From Arcobacter sp. LC1 (GTDB lineage Bacteria; Campylobacterota; Campylobacteria; Campylobacterales; Arcobacteraceae): a DNA stretch of 64,000 nucleotides. The stretch lies in the NCBI GenBank assembly GCA_021378565.1, contig JAACJU010000003.1:62001-126000 (forward strand), read 5' to 3'. Under the pieces are notes generated by a model. The model did not search any database. It saw only the letters and a list, made by a program, of their open reading frames with translations, and had not been told where the DNA came from. The position numbers and the translations under genes were made by a program. Shown piece after piece: positions 1 through 64,000 of this stretch. Each line of letters begins with the position of its first letter. Position 1 is the first letter of the stretch.

Positions 1-326
1 CAGTAAGAATTCAAGGTATTTTTTGTAAAGTGACTCCACATTTAGTTAAAATTGATTCCTTGATAACAGGGAATGTGAAAATAACTTGCTCAAGATGTGG
101 AGAAAAATGCGAAAAAGAATTAGATGAAAAATTAATTTTTTTTGTAAGTGATGGAATCTATGAAGGCAAAGAAGATATTCTTGTGCTTGAGAGTGAAGAT
201 GGATTTATTGATTTTGACGAGATTTGTCAAAGCGAAATAGCATCTTTATTAAGCGATTATCATTTATGCAAAGAATGTGAAGAAAAAAACGAACCTATAA
301 ATATAGAAATTATCAAGGAGATATAA
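1..326 (+). CDS. yceD: DUF177/YceD family protein, 5' end outside window
   Basis: The reading frame is open to the left edge (codons from base 3), so the start lies upstream. Visible residues include the paired-cysteine motif CSRCGEKC and a second pair, LCKECEEKN, near the C terminus, as in YceD/DUF177 proteins. In other bacteria yceD sits immediately before rpmF and is linked to 23S rRNA accumulation; the same arrangement is seen here, with the stop codon one base before the rpmF ATG. Family assignment rests on the Cys pattern and the rpmF-plsX-fabH context rather than on catalytic residues, since none are known for the family. Confidence 0.75.
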
Positions 327-327
327 A

Positions 328-489
328 ATGGCAGTACCAAAAAGACGAGTGAGTCACACAAGAAGTGCAAAAAGAAGAACTCATTACAAAATAACACTAA
401 AAAGACCTGTAAAAGATAGCGATGGAACATGGAAAATGCCTCATATGGTGAATCCAAATACTGGCGAATATAAAAAGAGCGATGCTTAA
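328..489 (+). CDS. rpmF: 50S ribosomal protein L32
   Basis: This 53-codon gene encodes the L32 protein of the large ribosomal subunit. It begins [20 protein letters not shown], the characteristic basic L32 N terminus, and continues through a Lys/Arg-rich body to [15 protein letters not shown] good ribosome-binding site (AAGGAG) lies eight bases before the ATG. The stop overlaps the start of plsX by eight bases, suggesting translational coupling. It is short and easily missed, but the L32 signature is unambiguous. The usual zinc-binding cysteines of some L32 forms are absent, so it is a zinc-free type. Confidence 0.95.
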
Positions 490-1474
490 GATAGCAATAG
501 ATGGCATGGGTGGGGACTTTGGTCCTGAACCTATTATAGAAGGACTTTTAGCAGCGTTAAAATCTAATAAAGAATTTAGCGCTATTGCTGTTGGAGACAA
601 GGAACAAATTCTTCCTTTAATTCCTGAAGCTTATCAAGAAAGAATAGAAATATTACATGCTACTGATGTTATTTCTATGTCTGATTTGGCAACAGACGCA
701 CTAAAACGAAAAGACTCAACTATTTATAAAGCTACCGAACTTGTCAAACTTGGAAATGCTGACGCTTTAATCTCAGCTGGACATAGTGGCGCTTCTATGG
801 GTTTAGCGACTTTAAGAATTGGGCGAATTGAAGGTGTTACAAGACCCGCAATTGCTACACTTATGCCAACAAACGAAAATAAAAGTACCTTGGTTTTAGA
901 TGTAGGTGCAAATATTGATAGTGATGCTAAAATTCTTTTTCAATTTGCGATAATGGGACAAGCATATGCAAAAGATGTTTTGCATATTGAAGAGCCTAAG
1001 ACTGGACTTTTAAGCAATGGGGAAGAAGAAAGCAAGGGTAGCATAGTTACTAAAGAAGCTTTTACTTATATGAAAAATCTCCCTAATTTTGCTGGAAATG
1101 TCGAGGGAAATGATATTTTCAATGGTTCAGTTGATGTAGTTATTTGTGATGGCTTTGTAGGAAATATCCTTTTAAAAACTGCTGAGGGTGTGGCTGATAC
1201 TATTAGCAAAATTATAAAAACAAATCTTAAACGCTCTTTGATTACCATAGCTGGTGCAGTGCTTATGAGAAAAGTTTTTAAAACGCTAAAAGTAAAAGTT
1301 GATTACGCTGAATATGGTGGTGCGCCACTTTTAGGTATCAAAGCTCCTGTTATAATATCACATGGTAAAAGTAATGCAAAAGCTATAAAAAATGCAATAT
1401 TTCAAGCAATTGATGCAGCTGATTCAAATTTGAATTCTGATATAAAAGAAAAATTAGCACAATACAAAATTTAA
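482..1474 (+). CDS. plsX: phosphate acyltransferase PlsX
   Basis: PlsX converts acyl-ACP to acyl-phosphate, the acyl donor for PlsY in the first step of membrane phospholipid synthesis; it is a peripheral cytoplasmic protein. The 330-residue product starts with the conserved [17 protein letters not shown] and carries [14 protein letters not shown] and the C-terminal [18 protein letters not shown]. Length is normal for the family. It overlaps rpmF and is followed 12 bases later by fabH, the common lipid-initiation operon order rpmF-plsX-fabH. Confidence 0.97.
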
Positions 1475-1486
1475 AAGGATTTATTT

Positions 1487-2485
1487 ATGCCTTATGCAGC
1501 TTTTAGATCAATAGGAGCTTTTGTTCCTGAAAAAATAATGACAAATAAAGATTTTGAAAAGCTTATTGATACAAGTGATGAATGGATACAAAAAAGAACT
1601 GGAATAAAAGAGCGAAGAATCTCAAATGAAGATGAAGCATCTTCAGATTTGGGAGCAAAGGCTGCTAAGGTAGCGATAGAGCGAGCAAAAATAGACAAAG
1701 ATGAGATTGATTTAGTAATTTGTGCTACTGTAACACCTGATTATTTATGTATGCCCTCAACTGCTTGCTTGATAGCTTCAAAATTAGAATTAAAACCTGT
1801 TATGGCATTTGACATAAGCGCAGCTTGTACTGGTTTTGTTTATGCTCTTAGCATTGCTAAAGCTTTTATAGAATCTGGTATGAAAAAAAATGTTTTAATA
1901 GTTGGAGCTGAAACGTATAGCTCAATTTTGGACTACACAGATAGAGCAACTTGCTTTTTATTTGGTGATGGTGCTGGGGCTTGTATTATTAGCGCAACTG
2001 AAGATAAAAGTGAAGCTTTTATCGATATTGAATGCTCAAGTGATGGAGAATATGAAGATTTAATCAAAACTCCAGGTGGTGGAAGTAAACACCCTTGCAG
2101 TCAAGAAGTTGTAGATAATAAAATGGCTTGCATAAAAATGAAGGGAAATGAGACTTACAAATTAGCTGTTAAAACGCTAACTTCGGGAGTCCAAGATTTG
2201 CTTCAAAGAAATAATATAAATATTAAAGATATTACTCATTTTATACCTCATCAAGCAAATTATAGAATTATAAAAGCAGTTGGGGAAAGTTTAGGCTTAG
2301 ATGATTCACAAGTTGTTGTAACAATTGATAAATATGGAAATACTTCAGCTGCTTCTATTCCAATGGCTATGAATTATATTTATGAGCAAAATGAACTAAA
2401 AGCTGGCGATACAATAGTTTTTGATGCTTTTGGTGGTGGACTTACTTGGGGGTCTGCTTTGATTCCTTTTGCTCCTATAAAATAA
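1487..2485 (+). CDS. fabH: 3-oxoacyl-ACP synthase III
   Basis: FabH condenses acetyl-CoA with malonyl-ACP to start type II fatty acid synthesis in the cytoplasm. The 332-residue product has the catalytic Cys114 in SAACTGFVYAL, the His motif in IPHQANYRI and the Asn motif in YGNTSAASIP, so the Cys-His-Asn triad is complete. A ribosome-binding site (AAAGGA) precedes the ATG. It is the last gene of the yceD-rpmF-plsX-fabH cluster, and the next gene runs in the opposite direction. Confidence 0.97.
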   Translation: MPYAAFRSIGAFVPEKIMTNKDFEKLIDTSDEWIQKRTGIKERRISNEDEASSDLGAKAAKVAIERAKIDKDEIDLVICATVTPDYLCMPSTACLIASKLELKPVMAFDISAACTGFVYALSIAKAFIESGMKKNVLIVGAETYSSILDYTDRATCFLFGDGAGACIISATEDKSEAFIDIECSSDGEYEDLIKTPGGGSKHPCSQEVVDNKMACIKMKGNETYKLAVKTLTSGVQDLLQRNNINIKDITHFIPHQANYRIIKAVGESLGLDDSQVVVTIDKYGNTSAASIPMAMNYIYEQNELKAGDTIVFDAFGGGLTWGSALIPFAPIK

Positions 2486-2501
2486 ACAAGTTGAGTAAAT
2501 A

Positions 2502-2535
2502 AGATAAACTAGGTATTTTTATATCTAGCTTATCT
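2502..2535. other. stem-loop between convergent genes
   Basis: AGATAAACTAG (2502-2512) can pair with CTAGCTTATCT (2525-2535) with one mismatch and a 12-base AT-rich loop. It lies 16 bases after the fabH stop, between convergent genes. There is no clean T-run on the plus side, so a role in termination or RNA 3' stability is possible but not shown. The remainder of 2486-2694 is AT-rich with no gene visible. Confidence 0.35.
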
Positions 2536-2694
2536 AAAAATATAAAATCCTAAAAAATTGCAAAATCCAAATTTTAAAACTCTGTAAATAATAAAAATTT
2601 AAATTCAAATATTTTAAATTTACTTTTGCTTATCAAGTTTTTAACTATTTTGTATTTTAAGCTTTTACTTTAGAAATTCAAAAACTTAGGCTAG

Positions 2695-3150
2695 TTAATC
2701 TTTGAAAAAATTACTATTTTTAGGATTATTTTTGAAAACATTCATAGATTTATTTTTGCTTTCTAGCTCTTTGCTCCCTTTTTCTGTATTCTCTTTTCCA
2801 AGTGTTGCATAGTTATTGACAAAAAGCATAACATCGTCAACCAAAATCTGAAATATTGCATAATAAGGTATTTTTACCAAACTTGGATAATTTTCATCTC
2901 CAAAACCAGCCTCAAAAGAAATATATTCATCTTCTAAATCAATACTAGAGTAAGTATAATTTGCTAAAACAAAAAGAGAAAATTTGCCAAATTGCTTAGC
3001 TAAATTATCAGGTAAAACTGGTTCAAAATCTACATTTGACATATTCGCAGTCAAAGAAAATTCACTTTCATTTTTTAGCAAAAAAGTGATTAATTCTTTT
3101 GCTTGTTTTTTCATTAAATTTTTATATTCCTCACTTTGCAACAAGTACAT
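2695..3150 (-). CDS. SspB-like putative ClpXP adaptor
   Basis: This 151-residue soluble protein has no strong named match in my memory. Its middle part resembles the stringent starvation protein B fold: an N-terminal helix region (YLLQSEEYKNLMKKQ), a strand with DFEPVLPDNLAKQF, and the segment YISFEAGFGDENYPSLVKIP followed by YYAIFQILV, which parallels the 'ISFNARFGG...VPMAAVLAIY' part of E. coli SspB. The last 35 residues are polar and low-complexity, as in SspB proteins, whose flexible tail docks on ClpX. SspB delivers ssrA-tagged proteins to ClpXP. It follows pabC by one base in the same operon. The assignment is by pattern only. Confidence 0.45.
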   Translation of the reverse strand: MYLLQSEEYKNLMKKQAKELITFLLKNESEFSLTANMSNVDFEPVLPDNLAKQFGKFSLFVLANYTYSSIDLEDEYISFEAGFGDENYPSLVKIPYYAIFQILVDDVMLFVNNYATLGKENTEKGSKELESKNKSMNVFKNNPKNSNFFKD

Positions 3151-3151
3151 T

Positions 3152-3736
3152 TTATTCCTTTATTTTAAAATTACTAATAATATCAAAACCTATCATAGCA
3201 TTCATCAAAGCAAGGCTTTGTGCTTTTTTTATAAAATCTAGGTTTAAATCTTTTTCTTTTAGTTTGCCTTCTTTTAAAAGTCTTGCTCTTGTAATTCCTT
3301 CAAATAAAGCCAATCTTGGAGTATACCAAATATTTCCATATTTTACCGCAATATTTGCTATAGAAGTATCACTAAGAAAAGAATTTTTGAAGATTAAAAT
3401 CTCATCACAATCTTTTTTTTGCTTAAATAATTCATCTATTTTGCTTCTATCTAAAAACTTATAATCATAGCTTATATCATCACAAAAAATTACCTTAAAA
3501 GTTTGGATTTCTCTTTTTTTATATTTTAAATAAGAAATTTCCAAAACACCATTTTCGTCATAAATTACTTTACATTTAACAAGACCTAATATTTTAGGAG
3601 GGCTTAAAAGCCTTGTTAAATTTAATCTTAATTTAATAGTTTTATAGATTCTTTTTTCATGAAAAAAAAGATTATGAAAAACTCCGTTTTCAAGTTTTAT
3701 AGTTTCAAAATACCTAGTCTTTATTTTTTTTGTCAT
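3152..3736 (-). CDS. pabC: aminotransferase class IV, 4-amino-4-deoxychorismate lyase-like
   Basis: Probable PLP enzyme that releases pyruvate from aminodeoxychorismate to give 4-aminobenzoate for folate. The 194-residue product is short for the fold-type IV family but has the N-terminal ETIKLENGVFHNLFFHEKRI, a candidate Schiff-base Lys in YDYKFLDRSK, and the TPRLALFEGITRARLL segment typical of the family. It overlaps the pabB stop by four bases (ATGA), which supports the PabC role over a branched-chain or D-amino-acid aminotransferase. Confidence 0.8.
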   Translation of the reverse strand: MTKKIKTRYFETIKLENGVFHNLFFHEKRIYKTIKLRLNLTRLLSPPKILGLVKCKVIYDENGVLEISYLKYKKREIQTFKVIFCDDISYDYKFLDRSKIDELFKQKKDCDEILIFKNSFLSDTSIANIAVKYGNIWYTPRLALFEGITRARLLKEGKLKEKDLNLDFIKKAQSLALMNAMIGFDIISNFKIKE

Positions 3737-4680
3737 GATAAATAAATCTTGGCTAAAATTTCTTCGTACTCACTAGTTGCTAAACTATCAATAGTTAGCC
3801 CACCTCCACTTTTATAAAAAAGTTTTTCTCCTTCCTTTTGAATGAACCTTATCATAACAGCAGAATCAAGATTTTTTCCATCAAAATATACAAAAACCCC
3901 TGTATAAAAATCCCTAGAATAATCTTCAACTTCATTTATTATTTTAAGGGTTTCTCTTTTGGGTGCGCCACAGATTGAGCCAGCAGGCAAGAGTCTATCA
4001 AGTATTGTGCCAATATTTTTGTTCCATGGCTTATCTAGTTTTCCACAAATTTGCGAAGATACTTGAAGAAGTTTTGTTTCTCCTGCGTCAATTTCTTCGA
4101 CAAAGCGAAATTTTTTTACTCTTACTTCTTTTGCTACCATGGATAAATCATTTCTAAGTAAATCTACTACCATGGTATGCTCAGCTGTTTCTTTTTTATT
4201 TTCTAATATTTTTTTCTTAGCATTTTTAATATTAGCATCAATTGTGCCCTTCATAGGATAAGCTGAAATTTCTTGATTTTGTATTTTTATAAAACGCTCA
4301 GGTGAAAAACAAACAAACTCATCTTTAAATCTTAGCTTAAATTTGGCTTTACTTTGCGCATAAATTTGCTTTAGGTTTAGGTCTGTTTTTATCTGTGTTT
4401 TAAGACTGAGATTTAAAAAATAAGTATGCCCTTTTTTAATATATTGTATTATTTTATTAAATTGTTTTTCATAAGATTTTAGTGAACTTGGATATTTTTT
4501 TAAATGAATATTCTTATTCACAAAATCTTTAGAAGAGCTTTCGTCCATAGAAAAAGAAATATCACAAGCAGAAAAATCACTTATTATTTCACACCTTGTA
4601 CAAGCAAAATCAATTACTAATAAAAAAGGGTATTTTCTTTGCCCTAAATCGTTTATTTTATCAATATCGCTTTTAAGCAT
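3733..4680 (-). CDS. pabB: aminodeoxychorismate synthase component I
   Basis: A chorismate-binding enzyme that aminates chorismate for folate synthesis. At 315 residues it consists essentially of the catalytic chorismate-binding domain, with the motifs AYPMKGTIDANIKNAKKKIL, HTMVVDLLRNDLSMVAKEV, GSICGAPKRETLKIINEVE and RDFYTGVFVYF. PabB, rather than TrpE or an isochorismate synthase, is favoured by the ATGA overlap with pabC. The start overlaps the pyrB stop (TAATG), so pyrB, pabB and pabC are probably translated from one message. Confidence 0.9.
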   Translation of the reverse strand: MLKSDIDKINDLGQRKYPFLLVIDFACTRCEIISDFSACDISFSMDESSSKDFVNKNIHLKKYPSSLKSYEKQFNKIIQYIKKGHTYFLNLSLKTQIKTDLNLKQIYAQSKAKFKLRFKDEFVCFSPERFIKIQNQEISAYPMKGTIDANIKNAKKKILENKKETAEHTMVVDLLRNDLSMVAKEVRVKKFRFVEEIDAGETKLLQVSSQICGKLDKPWNKNIGTILDRLLPAGSICGAPKRETLKIINEVEDYSRDFYTGVFVYFDGKNLDSAVMIRFIQKEGEKLFYKSGGGLTIDSLATSEYEEILAKIYLS

Positions 4681-5561
4681 TAATTTTGCAAAAGTAATTT
4701 TTTTAAAATAGCCATCCTAACTGCTACTCCATTTTGAACTTGTTTTAGTATTTTATTTCTTTTATCTTCTAGCATCTCATCATCTATATCTACATTTCTG
4801 TTCACTGGTCCTGGGTGCAAGAGTAAAATATCTCTTTTGCCAAAGCATTTTTTTGTAATGCAATAATCTTTTGCATATTCTTGCAAAGAAGCATAATAAA
4901 TCTGTGAATGTCTTTCAAGCTGAGTTCTTAAACTCATCACAATATCAAGCTCATCAATAATCTCAGATAAAAATTCATATTGTCTAAGCTTAGTATCGGC
5001 AACTTGAAAATGCTTAGGAGCTACAAAAATAGGCTCTATTCCAAATCTTGGCAATAAAGATGCATTACTTGAAGCAACTCTTGAAGTTTTTACATCCCCA
5101 ACTATGGCTAGTTTCTTACCTTTAACCTTGGAATCAAAATGTTCTAAAATAGTAAATAAATCAAGTAAGGCTTGAGTGGGATGTGCATTTTCTCCATCTC
5201 CTGCATTTACTATAGGGCAAGATACATGCTCAACTAAACTTTGAGGTAAACCCCTTTGGCTGTGTCTTATAACTATCAAATCAGGCTTCATCGCGCAAAT
5301 ATTTGCAACTGTATCAAAAATTGTCTCGCCCTTTGAGCGTGAGCTTGTACCGACATCTAAGCTAACAACATCGGCGCCTAATCTTTTAGCCGCTATTTCA
5401 AAGCTTGACCTTGTTCTTGTTGAGTTTTCAAAAAAAAGAGGGACTATTAACTTGCCTTTTAAAATTGGTCTTGTTTGCAAGTCGCTAAAAATTTTAGCAT
5501 CGTCAAATAAAGATAGTATTTCTTCATTCGTAAAATCAGAGGTGGTGATTAAATTTTGCAT
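4680..5561 (-). CDS. pyrB: aspartate carbamoyltransferase catalytic subunit
   Basis: PyrB joins carbamoyl phosphate to aspartate in the first committed step of pyrimidine synthesis. The 293-residue product contains the carbamoyl-phosphate loop FFENSTRTRSSFEIAAKRLG, the 'RHSQRGLPQ' and 'NAGDGENAHPTQALLD' segments, and HPGPVNRNVDID near the C terminus. Length is normal for the short bacterial catalytic subunit. No pyrI gene is adjacent. It is the first gene of the minus-strand pyrB-pabB-pabC operon and diverges from argD. Confidence 0.96.
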   Translation of the reverse strand: MQNLITTSDFTNEEILSLFDDAKIFSDLQTRPILKGKLIVPLFFENSTRTRSSFEIAAKRLGADVVSLDVGTSSRSKGETIFDTVANICAMKPDLIVIRHSQRGLPQSLVEHVSCPIVNAGDGENAHPTQALLDLFTILEHFDSKVKGKKLAIVGDVKTSRVASSNASLLPRFGIEPIFVAPKHFQVADTKLRQYEFLSEIIDELDIVMSLRTQLERHSQIYYASLQEYAKDYCITKKCFGKRDILLLHPGPVNRNVDIDDEMLEDKRNKILKQVQNGVAVRMAILKKLLLQN

Positions 5562-5585
5562 TTTTGTTCCTTTTTTACGAAATAT

Positions 5586-5591
5586 ATTGTA
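5586..5591 (-). promoter_or_regulatory. candidate -10 box of pyrB operon
   Basis: On the minus strand the sequence reads TTTTTTTGTTACAATATAT, a T-run plus TACAAT arrangement typical of Campylobacter vegetative promoters. It lies about 25 bases before the pyrB ATG, giving a very short leader. Confidence 0.4.
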
Positions 5592-5678
5592 ACAAAAAAA
5601 TCATTAAGCTTTATTATTTTGATGCTTAATTATTTACATTGCAAAAGTTATTTTTACCTATTTTTAGCATTTTTTGGC

Positions 5679-5684
5679 TATGCT
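5679..5684 (+). promoter_or_regulatory. candidate -10 box of argD
   Basis: TTTTTTGGCTATGCT has the T-rich stretch, G and TATGCT hexamer expected for a Campylobacter sigma-70 promoter. It ends 20 bases before the argD ATG, with AAAGGA as the ribosome-binding site between them. Confidence 0.35.
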
Positions 5685-5704
5685 TCATTTTTAAAGGATA
5701 GAAA

Positions 5705-6907
5705 ATGTTAGAAAATGATGATAAAAAATATGTCTTAAATACTTATGCAAAAAATTATACAAATTTTGTAAAAGGTAAAAATGCTAGAATTTTTGATGAA
5801 AATAATAAAGAATATATAGATTTTACTTCTGGCATTGGAGTACTTAGTTTAGGGCATGCAAATGAGAAAATCACAAAAACTATTTGTGAACAAGCAAGTA
5901 AAATACTTCATATTTCTAATCTTTATGTGATAGAGCCCCAAGTTAAATTGGCAAAAAAAATCATAGAATTAAGCCCTTATGAAGATGGTGGAGTTTTTTT
6001 TGCAAACTCTGGAGCTGAGGCAAATGAAGGCGCTATAAAATTAGCTAGAAAATATGGTGAAGTAAAAAAGGTAAAAAGCAAAAAGATTAAGCCTTTTAAA
6101 ATTATTAGTTTAAATAACTCTTTTCACGGAAGAACAATAGCAACTGCCAAAGCAACCGCACAAGACTCAATCCATCCTTTAAGTTTTGCTCCTTATCCTG
6201 AGGGTTTTGTTTATGTGCAAACACTAGAAGATATTTATAAAAGTGTTGATGATGAAACCCTAGGCGTTATGATTGAGCTTATTCAAGGCGAAGGTGGAGT
6301 TTTGACTTTTTCTAAAGAAGAAATACAAAAATTAGCAAGTTTTTTAAAGCAAAAAGGTATTTTGCTCATTGTTGATGAAGTTCAAACAGGAGTTTTTAGA
6401 ACAGGTGCTTTTCTTTGTTCGCAAGTTTATGGAATATGCCCTGATATTATAACTCTTGCTAAAGGACTTGGTGGAGGTGTGCCAATAGGTGCAGTTCTTA
6501 CTTCGCATAAAGATATTTTTACTGCAGGAGACCATGGTTCTACCTTTGGAGGAAACTATTTAGTTACCGCAACTTCGCTAGAAGTTCTAAATATTTTAGA
6601 AAATTTAAAAGATTCGGGAATTTTAGAAAATACGATAAAATATTTTCAAGAAAAACTAGAAAGTACGCTTAAAAAATATCCTAAAATATTTTCCAAAATC
6701 CTAGGAATTGGGCTTATGAAAGGGCTTGCATTAAAAGATGAAACACAGCTAAAAAAACTTATTGGGTTTTGCTTAGATGAAGGGCTTTTAGTCCTAAAAG
6801 CAGGCAAAAGTACACTTAGATTTTTGCCTCCTCTTAGTATAAGCATAGAAGAGATAGACCTTGGTTTTAAAAGATTAGATTTAGCGCTTAAAAACTTTGA
6901 TTATTAG
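5705..6907 (+). CDS. argD: acetylornithine aminotransferase
   Basis: A class III PLP aminotransferase that makes N-acetylornithine in arginine synthesis, possibly also serving in lysine synthesis. The 400-residue product has the GAEANEGAIKLAR phosphate-binding region, NSFHGRTIATAKAT, the PLP-interacting DEVQTGVFRTG (Asp224) and the Schiff-base Lys253 in LAKGLGGGVPIGAV. Length matches the family. It stands alone in its operon, with AAAGGATAGAAA just before the ATG. A related substrate such as succinylornithine cannot be excluded from sequence alone. Confidence 0.93.
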   Translation: MLENDDKKYVLNTYAKNYTNFVKGKNARIFDENNKEYIDFTSGIGVLSLGHANEKITKTICEQASKILHISNLYVIEPQVKLAKKIIELSPYEDGGVFFANSGAEANEGAIKLARKYGEVKKVKSKKIKPFKIISLNNSFHGRTIATAKATAQDSIHPLSFAPYPEGFVYVQTLEDIYKSVDDETLGVMIELIQGEGGVLTFSKEEIQKLASFLKQKGILLIVDEVQTGVFRTGAFLCSQVYGICPDIITLAKGLGGGVPIGAVLTSHKDIFTAGDHGSTFGGNYLVTATSLEVLNILENLKDSGILENTIKYFQEKLESTLKKYPKIFSKILGIGLMKGLALKDETQLKKLIGFCLDEGLLVLKAGKSTLRFLPPLSISIEEIDLGFKRLDLALKNFDY

Positions 6908-7133
6908 CTATTATTCGTGATAAAATGCTTGAAAATTTAAAGTAAAAATATAAAGAAATTTTAAGCTAATTTCTTCCTAAAAATAAAAATATTAAGATAT
7001 TTGTAAGTTTTATTTTAGTATACTGCTCAGTTTTAAAAATATAAATATACTTTCAAATTCTAAAATAAAAACTTGAAGTATTTTCTAGATTTTCAACATA
7101 AAAAACAATGCGAAAGAAAAAAGAGTAAATTAT

Positions 7134-7982
7134 ATGCCAAGAATTCTTATACTAATTATTATGATGACTGTTTATAGCTTTGCGATTAGTCCTGCTCAGC
7201 TAGAACGTATGCAAATAGTGGCCAATGAAGCCGTAAAAATTCACAAAGAAACATCTGTTAGCTATGAAAAAACTATTCTTGCTATTTATTTGCAAGAGTC
7301 CTCAGCTGGGCTTAAAATAATAGGAGATAAATTTAAGGATTCTTTTTATATTTTATCATATAAAAATGGCAAAAAAAATAGAATATATATCAAAAAAAAT
7401 CTTCTTATAAAAAAAGATGGTAAATATCATTATATCTACCAAGGCTTTTATAAAAAAGTTTATAGACATATTGGAAGACTAAAACCACTTAGTGAATCTT
7501 CCTTGGGTGGATTTCAAATCAAACTTGATACCGCAAAAAAAGTAATAAAGCATTATAATATGAAAAAATATATGAATTTGAGTGACACGGATTTAATTAA
7601 TAAATTATTAGTAAATATTAAATTCTCAGCAAATATAGCAATAAGATATCTGATAATGTGCAAAAATTCAGCGATTAGAAAAAAGCTATCAGATCCTTAC
7701 TTAAAATCCATATCAAGATACAATGGTGGCTGGAAAAATATGAAATACATATATGGATACAAAGATAAAAAACATAGATTTCATTCAGGCGTACTTCAAA
7801 AATTAAAATATGTTGAAAAACTTATTAAACAAAAAAAGATTATTTTAAAAAATAGTGATTCATCTAATAAACTTGCATTAAATGAATCTACTGCTAAAAA
7901 TTGTAAAAAAATATTCTTGAATACAAATAAGATTTTACCTAGCGATAATTTAAGTAATACTCAATTTCATCCTTATTCGTAA
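7134..7982 (+). CDS. secreted lytic transglycosylase-like protein
   Basis: This 282-residue protein has a hydrophobic N-terminal signal (RILILIIMMTVYSFA) and features of the SLT/lysozyme-like fold: a candidate catalytic Glu55 in AIYLQESSAGLKI, the second conserved stretch ESSLGGFQIKLDTA and SRYNGGWKN near residue 200. It would cleave peptidoglycan glycan strands in the periplasm. The last 14 codons and the stop lie inside a 165-bp sequence identical in type to the antisense 3' end of pyk (see repeat at 7940), so its C terminus either natively overlaps pyk or was replaced there. The high Lys content and isolation suggest an accessory gene. Confidence 0.65.
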   Translation: MPRILILIIMMTVYSFAISPAQLERMQIVANEAVKIHKETSVSYEKTILAIYLQESSAGLKIIGDKFKDSFYILSYKNGKKNRIYIKKNLLIKKDGKYHYIYQGFYKKVYRHIGRLKPLSESSLGGFQIKLDTAKKVIKHYNMKKYMNLSDTDLINKLLVNIKFSANIAIRYLIMCKNSAIRKKLSDPYLKSISRYNGGWKNMKYIYGYKDKKHRFHSGVLQKLKYVEKLIKQKKIILKNSDSSNKLALNESTAKNCKKIFLNTNKILPSDNLSNTQFHPYS

Positions 7983-8104
7983 TCTTAATAGAATTTGTTG
8001 AGCCTGGCATTCCTACGGGATAGCCACAAGTTGAAACATAAAGTCCTTCTTTGTTAAGCTCTCCTCTTTGCTCTAAAATCTTTAGCATTTTATGAATCAT
8101 TTTT
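7940..8104. repeat. left direct copy of pyk 3' end
   Basis: This 165-bp stretch repeats 9199-9363 (offset 1259 bp) with four substitutions that I count by eye. It corresponds to the last ~54 codons of pyk, read on the minus strand, and ends precisely at the stop codon, which is TAG here and TAA in the right copy. It contains the end of the transglycosylase-like gene and the last codons of the nuclease gene. It is a pyk remnant without the rest of the gene. Confidence 0.95.
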
Positions 8105-9136
8105 TAATAGCCTGCTTAACACAAGTAAGAGAGTATCTTTATAATTAAATATATCCTCAATCTTATTTAGGGGATGTTTGTCTTCTTCTTTATCTTCAGT
8201 ACGTAAAGATAAATATTTTTGTTTACTATTAAAATATAGCCTAGCTAGCCATTTTCTGTTATTATCATCTAATAAAATTCCAAAATAAGCCTTTTGGTCT
8301 CTGGCAACAATTCTCTCAAGCTCTACATTCTCTGATAAGATAGATTTTACAATGTAAAATCCTTCAAGCTCTTCATCTGTTGTAATTATTTCATTTTTTG
8401 TCTCTTTTGATTCGGTTTCTGCACTTGTTAAATTTAAACTATTTCCTAAAGAATTTAATTTTTCTTGTGCCATATCAAAAATAAGCTCTGCAAAAGCTAT
8501 CTTAATGTGTTCTTTAAAGTTATCTAATATATTTTTTCTTAATGATTTTTTAGTTAATTTTGATGCAAAAAGCCTTGCAAAATCATCGCTTGGCTCTTTC
8601 GTTTCGAGTTTAAATATTTCTTTGATTCCTAAAATATATTTTTTATTTTCTGCACTTTCTAAAATACTTTTAGTATCAAAAATATCGCTTTGAAATTTTT
8701 CTAATAACTTCATCTCTCTTTCTTTTAAATTAAGCATGTCGAATACAAAGAAGGGGACATAATCCATTGTATTTACTTTTTCCAAATCTGTAAAAAATCT
8801 ATACTCAATTCCATTTGTCAAAATTGCAAATTTACAATCAGTAACCATAAAATATCTCTCAAGTTGTGTAGCATGTAAATCTAAATTTTCTTTATGTGAT
8901 TTTGCCTCTATCAGAATAAGTGGTAAGCCGTCATGAAAAATAGCATAATCTACTTTTTCATTTTTCTTTTTACTGATATCTGCTGTAAATTCGGGTACTA
9001 TGACATTAGGGTCAAAGACATCATAGCCCAAAGCACTTAAAAATGGTAAAATAAATGATGTTTTAGTTGCTTCTTCATTCGTAACACTATCTTTAGTATT
9101 TTCAATTTTTTTTATATAGTATTCAATTTTTCCCAT
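8090..9136 (-). CDS. orphan HsdR-N-like PD-(D/E)XK nuclease domain protein
   Basis: The 348-residue protein resembles the type I restriction HsdR N-terminal domain family (HSDR_N_2, COG4748 type). A PD-(D/E)XK nuclease core is visible: Asp63 in VDYAIFHDG, Glu77 and Lys79 in LILIEAKSH, then Gln91 in QLERYF. A charged middle region and a C-terminal alpha/beta domain (EGFYIVKSIL to LLLVLSRLL) follow. No helicase motor, HsdM or HsdS gene is nearby, so it is an orphan; family members have no settled function, and defence or DNA repair is inference. The best AAGGA lies 14 bases before the ATG, and a 10-codon out-of-frame ORF overlaps the start. The gene sits between two pyk 3' copies. Confidence 0.75.
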   Translation of the reverse strand: MGKIEYYIKKIENTKDSVTNEEATKTSFILPFLSALGYDVFDPNVIVPEFTADISKKKNEKVDYAIFHDGLPLILIEAKSHKENLDLHATQLERYFMVTDCKFAILTNGIEYRFFTDLEKVNTMDYVPFFVFDMLNLKEREMKLLEKFQSDIFDTKSILESAENKKYILGIKEIFKLETKEPSDDFARLFASKLTKKSLRKNILDNFKEHIKIAFAELIFDMAQEKLNSLGNSLNLTSAETESKETKNEIITTDEELEGFYIVKSILSENVELERIVARDQKAYFGILLDDNNRKWLARLYFNSKQKYLSLRTEDKEEDKHPLNKIEDIFNYKDTLLLVLSRLLKNDS

Positions 9137-9197
9137 AAGCTCATCTAAAATCCTTAATAAAAATTTATTTTAATATATTACCTAAAGCTACTTAAAT

Positions 9198-10634
9198 TTA
9201 GCGATAATTTAAGTAATACTCAATTTCATCCTTATTCATTATCTTAATAGAATTTGTTGAGCCTGGCATTCCTACGGGATAGCCACAAGTTGAAACATAA
9301 AGTCCTTCCTTGTTAAGCTCTCCTCTTTGCTCTAAAATTTTTAGCATTTTATGAATCATTTTTGTATTTCTAGCTTCTTTAATCGTAGCAATTGATTCTA
9401 CTCCCCAAGCAAGGCTAAGCGAAGTTAAAACCTTTTTTTTGTGTGCAAAAGCAAAGATTGGTGTTTTTGGTCTATATCTTGACATTTTAAGTGCTGATTT
9501 TCCTGAGCTTGTAAGCGCTAAGATTCCATCTGCGTTTAGATTGTCCGCTAGGCTTGTAGCAGAAGACTGTATGACATCAAAATGATCATGCAAGCTCATA
9601 TCATTGTGTTTTTGATAAGGATAAATTTTTTCAATTTCTTTGATAATATTGCTCATAGTAGAAACTACATTTACAGGATCTTGTCCTATTGCACTTTCTT
9701 CACTTAGCATAACAACATCTGTACCATCTAAAACGGCATTTGCCACATCACTAATCTCTGCCCTTGTAGCACGCTCATTTTCTGTCATACTTAGAAGCAT
9801 TTGTGTAGCTGTGATGACAGGTAAACTTCTTTGATTTGCTTTGCTTATAAGCATTTTTTGAATACTAGGAACTTCATAATAAGGAACTTCAATTCCTAAA
9901 TCCCCTCTAGCCACCATAACTCCATCACTTTCATCTAAAATCTCATCAATATTTTCAACAGCATCAAACTTTTCAATTTTTGCTATCAATTTAGCTTTGT
10001 AAGTTCCAAGCAAAGCTCTAGCTCTTTGCAAATCTTTTTTGCTTTGAACAAATGAAATAGCAAAGAAATCAACTTTATTTGCGACACCCCATTTAATATC
10101 TTCTTCATCTTTTTTAGTAATTACATTTATATCAATCTGAGTATTTGGAAAATTTACGCCTTTTCTTGAACCTAGTGTTCCTTGGTTTTCTATAAGGGCT
10201 TTCAAGTAACTTGTATTTTCTATAACTTTTGCTCTAATTGTTCCATCATAAAGATAAATATATTCTCCAATTTTTACTTTTTTCAAAATATCAGGATAAT
10301 TAATCGAAACCACATATTCATTTTTATCATTTTTATAACCTATAATTTCTTCTTTTTGAAAGATTATTTTATCACCTTTTTGTAATTCAAAAGTTTCTTT
10401 AAGCTCCCCTATTCTTACCTTTGGCCCTGAAATATCTTGCAAAATTCCTACATTAGTGTTTAATTTTTCCATAGCTAAGCGAATATTTCCCAAAGTTTTT
10501 AAATGGTATTCGTGAGTACCATGAGAAAAATTTAGCCTAAAGATATTAGCTCCAGCTTTAATAAGCCCTTCTATAACTTCTAGGCTGTCACTAGCTGGGC
10601 CTAGGGTTGCTAAAATTTTTGTTCTTTTTTCCAT
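9198..10634 (-). CDS. pyk: pyruvate kinase
   Basis: Pyruvate kinase makes pyruvate and ATP from phosphoenolpyruvate. The 478-residue product begins KRTKILATLGPASDSLEVIE and has NIFRLNFSHGTHEYH, the metal/substrate motifs LIAKIEKFDAVENIDEIL and VMVARGDLGIEVPY, and TATQMLLSMTENERATRAE, all typical. Length is normal for bacterial PykF/PykA. The last ~54 codons are duplicated downstream (7940-8104), yet this copy is complete. In campylobacters that lack phosphofructokinase, Pyk works at the lower end of glycolysis. Confidence 0.97.
   Translation of the reverse strand: MEKRTKILATLGPASDSLEVIEGLIKAGANIFRLNFSHGTHEYHLKTLGNIRLAMEKLNTNVGILQDISGPKVRIGELKETFELQKGDKIIFQKEEIIGYKNDKNEYVVSINYPDILKKVKIGEYIYLYDGTIRAKVIENTSYLKALIENQGTLGSRKGVNFPNTQIDINVITKKDEEDIKWGVANKVDFFAISFVQSKKDLQRARALLGTYKAKLIAKIEKFDAVENIDEILDESDGVMVARGDLGIEVPYYEVPSIQKMLISKANQRSLPVITATQMLLSMTENERATRAEISDVANAVLDGTDVVMLSEESAIGQDPVNVVSTMSNIIKEIEKIYPYQKHNDMSLHDHFDVIQSSATSLADNLNADGILALTSSGKSALKMSRYRPKTPIFAFAHKKKVLTSLSLAWGVESIATIKEARNTKMIHKMLKILEQRGELNKEGLYVSTCGYPVGMPGSTNSIKIMNKDEIEYYLNYR
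9199..9363. repeat. right direct copy, within intact pyk
   Basis: The second copy of the 165-bp direct repeat is the actual 3' end of the complete pyk gene. With the left copy at 7940-8104 it brackets a 1259-bp period that contains the orphan nuclease gene. Recombination between the copies would delete the nuclease gene as a circle and leave pyk intact. Confidence 0.95.
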
Positions 10635-10742
10635 GAATAATCCTTTTAAGATTTTTTATTATATTTTGTTCATTCTAGGTGCTTTTTGATAAAAAGTAGG
10701 TTAAAGAGCTTAGAAGAGTTTGTAAAAGTCTGTAAAAGTTTC

Positions 10743-10763
10743 CTAAAGGCAAAAAGCCCTTAG
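10743..10763 (-). terminator. possible terminator after the D-lactate dehydrogenase-type gene
   Basis: On the minus strand CTAAGGGC, a TTTTT loop and GCCTTTAG form an eight-pair hairpin (one G-U) 20 bases after the stop of the 947-residue oxidoreductase. The tract that follows is not a strong T-run, so this is only a candidate. Confidence 0.35.
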
Positions 10764-10783
10764 AGTTTTTAGCCAAATGAGTG

Positions 10784-13627
10784 CTATTTTTTAGTCTTAG
10801 TACATGCATTTACTAAATAAAATATAGAATTATAATCAAGTCCTGAATGCTCACTCAATCCTATTTCGCAAGTTTTACTTGTAGAAAATGCTAGTTTTAC
10901 TTTATTTTCTTTTAGACTTGGAGATAGATTTTTTAAGGCTTTTTTGTTAAATTCTGGAAATGAAAATCCTCTATCTCCTGCAAAACCACAGCAAGATACA
11001 TTTTTGGGAATATAAACTTCTTTAGCACAAAGCTTAGCTAATTTTAGAAATTTCTCTTCTAGCCCCATCTTTTTTGAGCTACAAGTTGTATGAATAGTTA
11101 TTTTTTCATCTATTGGCTCAAAGTCTAAATATTTGCTTAGGACTTCTAGGCAAAATTCTATTGGCTCATGCACTTTTAAGGAGCTTGTGAAGCTTTCTAT
11201 ATTTTTCTTAACACAAGGGCTAGTATCACAAAGAATAGGATATTTTCCATTTAAACTAGCTTCATTTAAAGCAGCTTCAAGCTCTTTTGCTTTTTGTTTT
11301 GCTTGGGGCATATATCCTTTTGAAGAAAAAGGCATACCACAGCATAAATTTTTTAGATTTTTTGGAAGTATCACTTCAAAGCCTGCTTTTTGTAAAACCT
11401 CAACTACTGTATCAAAAAGATTTTTTGACTCTATACTTCTTGCACTTTGTCCCATAGCTCTTGAAATACATGAAGGAAAATAAACTACTTTTTTTGTCTC
11501 CTCTTTTGAAGTAAAAGCCGTATTTAATCTTTGCCCTTTAGGTAAATAAGGACTCCATCTAGGTATTTTATTTTTTGATATTTTTCTTGAAAATTCGCAA
11601 ATTTTAGCCATATTGTTTGTGCCTAAAATTGAATGAACGATATTTGCTGAATTTAGTCCAAAATCCATAAGTTTTAGTGTTGTAGAAAAATTATTTGATA
11701 TTTTTGAAGCAATTTTATCTGCACGTTTGCTTACTTGCTTAGCTCTTAAATCTTTTATAAAAGCACCAACATCAATACCAAGAGGGCAAAGAGTAGAGCA
11801 AAGGCTACAAGTTGCGCAAGTGTCAATCCCGCTGTACTGATAATCTTTTTCTAACTCTTTTGCACCTTCTAAATCTCCGCTTTTTTCAAGAGCCTTGATT
11901 TGTCTATAAACTACTATTCTTTGTCTTGGTGTCAAGGTTAGATTTCTTGAAGGGCAAAGTGGTTCACAAAAACCGCACTCTATACATTTGTCTATTAATT
12001 TATGTGCTTTTACTGACAATTTTAGATTTTCAAGATGAGCTTTTGGATTAAGATTTAAGATAACATCTGGGTTTAAAATATTCTTTTCATCAAAAATTTT
12101 CTTAATTTCCCACATCAAAGCATAAGCACTTTTTCCCCATTCAAGCTCTACAAAAGAAGCCATATTTCGCCCTGTGCCATGCTCTGCTTTTAGGCTACCT
12201 TTATATTTTAAAGCAACATCATTTGCTAAATCGCTCATGAAATCATTATATTTTTGTACTTCTTTTTTCTTAGTAAAATCTTGGGTAAATACAAAATGTA
12301 CATTTCCTTCTAGAGCATGCCCAAAAATCAAAGCATCATTTAAAGCATATTTTTCAAACAAAGCTTGCAAGCTTAAAACCCCAGCAGGTAAATCTTTTAT
12401 AGGGTAAGCCACATCTTCAACTATAAATGTAGTTCCTTCTTTTCTTAAGGCTCCAACTGAAGGCAAAAGCCCTTTTCTAATCTTCCAATACAAGCTATAC
12501 ACTTTAGCATCTGTTGTAAAAGAAGTTTTATTTAAAATAGAGAATTTTTTTATCAAGTCTTCAATCTGTGCAATTTGGGATTTTAAATCTTTTGCTGTTA
12601 AAGACCTTGTTTCGATAAGCAAAGCTGTCGTAGATTTTTCATCAAAATTTTTAATCTTTGGCATACCTTCTTTTTCTAAGACTGACTTTAAAGCTCTTGA
12701 ATCCATAAGCTCAACAGCATCAACTATTAACTCTTTTGCATCTTTTCTTATTTTAAGGCTTGACACACATTTGCAAGCTTCTTCAATATGCTCAAAAAAT
12801 ACCAAAGCGCTTGCTTTAAATGGTGCATCTTCAACGGTATAATAAGTGATTTCTTCTATGAAAGCCAAAGTTCCTTCACTTCCAATAAGCAAATGGCTCA
12901 ATACATCAAAAACATCTTCATAATCAATCAAAGCATTTAGGCTATAACCACAGGTATTTTTTATTTTAAACTTTTTTTCTATAAGTTTATTTAGCTCTTT
13001 ATCGTTTTTAGTCTTAAGCGCTAAATCCCCTAGAGCCTTCAAAAAATCTTTATGAGTTTTTGCAAAGGCATCTTTTGATTTTTGGCTACTTGTATCTAAA
13101 GTAAAACCATCAGCAAAAATAGCTTTTAAAGATTTCAAGGTTTTATATGAGTTTTGCGCAACACCACAGCACATTCCTGAGGCATTATTTGCAGCAATTC
13201 CTCCTATCATAGCTGAGTTTATAGTAGCTGGATCAGGACCTATCTTTTTATTGTATTTTGCTAGGATTTCATTTGCCTGAGCACCTCTTAAAGCAGGTTC
13301 AAGTGATATTTCACTTTTATCTTTATTTAGTTTAAATTTTGTAAATTTATCAGAGCAAAGTAACAAAATACTATTACTTAACCCTTGCCCTGAAAGTGAT
13401 GTTCCTGCTGTTCTAAATGTTAGAGGCAAACTTAGCTCATAAGCTTTTGATATTACATTTCTTGCTTGTTCGCCATTATCCACTCGAATAGTAATTTTTG
13501 GACTTAACTTATAAAACGAAGCATCAGTTCCAAAAGCTAGATTATATAAACTGCTTGTAAAAATATTTTCTTGAGAAATTGTTGTGCTTATTTCTTCTAA
13601 AAACTTAGAATAATCTTTTTCAGACAT
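10784..13627 (-). CDS. FAD/Fe-S D-lactate dehydrogenase-type oxidoreductase
   Basis: This 947-residue fusion has an N-terminal FAD-binding type 4 (GlcD-like) half, with TFRTAGTSLSGQGLSNSILL and LLIGSEGTLAFIEEITYYTV, and the GEHGTGRN-like KAEHGTGRNMASF. A central dicluster ferredoxin region follows (CIECGFCEPLCPSRN; CATCSLCSTLCPLGID), then a C-terminal heterodisulfide-reductase-like half with two Cys-rich motifs (LCCGMPFSSKG; SCCGFAGDRG). It matches the Dld-II type described in C. jejuni (Cj1585c), which oxidises D-lactate and passes electrons to menaquinone. Related enzymes use glycolate or 2-hydroxyglutarate, so the substrate is inferred. The gene is monocistronic. Confidence 0.85.
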   Translation of the reverse strand: MSEKDYSKFLEEISTTISQENIFTSSLYNLAFGTDASFYKLSPKITIRVDNGEQARNVISKAYELSLPLTFRTAGTSLSGQGLSNSILLLCSDKFTKFKLNKDKSEISLEPALRGAQANEILAKYNKKIGPDPATINSAMIGGIAANNASGMCCGVAQNSYKTLKSLKAIFADGFTLDTSSQKSKDAFAKTHKDFLKALGDLALKTKNDKELNKLIEKKFKIKNTCGYSLNALIDYEDVFDVLSHLLIGSEGTLAFIEEITYYTVEDAPFKASALVFFEHIEEACKCVSSLKIRKDAKELIVDAVELMDSRALKSVLEKEGMPKIKNFDEKSTTALLIETRSLTAKDLKSQIAQIEDLIKKFSILNKTSFTTDAKVYSLYWKIRKGLLPSVGALRKEGTTFIVEDVAYPIKDLPAGVLSLQALFEKYALNDALIFGHALEGNVHFVFTQDFTKKKEVQKYNDFMSDLANDVALKYKGSLKAEHGTGRNMASFVELEWGKSAYALMWEIKKIFDEKNILNPDVILNLNPKAHLENLKLSVKAHKLIDKCIECGFCEPLCPSRNLTLTPRQRIVVYRQIKALEKSGDLEGAKELEKDYQYSGIDTCATCSLCSTLCPLGIDVGAFIKDLRAKQVSKRADKIASKISNNFSTTLKLMDFGLNSANIVHSILGTNNMAKICEFSRKISKNKIPRWSPYLPKGQRLNTAFTSKEETKKVVYFPSCISRAMGQSARSIESKNLFDTVVEVLQKAGFEVILPKNLKNLCCGMPFSSKGYMPQAKQKAKELEAALNEASLNGKYPILCDTSPCVKKNIESFTSSLKVHEPIEFCLEVLSKYLDFEPIDEKITIHTTCSSKKMGLEEKFLKLAKLCAKEVYIPKNVSCCGFAGDRGFSFPEFNKKALKNLSPSLKENKVKLAFSTSKTCEIGLSEHSGLDYNSIFYLVNACTKTKK

Positions 13628-13846
13628 ATTTTACCCTTTGTTTGTTTTTAAGCAAAATTATAGGATAAAAATTATAAAAAAAGATAAAAACTTTATATTA
13701 ATATTAAAATAAATAGAAATTGCATTTTATTAACATAGAAATACTCACTAATTAGAAAATAATAAAAAATAATGGATGAAATTTAATATGGATTTTATGT
13801 GAAATTTAGATTATAATTTTAAATTTAGAGTCTGAGTTTTAAAATA

Positions 13847-13895
13847 TATGCCTTGCATCTATGCAGTAAAAATAAATTTATTCAAGCAAGGCATA
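13847..13895 (-). terminator. terminator-like hairpin after napD
   Basis: TATGCCTTGC (13847-13856) pairs perfectly with GCAAGGCATA (13886-13895), a ten-base-pair stem starting 13 bases after the napD stop on the minus strand. The 29-base loop can fold further (AATAAATTTATT). The transcript then reads TATTTTAAAA, a weak U-tract. It is the likely end of the nap operon. The rest of 13628-13907 is AT-rich with no gene seen. Confidence 0.55.
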
Positions 13896-13907
13896 AATCT
13901 TATAAAT

Positions 13908-14258
13908 TTATTTAACAGCTATGTTACTTAAATCTCCGTTATATTTAATGTCTTTGACATCTACATCTTCGTTTAAAATCTTTGGAACAAGAGTATTGTT
14001 TGCTAAAACATCAATGTTATCATCAAGCTCATCTTCACAATAAGACATTTGCATATCAGCAGCAATTACTAAAGGTAGTTGTTCTATAATTTTTACACAT
14101 TTAATCTCATCACTAACATCTTTTGCTTCTACTGTAACAACTATTCTTCCTAATTCATCATTTAGTTGATATTCACAAGCCTCTGAATCTTTTAAGCTCT
14201 TAATTACTTGTTCTAAATTCTCAGGTTTTGTTTGTACTATAATACTTGAAATATTCAT
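13908..14258 (-). CDS. napD: NapD, NapA maturation chaperone
   Basis: NapD binds the twin-arginine signal of NapA and holds it back until the molybdopterin cofactor is inserted. The 116-residue product begins MNISSIIVQTKPENLEQVI, followed by YQLNDELGRIVVTVEA and IKCVKIIEQLPLVIAADMQMSY, matching the ferredoxin-like NapD fold (SSIVV, G-K-vvt, i-p-gV-s-a-lvYh). The acidic C-terminal extension of roughly 30 residues is longer than in short NapD proteins. It begins two bases after the napF stop and is last in the operon. Confidence 0.85.
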   Translation of the reverse strand: MNISSIIVQTKPENLEQVIKSLKDSEACEYQLNDELGRIVVTVEAKDVSDEIKCVKIIEQLPLVIAADMQMSYCEDELDDNIDVLANNTLVPKILNEDVDVKDIKYNGDLSNIAVK

Positions 14259-14260
14259 TT

Positions 14261-14719
14261 CTATCCTTTAATTTCTATGGCACTTTGTGGACATACACTT
14301 AAGCAAAATCCACAACTTACACATTTATCATTTATTTTTGGTTTAAACATTCCCAAAAATTCTATTGCATCGTATTCACAAGGATCTTGGCAAGAAAAAC
14401 ATAAGGTATTTTTCCAAGAAAGACACTTTAAAACACTTATTTCTATTTTAGCAGAAATTTCTTTTTTTTGTTCTAAAACGAGCACATCATATTTGCAAGA
14501 TTTTGCACATTCGTCACAATAAGAACAGCCATTTTTAGAAAAATTTAAAGTAGGTATAGAATTTTTGAGAATGATTATTTCGTAAGGACAAGCCTTTTGA
14601 CAAAAGCCCTCGCAATCTTTGCAAGAGCTGAAGTCTTCATCTTCTTTGTAATAAGGTGGATGTAAAACAATTTGTTTTTTCTCTTTAGAAAAAGAGCCAA
14701 AAAGCTCTCTTCTAGTCAT
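14261..14719 (-). CDS. napF: NapF-type ferredoxin with multiple 4Fe-4S motifs
   Basis: A 152-residue cytoplasmic iron-sulfur protein of the nap operon. It begins MTRRELFGSFSKEKK and carries Cys clusters CKDCEGFCQKACPYE, CSYCDECAKSCKYD, CLSWKNTLCFSCQDPCEYD and CVSCGFCLSVCPQSAIE. NapF interacts with NapA in E. coli and is thought to help load or repair its iron-sulfur centre. It follows napB by two bases. Here it is the only ferredoxin of the operon: NapG and NapH, the usual Campylobacter partners, are not seen. The third cluster lacks some of the standard spacing. Confidence 0.85.
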   Translation of the reverse strand: MTRRELFGSFSKEKKQIVLHPPYYKEDEDFSSCKDCEGFCQKACPYEIIILKNSIPTLNFSKNGCSYCDECAKSCKYDVLVLEQKKEISAKIEISVLKCLSWKNTLCFSCQDPCEYDAIEFLGMFKPKINDKCVSCGFCLSVCPQSAIEIKG

Positions 14720-14721
14720 TT

Positions 14722-15426
14722 CTAATTTTCGAATTTAACAAATGCTTTACCAGCTGGAGAATTTCTATTTTCTACATCTTTTCTTGTTACATGAGAATAT
14801 CTACCTAGAGTTTTAAGTCCGTATTTAAACCATTTTCCATGCCAAGATGAACTGCTAGCTCCATTTTTTTGTGTGTAATGAGCTACAAAATTATTTTGAA
14901 CAATAAGTTTGTTATTTCTTTGAGGCACATGACATTGTGTACAATTATATCTACCTTTTAGTAAATGTCTCAAATGTTTAATTTTTACTTGATTTATATA
15001 AACATCTGATGTTGCTACATATTTATATCCGTTAAATCTCATAGGAGATCTAAAATTCGTAAAATGCGATACAGGAATAGAAGTTGCTTTCATTGACTTA
15101 GCAACAGAAGGCAAGTGACATCCTAAACATGCATTATTTTTACTTGTGATTGGAATAAAAGCTCTAGCATTATGCGATATCAAAGGTGGTGCATCTTGAA
15201 ATGACCTTTTAAATTTAAAGCCACTCATTGCTTGATGCTTATTATTTTCAATTTTTGGAGTATAAGTATTATCCTCACTGAAAAGTGAAGTTTTTCTTAT
15301 ACCCATAGATTGAGCCGAAATTAACTTGTTTCCTTTTGAATCAAAGTTTGAAGACGAACAAGCTCCTAAAAACAAAAGTGCTGAAGACATTAAAAGTCCT
15401 AAATATAATTTATTAAAATTTTTCAT
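14722..15426 (-). CDS. napB: NapB, dihaem cytochrome c subunit with lipoprotein signal
   Basis: Periplasmic electron-transfer subunit of nitrate reductase. Two haem c motifs are present, CLGCH (100-104) and CTQCH (162-166), with candidate axial histidines at His85 and His121. The N terminus MKNFNKLYLGLLMSSALLFL followed by GAC-SSS is a clear lipoprotein signal with Cys23 as the lipidation site; NapB is usually a soluble protein with an ordinary signal peptide. At 234 residues it is also longer than most NapB. It lies 15 bases after napA in the same operon. Confidence 0.9.
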   Translation of the reverse strand: MKNFNKLYLGLLMSSALLFLGACSSSNFDSKGNKLISAQSMGIRKTSLFSEDNTYTPKIENNKHQAMSGFKFKRSFQDAPPLISHNARAFIPITSKNNACLGCHLPSVAKSMKATSIPVSHFTNFRSPMRFNGYKYVATSDVYINQVKIKHLRHLLKGRYNCTQCHVPQRNNKLIVQNNFVAHYTQKNGASSSSWHGKWFKYGLKTLGRYSHVTRKDVENRNSPAGKAFVKFEN

Positions 15427-15441
15427 TATTTTCTCCTCCCC

Positions 15442-18261
15442 TTACGCTTTATATACTTTTACAGCACATTTTTTATAATCAGTTTGATGTGACATAGGAC
15501 AAGTAGCGTCAAGACAAACTTTATTTATAAACACTCGTTCATCAAACCAAGGTATAAAAATCAAACCTTGAGAAGGTCTATTTCGTCCTTTTGTTTGAAC
15601 TCTCGCTTTTACTCTACCACGTCTACTTTCAACCCAGCAAAGATCATTATCTTTTAAACCATAAGCACTTACATCTTTTGGATTTATATAACAAAGTGCT
15701 TCAGGAACTGCTCTAAATAGTTCAGGAACTCTCATAGTCATTGTACCACTATGCCAATGTTCTATAACTCTACCAGTACATAACCAAACTGGATAATCTT
15801 TAGTTGGTACTTCAGGTGGATCCATATAAGGTCTTGCAAAAATCTTAGCTTTATTTTTCAAAGATTTTTTAGTTTTAACTTCAATACCTCTTAGATTTCC
15901 ATGTGGTAATGCTTTCGCAATTCCACCATAAAATGCAAATTGTCTATGTTCTGTATCGTGTTTTAACGCTTTTTTTGCATACGGATCGTAAGTTTTATTA
16001 AATCTCCAAAGAGTTTCTTTTCCATTTACAACTGGCCATCTAAGCCCTCTTACTTTTTGATATTCATCAAAAGGAGCTAAATCGTGTCCATGCCCTCTAG
16101 TGAAAGATGCGTATTCTTCAAAAAGATATTTATGAACAAAGAATCCATAACCTTTAAATACTTTTCCATCTCCACCTTCAACATTTCTTGAATCTCCATA
16201 ACATTCAGAGTTATCATACCCTTTTTGTACAGGATCATGTTGATTTAATTTATATTCTCTTGCTATTTTGTTTGCAAATAAAATCTCAAACATAGTTGTG
16301 TCTTCTTTGTAACCCATAGCTTTAGCAGCTTTAATTACACTAGGAAGCTCTTTTTTTCTAGGACCAGATGGTTTATATGAACCCCAAACGTCTTTGACTG
16401 TAAATCTTTTACTAAGTTCCATCCATTGCCAAGTATCACTCATACTGTGACCTACTGGTAAAACTTGTTGTCTCCAATGTTGAGTTCTTCGTTCAGCATT
16501 TCCATAAGCTCCCCATTTTTCATAAATCATAGCTGAAGGCAAGATTAAATCTGAGACTTTAGTAGAAATTCCAGGATAGCAATCACTTGATACTATGAAA
16601 TTGTCCATTTCTCTTGCTGCTTTAATCCAATGTGACGCAGAAGCTGAATCTTGATAAGGATTACAAACATTTGCCCAAGCAAATTTGATAAGTCCATCTT
16701 CGATGCCTCTATGAATTTTCATAATGTGTTGCACACCTTTAGGATTTAAAGTTTTTGCAGGCACTTGCCATTTTTTCTCAGTTATTTTTCTGTGATGTGG
16801 ATTTTTTTGCATTAAGTCAGCTGGTAATCTATGTGTAAATGTTCCAACTTCTCTAGCTGTTCCACAAGCACTTGGTTGTCCTGTTAGTGAATAAGCACCT
16901 GAACCTGGTTTAGCTTGTTTGTTTAATAAAAAGTGAACATTATAAGCTAAAGTATTTACCCAAGTACCTCTAGTATGTTGATTCATACCCATAGTCCAAA
17001 ATGATACAATTTTTCTATTTTTTTCTATATAAAGTTTTGCTAAATATTGAAGTTTTTTCTTAAAGCTTTCAAGACTCTCATCTTTATCACCTTTAGAAAT
17101 TTTTGCAGTATAATCAAGAGTATAAGGCTCTAATGATTTTTTGTATTCTTCAAAAGAAATTTCCCAGTGTTTTAATGTACCTGGAGTATTTTTCATAACA
17201 TCGCCTTCTTTATAACCATAAGGTTTAAGTGCTGGCGCTTCAGTTGCTGAAACTACTTTTTGCATTTCTTTATCAATTGTTTGCATTTCTAAACTAGAAT
17301 ATTTTCCATCTTCTAAAGATTTTTCACCTTTTCTTCTCATACCATAACCAATATTTACAGGACCAGCTGCAAAGATTATGTTTTTCTTGATGAAATCCCA
17401 ATCAATAGCATGTGGATGATTAAATATAATTTCTCTAGCTATATAATTCCAAAGTGCTAAGTCTGTATTTGGTGTAAATATAATCTCAACATCAGCTAGA
17501 TTTGAAGTTCTTTGTTTATAAGTTGTAAGGTTAACTATTTTTACATTTTTTGGATCGTTTAGTTTTCTATCAGTAACTCTTGACCACAAAATTGGGTGCA
17601 TTTCTGCCATGTTTGAACCCCAAGTTATAATAGTATCAGTAATTTCGATATCATCATAACAACCACTTGGTTCATCAATTCCAAAAGTTTGGTAAAAACC
17701 AACAACAGCAGACGCCATACAGTGTCTTGCATTTGGATCAATAGCATTTGATCTAAAACCAGCTTTCATCATTTTTAAAGCTGCATACCCTTCCATAAGT
17801 GTATACTGACCTGAAGAAAAAACTGCTACTCCCTCAGGACCACTTTCCTTTAACGCTTTTTTGATATAAAATTCCATTTCATCAAAAGCTCGTTTCCAAG
17901 AAACTGGTGCAAATTTACCTTGCTTATCAAATTTCCCATCTGAGTTCACTCTTAATAAAGGCGTTTTTAACCTATCGGCTCCATACATAATTTTTGCATT
18001 AAAGTAACCCTTAATACAATTCAAGCCTCTATTAACAGGTGCTGCTGGATCCCCTTTGATTGCGACTATTTTGCCATTTTGAGTAGCAAGCATAATACCA
18101 CATCCTGTTCCACAGAATCTACATGCTGCTTTATCCCATCTCCAAGACTTCTCTACTTCGTTTGCCTTAGCTTTTAGACTGCTAGGTACTGATGCACCTA
18201 TCACTCCAGCTGCTGAAGCAATTGCAGAGCTTTTCAGAAAATCTCTTCTTGTTATTCCCAT
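15442..18261 (-). CDS. napA: periplasmic nitrate reductase, molybdenum catalytic subunit
   Basis: NapA reduces nitrate to nitrite in the periplasm with a bis-MGD molybdenum cofactor and a 4Fe-4S cluster. The 939-residue precursor has a twin-arginine signal ([20 protein letters not shown]), the cluster motif [19 protein letters not shown] with the fourth Cys in [10 protein letters not shown], the candidate Mo-ligand Cys in [15 protein letters not shown], and the C-terminal cofactor-binding region ([20 protein letters not shown]). Length suits epsilonproteobacterial NapA. It is first in the operon, with NapB, NapF and NapD after it. A FNR-like palindrome lies upstream. Confidence 0.97.
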
Positions 18262-18290
18262 TTTACTCTCTCCTTTTTAAAGATAAAACA

Positions 18291-18296
18291 ATTATA
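18291..18296 (-). promoter_or_regulatory. candidate -10 box of the nap operon
   Basis: On the minus strand AAAGTAATATAATTG contains a perfect TATAAT 30 bases before the napA ATG. The expected transcription start is near 18284-18285, which places the TTGAC palindrome at about -41. Confidence 0.5.
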
Positions 18297-18318
18297 TTAC
18301 TTTTGGTATTTAAATTTT

Positions 18319-18332
18319 TTGACCTTAGTCAA
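18319..18332. promoter_or_regulatory. FNR/CRP-like operator palindrome
   Basis: TTGACCTTAGTCAA is a perfect inverted repeat with five-base arms and a four-base spacer, closely resembling the FNR consensus TTGAT-N4-ATCAA. It lies between napA and a divergent Crp/Fnr-family regulator gene, centred at about -41 relative to the inferred nap start, the class II activator position. Which regulator binds is inferred from proximity. Confidence 0.65.
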
Positions 18333-18350
18333 TTTTTTACATTTTTTTGC

Positions 18351-18356
18351 TATAAT
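18351..18356 (+). promoter_or_regulatory. candidate -10 box of the Crp-like regulator
   Basis: TTTTTTTGCTATAAT is a textbook Campylobacter -10 region (T-run, G, TATAAT). It ends 24 bases before the TTG start of the regulator gene. The operator at 18319-18332 would overlap the -35 zone of this promoter, allowing autoregulation. Confidence 0.5.
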
Positions 18357-18380
18357 TAATAAAACCCATAAAGAGCAAAA

Positions 18381-19037
18381 TTGTATAAACTAGAAGAGGC
18401 TATAAAAAAAATCAATATTTTTTCTAAAATAAGTAAAGATGAACTAGGACTACTAGCTTCTAATTCATATATAAGAGCTTATGATAAAAGAAAGCTTTTA
18501 ACTTATGAAAAAGAAAAGTCTAGCGAGATACTATTCCTTATAGATGGGGGCTTAGAGGCCTATAAGCTAGATAAAAATCAAAATGAAATACTTCTTTATT
18601 ATATACAAATTGGCTCTTTAATCTCAGAACTTCCGAGGTTTGAGCAAAATGAGATTAAATACTTTTCAAATATGAATTTTACACATGATAGCTTGATTTT
18701 GGCTATTAATTATAGGGTTTTTAAACAAATTTGCCTTAAAAATAATGACATAGTTTTTAAGCTTTTGCAAGAAATAAGCAATCAAAATAAAAAGCTTCAT
18801 CTTATGATTGACAGAGAAATTTTGTTTTGTGCGAGTGCAAAAATAGCTTTTATGTTAATAAATAAACTAGATGTTTTTAATAAGCTAAAACGAAGTGAAA
18901 TTGCCCTGCTTTTACATATTCAGCCTGAAACTCTTTCAAGAACACTAAAAAAGTTTTCTATAAATGATTTAATATGTATTGCTAAAGGAAAAATTAGTAT
19001 AAAAAATGAAATGATGCTAAGCACTTATATTGATTAG
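18381..19037 (+). CDS. Crp/Fnr-family transcription regulator
   Basis: The 218-residue protein has an N-terminal cyclic-nucleotide-binding-type beta barrel (IFSKISKDELGLLA to ILFLIDGGLEAYKL), a long dimerisation helix (LLQEISNQNKKLHLMIDREI) and a C-terminal winged helix with recognition-helix region RSEIALLLHIQPETLSRTLK. It lacks an N-terminal cysteine cluster, so it is not an iron-sulfur FNR. The start is TTG with AAAGAG upstream; no ATG is available nearby. Its position divergent from nap, with a palindrome between, suggests control of nitrate respiration, possibly in response to nitrate/nitrite or NO as for NssR-type proteins. Confidence 0.85.
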   Translation: MYKLEEAIKKINIFSKISKDELGLLASNSYIRAYDKRKLLTYEKEKSSEILFLIDGGLEAYKLDKNQNEILLYYIQIGSLISELPRFEQNEIKYFSNMNFTHDSLILAINYRVFKQICLKNNDIVFKLLQEISNQNKKLHLMIDREILFCASAKIAFMLINKLDVFNKLKRSEIALLLHIQPETLSRTLKKFSINDLICIAKGKISIKNEMMLSTYID

Positions 19038-19155
19038 AGTTTAAAACTAAAATTAGCAAAAGTGTTTTATGCGTTAAAATATTTTTAAAAGCGTAGCTTT
19101 AGAGGCACTAAAATCCAAAAATGGTTTAGCTTGGATATAAAGTTTAAAAGGGTTG

Positions 19156-19272
19156 TTAATCTTTTAGTCTTTTTCTTCTTTTTTCAAACTTATTTTTAGC
19201 ATTTTTGCTTGTTTTATAGGTAAGACTTGCACTTAGAATAAAAGCTCCAATAAGGGGAATAAAAATAGGCAT
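19156..19272 (-). CDS. 38-residue small membrane protein
   Basis: A short gene encoding one hydrophobic N-terminal helix (MPIFIPLIGAFILSASLTY) followed by a strongly basic tail (KTSKNAKNKF, EKRRKRLKD). AAAAGGATTTTTTATG gives a good ribosome-binding site six bases before the ATG. The topology rule predicts the basic tail stays in the cytoplasm. A Fur-like box lies 69 bases upstream. I do not recognise a family. Support is the clean start signal, the helix-plus-basic-tail composition and a free intergenic position; it could still be a chance ORF. Confidence 0.5.
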   Translation of the reverse strand: MPIFIPLIGAFILSASLTYKTSKNAKNKFEKRRKRLKD

Positions 19273-19340
19273 AAAAAATCCTTTTTATTTTCTTAATAGT
19301 TTATTTAGTATTTTAACCAAAGTTTCTTGAAATATTTCTT

Positions 19341-19359
19341 AATAATGATAACAATTATT
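19341..19359. promoter_or_regulatory. Fur-like box
   Basis: AATAATGATAACAATTATT matches the classical 19-base Fur consensus at 15 positions. It lies between the small membrane protein gene (minus) and the K+/H+ antiporter gene (plus), so either or both could be iron-responsive. AT-rich background makes chance matches likely. Confidence 0.4.
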
Positions 19360-19461
19360 ATTTAAATAATAAAACTTTCGATAAATTTAAAAATAGAACT
19401 AAGTATTTTATAAAAATATAAACATTTTTAGCTAGAATTTAAAAAAGATTAGGGAGATTAG

Positions 19462-21090
19462 ATGGATTCAAAACTACTTATACTTTGCTTATCCCTAGTT
19501 CTTGCTATAATTATTAATATAATTTTTAAAAGATTCAAAATTTCTCATATTATAGGGTATATATTAACAGGTGCAATTATTGCTAATATTTTTGATTTAG
19601 GTGCTGTGAGCTCCTCTGCTACCTTTGGAGTGATAAGTGAGTTTGGAATAGTCTTTTTGATGTTTAGCATAGGTTTAGAGATTACCTTCGATAGGTTAAA
19701 AAAGATGAAAAATACACTTATTGTCGATGGTTTTTTTCAGATTTTTTTAAGCTCTTTGATTGTTTATTTACTTTGCATTTATGCTTTTAGTCTAAAAAGT
19801 ACAGAAGCTATTATAATTTCTCTTGCCTTTAGTCTAAGTTCAACTGCTATTGTTCTTAGTTTTTTAAAACAAAGCAAAGAAATATACGCAACTTATGGAA
19901 GAAAATCGACTGCAATCTTGATTTTTCAAGATTTAGCAGCAATTCCAATTTTACTTTTAATAGGTTTTTTGGCAAAACCTGATGTCTCAATCTCACAAGT
20001 CTTACTTGAAACGACTATTTCAGCTGTGATAGTTTTGGCCCTTTTACTAATACTTGGAAGAAGAATAATGAACTGGCTTTTACAATTTTCTGCAAGAAGT
20101 AACCTTGAAGAGCTTTTTATCGCCTCAGTTTTAAGCATAATCATAGCGGCATCATTACTAGCTCATAAAATGGGCTTTACTTATTCTTTGGGTGCTTTTA
20201 TAGCTGGAATGATTATAGCTGAGACAAAGTATCATTATAAAGTTGAAGCAGATATTGCGCCTTTTAAAGACTTGCTTTTAGGTATATTTTTCTTCTCTGT
20301 TGGTATGAAGATTAATTTTGTTTTTTTCATGCACAACTTTTTTTATATTTTAGGGGTTTTACTTGTTGTAATGCTTTTAAAGGGTTTAATAATTTATTTT
20401 TTGCTTAGAATAAATTCAACAAAAATAACTTCTTTAAAATCTGCTCTTATATTATCTGAGATTGGAGAGTTTGCCTTTGGAGTTTTTACTCTAGCACAAA
20501 ATGACCATTTAATATCTCAAGATTTAAGCCAATTTTTAGTTTTAGTTGTTGTTCTGTCTTTGGTTATTACACCTTTTTTAGTTAGTAATATAAATCAAAT
20601 TTCAGCAAAAATAATAAAAGAAAAAATTTTAATAAATGAAAAAATACAAAAACTTTCTTTGCAAAATCATATTATTGTTTGTGGTTTTGGAATTATAGGA
20701 GAATTAGTAGCAAAAGAATTAAAATCAAGAGGGCTTAAATATGTAATAATCACAAATAATATAAAACAAGTAAAATCAGGGCTTAGAAAAAAGGAGAATA
20801 TTTATTTTGGAAATATTTCAAAAATTCCTGTGCTAGAAGCCCTAAATATCAAAGAAGCTGCCTCAGTTTTAGTAACTATTGAAAATGAAGACAAAAAAAG
20901 GATAATTTGTGAAGAAATTTTACAATACAATCCTTTTATAAATTTAATTGTAAAAATAGGAAATTTAAGAGAAAAAGAGCTTTTAAGCGACTTGCCTATT
21001 CACTCTTTAATAGATGGTAAAGAAGAAATCGCTAAAATGCTAGTGGACGAAACTTCAAGATGTGATGTAAGCGCATCTTCAATAGGATAA
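19462..21090 (+). CDS. CPA2-family K+/H+ antiporter with TrkA-N domain
   Basis: A 542-residue inner-membrane transporter of the KefB/KefC type. About a dozen hydrophobic segments fill residues 1-380 (e.g. LCLSLVLAIIINIIF; FAFGVFTLAQ), with the conserved GYILTGAIIAN and STAIVLSFLKQ stretches. Residues from about 395 form a Rossmann TrkA-N domain (IIVCGFGIIGELVAKEL) that binds nucleotides and gates transport. It would exchange K+ or Na+ for protons. The start has AGGGAGA upstream. DUF423 and bioF genes follow closely in the same direction. Confidence 0.88.
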   Translation: MDSKLLILCLSLVLAIIINIIFKRFKISHIIGYILTGAIIANIFDLGAVSSSATFGVISEFGIVFLMFSIGLEITFDRLKKMKNTLIVDGFFQIFLSSLIVYLLCIYAFSLKSTEAIIISLAFSLSSTAIVLSFLKQSKEIYATYGRKSTAILIFQDLAAIPILLLIGFLAKPDVSISQVLLETTISAVIVLALLLILGRRIMNWLLQFSARSNLEELFIASVLSIIIAASLLAHKMGFTYSLGAFIAGMIIAETKYHYKVEADIAPFKDLLLGIFFFSVGMKINFVFFMHNFFYILGVLLVVMLLKGLIIYFLLRINSTKITSLKSALILSEIGEFAFGVFTLAQNDHLISQDLSQFLVLVVVLSLVITPFLVSNINQISAKIIKEKILINEKIQKLSLQNHIIVCGFGIIGELVAKELKSRGLKYVIITNNIKQVKSGLRKKENIYFGNISKIPVLEALNIKEAASVLVTIENEDKKRIICEEILQYNPFINLIVKIGNLREKELLSDLPIHSLIDGKEEIAKMLVDETSRCDVSASSIG

Positions 21091-21094
21091 AAAA

Positions 21095-21493
21095 ATGATT
21101 AACGTACATACAAGAAATTTTATATTTTTAGGTGCTCTTATGATGGGCTTAGCTGTTTTGTTGGCTGCTTTTGGGGCACACGCTCTTAAACACAGCTTAA
21201 GTCCTGCTATGCAAATAGTTTATGAAACTGGGGCAAAATATCAATTTTATCATGCTTTAGGATTATTATTTATTTCTTTTTTGACTTATATTAATCGAAC
21301 AAAATTAGTAATAATCGCAGGTTATTTAATGTTTGCTTCAATTATTTTATTTTCTTTTAGCTTATATTTTTTAAGTGCAACAGGTATTTACTGGATTGGA
21401 TTTATTACCCCAATAGGTGGTATTGGTTTTGTAGTGTCTTGGATTTTAATCCTTATTAGTGTAAAAGATTTAAAAATAAAACAAGAGCACTAA
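21095..21493 (+). CDS. DUF423 family membrane protein
   Basis: The 132-residue protein has four hydrophobic segments and the family hallmarks GAFGAHALK-like LLAAFGAHALKHSLSPAM and YETGAKYQFYHALGLLF. DUF423 (YgdD) proteins are widespread small integral membrane proteins with no settled function. It starts four bases after the antiporter gene and its stop touches the GTG start of bioF, so the three genes are likely co-transcribed. I cannot infer a role from context. Confidence 0.8.
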   Translation: MINVHTRNFIFLGALMMGLAVLLAAFGAHALKHSLSPAMQIVYETGAKYQFYHALGLLFISFLTYINRTKLVIIAGYLMFASIILFSFSLYFLSATGIYWIGFITPIGGIGFVVSWILILISVKDLKIKQEH

Positions 21494-22618
21494 GTGCAAG
21501 AAAACCTAAGCAATCTAAATCTTTATGAAAAAGAAGTACAAGCTTTAAAAAAAGTTAATAGATATAGAACTAGAGAAATTTTTTCAGCGAATTTACTGGA
21601 CTTATCTTCAAATGATTATCTAGGATTAGCTGAGGATAAAAAGCTTTTTAAAAAAGCTTATAAAAGAGTAAAAAAAGAAAAAACACATAGTTCAAAATCT
21701 TCAATGCTCGTAAATGGTTATCATAAAATTCATAAAGATTTTGAGCAAGAATTATGCGAGGCAAATAACTTTGAAGCTAGTATTGTGCTTGGGAGTGGCT
21801 TTTTAGGAAATATCGCGCTTATTGAATCTTTAGTTAGAAATAATGACCATCTTTTTATAGATGAAGAATATCATGCAAGTGGAATTTTAGCAACGAAGTT
21901 ACTTGATAAACAAAATATTAGCTTTTTTAAACATAATGATTTTAAAGATTTAGAAAAATTATTAAAAAATGCAAAAAATAAAGGGCGAAAAATCTTAGCT
22001 CTTGAGGGTATTTATTCTATGCAAGGTGATATTTTAGCTAAAGAATTTTTTGCTTTGAGTGATAAATATGGCGCACTTATGATTGTAGATGAAGCGCATA
22101 GCTGTGGAGTTTTAGGCTCTAAACTTTTAGGTGTTTTTGATTATTATAAAATAACTCCAAATAAAAATCATATTAAACTTGGTACTTTAGGCAAGGCTTA
22201 TGGCTCTTACGGGGCTTATATTTTAGCTTCAAATGAAGTTGTTGATTTTTTATTAAATAGAGCAAAGCCTATTATTTATAGCACTTCTATTTCATTATTT
22301 GACATAGCTTTGGCACATGAAAATTTTAAGTATATTGCTAAAAAAAGAGAGCATTTTAAGAAAAAAATTGCACAGCATATTAAACTAGCAAATACAATTT
22401 TTAAAAAAGATTTCAATAGTCTTATAATGCCTTTGGAAGTAAAGAACTCAAAAAAAGCCCTAGAAATTCAAGAAAAGCTTTTTAAAAAAGGATTTTTGGT
22501 AGCTGCAATAAGACAACCTACGGTAAAAAATGCTATAATTAGACTTATAGCAAAAATAGATATAAATAAAAAAGATTTTAAAAATGTATGTGAACTTTTA
22601 GCTCTTGAATTAGAGTGA
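21494..22618 (+). CDS. bioF: 8-amino-7-oxononanoate synthase-like PLP enzyme
   Basis: An alpha-oxoamine synthase of 374 residues. It has LDLSSNDYLGLAEDKK near the N terminus, HSSKSSMLVNGYHKIHKDFE, the PLP-contacting VDEAHSCGVLGSK (Asp199) and the Schiff-base Lys234 in LGTLGKAYGSYGAY. BioF condenses pimeloyl thioester with alanine in biotin synthesis in the cytoplasm. The related enzymes KBL, CqsA and serine palmitoyltransferase share these motifs, but the compact length fits BioF. The start is GTG directly after the DUF423 stop. No other bio gene is in the window. Confidence 0.85.
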   Translation: MQENLSNLNLYEKEVQALKKVNRYRTREIFSANLLDLSSNDYLGLAEDKKLFKKAYKRVKKEKTHSSKSSMLVNGYHKIHKDFEQELCEANNFEASIVLGSGFLGNIALIESLVRNNDHLFIDEEYHASGILATKLLDKQNISFFKHNDFKDLEKLLKNAKNKGRKILALEGIYSMQGDILAKEFFALSDKYGALMIVDEAHSCGVLGSKLLGVFDYYKITPNKNHIKLGTLGKAYGSYGAYILASNEVVDFLLNRAKPIIYSTSISLFDIALAHENFKYIAKKREHFKKKIAQHIKLANTIFKKDFNSLIMPLEVKNSKKALEIQEKLFKKGFLVAAIRQPTVKNAIIRLIAKIDINKKDFKNVCELLALELE

Positions 22619-22655
22619 GTTAGAATAAATAAGAACTTCAAAAAGAAAGGAAATA

Positions 22656-23306
22656 ATGAATTTAGAAAAACTAATCAAAGCAAATAAAAAATTCAGAAGA
22701 GATATTTTGCCAAAATATGAAAAAAAACTTAAAAAAAGTACAATGTATGGGCAAAAACCTGAAATTTTATTTATCTCTTGCTCTGATAGTAGAGTAAATC
22801 CTGAGCTAATGATGGGAATAAAACCTGGCGAGATGTTTAGTATTCGAAATGTTGGTAATTTTGTGCCAAAATATGACACATCTGCTACTCTAAATTCAAC
22901 AGCTTCAGCCATAGAGTTTGGTATAAATATTTTAAAACTTAAACAAATTATAATCTGTGGGCATTCTTATTGCGGAGCTTGTCAAGGATTGCATGAAGGA
23001 AATTTTGAAGATGAGTCCTTGGCTCACTTAAAAGCTTGGCTTGAAAGTGCGAAAGACATTAAGGAAAAAGCCCTAGAAGAGACAAAAAATGCAGATGATA
23101 AGCATTTACTTTATACAAATACAGAAAAGATAAGCATTGTTGCACAAATGCAAAACTTAAAAACCTTTCCGCAGATACAAAAAGGGCTTGAAGATGAAAG
23201 TTTGCAAATCCATGCTTGGTATTATCATATAGAAAATGGTAAAATAGAATTTTATTGTGAAGAAGAGAAAAAGTTTAAACCCCTAAATAGGAAAAATATA
23301 AAATGA
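22656..23306 (+). CDS. beta-class carbonic anhydrase
   Basis: Interconverts CO2 and bicarbonate, valuable for capnophilic epsilonproteobacteria. The 216-residue product has the zinc ligands Cys42 and Asp44-Arg46 in SCSDSRVNPE, and His103 and Cys106 in CGHSYCGACQG; the substrate-channel stretch FSIRNVGNFVP is also present. Length matches bacterial beta-carbonic anhydrases. No signal peptide is present, so it is cytoplasmic. AAAGGAAATA is the ribosome-binding site. The stop overlaps the next small gene by four bases. Confidence 0.95.
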   Translation: MNLEKLIKANKKFRRDILPKYEKKLKKSTMYGQKPEILFISCSDSRVNPELMMGIKPGEMFSIRNVGNFVPKYDTSATLNSTASAIEFGINILKLKQIIICGHSYCGACQGLHEGNFEDESLAHLKAWLESAKDIKEKALEETKNADDKHLLYTNTEKISIVAQMQNLKTFPQIQKGLEDESLQIHAWYYHIENGKIEFYCEEEKKFKPLNRKNIK

Positions 23307-23614
23307 CAAGTGTAAGAAGACTACCAAAAAGAACGAAAATTTATTTTTTAATTATTGTGATATTAGGAATTATTTATTATCTTTTTAGCTCAGGGCTAAA
23401 AGATGAAGTTGTAAAACAAGGATTAGAAAAGCTAGGACATAAAAATATTTCTAAACTTATAGTTTATGGTTCAAAATCCGTAGTTGATAAGATAAGTGAT
23501 AGAAAAGGTAGCTTATATACAGTGAAATTCTTACAAGGTAGTGAAGAATGTAGAGGCAATATGCTGATAAAGCATGATGGAAAATTAGAAGATTTTGTAA
23601 AGTGTGGAAAATGA
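23303..23614 (+). CDS. small single-pass membrane-anchored protein, unknown function
   Basis: A 103-residue protein with a basic N terminus (TSVRRLPKRTK), one transmembrane helix (IYFLIIVILGIIYYLF) and a soluble domain predicted outside the cytoplasm. Two cysteines (SEECRG and FVKCGK) could form a disulfide. It overlaps the carbonic anhydrase stop and the mqnE start by four bases each, so it belongs to that operon. I do not recognise the family and assign no function. Confidence 0.7.
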   Translation: MTSVRRLPKRTKIYFLIIVILGIIYYLFSSGLKDEVVKQGLEKLGHKNISKLIVYGSKSVVDKISDRKGSLYTVKFLQGSEECRGNMLIKHDGKLEDFVKCGK

Positions 23615-24678
23615 AAATACAAGAAATAATAAAAAACAAGATAAAAAACAAAGAAAGATTGAGTTTTGACGAAGGAGTTAAATTATTTGACTTCGAGCTT
23701 TTAGAATTAGCAAGTTTGGCTAATGATTTAAGGCTAGATAGATTTGGTAGAAAAACGTATTATAATGTAAATAGGCATATAAATCCTACGAATGTATGCA
23801 AAGATGTTTGTCAATTCTGTGCTTATAGCGCAAGTCGGAAAAATCCTGAGCAATATACTATGACGCATGAAGAGATTTTAGAAACTGTTAAAAACTCAGT
23901 TAAAAATGGGATAAAAGAAGTTCATATAGTCTCTGCACACAACCCAAATACAGGCTTAAAATACTATCTTGATATTTTTAAAAAAATTCATGAAGCATAT
24001 CCGCATATCCATATAAAAGCTCTATCTGCTGCTGAAATTCATTTTTTAAGTGAGCAATATAACTATACTTATGAACAAATTCTAGATACTGTTATAGAAA
24101 ATGGAGTTGAGTCAATGCCAGGAGGTGGGGCTGAGATTTTTGATGAAAAAATTCGTAAAAAAATCTGTGGAGGAAAAGTAAGTTCTGATAATTGGATAAA
24201 AATTCACAGACTTTGGCACCAAAGAGGTAAGTATTCAAATGCCACTATGCTTTTTGGACATATCGAGTCAAGAGCGGATAGAATAGACCATATGCAAAGA
24301 TTAAGAGATTTGCAAGATGAAACAGGTGGATTTAATGCCTTTATTCCTTTGGTTTTCCAAACAGAAAATAACTATCTAAAAATTCCAAAAGCGCTCACTG
24401 CGCAAGAGGCTTTGAAAACTATTGCGATTTCAAGGATTTTTTTAGATAATATTCCTAATATTAAAGCCTATTGGGCAACTGCTACACTAAATCTTGCGCT
24501 TATTGCTCAAGACTTTGGTGCAAATGACCTCGATGGAACAATAGAAAAAGAATCTATCCAAAGTGCAGCAGGAGCTAGCTCGGCAAACGGAGTTCAAGCT
24601 TCTAGCTTCAGAGCCTTGATTAAAAATTCAGGTTTTATTCCAATTGAAAGAGATTCTTTATATAATGAAATAGGCTAA
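23611..24678 (+). CDS. mqnE: aminofutalosine synthase, radical SAM
   Basis: MqnE joins an adenosyl radical to 3-enolpyruvyl-benzoate in the futalosine route to menaquinone, the pathway used by Campylobacter and Helicobacter. The radical SAM cluster motif is CKDVCQFCAYS; further signatures are KEVHIVSAHNPNTGLKYYLD, ESMPGGGAEIFDEKIRKKIC and SAAGASSANG near the C terminus. A GTG three codons upstream is possible, but the ATG at 23611 gives an ATGA overlap with the previous gene. The GGGAEI motif favours MqnE over MqnC. Confidence 0.92.
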   Translation: MKIQEIIKNKIKNKERLSFDEGVKLFDFELLELASLANDLRLDRFGRKTYYNVNRHINPTNVCKDVCQFCAYSASRKNPEQYTMTHEEILETVKNSVKNGIKEVHIVSAHNPNTGLKYYLDIFKKIHEAYPHIHIKALSAAEIHFLSEQYNYTYEQILDTVIENGVESMPGGGAEIFDEKIRKKICGGKVSSDNWIKIHRLWHQRGKYSNATMLFGHIESRADRIDHMQRLRDLQDETGGFNAFIPLVFQTENNYLKIPKALTAQEALKTIAISRIFLDNIPNIKAYWATATLNLALIAQDFGANDLDGTIEKESIQSAAGASSANGVQASSFRALIKNSGFIPIERDSLYNEIG

Positions 24679-24823
24679 GATATTTCAAAAGCTGTGTATT
24701 TTAATAAATGATAATTAATAATTTAAATATATATCTTAGAAATTTTTACTTACTACTTATGAAGTCCTTCTTCTTTAAAAAAAGGAAGATGAAAATAGAC
24801 TTTAAAATAAATAATTTATTAAT

Positions 24824-26464
24824 TTATCTTTTTTGCAAAAGTTTTAGGATAAAACCTATTTTTAAATCTGAGGCATCAAATTTTTCAATTTTAATAGGGT
24901 AAGATAAGCTAAGAGCAAAGCCATAAGAATCAATACTTTGGATTAAATCATAAAAGTCATTAGGGCTTTTTACAATACTATCAATCCTATAGGTTACTAT
25001 GCTAATTTTTCCTCTTCTTTTAACACTCATTCTCATAAAACTTCTGGAATTAAGCAATTTTTTTAGTCTTCTCTCTACTTTTTTATAAGAAATCATTTTA
25101 TGGGGGATTTCTTTTGCGATATGGTGATTTTTATCTAAAACTAATAAACCTTTGTTGATAACAATAGCGCTTAAGCCTCTAGGGGTAGTTCTGCCAAAGC
25201 TGACACTGCTTCTTGAATAAAATCGTCTTAATTGTGGGTAAAGGTTTTTAAAATAATCTAACTTGCTGGGTAAATTTGCACTTAAAGTAGAATTTGAATT
25301 ATGAAAAATAGCAAAATTTAGATATACATCATCGGGTATCAAAGCTAATTCTTTTTTTATTCTTTTTAAAATATAAGTATTTTGTCTAGAGTGAGCCTTT
25401 AAAGCTTCTCTTGTACTAGTAAATCTATCGATAGTTTTTAATATTTTATTTTTTATTGATGATAAGCTATATATCCTATCTTTTATTGATTCTATCGTAT
25501 ATATTTTTTCTTTTTCTGTTAAGCTACTTTTATTTAAATAGAATTTAACATAATAAACACTAGCACTTACAAGTAGTAAAGTAAGAAGAAAAGTGAAAAA
25601 GAATCTAAAAAACATAGATTTTTTTGTCGCTTTTGTTTTTATAAAGCTTCGTTCATTTGCATCTGCGCTCGTACTTAATTTGAAAAGGTATTCATCTACT
25701 TCAATAGTATAAAAATGGATATCAAGCATTAGTTCTTGGCTTAATTCGTCTAAATCTGTATCGCTAATTTGTTTAAGATCTGAAATTATATGAATTTTTT
25801 CTATGAAATATCCACTTTTACTCTTGTAAAAATCTTTTATAGAATCAGTTATAATTTCTCTTAATTTAAGAGCGTAAAATTCATCAAATAATTCTTGTCT
25901 TGAATCATCATCTTCAAAAAAATTTGATTTATCTATTTCTTTAATTTCAATAATAGAAGAAGCTAAAAAATCAACATATTCACCTCTTGAATTTGTAACT
26001 AAAAGATAAATAAAACCGTCGTAAATAAAAGCACCTAAGCAGTTTTTATTTGGATTTTGGCTCAAATAAATATCTAAAATACTGAAAGGACTAAATACTT
26101 TAGTTAATTTAATATCATTATAAAAATACTGAAGTTCAAGAGAAGCTAATTTACTTAAAACCAAAATATTATTATTGTCCAATTTAGCTTTTAAGAACTT
26201 TTTAGCATTTATTTTTGTGTCTTTTTTACAAATATACTGCTCTTTGTGATTTACTAATGTTACTAATTCGCTACGCTTGCATTCTTGTTTCCAAGAATTT
26301 ATTTTTAGTCTTAAATCTTTATTTGCAGTATCATCTTTTTGAACAAAATTTGCTAGTCTTGTTTTGACACCTCTTTTATTTTCATCAAGCTTTCTATATC
26401 TTAGCTTGATTTGGCTATCGTGTTTTATTAGGCTAATATTTTGTTGGAATTTTTCTTCAAACAT
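24824..26464 (-). CDS. bitopic protein with possible PilM/PilN/PilO-like layout
   Basis: A 546-residue protein matching the position of the hypothetical gene upstream of nusA in C. jejuni (Cj0456c by memory). Residues 1-280 look cytoplasmic, including LGAFIYDGFIYLLVTNSRGE; one transmembrane helix follows (FRFFFTFLLTLLLVSASVYY), then a coiled-coil stretch. The segment LALIPDDVYLNFAIFHNS through LRRFYSRSSVSFG resembles the PilN pattern. A domain ending IDSIVKSPNDFYDLIQSIDS recalls PilO. This suggests a fused assembly-platform protein of a type IV pilus or competence system, but only by pattern. It overlaps the acyltransferase gene by eight bases. Confidence 0.5.
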   Translation of the reverse strand: MFEEKFQQNISLIKHDSQIKLRYRKLDENKRGVKTRLANFVQKDDTANKDLRLKINSWKQECKRSELVTLVNHKEQYICKKDTKINAKKFLKAKLDNNNILVLSKLASLELQYFYNDIKLTKVFSPFSILDIYLSQNPNKNCLGAFIYDGFIYLLVTNSRGEYVDFLASSIIEIKEIDKSNFFEDDDSRQELFDEFYALKLREIITDSIKDFYKSKSGYFIEKIHIISDLKQISDTDLDELSQELMLDIHFYTIEVDEYLFKLSTSADANERSFIKTKATKKSMFFRFFFTFLLTLLLVSASVYYVKFYLNKSSLTEKEKIYTIESIKDRIYSLSSIKNKILKTIDRFTSTREALKAHSRQNTYILKRIKKELALIPDDVYLNFAIFHNSNSTLSANLPSKLDYFKNLYPQLRRFYSRSSVSFGRTTPRGLSAIVINKGLLVLDKNHHIAKEIPHKMISYKKVERRLKKLLNSRSFMRMSVKRRGKISIVTYRIDSIVKSPNDFYDLIQSIDSYGFALSLSYPIKIEKFDASDLKIGFILKLLQKR

Positions 26465-27089
26465 TATTTAAAGCTTCTTTCATCATATTATGTTTAACAA
26501 TTTCTTTTGCCTTTTCGAGCTCCATGCCCTCCAAAGAAAAAGGCTCAGATACAAAAAAATCCAAAGTTCCAAAGGGTTTAGGAAGTACAAACTTATCCCA
26601 AGAAGAAAAAGCCCAATATCTGCTAGGTCTACAAGAAAAAGCTATGATTTTAGCCTTTGTTTTTTGCGCAAGTGCCACAACTCCATTTGAAACACAAAAT
26701 CTAGGCCCATTTGGACCATCAGGAGTAATTGCTATATCATTTCCAATTCTTAACTCTTTTATCGCAGCGATTAAAGCTTTTGCTCCACCTCTTGTGCTAG
26801 AGCCTCTAACTGAATCTATGCCAAGATATTTTACTGCTCGCGTGATAAATTCTCCATCTTTATGGTCACTAATCATAGCACTTACTTTTCCTTTTGGGCG
26901 AAGATTTTTGTAAGTAAATGGTTGCATCATTAAGTCTCCATGCCAAAAAACTATAAGCATCGGTGCATCTCCTATATTTTTTGGAAAATGAAATTTTTTT
27001 CTAGATGTATAATAAACAAAAAGAATAAAAAGGCAAACAAAGTAAGGAAGTATTACCAATTCTAAAAACTTTTTTAATTTATCTTTCAT
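26457..27089 (-). CDS. DUF374 family lysophospholipid acyltransferase-like protein
   Basis: A 210-residue protein with one N-terminal membrane helix (LVILPYFVCLFILFVYY) and the acyltransferase-like segments VFWHGDLMMQPF, ISDHKDGEFITRAVKYLGI, RGSSTRGGAKALIAA and ITPDGPNGPRF. DUF374/LPLAT-like proteins resemble LpxL-type lipid A acyltransferases; the His-Asp pair in SDHKDGE is the likely active site. It follows miaB by four bases and is conserved in this position in Campylobacter. The exact acyl acceptor cannot be read from sequence. Confidence 0.8.
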   Translation of the reverse strand: MKDKLKKFLELVILPYFVCLFILFVYYTSRKKFHFPKNIGDAPMLIVFWHGDLMMQPFTYKNLRPKGKVSAMISDHKDGEFITRAVKYLGIDSVRGSSTRGGAKALIAAIKELRIGNDIAITPDGPNGPRFCVSNGVVALAQKTKAKIIAFSCRPSRYWAFSSWDKFVLPKPFGTLDFFVSEPFSLEGMELEKAKEIVKHNMMKEALNNV

Positions 27090-27093
27090 ATTT

Positions 27094-28401
27094 CTAGACC
27101 TTTTGTGCTTGCAGCGAAGTTCTTGATGCTCCGCTTATTTTTACTCTTTGTATTTTACCCAATGCTTCTTCACTAGCTTTAAAAAATACCTGTAAATTAT
27201 TGTCACTATATCCAAAAACTTCGCCATTTTTGCTAAGATTTTCAGCCAAAACTTCAAATTCTTTTCCAATATTTTTTTGCATTAACTCACTTTGATGAAG
27301 CTTGTGAAGTTCTATTAATCTAGTTAGTCTTGCAACAGCTATTTCTCTTGGAATTTCAAATTCTTTTAACTCCAAAGCCTTTGTATTTGGTCTAGGAGAA
27401 TAAATAAAGTTAAAAATTTGGTCAAACTTGACTTCTTCTACGACTGCAAGAGTATCAAGAAAATCAGCTTCAGATTCTTTTGGAAAAGCTACAATAATAT
27501 CTGTACTTATCCTAAGTTCAGGCACTAGTTTTTTTAGTTTTTCTACTCGTGAGAGAAACCATTCTTTTGTATATCCTCTTTTCATGGCTTTTAAAATTTC
27601 ATTTGAGCCACTTTGTAAGGGCATATGAATATATTTGCAAATTTTTGGATTTTGTGCAAATTCTTCTATAAATTCATCATCCATATGCAAAGGATGCGGG
27701 GAGGTAAAACGGATACGCTCCAAGCCCTCTATTTTTGAGATTTCTTGTAAAAGTTTTGTAAAGCTTGTTTTTTCTCTTTTATCAGAAAAACGTTTTCCGT
27801 AAGCGTTTACGTTTTGTCCTAAAAGCATAAGCTCAATAGCACCATTTTCCACATCTTTTCTTATTTGAGAAATAAGCAATTCTTGGGGAATAGAAATTTC
27901 TTCTCCTCTAGTTGATGGCACTATGCAATAAGAACATTTTTTATCACAGCCTATGGAAATATTTGCTTGAGTTTTGTAAATACTTTTTTCATTCGGTGCA
28001 AATTCATAAGTGCTATCGTTGTAGTTTATGTCTATTTCAACGCTACCCTTGATATCAACAACATCTTTAATCTTTGAAATATTTCTAGCACCCAAAACAA
28101 AATCCACATAAGGTGCGCGTTTTATTATGTCGTTACCAAGATGAGAAGCAGTGCATCCGCAAACTCCTATCTTTGCTCCTTTTTTTTTCTTTGCATTAAA
28201 CTGCCCTAGTTCAGAAAATAGCTTTTGCACAGGTTTTTCTCTAACTGAGCAAGTATTTACCAAAATCAAATCTGCATCTTCGAGTTTATCTGTTTGAGTA
28301 TAATTTTTATATTTTTCAAGCTCACTTAGCATATGCTCACTATCTAAGGTATTCATTTGGCACCCAAGTGTTTGAATAAAAAGTTTTTTTTCTTCTATCA
28401 A
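27094..28401 (-). CDS. miaB: tRNA-2-methylthio-N6-dimethylallyladenosine synthase
   Basis: MiaB methylthiolates i6A37 of tRNAs reading UNN codons. The 435-residue product has an N-terminal UPF0004 domain with auxiliary-cluster cysteines ([27 protein letters not shown]), the radical SAM motif [17 protein letters not shown] and a C-terminal TRAM domain ([18 protein letters not shown]). Length is normal. The start appears to be TTG (LIEEKKLF) just after AAAG; no better ATG is in frame upstream. The HP0268-like gene precedes it and the acyltransferase follows. Confidence 0.96.
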
Positions 28402-28419
28402 TCTTTAAGCCTTAGGTAT

Positions 28420-28662
28420 TTAAAGCATATGCACTTCATACATATATTCATTATCAGCTAATCCATATTTTACCTCTCTAAAATATACATTAAAGCCAAA
28501 AGACTCAAAAGTCTCTACAAGTTCCATCATATCTTTGTGTGAATTATCTCTATCAAAGTAAAAAATTTTTTGTCCGTCTTCGTTTAGCTCTTCTTTTATT
28601 TTATCTACTTTAATTTTCCTAGGCTTTTGCTCTAAGTCACTTCTTGCTAATAATAATTCCAT
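28420..28662 (-). CDS. HP0268-like small nuclease-family protein
   Basis: An 80-residue protein whose pattern FYFDRDNSHKDMMELVETFE and the C-terminal YMYEVHML match my memory of Helicobacter pylori HP0268 (FYF..TNAHKDML, then FLYELH). HP0268 was reported to have nicking endonuclease and purine-specific RNase activity in vitro. In C. jejuni the homologue sits at the same place, between miaB and nusA. The biological role is not established. Promoter and ribosome-binding signals precede the ATG. Confidence 0.75.
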   Translation of the reverse strand: MELLLARSDLEQKPRKIKVDKIKEELNEDGQKIFYFDRDNSHKDMMELVETFESFGFNVYFREVKYGLADNEYMYEVHML

Positions 28663-28766
28663 ATACGACCTCTTTAAAAATTTAGATAAGTTATATATTT
28701 TAGCTAATTTTGACTTTATAATAAATAAATTTAGTCAGGCTAAATCTTTTATAAAAGTATTTTTGG

Positions 28767-28772
28767 TATAAT
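28767..28772 (+). promoter_or_regulatory. candidate -10 box of nusA
   Basis: TTTTTGGTATAATAATAAT contains TATAAT preceded by a T-run and G, the usual Campylobacter sigma-70 form, 57 bases before the nusA ATG. It lies in the 167-base gap between divergent genes. Confidence 0.5.
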
Positions 28773-28829
28773 AATAATACTATGCATAAATATTCCCTAA
28801 TGCAAGGTTTCAAAAGAAGGTTTTAAAAA

Positions 28830-30092
28830 ATGGATAAATTTATAGATATTTTAGATTCTATTGCTTATGAAAAAGGCATAAAAATACAAGATGTTGAAAA
28901 TGCTTTAAAAGAAGCTCTTATAAAAACAGCACAAAAAATGGTAAGTGAAACCTTGATTTTCGATGCTGAGATTGATAGAGGCAAAAAGGAATTAAAGTTA
29001 TTTCAAAAAGTAGAGGTTGTAAGTGATGATGATTTAAGGCTTCAAGGGGACAAGTTAGAGCCAAATGATAAAAATATACAAGAAGAAAAGCAAGATAAGA
29101 AAAATGAAGAAGAAAAATTTGGAAAATATAGCAAAGAAGAAGAAACCACAAATCCAGAAAATTACCTAGCATTAAGTGAAGCTCTAAAAATAGATGAAAA
29201 TCTTGAAGTTGGTGACTTTATGAACTATGATTTAGAATTTGAGAATATGGGAAGAAATGCCGCTACTATTTTAAATAATCATTTTGAGTATAAACTTCAA
29301 AGATTTATAGAAGAAAATCTTTTTGGTAAATATCAAGACAAGATTGGCAAAATCATAACAGGAAGTGTGACTAGAGTTGATAAGGCGCAAAATACTTTTT
29401 TAGAAATCGGTGAAGTAAAAGCAATGCTTCCTATGAAAAGTAGAATAAAAGAAGAATTTTTTAAAGTTGGTGATGTCGTAAAAGCTGTTGTAAAAACTGT
29501 TAGAATTGATAAGACCTTAGGACTTATCGTAGAAATATCAAGAACTAGTCCTAAATTTTTAGAAGCTTTGATAGCGCTTGAAGTTCCTGAGGTTAAAGAT
29601 GAGCGAATTATTATAGAAACTAGTGCAAGAATTCCAGGTAAAAGAGCAAAAATTGCGCTAACTTCTTTAGATCCAAATATTGATCCTATTGGTTCTGTTG
29701 TTGGAGTAAAGGGTGTTAGGATCATGAGTGTTAGCAAAAATTTAAACAATGAAAGTATAGATTGTGTTGAGTATTCACCAATTCCTGAAAAATTTATAGC
29801 TAGAGCTTTAAGTCCTGCTATTATTTCAAATGTTAAGATCTTAAGAAATATCGAAGAAGGTCAAAAAGGTGAAGTTTTAGTTACAATTTTGAGTGAGCAA
29901 AAATCAAAAGCGATAGGAAAAGCAGGACTAAATATAAGGCTAGCTTCTATGCTTTGCAAATATGATATTAAACTTGAAGAAATAGAATCAAGCTCGGTAA
30001 CTTCAAGTGAGCTAAAAGATATCGCAAAAACAAACTCAGATGACGAACCAGCTGATACTTCAAGCCTTGAAGCCTTGTTCAAAAAAGATTAA
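28830..30092 (+). CDS. nusA: transcription termination/antitermination protein NusA
   Basis: NusA binds RNA polymerase and nascent RNA to control pausing, termination and antitermination. The 420-residue product has the N-terminal polymerase-binding domain, an S1 domain (IGKIITGSVTRVDKAQNTFL) and KH domains (IDPIGSVVGVKGVRIMSVSK; KSKAIGKAGLNIRLASMLCK). An extra Lys/Glu/Asn-rich segment occupies about residues 74-110 within the N-terminal domain (e.g. NIQEEKQDKKNEEEKFG), which standard NusA lacks. The acidic C-terminal repeats of E. coli NusA are missing, as usual outside gammaproteobacteria. Confidence 0.96.
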   Translation: MDKFIDILDSIAYEKGIKIQDVENALKEALIKTAQKMVSETLIFDAEIDRGKKELKLFQKVEVVSDDDLRLQGDKLEPNDKNIQEEKQDKKNEEEKFGKYSKEEETTNPENYLALSEALKIDENLEVGDFMNYDLEFENMGRNAATILNNHFEYKLQRFIEENLFGKYQDKIGKIITGSVTRVDKAQNTFLEIGEVKAMLPMKSRIKEEFFKVGDVVKAVVKTVRIDKTLGLIVEISRTSPKFLEALIALEVPEVKDERIIIETSARIPGKRAKIALTSLDPNIDPIGSVVGVKGVRIMSVSKNLNNESIDCVEYSPIPEKFIARALSPAIISNVKILRNIEEGQKGEVLVTILSEQKSKAIGKAGLNIRLASMLCKYDIKLEEIESSSVTSSELKDIAKTNSDDEPADTSSLEALFKKD

Positions 30093-30124
30093 AAAAGAAT
30101 AGAAAAGATTAAATAAGGATTATT

Positions 30125-31624
30125 ATGAACTTAAGCTTTTTTGATAGTGTAAAAAAAACTAAGCTTGTTTTTGAGCCTTTGGAACATAATCTTGTCAAGA
30201 TTTATATTTGCGGTCCTACTGTTTACGATGATGCGCACCTTGGACATGCGAGATCTGCTGTAGCTTTTGATCTTCTTCATAGGGTGCTTTTAGCAAATGG
30301 CTATAAAGTAGAAATAGTAAAAAATTTTACTGATATTGATGATAAGATTTTGAAAAAAATGAAAGAAACCAAGCAAGGATTAGAAGAGCTTTGCGAGCAA
30401 TATATAACTTCATACAAAAATGATATGAATAAATTAAATATTTTGGATATGAGTCAAGAGCCAAGAGCTACACAAAATCTTGAAGCTATGAAAGAAATAG
30501 TAAGTATTTTACTCAAAAAAAATCTTGCTTATATTATTGATGATGGGATTTATTTTAGCTCAAGTAAAGATGAAAAATATGGCTCTTTAAGCGGTCAAAA
30601 TAAAAGTGAAAATCTACAAAATCGCATAGAAGAGAATAAGCAAAAAAACAATCCAAAAGATTTTGTACTTTGGAAATTTGCAAAAGAAAATGAGATATCT
30701 TTTGAAGCTGATTTTGGTAAAGGCCGTCCTGGTTGGCATCTTGAATGCTCTGCTATGATAAATAAGCACCTAGCTTACAAAGATAAAAAATATCAAATAG
30801 ATATTCACGCTGGTGGGGCTGATTTGCTTTTTCCGCACCATGAAAACGAAGCCGCACAAACAAGATGCGCGTTAAATCAAGATATTGCAAAATATTGGCT
30901 ACACAATGGTTTTGTAAATATTGCAGGTGAGAAAATGAGTAAATCTTTAGGAAATAGCTTTTTTTTAAAAGATGTGTTAAAAAACTTTTCTGCTGAATTG
31001 GTTCGTTTTTATTTACTTGCTACGCATTATAGGGCTGGAATAAACTTTAATGAAATGGATTTATTGAGTGCAAAAAAACGCCTCGATAAATTTTATAGAC
31101 TTAAAAAAAGAATTTATTCAAGTGATTTTGCAAACAATTCCACGAGCAATTTAACAAAACCAAACAAGGTATTTCAAGCAAATATTTTAAAAGCTTTGAA
31201 TGATGATTTAAATATTTCTATTGCACTAAGCTTAATAGATGATTTAGTCACTAAAGCAAATGAAGAACTTGACAAAAATCCAAAAAATAAAGCCCTAAAG
31301 CAAGAACTTAATGCAAATTTTATTTTTATAGCTGATATTTTGGGCATTTGCTATCAAGATGCTTTTGAATATTTTCAAAGTGCTCTAAGCAAAGAAGAAA
31401 AAAAAGAAGTCTTGAAACTTATAGATTTAAGAAAAAAAGCTAAAAAAGAAAAAGATTATAAAAGAAGTGATGAATTGCGCTTAGAACTTGAAAATTTAGG
31501 AATACTACTAATGGATACTTCTAGTGGCACACTTTGGGAATGTTGCGCAGGGCTAAATGAGGGTTGCGAAGATGAATGTAAATGCGAAAATGAGTGCGAA
31601 TGTGGGTGCAAAAAGGAATCTTAA
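30125..31624 (+). CDS. cysS: cysteinyl-tRNA synthetase with cysteine-rich C-terminal tail
   Basis: CysRS charges tRNA-Cys. The 499-residue class I enzyme has the zinc/cysteine-binding IYICGPTVYDDAHLGHAR (HIGH motif as HLGH), GWHLECSAM, ADLLFPHHENE and the KMSKS loop GEKMSKSLGN. Family proteins usually end just after the DTPxGTxW motif, here DTSSGTLW. In this protein about 27 further residues follow, with eight cysteines in CCAGLNEGCEDEC and KCENECECGCKKES. The tail looks like a metal- or thiol-binding extension. It follows nusA by 32 bases. Confidence 0.97.
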   Translation: MNLSFFDSVKKTKLVFEPLEHNLVKIYICGPTVYDDAHLGHARSAVAFDLLHRVLLANGYKVEIVKNFTDIDDKILKKMKETKQGLEELCEQYITSYKNDMNKLNILDMSQEPRATQNLEAMKEIVSILLKKNLAYIIDDGIYFSSSKDEKYGSLSGQNKSENLQNRIEENKQKNNPKDFVLWKFAKENEISFEADFGKGRPGWHLECSAMINKHLAYKDKKYQIDIHAGGADLLFPHHENEAAQTRCALNQDIAKYWLHNGFVNIAGEKMSKSLGNSFFLKDVLKNFSAELVRFYLLATHYRAGINFNEMDLLSAKKRLDKFYRLKKRIYSSDFANNSTSNLTKPNKVFQANILKALNDDLNISIALSLIDDLVTKANEELDKNPKNKALKQELNANFIFIADILGICYQDAFEYFQSALSKEEKKEVLKLIDLRKKAKKEKDYKRSDELRLELENLGILLMDTSSGTLWECCAGLNEGCEDECKCENECECGCKKES

Positions 31625-31632
31625 ATATATTT

Positions 31633-31651
31633 GATAAGAATTATCATTATT
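31633..31651. promoter_or_regulatory. Fur-like box before the flavodoxin operon
   Basis: GATAAGAATTATCATTATT matches the 19-base Fur consensus at 15 positions and starts nine bases after the cysS stop, 59 bases before the next gene. Iron-responsive control of the flavodoxin operon is a sensible expectation, since flavodoxin replaces ferredoxin in iron limitation. Confidence 0.55.
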
Positions 31652-31709
31652 AAGTTACTTTTAAAGGCTTCTTGGTTAAGATTTATAAATTACTTTAAAA
31701 AGGTTTTTT

Positions 31710-32456
31710 ATGCCAAACTTAGCTTTCAAGCAAAATTTAGAGATTTTTCCTAGTTTTGATTTATTCCTTTGCCCTTGCAAGCAGAGAAAAATGTTTTTTT
31801 CTTTGTACAACCTAAGCGTAGAAAAAGAGCTCCGCCTAAGTAAACAAGAGCTAAAAACTTGCAAAAATACTAAAATAATTTCTTATTTTAAAAATAAAAT
31901 TATAGACTTAATCCCAAAAGATTTCACGAATAAAACTAAATATTTTAAACTTAATAGTTTGCAAACAAATGTCATAAATAATTTTTTAAAGAAAGAAAAA
32001 CTAAAACTTTCTTATATGAATATTTCAAATGTCGCCAATACTGCAAATATTAATCTTGCATTTTCTTTCATAAAATTTTTGATAAATAATAATTTTTCTT
32101 ATACTTTAAAAAGCAAAAAAGCTTTTAAAAATTTTATCAAAAATAGAATAAAATCAAGAAATTCTAAGGCCTTGATAAAGTCAAAAAAAGATGGTTTTTC
32201 TTTGTATTTAGAAGATAAAACTCCTACAAAAATATATCCTTTTTGGAAACTACTTGATTCAAAAAAGCTTGATATTTCTAAAGATATTCAAAAAGCAATA
32301 AAGTGTATAAAAAAGGGAAAATTTATGCAAGTTTATCTTGTGTATCCAAAAAATAAAAATTTTACAAAACATATAAATATTTGGGCGAAAGAATTAGAAG
32401 AATTTGATTATAAAATCAAAATAATTCCTTATTCTTTAAGATCAATTTTAAAATAA
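31710..32456 (+). CDS. DUF-type conserved hypothetical upstream of flavodoxin
   Basis: A 248-residue basic protein with a CPC motif near residue 21 (LFLCPCKQRKMFF), a long Lys/Asn-rich middle and the conserved-looking end HINIWAKELEEFDYKIKIIP. No membrane helix or signal peptide is evident. I do not recognise the family; a similarly sized hypothetical gene flanks fldA in C. jejuni (Cj1383c by memory) and responds to iron. AAAAAGG precedes the ATG. It is nine bases upstream of fldA and behind a Fur-like box, which suggests an iron- or redox-related role. Confidence 0.6.
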   Translation: MPNLAFKQNLEIFPSFDLFLCPCKQRKMFFSLYNLSVEKELRLSKQELKTCKNTKIISYFKNKIIDLIPKDFTNKTKYFKLNSLQTNVINNFLKKEKLKLSYMNISNVANTANINLAFSFIKFLINNNFSYTLKSKKAFKNFIKNRIKSRNSKALIKSKKDGFSLYLEDKTPTKIYPFWKLLDSKKLDISKDIQKAIKCIKKGKFMQVYLVYPKNKNFTKHINIWAKELEEFDYKIKIIPYSLRSILK

Positions 32457-32465
32457 AGGACAATT

Positions 32466-32963
32466 ATGAAAACAGCAATATATTACGCATCAAGCACAGG
32501 AAATACCGAAGAAGTGGCGGAAAAAATCTCCAAAACCTTAGGTGGAATTGATTTATTTGATATTTCTCAAAATGGCTTTAAAGATATAGAAAAATATGAT
32601 AAATTAATTTTTGGAACTTCTACTTGGGGAGATGGGGATTTGCAAGACGATTGGGAAGAGCTTTGGGATAAGTTTTGTGAACTTGATTTTGCAAATAAAA
32701 CCTTGGCTTTTTTTGGCTTAGGGGATGGGGATAGTTACGCAGATACCTTTTGCAATGCTATGGCTACAATTTATGGGCAAGCTTGTGGAAAGGGCACAAA
32801 AACGATAGGTGAGACTTCAAAAGAAGATTATACTTTTGATGAGTCAGAAGCTGTAAAAAATGGCAAATTTATAGGGCTTGCACTTGATGAAGATAATGAA
32901 TATGAAAAAACAGATAAGCGAATACAGACTTGGTGCGAGAGCATTAAAAATGATATTTTATAA
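32466..32963 (+). CDS. fldA: flavodoxin, long-chain type
   Basis: A 165-residue FMN electron carrier. The phosphate-binding loop is YYASSTGNTEEVAEKI, followed by FGTSTWGDGDLQDDWEE (60s loop) and FFGLGDGDSYADTFCNAM (90s loop). In Campylobacter and Helicobacter flavodoxin is essential and receives electrons from pyruvate and 2-oxoglutarate oxidoreductases. The length and the inserted loop (KGTKTIGETSKEDYTFDESE) mark the long-chain class. AAGGACAATT precedes the ATG, and a 62-codon gene follows nine bases later. Confidence 0.96.
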   Translation: MKTAIYYASSTGNTEEVAEKISKTLGGIDLFDISQNGFKDIEKYDKLIFGTSTWGDGDLQDDWEELWDKFCELDFANKTLAFFGLGDGDSYADTFCNAMATIYGQACGKGTKTIGETSKEDYTFDESEAVKNGKFIGLALDEDNEYEKTDKRIQTWCESIKNDIL

Positions 32964-32972
32964 GGATTTACT

Positions 32973-33161
32973 ATGAGTAGAATTTTACTTGAAAAACTAG
33001 GCAGTTTTAGTGATTATAGATTTGATAAAAATAAATATCAAATATGGCAAGAAGATAAAAATGCTGATATTGAACAATTTTTAAATATTCTAAATATTTT
33101 AGATAGCAACCATATTAGCTATGAAATAGTGCAAAATTCTAGGATAAAGATACTAAAATAA
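32973..33161 (+). CDS. 62-residue protein downstream of flavodoxin
   Basis: A small soluble, acidic-to-neutral protein (starts MSRILLEKLGSFSDYRFDKN) with no membrane segment or cysteine. It begins nine bases after fldA with TAAGGATT as its ribosome-binding site, so it is a genuine operon member. I do not recognise it. Its constant closeness to flavodoxin would suggest a partner or accessory role, but this is inference. Confidence 0.55.
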   Translation: MSRILLEKLGSFSDYRFDKNKYQIWQEDKNADIEQFLNILNILDSNHISYEIVQNSRIKILK

Positions 33162-33275
33162 GAACTTTAAAAATAATTCATTGTTAAAATGGCAAATTAA
33201 TATTTATCTTAAGTTTTTTTAAGTAACATACCTTTTAAATTTTATTAAAATTATTTTTATTAGAGGATTTTATTA

Positions 33276-34940
33276 ATGGCTTCAGAAAAAGACCAACAAC
33301 AAAGCAAAAAAGCGAAGAATGAAATTTTTCATTTTTTAATTAAACTTTCCAAGATATCTCAGTATAGACTAATTTTTTTAGTTTCTTTATTTTTAGTTCT
33401 TTTTGATAATTTAACCTTCTTTTCTGACTGTTTAAAAGTATATCCACTTAACCAAGGCTTAGATACTTTTTATATCCTTTCTTTGGGACTTGTTTTATTA
33501 CTTGTAACATTTTTTGTACTTAGTGTTTTTGCTTCAAAATATACTACAAAAGGTATTTTAATTGTAATATTAATAGTATCAGCTTTTGTAAAATATTTTA
33601 TGAGTACTTATCATGTAGTAATAGATAGTGTTATGATTACAAACGTAATGCAAACAAATATACATGAATCAAGTGATTTATTTTCTTTTAAATTAGTTCT
33701 TGATGTAGTTCTTTTTGGACTTTTGCCATCTTACCTTGTTTTCAAAGCAAAAGTAGTCTATAAAAGCATAAAAAAAGAATTAGTTTTTAAAATCATTTTT
33801 CTTTTTAGCTCTTTGGTTTTCATAATACTTATCATGATAGCCTCAGGTAGATTTTATGCTTCATTTTTGAGAGAACATAAGCCTTTAAGATATTATACAA
33901 ATCCTACTTTTTGGATTTATAATGTTATAAAATATAGCTTTTCTGACCCATATGCTATGAATATAAAACTTAAAAAAATAGGATTAGATGCAAAGATACC
34001 AAATCAAATAAAAAAACGCTTGCTTATTGTAGTTGTTGGAGAATCAGCAAGAGGTGATAGGTTTTCTTTGAATGGCTATTCTGAAGATACCAATCCTTTA
34101 TTATCAAAAGAAAAAAATCTTATCTCTTTTGGAGACATGAGATCTTGTGGTACTTCCACAGCTTTTTCTGTGCCCTGCATGTTTTCTATCCTAACACGAA
34201 GCAATTACAGCATGGACAAAGCAAAACGAATTCAAAATGTTTTAGATGTACTAGACCATACTAAAAAAGTAAGTATTTTATGGCGAGATAATAACTCAGA
34301 CTCAAAAGGCGTAGCAATACGAGAAAAGCACGAAAATTATAAAACTTCCAAACTAAATACGATATGTGATAAAAATGGAAATTGCAGAGATGTGGGTATG
34401 CTTGTTGGCTTGGATAAATATATAAAAAAACAAAAAAACAAAAATATTTTAATAGTCTTGCACCAAATGGGCAGCCATGGACCAGCTTATTATAAAAGGT
34501 ATCCTAAAAGCTTTGAGAAATTTAAGCCAATTTGCCATAGTAATCAATTGGAAAAATGCACCGAAGAAGAAGTGAATAATGCTTATGATAATACCATACT
34601 TTATACGGATTATTTTTTGTCTAAAACTATAGATTTTTTAAAGCCTTTCAATAAAACGTACCAAACTGCTATGATTTATATGAGTGACCATGGTGAAAGC
34701 TTAGGCAAAGATGATATTTATCTTCACGGAATGCCTTATTTTATGGCGCCAATTGCCCAAAGACATATAGGTTCAGTTCTTTGGCTTGGAAAAGGTTTAG
34801 CAAAAGAGGATTATAAAAAAATAAATCTTGAAAAAGATGAACGATTTTCACAAGATAATCTTTTTTCTACAATCTTAGGTTTTTTCCATGTAAAAACTAA
34901 AGTTTATACTAAAAAGCTTGATATTTTAGCAAAGAACTAA
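33276..34940 (+). CDS. eptC: phosphoethanolamine transferase, EptA/EptC type
   Basis: A 554-residue inner-membrane enzyme with about five N-terminal transmembrane helices followed by a periplasmic sulfatase-fold domain. The nucleophile region is CGTSTAFSVPCMFS (Thr) after VVGESARGDRFSLNGY; metal ligands include DHGESLGKD and LHGMPYF. EptC transfers phosphoethanolamine from phosphatidylethanolamine to lipid A and, in C. jejuni, also to the flagellar rod protein FlgG. The neighbours PAP2 and dgkA match the C. jejuni eptC-dgkA locus, with PAP2 in addition. Confidence 0.93.
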   Translation: MASEKDQQQSKKAKNEIFHFLIKLSKISQYRLIFLVSLFLVLFDNLTFFSDCLKVYPLNQGLDTFYILSLGLVLLLVTFFVLSVFASKYTTKGILIVILIVSAFVKYFMSTYHVVIDSVMITNVMQTNIHESSDLFSFKLVLDVVLFGLLPSYLVFKAKVVYKSIKKELVFKIIFLFSSLVFIILIMIASGRFYASFLREHKPLRYYTNPTFWIYNVIKYSFSDPYAMNIKLKKIGLDAKIPNQIKKRLLIVVVGESARGDRFSLNGYSEDTNPLLSKEKNLISFGDMRSCGTSTAFSVPCMFSILTRSNYSMDKAKRIQNVLDVLDHTKKVSILWRDNNSDSKGVAIREKHENYKTSKLNTICDKNGNCRDVGMLVGLDKYIKKQKNKNILIVLHQMGSHGPAYYKRYPKSFEKFKPICHSNQLEKCTEEEVNNAYDNTILYTDYFLSKTIDFLKPFNKTYQTAMIYMSDHGESLGKDDIYLHGMPYFMAPIAQRHIGSVLWLGKGLAKEDYKKINLEKDERFSQDNLFSTILGFFHVKTKVYTKKLDILAKN

Positions 34941-35135
34941 ACAAAAGAGGCAAAATCAATTAAAATGAGATTTAAGTATTTTTAAACTTTCTTCTCTTTT
35001 TTTTCATCTCTGCTTTTTTATCTTTTCTTTTGTCCTCTCGCGTCTCTGTTTTTTATCCTTTTTAAAAATTGATTTAAAGCAAGTTGAAGTAAATTTATTT
35101 TAAAATTCAAACAAAAAAAGATTGGCAAAGAAAAT

Positions 35136-35876
35136 ATGAGCAAAACAAAGCAAATCATACTAAGCATAATTCTTCTAGCTATTGCTATTATTTATTTTGG
35201 GCTTAGTCCCTTAGATATAAATATTCAAAGCAAACTTTATAATTTTCATACGCATACTTGGGTTTTAGGACATTACGAACAGCCTTACAGACTTATTTTT
35301 TATGTACTAGCAAAAAGACTTCTTATTGTTTTTGGTCTTATACTTTTATTCAGTTTGCCTAGTTTGTTTTTTATTAAAAAAGATTATATAGTACGAACTT
35401 ACAAAAAAGGGATTATTATAGTTGTTTTAAGTCTTATTTTAGTGCCAAGCATAGTAGGAGAGCTTAAAAAAGATACGAATATGCCCTGCCCTAAAAATAT
35501 TATGCTTTATGGTGGAGCATTGCCCCAGACAAAAGTTTGGGAAGCTTTTCCAAAAAAATATAAAAATGTAAGAGTTAGGTGTTGGCCTGCTGGGCATGCT
35601 AGTGGAGGCTTTGCCTTGCTTAGCTTGCTTTTTCTTTTCAAAAAAAGAAGAAATCAGATTTTTGCTTTCATCTTTGTTCAGGCCTATGCTTGGTCTATGG
35701 GGATTTACAAGATGCTAATCGGAGACCATTTTTTTAGCCATAATGTCATAACTATGATTTTAGCTTGGCTTATTATATTAATAATTGCAAAAATTGTATT
35801 TTTTAAAGAAGATAGGCTAGACTATAAGCTACATAGAAAAATACACAAAGGAAGAAAAATTGAGAAATCAGCCTAA
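35136..35876 (+). CDS. PAP2-family membrane phosphatase, lipid A phosphatase-like
   Basis: A 246-residue inner-membrane protein with about six hydrophobic segments. The PAP2 active site is visible with variations: the first motif is KKDTNMPCP, the second CWPAGHASGGFALL (PSGH as PAGH), and the third GDHFFSHN (His in place of Asp at the end). This variant form is known in lipid-A/undecaprenyl phosphatases such as LpxE- and LpxT-type proteins. With eptC upstream it could clear a lipid A phosphate before phosphoethanolamine addition. The C terminus overlaps dgkA by 17 bases. Confidence 0.8.
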   Translation: MSKTKQIILSIILLAIAIIYFGLSPLDINIQSKLYNFHTHTWVLGHYEQPYRLIFYVLAKRLLIVFGLILLFSLPSLFFIKKDYIVRTYKKGIIIVVLSLILVPSIVGELKKDTNMPCPKNIMLYGGALPQTKVWEAFPKKYKNVRVRCWPAGHASGGFALLSLLFLFKKRRNQIFAFIFVQAYAWSMGIYKMLIGDHFFSHNVITMILAWLIILIIAKIVFFKEDRLDYKLHRKIHKGRKIEKSA

Positions 35877-36225
35877 ATATAGTTTCTTTAAAAACTCAAG
35901 CTACGCATTTAATGGGCTTAAAGATATGATAAAAACTGAAAGATCTTTTCAGATAGAATTAGTCTTAGCCATAATTTTAAGTCCAATATTATTTATTTTT
36001 GATTTAAGCTTTGAGAATAAAATGCTAATGCTGATGACTCTTTTTGGAGTTTTAATTGCTGAGACTATAAATTCAGCTATTGAGCGAGTGGTCGATTTAT
36101 TCACACTTGAACATCACGTTTTAGCTGGAGCTGCCAAAGATATAGGGAGCACCTTGGTTTTTTTAAATATTATTTTATTTATACTTGTTTGGGGCATTTC
36201 ACTTTTTAGATATTTTTATTTCTAA
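35860..36225 (+). CDS. dgkA: diacylglycerol kinase
   Basis: A 121-residue integral membrane kinase that phosphorylates diacylglycerol to phosphatidic acid. It has the conserved amphipathic N terminus (NSSYAFNGLKDMIKTERSFQ) with the ERSFQIE core, and the active-site helix ETINSAIERVVDLF, followed by HHVLAGAAKDIGSTLVFL. Start is TTG with AGGAAGAAAAA upstream, inside the PAP2 gene. EptC releases diacylglycerol, which DgkA returns to phospholipid synthesis, so the locus is functionally coherent. Confidence 0.93.
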   Translation: MRNQPKYSFFKNSSYAFNGLKDMIKTERSFQIELVLAIILSPILFIFDLSFENKMLMLMTLFGVLIAETINSAIERVVDLFTLEHHVLAGAAKDIGSTLVFLNIILFILVWGISLFRYFYF

Positions 36226-36252
36226 TAAGCCTTCCAAAAAAATACTGGCCTA

Positions 36253-38058
36253 CTAATAAAAAATACTAATGTGCTTTAGTATATCCTTAGCAGAAATAAA
36301 ACCAATTATCCTAGCGCTTCTTAGCTCTTTTTTATTTTTATAAAATATTATAGATGGAGGTCCAAAAATACCAAAATATTTCATTAGCTCTTTTGAGTCT
36401 TTGTTATTTTTTGTAACATCTAAATGAATAAGAGTAAAGTTTTTAAATTTTTGTTTAACTTTTTTATTTGAGAATGTATATCTTTCTAACTCTTTACAGA
36501 CCGTACACCAAGATGCATAAAAATCAATCAAAACAGGCTTTTTAGAAGTTTTAATTATAGCTTTTAGTGCTTTTAGATTTTTTATAGTTTGGAAAGTTGG
36601 GCTAGTACTTTTTTTCAAAGCTCTATTTGATTTTAGCAACTTAAACGAGCTAAGCGAAGTGAGTGGAGCAAGAGGGGCTAAGATATCGCCACCTCCAAGC
36701 AAGGCACCAAACAAAACAAAACCCGCAAGAAGTAAAAATATTTTAGAAATAAGTTTAAAAATAAAATACTTAAAACGCTCAAAAAATACACAAAAAGCTA
36801 GAAGCAAAATAGCCCAAAAATACATAATAATATTTGCGCTTATGATTCTAGCTAAAAACCAAAAACCAAGTCCAAACATAATAAGACCAAAAAACTTACT
36901 AAGTTCATTCATCCAAGCCCCAACTTTTGGAAGTATTTTTCCTGCACCTAAGCCTACGATAATAAGCGGCACACCCATGCCAAGCCCTAAAACAAATAAG
37001 CTAAGTCCTCCAAAAAAAATATTTCCAGAATGTCCTATATATATCAAAGCTCCTGCTAAAGGTGGAGCTAGACAAGGCCCAACTATTAAACTTGAGAGAA
37101 AACCCATAAGTGCGACGCCTAGCAAGGAATTGCTTTTATTGTCAATATTTTGTTTTTTATTTAAAAGGTTTTGCAAAGATTTTGGAAGTTCTATACTAAA
37201 AAGTCCAAAGAGACTAAGTCCTAAAATAAAAAATAAAGCAGAAAAAACACTTATTACATATGGATTTTGAAAAATAATCTGTAAATTTTGTCCAAACAAG
37301 GCAGCAATTATCCCTGCTATTGCGTAAGCTAAACTCATGCTAATTACATACACTAAAGAAATCATAAAGGCTTTAAAGAGATTTAATTTTGCCTTTTTAT
37401 TTGCTTTTACAAGAATGCCTGATATTATAGGAATCATAGGGAAAACACAAGGAGTGAAACTAAGAAGTATTCCAAAACCAAAAAAACTAAGAAGCACTAA
37501 AAGAAAATTTTTATCTTTAAAGCTCTTTGCTACTTTTTGACTTTGGCTTGTCATTTTTGGCACTTTTGCGAAACTTTGTTTTGAGGCATTATTTGACTTA
37601 GTAAGACCAGCATTTGGTGAGTTTAAATTTTTTGAGAAAATCTTAGAAAAAGTGCTGGGTCTATAACAAATCCCATCTAAAGAACATCCTTGATAAGAAA
37701 AAATTAGTTTGTACTTGCTAGTTTTAGTATCTTTTGAATCTTTCAAATATTTACTTATAAGTTTTTTAGGTACTTCTAAAATAAAACTTTTAGGATAAAT
37801 CAAAAGTCCAGTATGCAAAATTGGCTCTGGAAAGTGCAAGACTTTATTTAAAAGAATTTTTTTATTTGTTTGTAAAAACACTCTTGCCTCAGATTTATAA
37901 ATATAAACATTTTTGGCAAGTTTAACTATAACTTTAATATTACTAGCATTTTCTTGCATAGTAATATTAAAAGCTTTGTTTTGTTGTACTAAATTTGTAC
38001 TAGCAAAAAGAGGCAAAAACATACAAATTGCACAAAAAACTAAAATTATTTTTTTCAT
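36253..38058 (-). CDS. dsbD: thiol:disulfide interchange protein DsbD
   Basis: DsbD passes electrons from cytoplasmic thioredoxin to the periplasm for disulfide isomerisation and cytochrome c maturation. The 601-residue product has a signal peptide, an N-terminal periplasmic domain with the redox pair GCSLDGICYRP, a membrane domain of about eight helices with the FTPCVFPMIPI and VGPCLAPPLAGA cysteines, and a C-terminal thioredoxin domain with WCTVCKELE. All six functional cysteines are visible. It runs convergent to dgkA. The hydrophilic stretch after the first domain is Ser/Lys-rich. Confidence 0.93.
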   Translation of the reverse strand: MKKIILVFCAICMFLPLFASTNLVQQNKAFNITMQENASNIKVIVKLAKNVYIYKSEARVFLQTNKKILLNKVLHFPEPILHTGLLIYPKSFILEVPKKLISKYLKDSKDTKTSKYKLIFSYQGCSLDGICYRPSTFSKIFSKNLNSPNAGLTKSNNASKQSFAKVPKMTSQSQKVAKSFKDKNFLLVLLSFFGFGILLSFTPCVFPMIPIISGILVKANKKAKLNLFKAFMISLVYVISMSLAYAIAGIIAALFGQNLQIIFQNPYVISVFSALFFILGLSLFGLFSIELPKSLQNLLNKKQNIDNKSNSLLGVALMGFLSSLIVGPCLAPPLAGALIYIGHSGNIFFGGLSLFVLGLGMGVPLIIVGLGAGKILPKVGAWMNELSKFFGLIMFGLGFWFLARIISANIIMYFWAILLLAFCVFFERFKYFIFKLISKIFLLLAGFVLFGALLGGGDILAPLAPLTSLSSFKLLKSNRALKKSTSPTFQTIKNLKALKAIIKTSKKPVLIDFYASWCTVCKELERYTFSNKKVKQKFKNFTLIHLDVTKNNKDSKELMKYFGIFGPPSIIFYKNKKELRSARIIGFISAKDILKHISIFY

Positions 38059-38121
38059 CTTATCTCAGATTCTTAGTGTTTTTTATAATAATTTTCCTTA
38101 AACAATTGAAATAAAATATAA

Positions 38122-38346
38122 CTATTTCTTAGAGTCCCTAGCATTTTGTAAAACTTTTATAAGCTCGTCAAGATTTTCATAAGGAATATGTGTTTTCCAT
38201 TGCACTTCTTCACCATCTAAGGCAACTCCAATACTTAACACTTCTGTACTCGATTTTCCATATGGCTCTTTTATGTCATAAACTAAAATCTTACCTTTTT
38301 TTGTTCCCGCCAAGCCTAGCTCAGCAATTTTTGTTTCTGTTGGCAT
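38122..38346 (-). CDS. 74-residue conserved-looking small protein
   Basis: A small soluble protein without membrane segments (starts MPTETKIAELGLAGTKKGKI; ends LDELIKVLQNARDSKK). The strand-rich body with EVLSIGVALDGEEVQWKTHI recalls small nucleic-acid-binding or PC4/YdbC-like folds, but I cannot assign a family. AAGGAGAAAAAATG gives a strong start signal. It follows psd by nine bases and may be co-transcribed with it. Confidence 0.6.
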   Translation of the reverse strand: MPTETKIAELGLAGTKKGKILVYDIKEPYGKSSTEVLSIGVALDGEEVQWKTHIPYENLDELIKVLQNARDSKK

Positions 38347-38355
38347 TTTTTCTCC

Positions 38356-39165
38356 TTAATTTTTATCTGCAACTATTGTTCCAAATTTTACCTTTTGATT
38401 TGCTAAAGGTTTTAACTTAATAAAATCTTTTTGCCAAAGCAAAACTATCGTTGAACCCATTTTAAAGTATCCTAGCAAATCGCCTTTTTTGACATATAAA
38501 TTATTATAAGTATATTCTGTTATTTTACTGGTGTTTTTGTTTGTTTCGACTTTTTTTTCAAAAGTAAAGCACATTTGTCCTACATTTAACGCGCCTACAA
38601 AAACCATATAAAAAAGCCTAGATTTATCATCAATACACTCTAAAATAACCCTTTCATTTTCAATAAAAAGATTTAATTTCTTTTTTAAAAAAGTAAAATT
38701 TACAGGATAAAGTTTACCTGGCACATGGATTAGCCTATTTATTTTGCAAGAACTTGGGCTATGATATCTATGATAATCTTTTGGCGATAAATAAAAATTC
38801 ATAAAAGAGCCATTTTCTAGGGGTTTAATTTTATCACCTATTAAATCTGTTAATAATTTTTCAACACTATAACTCATACCTTTAATCTGTAAAGAAGTAA
38901 GTTTATTAAGTTTACCACATTCACTTACAAAACTATCACATGGGGAAATAAAGTTATCATCAAGCATATCTATTTTTCGCAGATGTTTTAGAGATCTTGT
39001 AAATAATTCATTTAGCGTTTTATAAGAACTAGGACCCAAAAATTCGCTCATATCAAGTCCTAAAACTTTGACATAGGTATTATTTAAAAAGTTTTGTATT
39101 GGGCTTGGAAATTGTGTTTTTGCTAAAAACCCAAAGCCTCTTGAAATAAGATTTGTAATGTGCAT
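38356..39165 (-). CDS. psd: phosphatidylserine decarboxylase
   Basis: Psd makes phosphatidylethanolamine at the inner membrane, the donor substrate of EptC. The 269-residue proenzyme has the family segments FTRSLKHLRKID, ISPCDSFVSECG, NFYLSPKDYHRYHSPSSCKI and the self-cleavage motif in YFKMGSTIVLLW (GST), where the serine becomes the pyruvoyl group. Length matches the short bacterial class. It lies between ilvD and the 74-residue gene on the same strand. Confidence 0.95.
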   Translation of the reverse strand: MHITNLISRGFGFLAKTQFPSPIQNFLNNTYVKVLGLDMSEFLGPSSYKTLNELFTRSLKHLRKIDMLDDNFISPCDSFVSECGKLNKLTSLQIKGMSYSVEKLLTDLIGDKIKPLENGSFMNFYLSPKDYHRYHSPSSCKINRLIHVPGKLYPVNFTFLKKKLNLFIENERVILECIDDKSRLFYMVFVGALNVGQMCFTFEKKVETNKNTSKITEYTYNNLYVKKGDLLGYFKMGSTIVLLWQKDFIKLKPLANQKVKFGTIVADKN

Positions 39166-39232
39166 AAATATAATCCTTTTTTAAATTTTTATTTTGAAAT
39201 GACTGTTTTAGGTATCGTTTTAAATCGCCGTT

Positions 39233-40915
39233 TTACATGTCAGTTTTCAATACTGCACCTTTTGAAGCATTTGTAACAAGGCACCTATATTGTCCTAACC
39301 AAGATGATGATATTTTTCGTTTAAAGGGTTTGAAATTTTTTCTTCTAATTTCTAATTCTTCGTCATTTAGCTTAACTTCTAAGATATATTTATCTACATC
39401 TAAAAAAATCTCATCTCCATCTTCAATCAGGGCCAAAGCCCCACCCTCAGCTGCTTCAGGACTAATATGGCCTACGCAAGCTCCTCTTGTTGCACCTGAA
39501 AATCTTCCATCAGTTATCAAAGCTACTTTATCGCCTAAACCTAGCCCCATGATTAAACTAGTTGGACTAAGCATTTCTTGCATACCAGGCCCACCTTTTG
39601 GCCCTTCATATCTAACAACTACGACATCACCAGCTTTTACCTTGCCGTTTGATATACCTTTTATAGCTTCATCTTGTCCGTTATAGCAAATCGCTTTACC
39701 TCTAAAACTTCTAGAACCAATTATCCCAGCTGTTTTAATAACTGAGCCATCTTTAGCGATATTACCATACAAAATAGCAAGTCCGCCAACGCTAGAATAT
39801 GGTTTTTTTAAAGTATGAATAATATTTGTGTCTTTTATTTCTTTATCTTTTATGCTGTGGAATAAATTTTCTCCACTAATTCTAAGGTTATCTTTTAAAA
39901 CTCCAGCTTTATTTATCTCGCACATAACGCTATCAACTCCGCCAGCTCTATCAATATCTTGCATATGAACTGAAGGCAAAGATGGAGATATTTTTGCAAG
40001 ATGTGCTACTTTTTTTGATATTTCATTGATTTGTTTTAGGTCAAAAGCATCTCCACTTTCAGCACTAATTGCGAGCATATGCAAAATAGTATTTGAGCTT
40101 CCACCCATCGCCATATCTACACAAAAAGCATTATGGATTGCATTTTTATTTAGAATATTTTTTAGTTTATATTTTTCTGTATTTTTTTTATCTTTTGCAA
40201 TTTCGCAAATCCTTCTAGCTGCTTTTTTATAAAGCTCCTCTCTTTGTTTTGTTTGTGCTAAAATTGTGCCATTTCCGCTAAGCGCTATACCCATAGCCTC
40301 ACAAAGTGTGTTCATAGAATTTGCTGTAAACATTCCAGAGCATGAACCACCACTTGGGCAAGCATTACACTCAATATCTCTTAAATCCTCAACACTAATT
40401 TTTCCTGCTTCATACTGCCCTACTGCTTCAAAGGCTGATGCTAAATCTATTGGTTCGTGATTTTTTTTATATCCCTTTGCCATAGGTCCACCACTTACAA
40501 ATATACTAGGAACATTTACTCTTAAAGCGCCCATTATCATGCCAGGAACTATTTTGTCACAATTTGGTATAGCAATAAGAGCGTCGAGTTTATGTGCATT
40601 CATAACGCTTTCGATTGAACTCGCTATTAGCTCCCTGCTTGGCAAAGAATAAAGCATTCCACTATGCCCCATGGCTATGCCATCATCTATGCCTATGGTA
40701 TTAAATTCAAAAGGAATACAGCCGTTTGCTCTAATCTCATCTTTTATTATTTTAGATACTTTGTCCAAAAAGAAGTGTCCAGGAATTATCTCTATAAAAG
40801 AGTTTGCAACTCCTATAAAAGGCTTAGCAAAATCTTCATCTTTTAAGCCACAAGCACGAAGCAAAGACCTATGCGGAGTTCGTTCAAAACCTTTTTTTAT
40901 TTCATCACTTCTCAT
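39233..40915 (-). CDS. ilvD: dihydroxy-acid dehydratase
   Basis: IlvD is an iron-sulfur dehydratase in valine, isoleucine and pantothenate synthesis. The 560-residue product has the cluster cysteines in [14 protein letters not shown] and [20 protein letters not shown], the metal-binding stretch [15 protein letters not shown], and the C-terminal [20 protein letters not shown]. Length is normal. In C. jejuni ilvD also stands apart from the other ilv genes. No attenuator-like leader was recognised upstream. Confidence 0.97.
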
Positions 40916-41039
40916 TTTTTACCTTTTTTTATCAAGTATAGTATTTAGAATTAAAATTGAATTATTGTGTTTATTATACTTGGCTTTTGCTTTAGAACTA
41001 GCAAGACTTAGATAGGCAAAATCTAAAAAATCTAAAATT

Positions 41040-41408
41040 CTAAGATTTAAACTTCCAAGCATCTTTTTTTAGAAGCTCTTTTGCTAAAACTCTAAAATCT
41101 CCTTGAAGCTCAATATAATTATTTTGAATACTTCCACCACTTGCTAGCGTTTTTCTTAACATCGTTAAAAGTTCTTTTTTCTCTTTTTCTAATAAATAAA
41201 ATTTTCCTATCAAGCTTATAGTTTTAGCTCTTCTTTTTTCTATCTTAATATGCAAAATATGTTCTTTTTTTACTAAAATTTTATTGTCAAATTTTTCTTC
41301 TTTTGCTTTTCCTTGACCTTTTTGCTTGCAATCTTTTTTTGCCTTTTTTGCTTTTGACCCTTGAATATTTAAGCTATCTTGCTCAAGTTTTGCACCCATT
41401 TTAAACAT
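41040..41408 (-). CDS. SUI1-domain protein, eIF1/YciH-like
   Basis: A 122-residue basic protein. The C-terminal ~75 residues match the YciH/eIF1 (SUI1) pattern: LHIKIEKRRAKTISLIGKF, a helix (KKELLTMLRKTLASGG), and IELQGDFRVLAKELLKKD. The N-terminal region is a Lys/Gln-rich tract (KKAKKDCKQKGQGKAKEEK). YciH influences initiation fidelity and stress translation in E. coli. The ATG overlaps the tsaD stop (TGATG), so it is probably coupled to tsaD, another translation-fidelity gene; a TTG one codon earlier is possible. Confidence 0.8.
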   Translation of the reverse strand: MFKMGAKLEQDSLNIQGSKAKKAKKDCKQKGQGKAKEEKFDNKILVKKEHILHIKIEKRRAKTISLIGKFYLLEKEKKELLTMLRKTLASGGSIQNNYIELQGDFRVLAKELLKKDAWKFKS

Positions 41409-42415
41409 CAAAAAACCCTTGATTTTGAAGAAATATCTAGTTCATGCAAAGGTGTAAAATCTTTTATTTTGTACTGCTCAAGAGCTAATCTTCCTATCAT
41501 TACAGCATTATCACTACAATATTCTAATTTTGCTAAAAGTAATTTTGTACCAAATTCATCACAAAGCTTTTGAACTTTAGCCCTTAAATATAAATTTGCT
41601 GAAGCGCCCCCAACAAGAGCAAAATTTTTAGGTGGATTTAGTCTAAAATATTTTTTGGTTTTTTGCAAAAGATGCTCAACTGCTACTTTTTGAAAAGAAG
41701 CGCAAAGGTTTTTGATATTTTTATCATTGAGTTCATCTTTAGCTTTTAACTCTTCAATTTTAAGTCTTAGGGCATTTTTTAAACCACTATAAGAAAATGC
41801 AAATTTTGGAGAATTTTTTAAAGGCACGGGAAAAGAAAAAGCATTTTCATCTGCATTAATTGCAAGCTTTTCAATAACAGGGCCTCCAGGATAAGATAAA
41901 TTTAGCATTTTAGCTAATTTATCAAAACTCTCTCCAAAACTATCGTCTAAAGTGCTTGCTAGAACTGACATATTATTTAAAGAATTTGCCTCAATTAGTT
42001 CGGTATGCCCACCTGAAACTAATAAAATCAAGCAAGGAAGAGAAGCTTCTTTTTCTATGAAAAGTGAATAAATATGCCCTTTTAAATGGTTTGAGCTAAT
42101 CAAGGGAATATTGAGTCCAAGCCCTAGTCCTTTGGCTAGTGCTAAACCTTCCATCAAAGATACGCTAAGTCCAGGCTCTGTTGTTAGCGCTACAGCTTTT
42201 AAATTTTTAAAATAAGGCTTGCATTCTTCTAATATTTTAGGTAAGGCTTCTGCGTGCATTCTTGCGGCTAATTCTGGAACTACTCCTCCAAATTTAGAAT
42301 GTTCAAGCTCTTGAGAGATTTTTTTGTGAAAAATTAACTTTTTAGTTTTTATTTCAGTTAGAGCGATAGAGCTATCATCACAACTTGATTCTATACTTAA
42401 AATCATTTCTTGCAT
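41408..42415 (-). CDS. tsaD: tRNA threonylcarbamoyladenosine synthase subunit TsaD
   Basis: TsaD transfers threonylcarbamoyl to A37 of tRNAs reading ANN codons, with TsaB and TsaE. The 335-residue product begins [15 protein letters not shown], has the metal-site [47 protein letters not shown] and [16 protein letters not shown]. Length is typical. In C. jejuni it is near dxr and cdsA as here, separated by three small genes. It ends overlapping the SUI1-domain gene. Confidence 0.96.
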
Positions 42416-42494
42416 TTTTTTGCTTTTTTTGTATTATCTTTTTTAATATTGGCTTTTTTCATCTTATCTTTTTATACTTCTTTATCTCTTGCTT

Positions 42495-43013
42495 CTATCT
42501 TTGTACCCATTCTAGGGCACAATCTAACTCTCCAAATCCATCTTCACACTCAAAATGTCCAGCTTTAGGCATAATCTTCATTCCGATATTCAAAGCACTT
42601 TGCAAGGCAATAGCATCTTCAAGGGGTGTAAATTTATCATTATCTCCAAAAGCTATTATCGCTTCTTTGGCTCGCAAATCTTTTGGCAAAGTAAAGGGTA
42701 AAAATGGTTTAAAAATACTCTCAGTTGAATTTGAAAGCACAGGAGCTACAAGCATAAGTTTTTTTACTTTTTTAATTTTATAGGTATTTACTAGGTGAAA
42801 CCACAAAGCAACGCCAATGCTGTGACAAATCACAATATCAGGCTGAAATTTTTGCACTTGTTCATGAATTGCTTTTACTCTACTTAAATCATGCTCTTTA
42901 AAACTTGGAAATGATACCTCAAAATCTTGCTTTTTTAATTCGCTTTCAAGCCAAACTTGCCAATGTGGGAAAATCCCTTTTTTAACTCCGTGAAGTATTA
43001 ATACTTTTTTCAT
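42495..43013 (-). CDS. RBBP9/YdeN-family alpha/beta hydrolase
   Basis: A 172-residue serine hydrolase-like protein starting MKKVLILHGVKKGIFPHWQ. The nucleophile elbow is IVICHSIGVALWF (Ser), the Asp is in AFGDNDKFTPLEDA and the His in PKAGHFECEDGFGE, completing a Ser-Asp-His triad. RBBP9/YdeN proteins have poorly defined substrates. The start at 43013 is chosen because GAGGAAAAATG is a strong signal; an earlier in-frame ATG exists nine codons upstream inside the previous gene. Confidence 0.8.
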   Translation of the reverse strand: MKKVLILHGVKKGIFPHWQVWLESELKKQDFEVSFPSFKEHDLSRVKAIHEQVQKFQPDIVICHSIGVALWFHLVNTYKIKKVKKLMLVAPVLSNSTESIFKPFLPFTLPKDLRAKEAIIAFGDNDKFTPLEDAIALQSALNIGMKIMPKAGHFECEDGFGELDCALEWVQR

Positions 43014-43023
43014 TTTTCCTCGT

Positions 43024-43446
43024 TTAATAATTTCTAACACATCTGATATGCTCAGCGCCTAGTCTATTGTAATAATAAACAGTGCCACTTGTAAAATTCA
43101 TATAATAGCCATAAAAATCAAAAGATCTTAATAATCCATTTCTTGACCAATACCCCGCTCTTTTAATGAAATTAAAAAATGGCTTAATATTATAATGATT
43201 AGTTTTATCAACTATAGTTTTTAATTCATTGATACTTGGCAGACGCCAATCATTAAAATCTGCTAAAGATAGCTTAGCACAATATTTTTTTGCCTTTTTA
43301 AAAGATAAAAGAAGTTTTTCATTATTTATATTATCTTGCCACATAAGCTTAGAAACACTATCAAGAACTATCATTTCATGAGAATTTCTTGAAAATTTAG
43401 CCAAAGAAAAACTAAAAAGCAAGCAAAATACTAAAAAAATTTTCAT
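43024..43446 (-). CDS. secreted DUF1566 (Lcl C-terminal) domain protein
   Basis: A 140-residue protein with an N-terminal signal peptide (MKIFLVFCLLFSFSLA) and the DUF1566 signature: LDSVSKLMWQDN, then FNDWRLPSINELKTIVD, GYWSRNG and a terminal HIRCVRNY. The domain is common in secreted and lipoprotein products and may bind ligands or surfaces. It has two Cys in the mature part (KKYCAK and IRCVR) suited to a disulfide. It overlaps the 93-residue gene by four bases. Confidence 0.8.
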   Translation of the reverse strand: MKIFLVFCLLFSFSLAKFSRNSHEMIVLDSVSKLMWQDNINNEKLLLSFKKAKKYCAKLSLADFNDWRLPSINELKTIVDKTNHYNIKPFFNFIKRAGYWSRNGLLRSFDFYGYYMNFTSGTVYYYNRLGAEHIRCVRNY

Positions 43447-43724
43447 CGTTTGCTCCTTAAAATAAATTTCTTAGCCTCAATTGCTAAGAGATACTCCTTG
43501 TCCTCAAGTTCTATAAATATTTTATTATCATTTTTATAAACTATACCTAAAAATTCTTTTTTTCTTGTATTTTCTTCTTTAGAACTTGGATTATTTTTTT
43601 TCCATTGCTCAAATTTTTCTTCATAATCTTTTAAGGTATTTTTTTCATAAGAGGCTCTTGAAAACATAAAATAAATGATGAAGCAAAGCAAAATTCCAAC
43701 AGGAAAGGCAAGGTCAAGAGACAC
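43443..43724 (-). CDS. small membrane-anchored protein, unknown function
   Basis: A 93-residue protein with one N-terminal transmembrane helix (AFPVGILLCFIIYFMF) and a charged cytoplasmic or periplasmic domain (EKFEQWKKNNPSSKEENTRK, then LGIVYKNDNKIFIELEDKEY). It starts with GTG inside the last codons of dxr and overlaps the next gene by four bases, so it belongs to the cdsA-dxr operon. I do not recognise a family. Confidence 0.6.
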   Translation of the reverse strand: MSLDLAFPVGILLCFIIYFMFSRASYEKNTLKDYEEKFEQWKKNNPSSKEENTRKKEFLGIVYKNDNKIFIELEDKEYLLAIEAKKFILRSKR

Positions 43725-44781
43725 AAAAACTCCTTACCTCAGCATTTTTACTAAATACTTCTTCTATTGAATTTAGTTTAATGTTCTCAAACTTTTCTAG
43801 GGCTTTTATGCAAATTTTTGAAATATCTAAAAAAGGAATTTCTTTGTTTAGAAACTTAGCCACAGCTACTTCATTTGCAGCATTTAAAACAAGCCCTAAA
43901 TCTTTATTTTGCAAAATCATATCTTTATATTCCCAGATAGCATATCTTTTACTTGAGATTTCCTCAAATTTTAATGCTCCAAGTTCAAGCAAATTAAGAG
44001 GCTCCAAGATAGGCATATTTATTTTTCCCAAAAGTGCGTAAGCTATGGGTAAGCACATATTTGCTCTTGCAAGGTGAGCTGTTGTACTTCCATCTAAAAA
44101 ATTTATGAAAGCGTGAATTAAAGATTTTCTTTCAATCACAGCATTAATCTTTGAATTATCAAAAAGCCAAGAAGCCTCTAGTAATTCGAAAACTTTATTT
44201 ACCATAGTTGCGCTATCAATAGTTATTTTTGAGCCCATCTTCCAAGAAGGGTGTTTTAGTGCATCTTCAACGCTAACATTGCTTAATTCCTTTAAATCTA
44301 AGTCCCTAAAAGCACCTCCACTAGCTGTTATGGTCATAGATGAGATTGCTTTATCTTGCAAAAGATACCAAAGTCCAAAATGCTCGCTGTCTATCGGAAC
44401 TATTTTTTTTGTATCTAAAAATTTGCCTGCCACAACTAGGGATTCTTTGTTTGCGAGCGCTAGTTTTTTACCATTTTTTATAGCTTCCAAGCTAGGTTTT
44501 AACCCTAAAAATCCAACAAGAGCATTTACAACTAATTTTGATTTTGCTCTAGTGATAGCTTCTAAGATAGCTTCTTCTCCAAAAGTAACTTTAGAAAAAT
44601 TTACCCTAGAAATATCCCTTTTATCTGCAATCACTACCATGCTTGGCTTAAATACTCTTATTTGCTCATTTAATAAATCGATATTTTTCCCAGCTACTAA
44701 AACCTCAACATTTAGTTTAAATTGTTTTGCCATTTTTAGAGTATTTACCCCTATTGAGCCTGTGCTTCCTAAAAGTATCAA
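43714..44781 (-). CDS. dxr: 1-deoxy-D-xylulose 5-phosphate reductoisomerase
   Basis: Dxr (IspC) makes methylerythritol phosphate in the isoprenoid MEP route, using NADPH. The 355-residue product has the nucleotide motif LLGSTGSIGVNTL, ALANKESLVVAG, the metal-binding PIDSEHFGLWYLL, TASGGAFRDL, HPSWKMGSKITIDSATMVNK and the ending AANEVAVAKFL. Start is TTG overlapping the cdsA stop (TTGA). The cdsA-dxr pair is conserved in Campylobacter. Confidence 0.96.
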   Translation of the reverse strand: MILLGSTGSIGVNTLKMAKQFKLNVEVLVAGKNIDLLNEQIRVFKPSMVVIADKRDISRVNFSKVTFGEEAILEAITRAKSKLVVNALVGFLGLKPSLEAIKNGKKLALANKESLVVAGKFLDTKKIVPIDSEHFGLWYLLQDKAISSMTITASGGAFRDLDLKELSNVSVEDALKHPSWKMGSKITIDSATMVNKVFELLEASWLFDNSKINAVIERKSLIHAFINFLDGSTTAHLARANMCLPIAYALLGKINMPILEPLNLLELGALKFEEISSKRYAIWEYKDMILQNKDLGLVLNAANEVAVAKFLNKEIPFLDISKICIKALEKFENIKLNSIEEVFSKNAEVRSFCVS

Positions 44782-45536
44782 ACGAATGCTTTAAGTAAAA
44801 CTAGCATAACAATACTAGCAAATAAGTATCCATCAAGTCTATCTAAGATACCCCCATGACCTGGCAAAATATCGCCGCTATCTTTGACTTTAGCTAATCT
44901 TTTTAAATAGCTTTCAAACAAATCTCCAAAAACTGAACTTAAGGCTACACAAAAAGAGATAAATAAAGAAGCGAAAACTCCAAGTCCATGGACACAAAAG
45001 AAAGCTCCTATAAAAGTAGCGATTATCAATCCTCCTGCTAGGCCTTCAAGAGTTTTATTTGGGCTCGTTTTGCAAAATTGTGTTTTTCCTATACTTTTTC
45101 CTACAAAATAAGCACCCGCGTCAGCACAAACTACAAGAACCAAAAGCCAAAGCAAGGTGCCTAAACCATATACTTCGTATAAAGATAACAAAAACAAATA
45201 AGGCACTAAAGGGTAAAGCAAGATTAAAAAAATCTTTGTATCTTTGGAATTTTTATAAGCTAGGATTGAAGCAGCTATTAAAATAGCAAGAAAAGAAAGT
45301 TCTTGTGGCTCAGGGTAAAAAAATGCCACTAGCCAAAAAGGGACTAAATAAAAATAAGGATTGAAATCTTTAAATTTATAAAGTCTCAAGGCCTCTTGTG
45401 TAGATATTAATAAAAGCACACCGAAAAAAATCCACATTATAAAAAATGAATTTATCCAAGCCAAGAATAGCACAAATACTAAAATACTGAGCCCCGTTTG
45501 AATCCTTGTTTTGCTCGAACTTATCAATTCTATCAT
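44778..45536 (-). CDS. cdsA: phosphatidate cytidylyltransferase
   Basis: CdsA makes CDP-diacylglycerol from phosphatidic acid and CTP at the inner membrane, feeding Psd's substrate phosphatidylserine. The 252-residue product has about seven hydrophobic helices, VVCADAGAYFVGKSIGKTQF, TSPNKTLEGLAGGLI and the signature SVFGDLFESYLKRLAKVKDS with GDILPGHGGILDRLDGYLFA. Length is normal. It heads the minus-strand dxr operon. Confidence 0.95.
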   Translation of the reverse strand: MIELISSSKTRIQTGLSILVFVLFLAWINSFFIMWIFFGVLLLISTQEALRLYKFKDFNPYFYLVPFWLVAFFYPEPQELSFLAILIAASILAYKNSKDTKIFLILLYPLVPYLFLLSLYEVYGLGTLLWLLVLVVCADAGAYFVGKSIGKTQFCKTSPNKTLEGLAGGLIIATFIGAFFCVHGLGVFASLFISFCVALSSVFGDLFESYLKRLAKVKDSGDILPGHGGILDRLDGYLFASIVMLVLLKAFV

Positions 45537-45632
45537 ATAAAAAATCCCTATTATTTTAATGTTTTTAAATACTATATTCTACAATTTTTTAGCTTAATTT
45601 GGCACTTTGGATTAAATTTATTTCTTTTTCTC

Positions 45633-46577
45633 TTAGTTAAAAGATATAAATTCTTTAATTTCGTTTTGCTTGGAATAAAAAATATATTTTAAACCCTTAT
45701 AGGAAAATTCTAAATAATTTGCCTGAAGCCAAAGTCTAAAACTTCCACTTGTTTTTATTCTCTCCTCTTTACTAAGTGAATTTTCTAGATATTTAAGAGC
45801 GTATTTTTCTTCTATGCCATAAATTGGGTCTCCATAAATTTTATGCCCTATATAAGCTAAGTGCACTCTTAGCTGATGTTGCCTGCCTGTTAATAACTCT
45901 AACTCAACTAAGCTTAAATCTTTTTTCTTTGAATATTTTAAGGGCTTAACTTTTGTAAATGCATCTTTTACACCTTTTTTGCCTTCTTCATCCTCTTTGC
46001 CTTTTTTGTCTTTATCTTCTTCATAGACTTGCATTTTTAAGCCTATGTTTTTGCCCTCTTTTTTTAAAGGTTTTGATATTTCAAGAGCTTTTTTTAGCTC
46101 TCCATAAATCAAAGCTAAGTATTTTTTTTTATATTTTTTTTCTTCAAACATAATTTTTAAAGCTCGCTCATCAATTTTATTTTTAGAAACCAAAACAAGC
46201 CCAGAAGTCTCAGCATCAATTCTGTGGACTAGATTGGCATTATCTCCAAATAAATATCTAATTTCATCAAGCAAGGAATATTTTGTATGTTTTCCAACAG
46301 GATGAACCTTTACGCCACTTGGCTTATCAAAAACAGCAAAATATTGATTTTGAAATATTGGCTCTAAGCCCCTAGTTTCTCCTTCAAAAAGTGCTATATA
46401 GATTTTTTTTGTTTTTATAACACCATTTAGCTCAAAAGGTATATGAAATTCATCAAACACCCTTTTTCTTGCTAGTATTTTTTGAGAAAGTCTAGGATTG
46501 AAGCCTAAATCTTGAAGTAAGAAAAGTTGAATTTTTTTTTCTAAAATACCTTTAAATTCTTTAAGTACAAAAGGCAT
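45633..46577 (-). CDS. RluA-family pseudouridine synthase
   Basis: A 314-residue RNA pseudouridine synthase (position of Cj0022c). The catalytic Asp121 is in LVHRIDAETSGLVLVSKN and the C-terminal GRQHQLRVHLAYIGHKIYGD is canonical. An extra Lys/Glu/Asp/Gly-rich segment (EEDKDKKGKEDEEGKKG, about residues 186-204) interrupts the second half of the catalytic domain. Rna target (23S positions 955/2504/2580, 1911/1915/1917 or tRNA) cannot be told from the sequence. CCAAGGAGAAATATG is a strong start signal, and the gene diverges from purB. Confidence 0.85.
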   Translation of the reverse strand: MPFVLKEFKGILEKKIQLFLLQDLGFNPRLSQKILARKRVFDEFHIPFELNGVIKTKKIYIALFEGETRGLEPIFQNQYFAVFDKPSGVKVHPVGKHTKYSLLDEIRYLFGDNANLVHRIDAETSGLVLVSKNKIDERALKIMFEEKKYKKKYLALIYGELKKALEISKPLKKEGKNIGLKMQVYEEDKDKKGKEDEEGKKGVKDAFTKVKPLKYSKKKDLSLVELELLTGRQHQLRVHLAYIGHKIYGDPIYGIEEKYALKYLENSLSKEERIKTSGSFRLWLQANYLEFSYKGLKYIFYSKQNEIKEFISFN

Positions 46578-46694
46578 ATTTCTCCTTGGGTTTTTCTAAT
46601 AAATTTTACTAAATATTAATTTATCTCTATGTTTAAATGTGATATTATAGCAAATAATATGTAGAACAAAGCACTTAAATAAGGATTTTTTCTT

Positions 46695-48032
46695 ATGGTA
46701 CAAAGATATTCAAGAAAGCAAATGAGTTCAAAATGGAGCTTGCAAGCAAAATACCAAGCTTGGCTAGATGTTGAGTTGGCTGTCGTAAAATCTTGGAATG
46801 AATTAGGTTTAATTCCTGATGATGATGCAACAGAAATCTTAGAAAATGCTAGTTTTAATGTCGATGAAATCGATGAAATCGAACAAGTAACAAAGCACGA
46901 TTTAATAGCATTTACAACAAGTGTTAGCAAAAGCTTAGGAGCTGAGTCAAGATGGTTTCACTATGGTTTAACAAGTAGTGATACTATTGACACAGCAGTT
47001 GCCTTGCAAATGCGAGATTCCCTAAAACTTATTATTCAAGATGTTAAGATTTTGATGGATTCTGTAAAGCTTAGAGCAAAAGAGCATGAAAATACTATTA
47101 TGGTGGGGCGAAGCCATGGAATACATGGTGAGCCTATAACTTTTGGACTTGCACTTTGTGTTTGGTATGATGAGTTAAAAAGGCATAAAAAAAATCTAAG
47201 CCAAACCCTAAAAGTCATAGCAGTTGGTAAAATCTCAGGTGCTATGGGAAGTTTTGCTCACGCACCTTTGGAGCTTGAAGAAATAACTTGCAAAAATCTA
47301 GATTTAGACTTTGCTCTTGTTTCAAATCAAGTTATACAAAGAGATAGATATGCAAGATTGGCAAGTAGCCTTGCTCTTTTAGCTTCTAGCATTGAAAAAT
47401 TTGCTGTGCAGATTAGGCATTGGCAAAGAACAGAAGTTTATGAGTGCGAAGAAAACTTTGAAAAAGGACAAAAAGGCAGTTCTGCTATGCCACATAAAAG
47501 AAATCCGATTTTAAGTGAAAATATCACAGGGCTTGCTAGAATGATTAGATCTTATTCGATTCCAGCTATGGAAAATGTAGCCCTTTGGCATGAAAGAGAT
47601 ATTTCGCATTCAAGTACTGAGCGTTTTTGGTTGCCTGATAGTTTTATAACAAGTGATTTTATGCTAAATCGTTTTAATGATTTAATAAGCAATCTTAAGG
47701 TATTTCCAAAAAATATGAAAAAAAATCTAAACTTAACTGGTGGACTTGTATTTTCTCAAAGAATATTGCTTGAGCTTCCCTTAAAAGGTTTTAGTAGAGA
47801 AGAGGCGTATAAAATAGTACAAAGAAATGCACTTAAAGTTTGGGAAAGCTTGCAAAACGGTGAACCTTGTGAAAATGTCAGAGGAGAGCCTTTGTATTTT
47901 CAGCATTTGTTAAATGATACGGAGCTTACTAAGGCTTTGAATAAGGAAGAATTAAAAGCTTGTTTTTCTTATGATTATTATAAAAAAAATATTCCTAAGA
48001 TTTTTGCTAGAGTTTTTAAAGATGAAGAATAG
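46695..48032 (+). CDS. purB: adenylosuccinate lyase
   Basis: PurB acts twice in purine synthesis, splitting SAICAR and adenylosuccinate to release fumarate. The 445-residue product begins VQRYSRKQMSSKWSLQAKYQ and has the superfamily motifs HDLIAFTTSVSK, YGLTSSDTIDTA, GRSHGIHGEPITFG and the signature GSSAMPHKRNPILSE with the catalytic Ser. Length is typical of the bacterial short form. It lies between divergent rluA-type synthase and nrdA, as in C. jejuni. Confidence 0.97.
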   Translation: MVQRYSRKQMSSKWSLQAKYQAWLDVELAVVKSWNELGLIPDDDATEILENASFNVDEIDEIEQVTKHDLIAFTTSVSKSLGAESRWFHYGLTSSDTIDTAVALQMRDSLKLIIQDVKILMDSVKLRAKEHENTIMVGRSHGIHGEPITFGLALCVWYDELKRHKKNLSQTLKVIAVGKISGAMGSFAHAPLELEEITCKNLDLDFALVSNQVIQRDRYARLASSLALLASSIEKFAVQIRHWQRTEVYECEENFEKGQKGSSAMPHKRNPILSENITGLARMIRSYSIPAMENVALWHERDISHSSTERFWLPDSFITSDFMLNRFNDLISNLKVFPKNMKKNLNLTGGLVFSQRILLELPLKGFSREEAYKIVQRNALKVWESLQNGEPCENVRGEPLYFQHLLNDTELTKALNKEELKACFSYDYYKKNIPKIFARVFKDEE

Positions 48033-48080
48033 CTCAAAAAAATAAAAGTGATAAAATAAAGATATAAATAAGGTATAAAA

Positions 48081-50468
48081 ATGGCAATAATGATTAGCAA
48101 AAGAAACGGAAGACAAGAAGACTTAGATATAAACAAAATCCAAAAAAATACCATAGAGGCAACAAAAAATTTATTGGGAGTTAGCCAAAGTGAGCTTGAA
48201 CTTGATGCACAAATAAAATTTATTGATGGTATGAGTTCTGAGCAGATTCAAGATGCTCTTATCAAAACTGCTGTTGAAAAAATAGATGTTGATGTGCCAA
48301 ACTGGACTTTTGTGGCAGCAAGATTATTTCTATTTGACTTGTATCATAGAGTTGGTAGAGCTACAAAAGGCGTCAAAGGTGATGCGTATTGTCATTTAAA
48401 AACTTATATTAAAAATGGACAAGATGCGGGACGGCTTGTGCTAAATCTTAGTGATGGTTATGATTTAGATGATTTAAATAATTCTTTAGTTAAAGAAAGG
48501 GATTATTTATTTAATTACCTTGGTATCAAAACACTTTATGATAGATACCTAATCAAAAATTCAAAAAATGAGCCTATTGAATTGCCACAGCAAATGTTTA
48601 TGGCAATAGCTATGTTTTTAGCGCAAAATGAAAAAGACAAACAAGAAAAGGCAAAAGAATTTTATAATGTGATTTCTAAATTTGAACTTATGCTAGCAAC
48701 TCCAACACTATCAAATGCAAGAACAAATCGCCACCAACTTAGCTCTTGCTACATAGGAAGTAGCCCTGATAATATAGAAGGCATATTTGATGGATACAAA
48801 GAAATGGCACTATTATCTAAATTTGGCGGGGGCATAGGCTGGGATTGGAACCAAATAAGAGCACTTGGTGGAATGATTGATAATCACAAAAGTGCAGCTG
48901 GTGGAATAGTTCCTTTTCTAAAAATAACTAATGATATTGCCTTAGCTGTGGACCAATTAGGTACTAGAAAAGGTGCAATCGCTGTTTATATTGAGCCTTG
49001 GCATTTAGATGTAGAAGATTTTATAAACTTAAAGAAAAACTCTGGAGAAGAGCGAAGAAGAGCGCATGACTTGTTCCCTGCTCTTTGGATACCTGATTTA
49101 TTTATGACTAGGGTTACGCAAGATGGGGCTTGGTGCTTGTTTGATCCTTATGACGTGCCTGATTTATCAAACCTACAAGGCAAAGAATTTGAAGCTAGAT
49201 TTGTAGCTTACGAAAAAGATGAAAGTGTTTTCAAAAAAACAATCAAAGCAAAAGATTTATGGAAAAAAATCTTAACTTCATATTTTGAAAGTGGTTCTCC
49301 TTTTCTTTGCTTTAAAGATAATGCCAATAAGACAAACCCGAATCCTCACACAGGATTTATAAAAAGCTCAAATCTTTGTACAGAGATTTTTCAAAATACA
49401 AGTGCAAATCATTATAAAATAAGACTAGAATTTGATGATGGCTCAAGCCAAGCTTATGAAGAAGATGAGCTAGTTACACTAGATACTGGAGTTAAAAAGA
49501 AGGCAAAAAAAGTAAGTGCGCTTGATAGCATAAATAAAAAACAAGTATTTATCGTAGAAAAAGAGAAAATAGATGGACAAACTGCAGTTTGTAACTTAGC
49601 TTCAATAAATTTAAGCAAAATAAATACAAATGAAGATATACAAAGAGTAGTAAAAACAGGCATTAGAATGCTTGATAATGTAATTGAGCTTAACTTTTAC
49701 CCTCTAAAAAAAGTAAAAGTTACGAACCTTGACACTAGAGCTATCGGGCTAGGCGTTATGGGAGAAGCTCAGATGCTAGCTGAGCAAGGGTTAATATGGG
49801 GAAGTAATGAACATTTTAAAAAGATTGATAAAATCATGGAAGCAGTGTCATATAACGCTATAAAAACATCTTGTGAACTCTCAATTGAAAAAGGTGCATA
49901 TCCAAGCTTTAAAGGCTCAAATTGGAGCAAAGGAATTATGCCTTATGAACATAGCCCAAAAGCAGTTGACGCACTTGTTGAAAAAGATTTATTTGATTCA
50001 AACGCCTTTGATTGGCAAGAGCTAAAAACCAAGGTTAAAAAAGATGGTATGCGAAATGGCTATTTGATGGCTATCGCTCCAACTTCGAGCATTTCTATTT
50101 TAGTTGGTACCACTCAAGCTATTGAACCTGTGTATAAAAGAAAGTGGTTTGAAGAAAATCTATCAGGTTTTACTCCTGTGGTTGTGCCAAATCTAAATGC
50201 AGATAATTGGCAATTTTACACTCCAGCTTATGAAGTGGAACAAATGGATATTATAAAAGCAGCGGCAATTAGGCAAAAATGGATAGACCAAGGGCAAAGT
50301 ACAAATATTTTTATGAGTCTTGATAGAGCTAGTGGAAAATATTTAAATGACTTGTATGTATTGGCTTGGAAGCTTGGCTTAAAATCAACTTATTATCTAA
50401 GAAGTCAATCGCCAGAAGCTAGTGAAGATGTAGCCGATAGAAGCTTGGAGTGCTTAGGTTGTCAATAA
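48081..50468 (+). CDS. nrdA: class Ia ribonucleotide reductase, alpha subunit
   Basis: NrdA reduces ribonucleotides for DNA synthesis with the NrdB radical subunit. The 795-residue product has an N-terminal ATP-cone (ISKRNGRQEDLDINKIQKN), the active-site cysteines in RHQLSSCYIGSSP, KSSNLCTEIFQ and AVCNLASINLSK, the radical-transfer region NGYLMAIAPTSSISILVG, and the C-terminal redox pair ECLGCQ. An insert (YEEDELVTLDTGVKKKAKK) before the third Cys is a known feature of some NrdA proteins. nrdB follows 80 bases later. Confidence 0.97.
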   Translation: MAIMISKRNGRQEDLDINKIQKNTIEATKNLLGVSQSELELDAQIKFIDGMSSEQIQDALIKTAVEKIDVDVPNWTFVAARLFLFDLYHRVGRATKGVKGDAYCHLKTYIKNGQDAGRLVLNLSDGYDLDDLNNSLVKERDYLFNYLGIKTLYDRYLIKNSKNEPIELPQQMFMAIAMFLAQNEKDKQEKAKEFYNVISKFELMLATPTLSNARTNRHQLSSCYIGSSPDNIEGIFDGYKEMALLSKFGGGIGWDWNQIRALGGMIDNHKSAAGGIVPFLKITNDIALAVDQLGTRKGAIAVYIEPWHLDVEDFINLKKNSGEERRRAHDLFPALWIPDLFMTRVTQDGAWCLFDPYDVPDLSNLQGKEFEARFVAYEKDESVFKKTIKAKDLWKKILTSYFESGSPFLCFKDNANKTNPNPHTGFIKSSNLCTEIFQNTSANHYKIRLEFDDGSSQAYEEDELVTLDTGVKKKAKKVSALDSINKKQVFIVEKEKIDGQTAVCNLASINLSKINTNEDIQRVVKTGIRMLDNVIELNFYPLKKVKVTNLDTRAIGLGVMGEAQMLAEQGLIWGSNEHFKKIDKIMEAVSYNAIKTSCELSIEKGAYPSFKGSNWSKGIMPYEHSPKAVDALVEKDLFDSNAFDWQELKTKVKKDGMRNGYLMAIAPTSSISILVGTTQAIEPVYKRKWFEENLSGFTPVVVPNLNADNWQFYTPAYEVEQMDIIKAAAIRQKWIDQGQSTNIFMSLDRASGKYLNDLYVLAWKLGLKSTYYLRSQSPEASEDVADRSLECLGCQ

Positions 50469-50548
50469 GATAAGGCAGAATATACAGATAAAACTTGGAA
50501 AAACTAAGAACTTAGCTTGAAGCTAGAACAAAAAAAGAAAGGAACATT

Positions 50549-51568
50549 ATGGCAAGAAAATCAATATATAATCCAAATTCAAAAGAAAATTTAAACGATA
50601 GAAAAACTTTTGGGGGAGATCCTGATGGTATGATAAATTTTACTAGAGCAAAATATGAATGGGCGCTAAATCTTTGGGACACAATGGAAGCTAATACTTG
50701 GTTTCCACGAGAAGTGCAAATGACAGGAGATGCAAAAGATTATAAATATCTTACAAAAGCTGAAAAAAGAATGTATGATTTGGTGCTTTCACAACTTATT
50801 TTTATGGATTCTTTGCAAACAAATAATCTAATGGATAATATAAATCCTTTTATAACAGCGCCTGAAATTAATGCTATTTTATCAAGACAATCTTACGAAG
50901 AGGCAAACCATTCAAAGTCTTACGCAGTTATGGTTGAGTCAATTAGTGATAATACTGATGAAATTTATGATATGTGGAAAAATGATTTAGTTTTAAGAGA
51001 AAAAAATGACTATATCGCTAAAGTTTATGAAGACTTAGCTGGAAATATAAGTGATGAAAAGATTGTTTTAGCTATGTTTGCAAATCAAATCTTAGAGGGG
51101 CTTTATTTTTATGCTGGTTTTGCTGCTATGTATGCACTTGGGAAAAGTGGGAAAATGCTAGGTTCTTCACAAATGATTAGATTTATTCAAAGAGATGAAG
51201 TAACACATTTATATTTATTTCAACACCTAATTAATTCTACAAAAAAAGAGCGACCTGAACTATTCACTAAAGAACTTGAAGTAAAAGTTAGAGATATGTT
51301 TAAAAAGGCAGTTGATTTAGAAGCAAATTGGGGCTCTTATGTAACAGATGGGCAAATTTTAGGCTTTACTGAGGGAATCATTAGACAATATATAGAATAT
51401 CTTGCCGATAGAAGACTTGAAGCTGTGGGTTATGAGCCTGAATACAATGTAAAAAACCCAATACCATGGGTAGATGGGTACTCTAGTTTTAATGACCAAA
51501 GAACAAACTTTTTTGAGGGTAATGTAGTGAATTATTCTAAAGGCTCTATTAATTTTGATGATTTTTAG
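50549..51568 (+). CDS. nrdB: class Ia ribonucleotide reductase, beta subunit
   Basis: NrdB provides the diiron-tyrosyl radical for NrdA. The 339-residue product has the metal-ligand motifs [15 protein letters not shown] (candidate radical Tyr in KSY) and [18 protein letters not shown], and ends with [18 protein letters not shown]. Length is normal. A good AAAGGAAC lies before the ATG. In C. jejuni, as I recall, nrdB is elsewhere on the chromosome, so the adjacent nrdA-nrdB arrangement here differs. A tandem repeat array follows the stop. Confidence 0.96.
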
Positions 51569-51618
51569 GACTTTAGCAAATTGATTTTTAGCTTTGGAGA
51601 TTTATTTCATTGGCTCCA

Positions 51619-51741
51619 AAACTAGAAAAACTAGAAAAACTAGAAAAACTAGAAAAACTAGAAAAACTAGAAAAACTAGAAAAACTAGAAAAACTAGAAA
51701 AACTAGAAAAACTAGAAAAACTAGAAAAACTAGAAAAACTA
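51619..51741. repeat. 9-bp perfect tandem repeat array (about 13.7 copies)
   Basis: AAACTAGAA is repeated head-to-tail without a mismatch for 123 bases between convergent nrdB and truA, starting 51 bases after the nrdB stop. The unit is a multiple of three; one frame reads Lys-Leu-Glu, from a TTG at 51610 to a TAG at 51760, with no convincing ribosome-binding site. The rest of 51569-51877 is AT-rich with no gene seen. Confidence 0.97.
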
Positions 51742-51877
51742 AGAATTAAAATTATTACTTAGAATACTTTTTCTTGAGTTTTTAAAATAGGGTAAAGCAC
51801 AAATAGCTCAATAATAAACGCAGTTACCTCACGCAAATCAAAATATTCTAGAGCAAAACAATCTCAGCTTTGAAATT

Positions 51878-52600
51878 TTAATATCCGATTTTAGCTAAAT
51901 ACAAGCCATTTGGAGTAGCTAGCCTAAAATGGATTTTTTGCTTTTTTGCTAGTTGATTTTCTAAATCTTTAATATTTATTTTTCCTTCATTAAGAGCAAA
52001 TAAAGAACCTACCATCAATCTTACTTGACTTCTTAAGTAAGAATTTGCTTTAAAAGAAAAAACATAAAAATCCTTATATTTGTAAAACCTAGCAAAGTAA
52101 ATTTTTCTTATAAAATTTGTTTTTTCACTTCCTAACTTATGAAAATATTCAAAATCGTGCTCACCTATAAAAAGTTTGATTGCTTGCTTTATAAGCTTTT
52201 CATTAATATTTGGAAAATATGAAAAAAAATCACTCTCAAAAGCATTTAAGGGACAAGACTTAACCAAATATCTATAAGTTCTTGTTTTTGCGCTAAATCT
52301 AGCATGAAAATCTTTGGAGCATTTTTCTACCTTTGTTATTCTTATTGCTGGATTTAAAGAATGATTTAAGACTTTTTTTAAGACTTTTTCATCTGCTAAA
52401 ACGATAGGAATATCAGCAGAAAATACTTGAGCTAAAGCGTGAACACCTTTATCAGTTCGCCCACTCATAAGAATATTTTCTTCAAACCCAAGCTTAGCAA
52501 AAACTTTTAAGATTTCATTTTCTATGGTTTTATCTTTTATTTGTCTTTGTGAGCCTTTAAATTTAGAGCCATTATAAGCAAGAGTGAATTTGAAAGTCAT
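51878..52600 (-). CDS. truA: tRNA pseudouridine(38-40) synthase
   Basis: TruA modifies U38-U40 in tRNA anticodon loops. The 240-residue product begins FTLAYNGSKFKGSQRQ, has the catalytic Asp in MSGRTDKGVHALAQVFSADI, DFHARFSAKTRTYRYLV, FYVFSFKANSYLRSQVRLMV and a terminal RLATPNGLYLAKIGY. Length matches the family. It begins 36 bases after (minus strand) the LptF/G-type gene and resembles the truA placement in C. jejuni. Confidence 0.96.
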   Translation of the reverse strand: MTFKFTLAYNGSKFKGSQRQIKDKTIENEILKVFAKLGFEENILMSGRTDKGVHALAQVFSADIPIVLADEKVLKKVLNHSLNPAIRITKVEKCSKDFHARFSAKTRTYRYLVKSCPLNAFESDFFSYFPNINEKLIKQAIKLFIGEHDFEYFHKLGSEKTNFIRKIYFARFYKYKDFYVFSFKANSYLRSQVRLMVGSLFALNEGKINIKDLENQLAKKQKIHFRLATPNGLYLAKIGY

Positions 52601-52636
52601 TTTAATTAATTTATCATTTTATAGATTATAAATATC

Positions 52637-53653
52637 TTAATAAATTGGTTTTACTTTTTTAATATACAAATAAATACTAGCAATAATCCAAGCAAGAGGC
52701 AAAACAATCAAGGCTTTAAAAGTGATGCTATTTGCTAAATAATTTGATAAAATATAAAATATAATTATGCTGATAATTGCGTAAGCAATACTTAGGTTTT
52801 TTTCATACCTAGGATTATAATAACCAAATGCTACTACTAGAAGCATAGAAAGTAAAGGAAAGAGTGAAATTAAGAAATTAAAAACAAATTTGCCTACATG
52901 ATAATTTTGCTTAAAATTTCTTTTCCAATAAGTATAAGGATTGGAGAAAAAATCTTGACTACTACTCCCAAGACTATCGTTTATTATCATTTTTTGATAA
53001 TTAATCTGATTGTATTCACTAGGCTTTAAGATAAAAGCTTTACCGTTGTATAAAACAAAGCTAAGTTTTCCATTATCATTTTTTAGCTTAGCATTTTTTG
53101 CCAAAATAAATTGTTCCAGATTTTTATTAACCTTGAATAATTTAATATTTTGAAAGCTATTACCATTTTTTTTATCTATATAAATAAACCAATTTCCAAA
53201 TTTTTGTCCAAATTGTGAAGGTTTGATATTAAAATTTGCTTCTTTTTTCTTAAGATTTATAATATCATGTTTTAAAATAGAAAATTTTGGAATAAGTGCA
53301 AAAGAAATCACAAGTAAAATAAGCGTAACCATTATACTGATAGGCAAAAGTGCTTTTAAAATTTTTAGAGGATTTAAGCCAAAAGAAGTAAAAACGATTA
53401 GTTCATATTCATTTGAAAGCTTAGCTAAGGTAACTACTAAAGCTATAAAAAAAGTAATGGGCAAGGTGTAGAAAACTATATCAGGAATCATATAATAATA
53501 CAAGGTTAACAATTCTAAAATACTCACACTTACAACTGCGGTCAAGGCTGCAATTTTAATCAAAGAAATCAAAGAAGTTATAAAAAATAATGATAAAAAA
53601 ATAGGGAAAAAGCTTTGTGCTAATTGTAAATATAAATAATTTTTTAACCTCAT
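52637..53653 (-). CDS. LptF/LptG (YjgP/YjgQ) family permease
   Basis: A 338-residue inner-membrane component of the lipopolysaccharide export ABC transporter. Three N-terminal helices (LFFITSLISLIKIAAL; YMIPDIVFYTLPITFFIAL), a periplasmic domain (residues about 120-255), and three C-terminal helices (FNFLISLFPLLSMLLVVAFG) match the family. FTSFGLNPLKILKALLPISI is the conserved coupling region. LptF versus LptG cannot be settled. It overlaps the prepilin peptidase stop by four bases. Confidence 0.88.
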   Translation of the reverse strand: MRLKNYLYLQLAQSFFPIFLSLFFITSLISLIKIAALTAVVSVSILELLTLYYYMIPDIVFYTLPITFFIALVVTLAKLSNEYELIVFTSFGLNPLKILKALLPISIMVTLILLVISFALIPKFSILKHDIINLKKKEANFNIKPSQFGQKFGNWFIYIDKKNGNSFQNIKLFKVNKNLEQFILAKNAKLKNDNGKLSFVLYNGKAFILKPSEYNQINYQKMIINDSLGSSSQDFFSNPYTYWKRNFKQNYHVGKFVFNFLISLFPLLSMLLVVAFGYYNPRYEKNLSIAYAIISIIIFYILSNYLANSITFKALIVLPLAWIIASIYLYIKKVKPIY

Positions 53654-54438
53654 CTAAAAACTCCAAAACCTGAAATGCCAAAAACATATTCACAAAAAAT
53701 ACCAAGAGCTAAAAAAGGCACAAAAGCAGTTTCTCTATTTTTTTTATAAAAACTATTTATAAAAGCAGGAATTAGTGCAAAAATTGCGGCTAGGAAAATA
53801 GCGCTTAATCCCGCTTTTAAAGAAAAAATCAATCCTATGCTAGTAACGATAGGGATGTCACCACTGCCTAGTGCTTCTTGATTTAAAAGTTCAGGATTTT
53901 TTAAAAATCTTGCTTTTATATTTTGTATATAAAAACTAAGAAAATAATTTATTAGATAAATCCCACCTGTAAATAAAAGCGCATTTTTTAAAGCATATAA
54001 AAAATTTGTAGGGATAAAAATAGCACTCACTAGGCAAAGAAATAAAAAAACTGAAGGAATAGCTTTGTACTTTAAATCAATAAAACTTAAAACTACAAGC
54101 AAGGAAAAATAAATCAAAACAGCTAGAAAATGCCAAGATAAAGCACTTTGTTTATATAAAAGTAGAAGTCCAAAAGCACAAAGTAGCTCAACAAAAAAAT
54201 ATTGCCAAGAAATGTGTTTTTTGCAATATCTACATTTTGCTCTTAAAAAGATAAAAGATAAAAGAGGAATATTTTCATAAAATTTTAGCTTATGCTTACA
54301 AAACGAACAATGCGAAGCGGGAGTAATTATAGATAAATTTTTAGGAACTCTTAGAATAACTAGGTTCAAAAAAGAGCCTAAAACTGCGCCTAAAATAAAA
54401 ATATAGATATAAATATACACATTATCAGACAAGTCCAA
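53650..54438 (-). CDS. prepilin peptidase / N-methyltransferase
   Basis: An integral membrane aspartyl protease of about 262 residues that processes type IV prepilin-like proteins, used by Campylobacter for competence. The zinc tetracysteine region HCSFCKHKL and AKCRYCKKHISW marks the bifunctional form with N-methylation. The catalytic Asps are in SFIDLKYKAIPS and LGSGDIPIVTSIG. Start is TTG at 54438 or 54432; the latter fits the GGAGA signal better. No pseudopilin genes are near, but a PilMNO-like protein is encoded at 24824-26464. Confidence 0.9.
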   Translation of the reverse strand: MDLSDNVYIYIYIFILGAVLGSFLNLVILRVPKNLSIITPASHCSFCKHKLKFYENIPLLSFIFLRAKCRYCKKHISWQYFFVELLCAFGLLLLYKQSALSWHFLAVLIYFSLLVVLSFIDLKYKAIPSVFLFLCLVSAIFIPTNFLYALKNALLFTGGIYLINYFLSFYIQNIKARFLKNPELLNQEALGSGDIPIVTSIGLIFSLKAGLSAIFLAAIFALIPAFINSFYKKNRETAFVPFLALGIFCEYVFGISGFGVFR

Positions 54439-55132
54439 ATCTCCGTTTTCTTGAATGAAATTTTGCTAAGATATCAGCAAATTCACTTTGCTCAAAATCA
54501 GGCCACAAAGTTGTAGTAAAAAACATTTCGGCGTAAGCACATTGCCAAAGCAAAAAATTTGATAGCCTTAGCTCTCCACTTGTTCTAATCAATAAATCAA
54601 CATCTCCAAACTCACTCGTATCAAGGTTTTTTTCAAGGTTTTTTTCGTTTAAGCTAAGTCCTTGCTTTAGGGTCTTTTTTGTAGCTCTTATAATTTCATC
54701 TTTTGAGCCATAATTTAGAGCTAGTATTTGAGTAAGCCCTGTGCAAGTTTTTGTTTGCTCAATATTAAGGGCTATTATATCTTGCAAGCTTGAAGAAAAT
54801 TTACTCAAATCCCCTATAGTTTTAAACTTAATATTATTTTTCTTATAAACTTCAAGTTCACTTTTCAAATAATCTTCTAAAAGCTTCATCAGAAAATTAA
54901 CCTCAAGTTTTGGTCTGCCCCAATTTTCTGTACTAAAAGCATAAAGAGTAAGATATTTTATGCCTATTTTTTGTGCGTATTTTGTAATCTCTCTTACGGT
55001 TTTAGCACCTTGCTCATGCCCCTTAGTTCGGCTAAATCCTCTTTGCTTTGCCCATCTGCCATTGCCATCCATTATGATAGCCACATGCTTTGGAATAGTT
55101 TTTTTTAAGGCTTCAAGCATTAGTAAATTCAT
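54425..55132 (-). CDS. uppS: undecaprenyl diphosphate synthase
   Basis: UppS builds the C55 lipid carrier for peptidoglycan and glycan synthesis from IPP, downstream of Dxr. The product has the catalytic HVAIIMDGNGRWAKQRGFSR, then TKGHEQGAKTVREI, LTLYAFSTENWGRP, LLIRTSGELRLSNFLLWQ and AYAEMFFTTTLWPDF. The start is set at the first ATG (55132), inside the last codons of coaBC; a TTG at 55147 or an ATG at 55120 are alternatives. It overlaps the prepilin peptidase gene by 14 bases. Confidence 0.95.
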   Translation of the reverse strand: MNLLMLEALKKTIPKHVAIIMDGNGRWAKQRGFSRTKGHEQGAKTVREITKYAQKIGIKYLTLYAFSTENWGRPKLEVNFLMKLLEDYLKSELEVYKKNNIKFKTIGDLSKFSSSLQDIIALNIEQTKTCTGLTQILALNYGSKDEIIRATKKTLKQGLSLNEKNLEKNLDTSEFGDVDLLIRTSGELRLSNFLLWQCAYAEMFFTTTLWPDFEQSEFADILAKFHSRKRRFGLV

Positions 55133-56468
55133 TTTTAAGCAAATCAAGCAAATCCATACTCACGGCAAATTTATCTCCGCTAAGTTTGCTTTCTGTTTTT
55201 TTTGTTTTTTCACTTGTTTTTTCACTTGTTTTTTCATTTGTCTTTTCGTTTCTCTTTTCACTTCTCTTTGAAAAAAATTCTATTTCATTTTTTTCTCCAC
55301 CAAAGGGATTTTTATGAGATATTATATTTAAACACACTCCATCAAGTTCTTTATTTTCAAGCATTGCTTTAGCACTAGCTTTTGCATTTTTCTCATCAAG
55401 CTCAGCCTTAAAACCTATAGAAAAAATATCATTTTTTAAATTAGCATTAGCATTAGTTTTAGAATTAGAAAGGCTTGCCAAAATATCTTCATTTTGCTTA
55501 AGCTCTAATTTCCAAGTATCTCCTAAAACTTCTTTTTTTATTTTGCCCTGCTGTGCAAACTTTGGTTTATAATCACTAATTGCTGCGAGCATAAATAAAA
55601 AGGGTTTTTTTTGTATTAATTCTTTGGCTTTATCATCTATAATATTCATTTCACTTAAGACGCCTTTTTTTGCCACTCTTAGACTATCTTGCAAAAATTG
55701 CTTCATTTCATCTGCGCTTTGTACTTGTATTTTGTGTATAGCACTTGGCAAGGTATCCATATTTTTTGTACTTATCAAGCAAACATTTGCACCTTTTAAA
55801 TAAAGTGCTAAAGCTAAAGAATTTGCCATTTTTCCTGAGCTAAAATTGCTAATATAACGAACATCGTCAATCTTCTCTATGCTTCCACCACCGCTTAAAA
55901 CTACATTTCTATTTTCCCAAAAATCTTGAGCTAAAAGTGCTCTGGCACTTGCATAAAAAATATCTTCCACCTTAGCTAAAGCACCAATTCCAAAATCCTT
56001 GCAAAGTAAATCTTTGGAAATTGACTTAATAATCTCATATTTACAAAGTTTTAGCATTTTTAAACTAGCTTGACTTATAGGATTTTCTAGCATTTTTGTA
56101 TTTGCTGCTGGTGCTAAAATCTTTATGCCATCATATGCTAAGACAATTTGAGTCAATAAATTATCAGCCAAGCCATTGCTTAATTTATTTATAGTATTTG
56201 CAGTTGCTGGTGCTAGGACTAAAATATCAGCCCATTTTCCTATCGCTATATGGTTATTATCATTTGCCCAAGACTCAGTATCTTTATCTAGAACTTTGTT
56301 CCCGCAAAGGGCTTCAAAGCAAAGAGGCGTTATAAATCTTTTTGCATCTTCACTCATAACAACTCTTACATTTGCCTCTGCTTTTGTAAAAAGTCGAATA
56401 AGCTCTAAAGCTTTATAAATAGCTATTGAGCCTGTGACTGCGATTAGAATATTTTTAGATTTTAGCAT
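55113..56468 (-). CDS. coaBC: bifunctional CoaBC (Dfp), with Lys/Glu repeat insertion
   Basis: CoaBC makes 4'-phosphopantetheine from 4'-phosphopantothenate and cysteine for coenzyme A. The 451-residue product has the N-terminal flavin decarboxylase (VTGSIAIYKALELIRLF; LVLAPATANTINKLSNGLAD; APAANTKMLENP with the active-site Asn) and the C-terminal synthetase (NVVLSGGGSIEKIDDVRYIS; SNFSSGKMANSLA). About residues 401-425, near the C terminus, consist of KxxE repeats such as KTNEKTSEKTSEKT, encoded by degenerate 12-base repeats (55199-55270) that the family normally lacks. Confidence 0.94.
   Translation of the reverse strand: MLKSKNILIAVTGSIAIYKALELIRLFTKAEANVRVVMSEDAKRFITPLCFEALCGNKVLDKDTESWANDNNHIAIGKWADILVLAPATANTINKLSNGLADNLLTQIVLAYDGIKILAPAANTKMLENPISQASLKMLKLCKYEIIKSISKDLLCKDFGIGALAKVEDIFYASARALLAQDFWENRNVVLSGGGSIEKIDDVRYISNFSSGKMANSLALALYLKGANVCLISTKNMDTLPSAIHKIQVQSADEMKQFLQDSLRVAKKGVLSEMNIIDDKAKELIQKKPFLFMLAAISDYKPKFAQQGKIKKEVLGDTWKLELKQNEDILASLSNSKTNANANLKNDIFSIGFKAELDEKNAKASAKAMLENKELDGVCLNIISHKNPFGGEKNEIEFFSKRSEKRNEKTNEKTSEKTSEKTKKTESKLSGDKFAVSMDLLDLLKNEFTNA
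55199..55270. repeat. degenerate 12-bp tandem repeats inside coaBC
   Basis: The unit CACTTGTTTTTT (plus strand) recurs, with decay at both sides to CATTTGTCTTTT and CGTTTCTCTTTT. On the coding strand it encodes four-residue KxxE units. Twelve is a multiple of three, so copy-number change would not shift the frame. Confidence 0.8.
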
Positions 56469-56470
56469 TT

Positions 56471-57790
56471 TTATTTCTCAGTCTTTTTTGAGAAAAAATC
56501 ATAAAAAAAGTCTTTTATATTTCTTTGTTTGGCTCTTGAAATTCCTAGTTCACCCTTTTTTAAATCTTTTGTGATGGTGCTTCCTGCTGCTATCAAGACA
56601 TTATCAGCTATATTTATAGGAGCAACAACTTGTACGTCACTTCCTATAAAAACATTTTTGCCTATTTTAGTTTTGTGCTTTGTTTTTCCATCATAATTAC
56701 AGCTTATAAACCCAGCACCTACGTTTGTGCCTTCTTTTATTTCACAATCTCCTAGATAAGATAGATGCCCAGCTTTTACACCTTCAAGCTTAGATTTTTT
56801 TGTTTCTACGAAGTTTCCAAGTTGAGAATTTATTATCTCACTTTTAGGGCGAACCCTTGCAAATGGACCGACTGAGCTATTTTTTATCAAGGAATCTTCT
56901 ATTATTGAAGATGCTTTTATATGCGAAGATATTATTTTACTATTTCCTAAAAGACTAACTCCATTTTCGATAATACTCTCACCTTCGATTTTCACACCCT
57001 CAGATATAAAAATACTATCAGGTAAACGCATAAGCACACCTTGAAGCATAAATTCTTTTTTTATTCTATTTTGATGAATTTGCTCAGCACCTGCTAAATC
57101 GTATTTATTATTTACACCTTTAAAATTTTTTTCATTAACAAAAAAGCTTTTCACTTCAAGTTTGGCTCTCAAAGCCTTATGAACTAAATCTGTAATATAG
57201 TATTCTTTTTGGGCATTATTATTGTTAAGTTTATCTAGGTATTTTTCCAAAAAATCTTTAGCAAAAAGATAAACTCCAGCATTTGCTGTTTTGATTTTTA
57301 ACTCTTCTTTGTTTGCATCTTTTTGCTCAACAATTTTTTTCACTTTTTTACAAGTATCTAAAACTACTCTTCCGTAGCCGTTTGCATCTTTTAAGTTTAG
57401 TAAAGACAAAATAAGTTTTGTATCTTTGCCTAGTAAAGCTGTAAATTTTTGCAATTCTTTAGCTTGAATAAGAGGCATATCTGCATTTAAAACTAAAATA
57501 TTTTTACCTTTTAGCTCTAAGTTTTTTAGTGCGCCTCCAGTGCCGGGGTAATTGTCGCAGTCTTGAATATGGTATTTAATATCTGTAAAGTAGTTTTGCA
57601 TACAAGCTTGTATCTCTTTGGCCTGATGATGCAAAATCACGGTTATATCGCAAGTTATTTTTTTGGCTTCTTTTATAGAAAAATACAGCATAGGCTTAGA
57701 TGAAATCTCATGCAAAACTTTTGCCTTTTTTGACTTCATCCTTGTGCCTTGTCCTGCTGCTAAAATCACTATTGATAAATCTTTTTCCAT
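56471..57790 (-). CDS. glmU: bifunctional GlmU
   Basis: GlmU acetylates glucosamine-1-phosphate and joins it to UTP, producing UDP-GlcNAc for peptidoglycan and lipid A. The N-terminal pyrophosphorylase motif is ILAAGQGTRMKSKKAKVLHE, with VLNADMPLI; the C-terminal left-handed beta-helix has GPFARVRPKSEI, GHLSYLGDCEIKEGTNVGAG and NVFIGSDVQVVAPINIAD. The ATG at 57790 is chosen for its GGAG signal; a GTG three codons earlier is possible. coaBC follows two bases later. Confidence 0.96.
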   Translation of the reverse strand: MEKDLSIVILAAGQGTRMKSKKAKVLHEISSKPMLYFSIKEAKKITCDITVILHHQAKEIQACMQNYFTDIKYHIQDCDNYPGTGGALKNLELKGKNILVLNADMPLIQAKELQKFTALLGKDTKLILSLLNLKDANGYGRVVLDTCKKVKKIVEQKDANKEELKIKTANAGVYLFAKDFLEKYLDKLNNNNAQKEYYITDLVHKALRAKLEVKSFFVNEKNFKGVNNKYDLAGAEQIHQNRIKKEFMLQGVLMRLPDSIFISEGVKIEGESIIENGVSLLGNSKIISSHIKASSIIEDSLIKNSSVGPFARVRPKSEIINSQLGNFVETKKSKLEGVKAGHLSYLGDCEIKEGTNVGAGFISCNYDGKTKHKTKIGKNVFIGSDVQVVAPINIADNVLIAAGSTITKDLKKGELGISRAKQRNIKDFFYDFFSKKTEK

Positions 57791-57818
57791 GCACTCCACT
57801 TTTTTTATTTAATCTTTC

Positions 57819-57824
57819 ATTATA
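57819..57824 (-). promoter_or_regulatory. candidate -10 box of glmU operon
   Basis: On the minus strand AATTTGCTATAATG contains TATAAT preceded by TTTGC, 28 bases before the glmU ATG. It fits the Campylobacter sigma-70 form. Confidence 0.4.
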
Positions 57825-57886
57825 GCAAATTATACATTAATAAGAAAAATAGCAACACGAAGAAGGTAAAAAGAAAAATCTAAAAA

Positions 57887-59602
57887 CTAAATAGCTTTTT
57901 TATTTTTTTTGAAATATGGTTTTTTTGAAGTGGGTTTACTTGTTTTGTCTTTTTGGATACTTTCTTTTTGAGGGGATTTTTCTTTGATATTCTCTTCTTT
58001 AGATTTGTCTTTATACCTGCTTTTATTCTTATTATTATAACTATTATTGTTTTTGTATTTATCTTTTTCTTTGTATCGGTCTTTATTTTGCTCCTTACTT
58101 CTGCTTTTATTTGGAATAAAGGTTCTCTTTGGAATGTGAAATTTTCCTTCTTTTAGCATTTTTCCTATATAAGCGTTTAAAACTTCCCTTGCCTTAAGTG
58201 CTTTATCAATATCAGGAAATAATAAAGGCAATTTAAAAGCAAACCACAAATAAAGTGATATTTTTTTAACCTCATCTTCTAACAAAAGCAACTCTTTTGG
58301 TGAGATAGTTTTATGTTTTAAGCTAAGTTCAAAAGAATATTTAACCATTTTTTTCTTTATAAGAGCCTTTGTGTAATCTTCAAAAGCGAAAGAGAGGGTT
58401 TGTGATTTTAGATAAACAGGAGCATTTACAAGCAAATATTTATCATCTAAACTAAGAGATGCTTTTTTATCAATTATCTTAGAAACTTCTATCATTGAGC
58501 TTATATTTGTAGCCTTAAAAGGTCCGTTAAATTTCATATTTTTTGCGAAAAAACTCAAAATCGCAGAAATACTAGTATTGTTTAAAAATACAGCCAAAGA
58601 TTGCACTTGCTCTATACTTGCTTTTACCCTAAAAGGTGCTTTTATTGTTTTTATAGGCTCATCCATACAAGTTTTTATATGGTTTAGAATTTTTTTATTA
58701 AGACCTGTGATATGCCCTGCTTCAAACATCCCAAAACGCCCTGCTCGTCCTGCGATTTGCACTACTTCATTTGCTTTTAAAAGTCTTTTTTCTTTACCAT
58801 CGAATTTCTTTTCATCAGTAAAAATAATAGTCTCAATCGGTAAATTTAGCCCCATAGCAATAGCGTCAGTTGCAATCAAAATCTCACTTTTACCTTCTCT
58901 GAATCTTTTAGCTTCATGTCTTCTAACTTCAGGAGATAAGTTTCCATAAATTACAGAAATACTATATTTTTTTGATAATTTTGCTTTTAAGCTTAGTACT
59001 TGCGTTCTTGAAAAAGCTATAAGCGCGCTTTGTTTTTTTATATCTTCAAGTTTTACAGGATTGTCTAAAACTTCAAGGGGATTTTTTCTTTGAAATTTTG
59101 TAATCTCTAAAGTCTCATTTAAATAAATAGCGATTTTCTTGATAGCTTCTAGCGAATTGACACTTCCTGTCATGTATATTTCTTTAGCAGGAGTTCCGAT
59201 AATTGCATTTACCCAAGACCAACCCCTATCAATATCATCAATCATTTGCACTTCATCAATAACAGCACAATCAAGTTCAAGATTAAAATCAAGCATCTCA
59301 ATAGTTGAACAAATATGCGTTGCCTCATCATCGATAACTTGCTCTTCGCCCGTAACTAGCGAGGCTTTTATCCCATCTTCTCTAAGTTTTTCAAAGCCTT
59401 CTAGTGCTAGTAATCTAAGAGGAGCTAGATAAATCCCACAATCTGCACTTTTTAATTTTTGCATAGCTTGAAAAGTTTTTCCACTGTTTGTAGGCCCTAC
59501 GTAAAAATATAATTTTCTATTTAAAGACCTTGCCAAAGGGTATAGCGACTTTAAATCACATTTTAATAAAGTTTGTAGTTTTTCCTGCCAAGCAGTTGCC
59601 AT
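57887..59602 (-). CDS. Suv3-like RNA helicase with basic C-terminal tail
   Basis: A 571-residue superfamily 2 helicase. It has motif I YVGPTNSGKTFQAMQKL, motif II AVIDEVQMIDDIDRG, motif III-like IYMTGSVNS, and motifs V/VI ILIATDAIAMGLNLPIETI and VQIAGRAGRFGMFE. These match the mitochondrial Suv3 type more than DEAD-box proteins. The last ~70 residues are Lys/Asn/Tyr/Ser-rich (KDRYKEKDKYKNNNSYNNKN), suited to RNA binding. Suv3 in mitochondria partners with PNPase to degrade RNA. The start is chosen at 59602, where CGGAGAAATATGG is a strong signal; a further ATG lies 12 codons upstream. Confidence 0.85.
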   Translation of the reverse strand: MATAWQEKLQTLLKCDLKSLYPLARSLNRKLYFYVGPTNSGKTFQAMQKLKSADCGIYLAPLRLLALEGFEKLREDGIKASLVTGEEQVIDDEATHICSTIEMLDFNLELDCAVIDEVQMIDDIDRGWSWVNAIIGTPAKEIYMTGSVNSLEAIKKIAIYLNETLEITKFQRKNPLEVLDNPVKLEDIKKQSALIAFSRTQVLSLKAKLSKKYSISVIYGNLSPEVRRHEAKRFREGKSEILIATDAIAMGLNLPIETIIFTDEKKFDGKEKRLLKANEVVQIAGRAGRFGMFEAGHITGLNKKILNHIKTCMDEPIKTIKAPFRVKASIEQVQSLAVFLNNTSISAILSFFAKNMKFNGPFKATNISSMIEVSKIIDKKASLSLDDKYLLVNAPVYLKSQTLSFAFEDYTKALIKKKMVKYSFELSLKHKTISPKELLLLEDEVKKISLYLWFAFKLPLLFPDIDKALKAREVLNAYIGKMLKEGKFHIPKRTFIPNKSRSKEQNKDRYKEKDKYKNNNSYNNKNKSRYKDKSKEENIKEKSPQKESIQKDKTSKPTSKKPYFKKNKKAI

Positions 59603-59713
59603 ATTTCTCCGTTTTAATTTTTTAATAGATTTTATCATAAAATACTAGCTTTAAAACATTAAACAAATAAAATTCCTAGATTAAATAATATTTTAGGAAC
59701 TAAGGAATAAAAA

Positions 59714-60889
59714 ATGAAGTGCGAATATTTTGGATCTTGTGCATCTTGCACCTTGTATGATATGACTTATGATGAGCAATTTTTGCTTAAAACTTCAAAA
59801 GAAAAAGAGCGTTTTAAAGAGCAGTTTAAAGGCGAGTTTCAAAGCTTTTCAAGCAAAGAAGAAGCTTTTAGAGTAAGAGCTGAATTTAGGGTTTGGAGAA
59901 ATTTTGAGAATGGCAAAAAGTTTGAAGATAAAGAAGGCGAAAACAAAAAAAACAAAGAAGGTGAAAAACCTAAGCTTGCAAATTTATCTTACGCTATGAG
60001 TGGATTTGATAAAGAAAAAGTTTTGATAAAGAGTTGCGAAATTGTAATAAAACCTATACAAATACTTATGCCTAAACTGCTTATTGAACTTCAAAAATAT
60101 GAGGTTTTACACAAAAAACTTTTTGCTATTGAATTTCTAAGTTCTTTAGAAGGCGATATTTTAGTAACACTGATTTATCATAAAAAACTAGATTTTTCTT
60201 GGGAAGAAAAAGCAAAAGTCTTACAAAATTGTTTAGATATTAAAATACTTGGAAGAAGCAAAGGGCAAAGGCTTATCCTTAAAGATGATTTTATAAGACA
60301 AACTCTTGAAGTAGACAAAAAAACTTATAAATTTTTATATAAAGAAGGTGGCTTTATACAGCCAAATCAAGAAGTAAATAAAAAAATGCTAACTTGGGTT
60401 TTGAAAAATGCTAGTTTGAAAGGCGACTTATGTGAGCTTTATTGTGGAGCTGGAAATTTTACTATAATTTTAAGCAAGTATTTTAACAAAGTTTTAGCAA
60501 GTGAGATATCTAAAACTTCTATTAAAAATGCTAAGCAAAATTGCGAAGAAAATAATATAAAAAATATTGTTTTCTTACGAATGTCAAGTGAAGAATTTGT
60601 AGAGGCATTTTATAAAACTAGAGTTTTTAATAGATTAAAAAATATTGATTTAGAAACTTATAATTTTTCTACTATTTTTCTAGATCCCCCTAGAAGTGGG
60701 CTTGATGACGCAAGTAAAAAATTAGCCAAAGACTTTCGGCAAATTATTTATATTTCGTGCAACCCTGAAAGTTTATATGAAGATTTGGATTTTTTAAGTA
60801 AAAGTCATAAGATTATAGCATTTGGATTTTTTGACCAATTTGCCTACACGAAGCATTTAGAAAGTGGGGTAATTTTAAATAAAATCTAA
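59714..60889 (+). CDS. trmA: tRNA (uracil-5-)-methyltransferase
   Basis: TrmA makes ribothymidine 54 in the T-loop of tRNA. The 391-residue product has the catalytic domain motifs IQPNQEVNKKML, LCELYCGAGNFTIILSKYF (SAM-binding), FLDPPRSGLDDASKK and IYISCNPESLYEDLDF with the nucleophile Cys. An extra Lys/Glu-rich tract (KKFEDKEGENKKNKEGEK, about residues 68-85) interrupts the N-terminal half. Length is about 20 residues above the E. coli enzyme for this reason. The gene is alone on its strand. Confidence 0.94.
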   Translation: MKCEYFGSCASCTLYDMTYDEQFLLKTSKEKERFKEQFKGEFQSFSSKEEAFRVRAEFRVWRNFENGKKFEDKEGENKKNKEGEKPKLANLSYAMSGFDKEKVLIKSCEIVIKPIQILMPKLLIELQKYEVLHKKLFAIEFLSSLEGDILVTLIYHKKLDFSWEEKAKVLQNCLDIKILGRSKGQRLILKDDFIRQTLEVDKKTYKFLYKEGGFIQPNQEVNKKMLTWVLKNASLKGDLCELYCGAGNFTIILSKYFNKVLASEISKTSIKNAKQNCEENNIKNIVFLRMSSEEFVEAFYKTRVFNRLKNIDLETYNFSTIFLDPPRSGLDDASKKLAKDFRQIIYISCNPESLYEDLDFLSKSHKIIAFGFFDQFAYTKHLESGVILNKI

Positions 60890-61272
60890 GATAAAATATA
60901 ACTAAAATAAATCTAAAATAAAAAATATTTTAGGTTTTGCATTTTCATGAAGTATTTGAGATTATCCCTAGATTATTTAAAAAAATAAATTTAGAATAAG
61001 AAATAATATTTTTAGGTTTTTTGCTGTAAAACCAAAGAAATGAAATCTAAATTAACTCTAATTTTGATTTAAATAAATTTTGATTTAATGCTAAATTTTT
61101 TAAATAAATACTTGCAATAAACTATATAAAAAAGCATAAAAGAAAAAAGTGTTTAAAAATACAAAGAAAAAAACTAAAAATCCCTTTAAAAGGCCAGAAG
61201 ATAGCCTTTTTAAACCTAACTTAAGATAACTTTAGCTATCCTAAATAAATACTTATTTACTTAAGGACTATT
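60890..61272 (+). other. AT-rich leader region of flagellin 1 with stem-loops
   Basis: This 383-base gap has no gene I can support. Near the 3' end, TTTAAAAGGC (61185-61194) can pair with GCCTTTTTAAA (61204-61214), and TAAATAA (61242-61248) pairs perfectly with TTATTTA (61253-61259), both just upstream of the flagellin ATG. AAGGAC at 61264-61269 is the ribosome-binding site. I could not identify a sigma-28 or sigma-54 promoter with confidence. Confidence 0.5.
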
Positions 61273-62139
61273 ATGGTAATTAACACAAATGTAGCAGCAT
61301 TAAATGCGATTGAAAACGAAACTCTAGCTGGCAAAAGACTAACTCAATCTTTAGAAAAATTGTCTTCTGGTCTACAAATCAACAAAGCAAGTGATGACGC
61401 ATCGGGTCTTGCAATTGCGGATAAACTTAGAACTCAGGCCTCAGGTATCTCTCAAGCAATCGCAAATGGTAACTCAGCAGTTGCATTAGTGCAAATTGCA
61501 GATAAAGCTATGGCTGAAGATTCTAATATTTTAGATACTGTAAAACGAAAATTAGTTCAAGCAGCGACAGCTACCACTTCAGGAACAGGTAGAGAAGCGA
61601 TTGCTAAAGATGTTAGTAAGTTACTTCAACAATTAAATAATATTGCGGCACAAACAAACTACAATGGTATGTATCTTTTGCAATATTCAGCAGCTAATTC
61701 TACACAAGCAGCAGATACTTTGACTTTCCAAATGGGTGGGCTAGCAGCAAATACTATGAGTACAGTTTCAGGAGTTAGAGCAAATATTTCTGGACTTGGA
61801 CTTACAACTTTGCTTACACTAACTGAAATTGGTGGTGCAACTCTTGGCTTATCTGCAACACACGCAAGAGATCAAATGATTATAGTCGATCATGCTTTAT
61901 CAAAAATGAATGAATGGAGAGCTGATTTTGGTTCAACTCAAAATCAAGTTGAATCTGCGGTTAGAAATATGAATTCACAAGAAACAAATATTAAAGCTGC
62001 TGAGTCTGTTATTAGAGATGTTGATTATGCTGCAGAATCTGCTAAATTTTCTCAAGAAAGCATAATAGCTAAAGCTGGAACTTACGCGATTAGTCAATCA
62101 GCTCAAATTCAGAAAAATGTATTAAGATTATTACAATAA
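61273..62139 (+). CDS. flagellin 1, short form
   Basis: A 288-residue filament protein with the conserved N terminus MVINTNVAALNAIENETLAG, then LEKLSSGLQINKASDDASGL and GISQAIANGNSAVALVQIAD, and the C terminus (NMNSQETNIKAAESVIRDVD; AQIQKNVLRLLQ). It lacks the variable D2/D3 central domains of ~280 residues found in C. jejuni flagellins, so it is close to a D0/D1-only protein. Flagellin is secreted through the flagellar type III apparatus. The LQQLNNIAAQTNYNG segment replaces the TLR5 motif of enterobacteria, as in other epsilonproteobacteria. A second flagellin lies 888 bases downstream. Confidence 0.96.
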   Translation: MVINTNVAALNAIENETLAGKRLTQSLEKLSSGLQINKASDDASGLAIADKLRTQASGISQAIANGNSAVALVQIADKAMAEDSNILDTVKRKLVQAATATTSGTGREAIAKDVSKLLQQLNNIAAQTNYNGMYLLQYSAANSTQAADTLTFQMGGLAANTMSTVSGVRANISGLGLTTLLTLTEIGGATLGLSATHARDQMIIVDHALSKMNEWRADFGSTQNQVESAVRNMNSQETNIKAAESVIRDVDYAAESAKFSQESIIAKAGTYAISQSAQIQKNVLRLLQ

Positions 62140-62179
62140 TTTTTAGTTTGAGTTTTAATAAATGAAAAGTATAAGACTA

Positions 62180-62213
62180 CATACTAAAACTACAAAACGG
62201 TAGGTTTAGTATG
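62180..62213 (+). promoter_or_regulatory. hairpin covering the start of the 65-codon ORF
   Basis: CATACTAAAACTAC (62180-62193) pairs with GTAGGTTTAGTATG (62200-62213), 13 of 14 positions, with a 6-base AAAACG loop. It begins 40 bases after the flagellin 1 stop. The downstream arm holds both the best ribosome-binding sequence (GGTAGG) and the ATG at 62211. No U-tract follows, so it is not a typical terminator; sequestration of the start is suggested. Confidence 0.6.
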
Positions 62214-62408
62214 AATGAAATAAACGATAGCATACCTAAAAATATTATCAAAATTCAAAAAAAACTAGCTAGCTTTGAAAAAGGCTCTAGGAATTATGTA
62301 AAATATACAAAAATATTAAGAAAACATATAAAAAACCTTACTATGAAAAAAAGACTTCATTCAAATATCAAAACTATTGAAGAAGCTAAAAAAATATCTG
62401 GGTACTAA
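62211..62408 (+). CDS. 65-residue basic protein between the flagellins
   Basis: A small Lys/Ile-rich protein (starts MNEINDSIPKNIIKIQKKLA; contains FEKGSRNYVKYTKILRKHI and ends KTIEEAKKISGY) with predicted helical, coiled-coil-prone character. It has no signal peptide, membrane helix or cysteine. The ribosome-binding site GGTAGG and the ATG lie in the downstream arm of a hairpin. I do not recognise the family. Position between two flagellin genes suggests a flagellum-related role or a co-transcribed regulator, but a chance ORF is not excluded. Confidence 0.5.
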   Translation: MNEINDSIPKNIIKIQKKLASFEKGSRNYVKYTKILRKHIKNLTMKKRLHSNIKTIEEAKKISGY

Positions 62409-62465
62409 AACTCTCTCTTCTTTTTTTATTTTTAATTTTCTTCTTTCGTTTTTATTTTATCTCTG

Positions 62466-62495
62466 TTTTTTCTAGTGCTTTATTTTAAATAATCT
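62466..62495. repeat. 30-bp direct repeat, copy A
   Basis: TTTTTTCTAGTGCTTTATTT followed by TAAATAATCT. It matches 62570-62599 at 28 of 30 positions, 104 bases apart, in the flagellin 1-2 gap. Confidence 0.85.
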
Positions 62496-62569
62496 ATAAA
62501 AAACGGTTTTAGATTCTAAATATTTCTAAATATTTTAGTAAAAAATAAAAAACTACAATAATTCTTTTC

Positions 62570-62599
62570 TTTTTTCTAGTGCTTTATTTAAATTAATCT
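62570..62599. repeat. 30-bp direct repeat, copy B
   Basis: TTTTTTCTAGTGCTTTATTT followed by AAATTAATCT, the second copy of the 30-bp repeat in the flagellin gap. Confidence 0.85.
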
Positions 62600-62917
62600 G
62601 TACAATAATGCCTATATTAAAAATATTTTAGATAAATAATAAAAAATTAAAAGCTTTTGTCGCTGACTTAAACTATAATTTAATTCAAATTAATTCAAAA
62701 TTACTGCTATTTATTGCTAAATTTTTACTATTTCATAAAATTTTAGCTATCAAAAAACTCTTTTTATGATTAAAAACTCAAAATTTTCAAAAAATATTAG
62801 CTTTCAAAGCCCATGAAAACGCTAAAACACCTAAATTTACTAAACTTTTCTCAAAATTAGTTTATATTTAAGCTAAAATTTAGAATTGTAGTGTCATACT
62901 TTCATTAGTTATTTTAT

Positions 62918-63027
62918 AGGGGTTGATTAACTCCGAAGATTTACGTCTATGCTTGTGGATAATTACAAGAATGTATCAAGGCTTCCTGTCGTCAGGATAA
63001 ACTTTTTCATAATGGAAAGGATTTATT
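62918..63027 (+). promoter_or_regulatory. structured leader of flagellin 2 with CsrA-type GGA loop
   Basis: Three stem-loops lie in the last 110 bases before the ATG: GGGGTT-GATT-AACTCC (with one G-U), CTTGT-GGATAATT-ACAAG (62952-62969), and TCCTG-TCGT-CAGGA (62984-62997). The middle one shows GGA in an unpaired loop, the classic CsrA site form. AAAGGATT forms the ribosome-binding site with another GGA. CsrA/FliW control of flaA translation is known in C. jejuni. Confidence 0.55.
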
Positions 63028-63900
63028 ATGGTAATTAACACAAATGTAGCAGCATTAACTGCAATAGAACACGAAACAGAAACATCTAAAAAGCTAGGTC
63101 AATCTTTAGAGAAGCTATCTTCTGGTTTAGAAATCAACAAAGCAAGTGATGATGCGTCTGGTCTTGCAATTGCGGATAAACTTAGAACTCAAGCATCAGG
63201 TATAAAACAATCAATTGCGAATGGTAACTCAGCAGTTGCATTGATGCAAATCGCAGATAAAGCTATGGGTGAGCAGTCTACTATTTTAGATACTGTGAAA
63301 CAAAAATTAATCCAAGCAGCAACAGCAACTACTTCAAAATCCGGTAGGGACGCGATAGCTAAAGATGTTGGTAAATTGCTTCAACAATTAAATAATATTG
63401 CGGCACAAACAAACTACAATGGAATGTATCTTTTACAATATTCGGCAACTAGTCAAACATCAGCAGATGCACTTACTTTTCAAATGGGTAACTTAGCAGC
63501 AAATACTATGAGTACAGTTACAGGTGTTCGAGCAAATATTGATGGCTTAGGATTAACTTCGCTTAAAACATATGCTGATGTTGGAAATGCAACTTTAGGT
63601 GGAATAGGTTTAAGTGCTACACATGCAAGAGCTGAAATGGCAAGTGTTGATAAATCTTTATCGAAAATGAATGCATGGAGAGCTGACTTTGGTTCAACTC
63701 AAAATCAACTTGAATCTGCAGTTAGAAATATGGATTCGCAAGAAACAAACCTAAAAGCAGCTGAGTCTGTCATTAGAGATGTTGATTACGCATCAGAAAG
63801 TGCTACATTTTCAGAAGAAAATATCATAGCAAAAGCGGGAACTTACGCCATAAGTCAGGCTAATGCCACACAAAAAAATGTATTAAGATTGCTTCAATAA
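63028..63900 (+). CDS. flagellin 2, short form
   Basis: A 290-residue filament protein closely related to flagellin 1. The N terminus MVINTNVAALTAIEHETETS, LSSGLEINKASDDASGLAIA and the C terminus NMDSQETNLKAAESVIRDVD and ATQKNVLRLLQ are conserved; the central part differs (LGLTSLKTYADVGNATLGG). Like flagellin 1 it lacks large D2/D3 domains. The pair likely forms the filament, as FlaA and FlaB do in C. jejuni; which is the major one cannot be told. Its leader is more structured than that of flagellin 1, suggesting translational control. Confidence 0.96.
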   Translation: MVINTNVAALTAIEHETETSKKLGQSLEKLSSGLEINKASDDASGLAIADKLRTQASGIKQSIANGNSAVALMQIADKAMGEQSTILDTVKQKLIQAATATTSKSGRDAIAKDVGKLLQQLNNIAAQTNYNGMYLLQYSATSQTSADALTFQMGNLAANTMSTVTGVRANIDGLGLTSLKTYADVGNATLGGIGLSATHARAEMASVDKSLSKMNAWRADFGSTQNQLESAVRNMDSQETNLKAAESVIRDVDYASESATFSEENIIAKAGTYAISQANATQKNVLRLLQ

Positions 63901-64000
63901 TAAAGCATCATAATAGTATTTAAAAAATTTAAGTAAATCCAATACAAGGAGAATAAATAAAAAGAAAGAAATGAGTTTTAGGTTTTTGTTCTAGATTTGA

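Follow-up and report, generated by a model that had tools for sequence, protein, structure and literature searches.

A family-specific small basic protein and a structured flagellin leader RNA as candidate parts of flagellin regulation in Arcobacteraceae

In Campylobacter jejuni, translation of flagellin is controlled by CsrA together with FliW via a two-hairpin leader of flaA (PMC4894983). Arcobacter butzleri was reported to have neither RpoN nor FliA, and its genome paper suggested a completely novel system; how Arcobacter times flagellin synthesis without these factors has been a question ever since (PMC2147049). Among the 104 genomes of the family Arcobacteraceae analyzed here, none had a FliA match above the curated cut-off and none had CsrA. 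We also observed that FliW was kept in 66 of the 104 genomes, none of them with a CsrA match; the FliW of Arcobacteraceae may have a partner other than CsrA.

The locus described below lies in a stretch of 64,000 nt from the genome of Arcobacter sp. LC1 (the window). A first-pass annotation had singled out a 65-codon ORF situated between two flagellin genes, with its ribosome-binding site and start codon inside a hairpin. The features of the locus are as follows.

61273-62139, plus strand: flagellin 1, leaderless (PF00669 and PF00700; no R1 leader match upstream)
62180-62213, plus strand: start-occluding hairpin predicted by folding, arms 62180-62193 and 62200-62213, not conserved in homologues
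62199-62204, plus strand: ribosome-binding site GGTAGG, partly paired inside the start hairpin
62211-62408, plus strand: gene for a 65-aa basic two-helix protein of an unnamed Arcobacteraceae-specific family (homologues, codon pattern, predicted fold)
62880-62899, plus strand: flagellin-promoter motif (TTAGAATTGTAGTGTCATAC; in relatives TTAAGAATTGGTGTGTCATA)
62915-62973, plus strand: core of the leader RNA, hairpins P1-P2-P3 (R1 match of 58.7 bits, E 2.3e-11; covariation)
62984-62997, plus strand: leader hairpin P4 (TCCTGTCGTCAGGA)
63008-63030, plus strand: predicted initiation-occluding hairpin of flagellin 2, in which CATAAT pairs with ATTATG and the ribosome-binding site lies inside
63028-63900, plus strand: flagellin 2 (ORF call and domain search)

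The ORF product of 65 aa has a net charge of +12, and the charge stays between +9 and +15 in eight homologues. A profile search found the family in 81 of the 104 Arcobacteraceae genomes (84 were listed, of which three were weak chance matches near E 0.005 and were excluded) and in none of the 352 other genomes of the order. Homologues across the family were 56-71% identical, with 20 invariant positions over 31 sequences, and the differences fell mostly on third codon positions (0.275, 0.175 and 0.438 for the first, second and third position, respectively). AlphaFold2 predicted two helices, 10-21 and 27-63, with a mean pLDDT of 90. Conservation of the frame in relatives was borne out, and the product, described in the annotation as basic and helix-prone, is basic and predicted to be helical. 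Sequence searches of Pfam, NCBIfam and PDB with the ORF gave nothing significant, including no significant match to the Pfam domains of FliS or FliW and none to PF02599 (CsrA/RsmA), whose fold is beta-rich whereas the ORF product is predicted to be all-helical; a fold search of PDB gave no significant structural match either (best E 0.84). Weak matches outside or beyond the family, in L025-L030, were rejected as homologues and turned out to be other proteins, e.g., a response regulator and ribosomal protein L11. On this comparative evidence the small ORF is well supported as a real gene, previously unnamed and confined to the Arcobacter family.

The linkage of the gene to the flagellum is strong: it was present in 81 of the 94 genomes with a flagellin domain and in none of the 10 genomes without one. 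In one genome without FlhA (G035) the frame of the homologue was broken (L024, G035:C69), apparently by decay of the gene along with the flagellum, or else by an assembly error. The suggestion of an undescribed flagellin-related regulator or chaperone fits these data, since the conserved gene is absent from every flagellin-less genome; the specific tie to neighboring flagellin genes did not hold strictly. Two arrangements were seen in relatives (neighboring genes were named by sequence resemblance). In one of them, a syntenic stretch, the ORF follows trmA and flagellin genes and precedes recA and enolase, while in the other it is located between a minus-strand cluster of pseudaminic/neuraminic-acid type and recA. 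In most genera the ORF lies between genes of flagellin-glycosylation type and recA, and most genomes have it close to recA and distant from flagellin. The recA gene itself was present in 26 of the 40-odd ORF loci; a recA-linked function was set aside because flagellin-less genomes lack the ORF.

In this genome the ORF follows flagellin 1, and no separate promoter of the flagellin type is seen for it; its transcript is probably a read-through from flagellin 1. Between the ORF and flagellin 2, an AT-rich gap carries two copies of a 36-nt direct repeat (TTTTTTCTAGTGCTTTATTT...) at 62466-62501 and 62570-62605, 104 nt apart.

The hairpin at the start of the ORF agrees in coordinates with its initial description, a 14-base stem with one mismatch that encloses GGTAGG and the ATG and begins 40 nt after the stop of flagellin 1 (ending at 62139) on the same strand. 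An inverted-repeat search showed arms complementary at 13 of 14 positions (93%) and a loop of 6 nt. The predicted fold (-13.7 kcal/mol) has 8 + 4 pairs because a 2x2 internal loop forms at the mismatch; its z-scores were -5.2 and -6.8 in two tight windows, and none of 200 shuffles reached equal stability. The ATG (62211-62213) is entirely within the outer stem. The window has 55 ORFs that encode 100 aa or more; compared with theirs, the start context of the small ORF was the most stable and occluded (-13.7 against a median of -2.4), followed by that of flagellin 2 (-8.9).

Among the homologous start regions that were folded, none had a comparably strong start-sequestering hairpin; they were typically weakly structured or had no structure, and in L067 and L068 an upstream hairpin falls short of the start. 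The hairpin is thus specific to this lineage, a long-branched genus represented by a single species in the genome set. A role of the hairpin as a conserved translational switch is not supported by these folds. Loss of the frame with retention of the hairpin had been named as the pattern that would speak against a coding function, and the reverse was seen, with the frame kept and the hairpin not.

In this genome the hairpin would limit translation of the ORF. It could instead serve mainly as a stabilizer of the 3' end of the flagellin 1 mRNA or as the 5' end of the ORF transcript, with no switch involved, a rather unlikely reading that is compatible with any role of the ORF protein. The position 40 nt past the flagellin 1 stop is consistent with it, and so are the lack of conservation and a scan of the interval from flagellin 1 to the ORF, which showed no terminator-like site. 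The stem has no T run on its 3' side. On the other hand, the pairing runs exactly through the ATG, a start more occluded than any other in the window, and in this it resembles the flagellin leaders, which are likewise predicted to hide a start.

These leaders emerged as a conserved block shared upstream of flagellins, which, when aligned, resolved into three consecutive hairpins joined by short conserved linkers. Double changes were seen in 11 of 15 pairs, with 97.2% of cells paired; none of 500 shuffles equaled this covariation, and sliding the partners abolished the pairing. With a covariance model the leader was detected in 76 of the 104 family genomes and in none of the 352 other genomes of the order. 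Two leaders were found in the genome under study, one at 62915-62973 ahead of flagellin 2 and another, just beyond the window, ahead of flagellin 3. Many loci that were read, this window included, had none before the first flagellin after trmA. All 35 leader copies checked were located 49-61 nt ahead of a flagellin ATG. In its compensatory changes and its fixed site before one class of genes, the leader conforms to what is expected of a structured cis-regulatory RNA.

On the 3' side of the core, either the ribosome-binding site or the start codon was predicted to be paired (single-sequence or consensus folds, for both types); this putative initiation-hiding region shows little covariation because its sequence is nearly invariant. 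We observed two designs of the 3' half in L084 and L096 versus L091 and L093: in one, CUCCCG...GGGUAAAUCUUUU would pair with the ribosome-binding site, in the other UGUCAUAAU would take up the start codon. The promoter motif upstream of the leader, TTAAGAATTGGTGTGTCATAATTC, is partly palindromic (62880-62899; also in L014, L020, L022 and L085) and is common to flagellins with and without a leader; it is possibly the site of an activator.

Neither the window nor ten relative loci had a match to Rfam at the gathering score, and no weak match was meaningful. The whole unit, made of three covarying hairpins plus a start-occluding hairpin, spans 62915-63030 here and, for example, L081:4578-4689, both unmatched in Rfam. 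The leader is well supported as a newly recognized RNA. It could have been sighted before, since the Arcobacter-only intergenic RNAs of an earlier survey of Arcobacter sp. L were given no names (PMC6429828), and the leader could be one of them: those candidates come from the same family and rest on the same type of evidence. The main text of the survey makes no mention of flagellin or motility.

The ORF and the leader tend to occur together. Over the 104 genomes, 73 had both, 8 the ORF only, 3 the leader only and 20 neither; for the FlhA-positive genomes the respective numbers were 71, 7, 3 and 12 (Fisher p = 4e-8, with phylogeny ignored in Fisher p-values). As a control, FliW showed no association with the ORF among flagellated genomes (p = 0.37, likewise) and was rejected as a partner of the ORF. 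The three leader-only genomes were MAGs of 74-87% completeness. The 8 ORF-only genomes included G035 with its broken frame and no FlhA, and most others were many-contig drafts; in G032 and G111 the flagellin contig was cut off or showed just a leaderless flagellin. A GlmU tree of the flagellated genomes gave 3 contrasts on well-supported branches (4 in all), all of them concordant, though 3-4 independent contrasts are too few for a sign test to reach significance. Within genus g6 the ORF and the leader covary in presence. In the six g12 genomes the leader starts 7-12 nt after the ORF match, and in the two g12 loci read closely (L014 and L015) the flagellin promoter motif is upstream of the ORF.

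The same pattern of co-occurrence could be produced by flagellin-targeted proteins of other kinds. The ORF product could be linked to the flagellum and still act on proteins, as a flagellin chaperone or as an adaptor for export or glycosylation, with the leader operated in some other way. The predicted two-helix fold would suit such a protein, most ORF loci neighbor flagellin or pseudaminic/neuraminic-acid-type genes, and the ORF is missing from every genome without flagellin. Still, we consider this unlikely given the strong and constant positive charge of the protein. Besides, the ORF is tied to the leader more tightly than to flagella, with 12 flagellated genomes lacking both, and FliW, which does bind flagellin, shows no tie to the ORF of the kind that the leader does.

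Less probable still is a leader that works as a small-molecule riboswitch, or that some unrelated protein reads, and that shares its range with the ORF only via joint loss. Three core hairpins joined by conserved linkers, followed by a start-occluding hairpin, do resemble an aptamer with an expression platform, and the independent contrasts are few; against this stand the genus in which the ORF directly adjoins the leader and the joint variation in presence within g6. A role of the protein as a DNA-binding transcription factor at the promoter motif TTAAGAATTGGTGTGTCATA is improbable: the protein is basic and helical, and the motif is found ahead of flagellins and, in certain genomes, of the ORF as well, but the flagellins of g2 keep the motif without the ORF. 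Since g2 has neither the ORF nor the leader next to its motif-bearing flagellins, the leader is favored over the promoter as the target.

Our preferred, still tentative, reading is that the ORF protein is an RNA-binding regulator of flagellin acting on the leader, similar in role to CsrA/FliW and unrelated to them. The small basic helical protein would regulate flagellin synthesis post-transcriptionally in Arcobacteraceae, with the leader (P1-P2-P3 plus the hairpin that conceals the start or the ribosome-binding site) as its likely target in front of flagellin genes other than the leaderless first one. Bound to the leader, it would either hold the flagellin start closed or open it, and synthesis of flagellin would be matched to need in a family without FliA or CsrA matches. 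The hairpin that covers the ORF start in this genome would act as a brake, holding ORF output at a low level compared with flagellin, and the ORF protein may exert this control on itself. The broader proposal, a shade more doubtful, is that Arcobacteraceae replaced sigma-28 and CsrA in flagellin control by a two-part system of their own, in which an orphan protein, basic and helical, reads the three-hairpin leader on secondary flagellin mRNAs and opens or closes their starts. For the missing regulator of flagellin in the Arcobacter family, the ORF is a good candidate. Two concrete parts are named, a family of proteins and a family of RNAs whose ranges match, and the question of flagellin timing becomes testable; if the proposal is true, translational control through a flagellin leader was invented independently.

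Among the known systems, the closest is CsrA-FliW at C. jejuni flaA and Bacillus subtilis hag, where a small protein acts via hairpins of the flagellin leader and one hairpin covers the ribosome-binding site, the arrangement proposed here for the Arcobacteraceae leader. The two RNAs differ in build: the C. jejuni leader is 45 nt long with two ANGGA loops (PMC4894983), whereas the Arcobacteraceae leader exceeds 100 nt and has three covarying hairpins with no conserved GGA loop. In the alignment, GGA was present at the edge of the P1 loop in about half of the leaders and was not conserved in the loops of P2 and P3, so the ANGGA in target hairpin loops that characterizes CsrA/RsmA sites is lacking. 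The proteins differ as well, the ORF product being unrelated to CsrA and predicted all-helical, and we infer its action on the leader. With respect to sigma-28/FlgM, the ORF-leader pair would fill the same slot, the timing of flagellin expression, but would do so by acting on mRNA.
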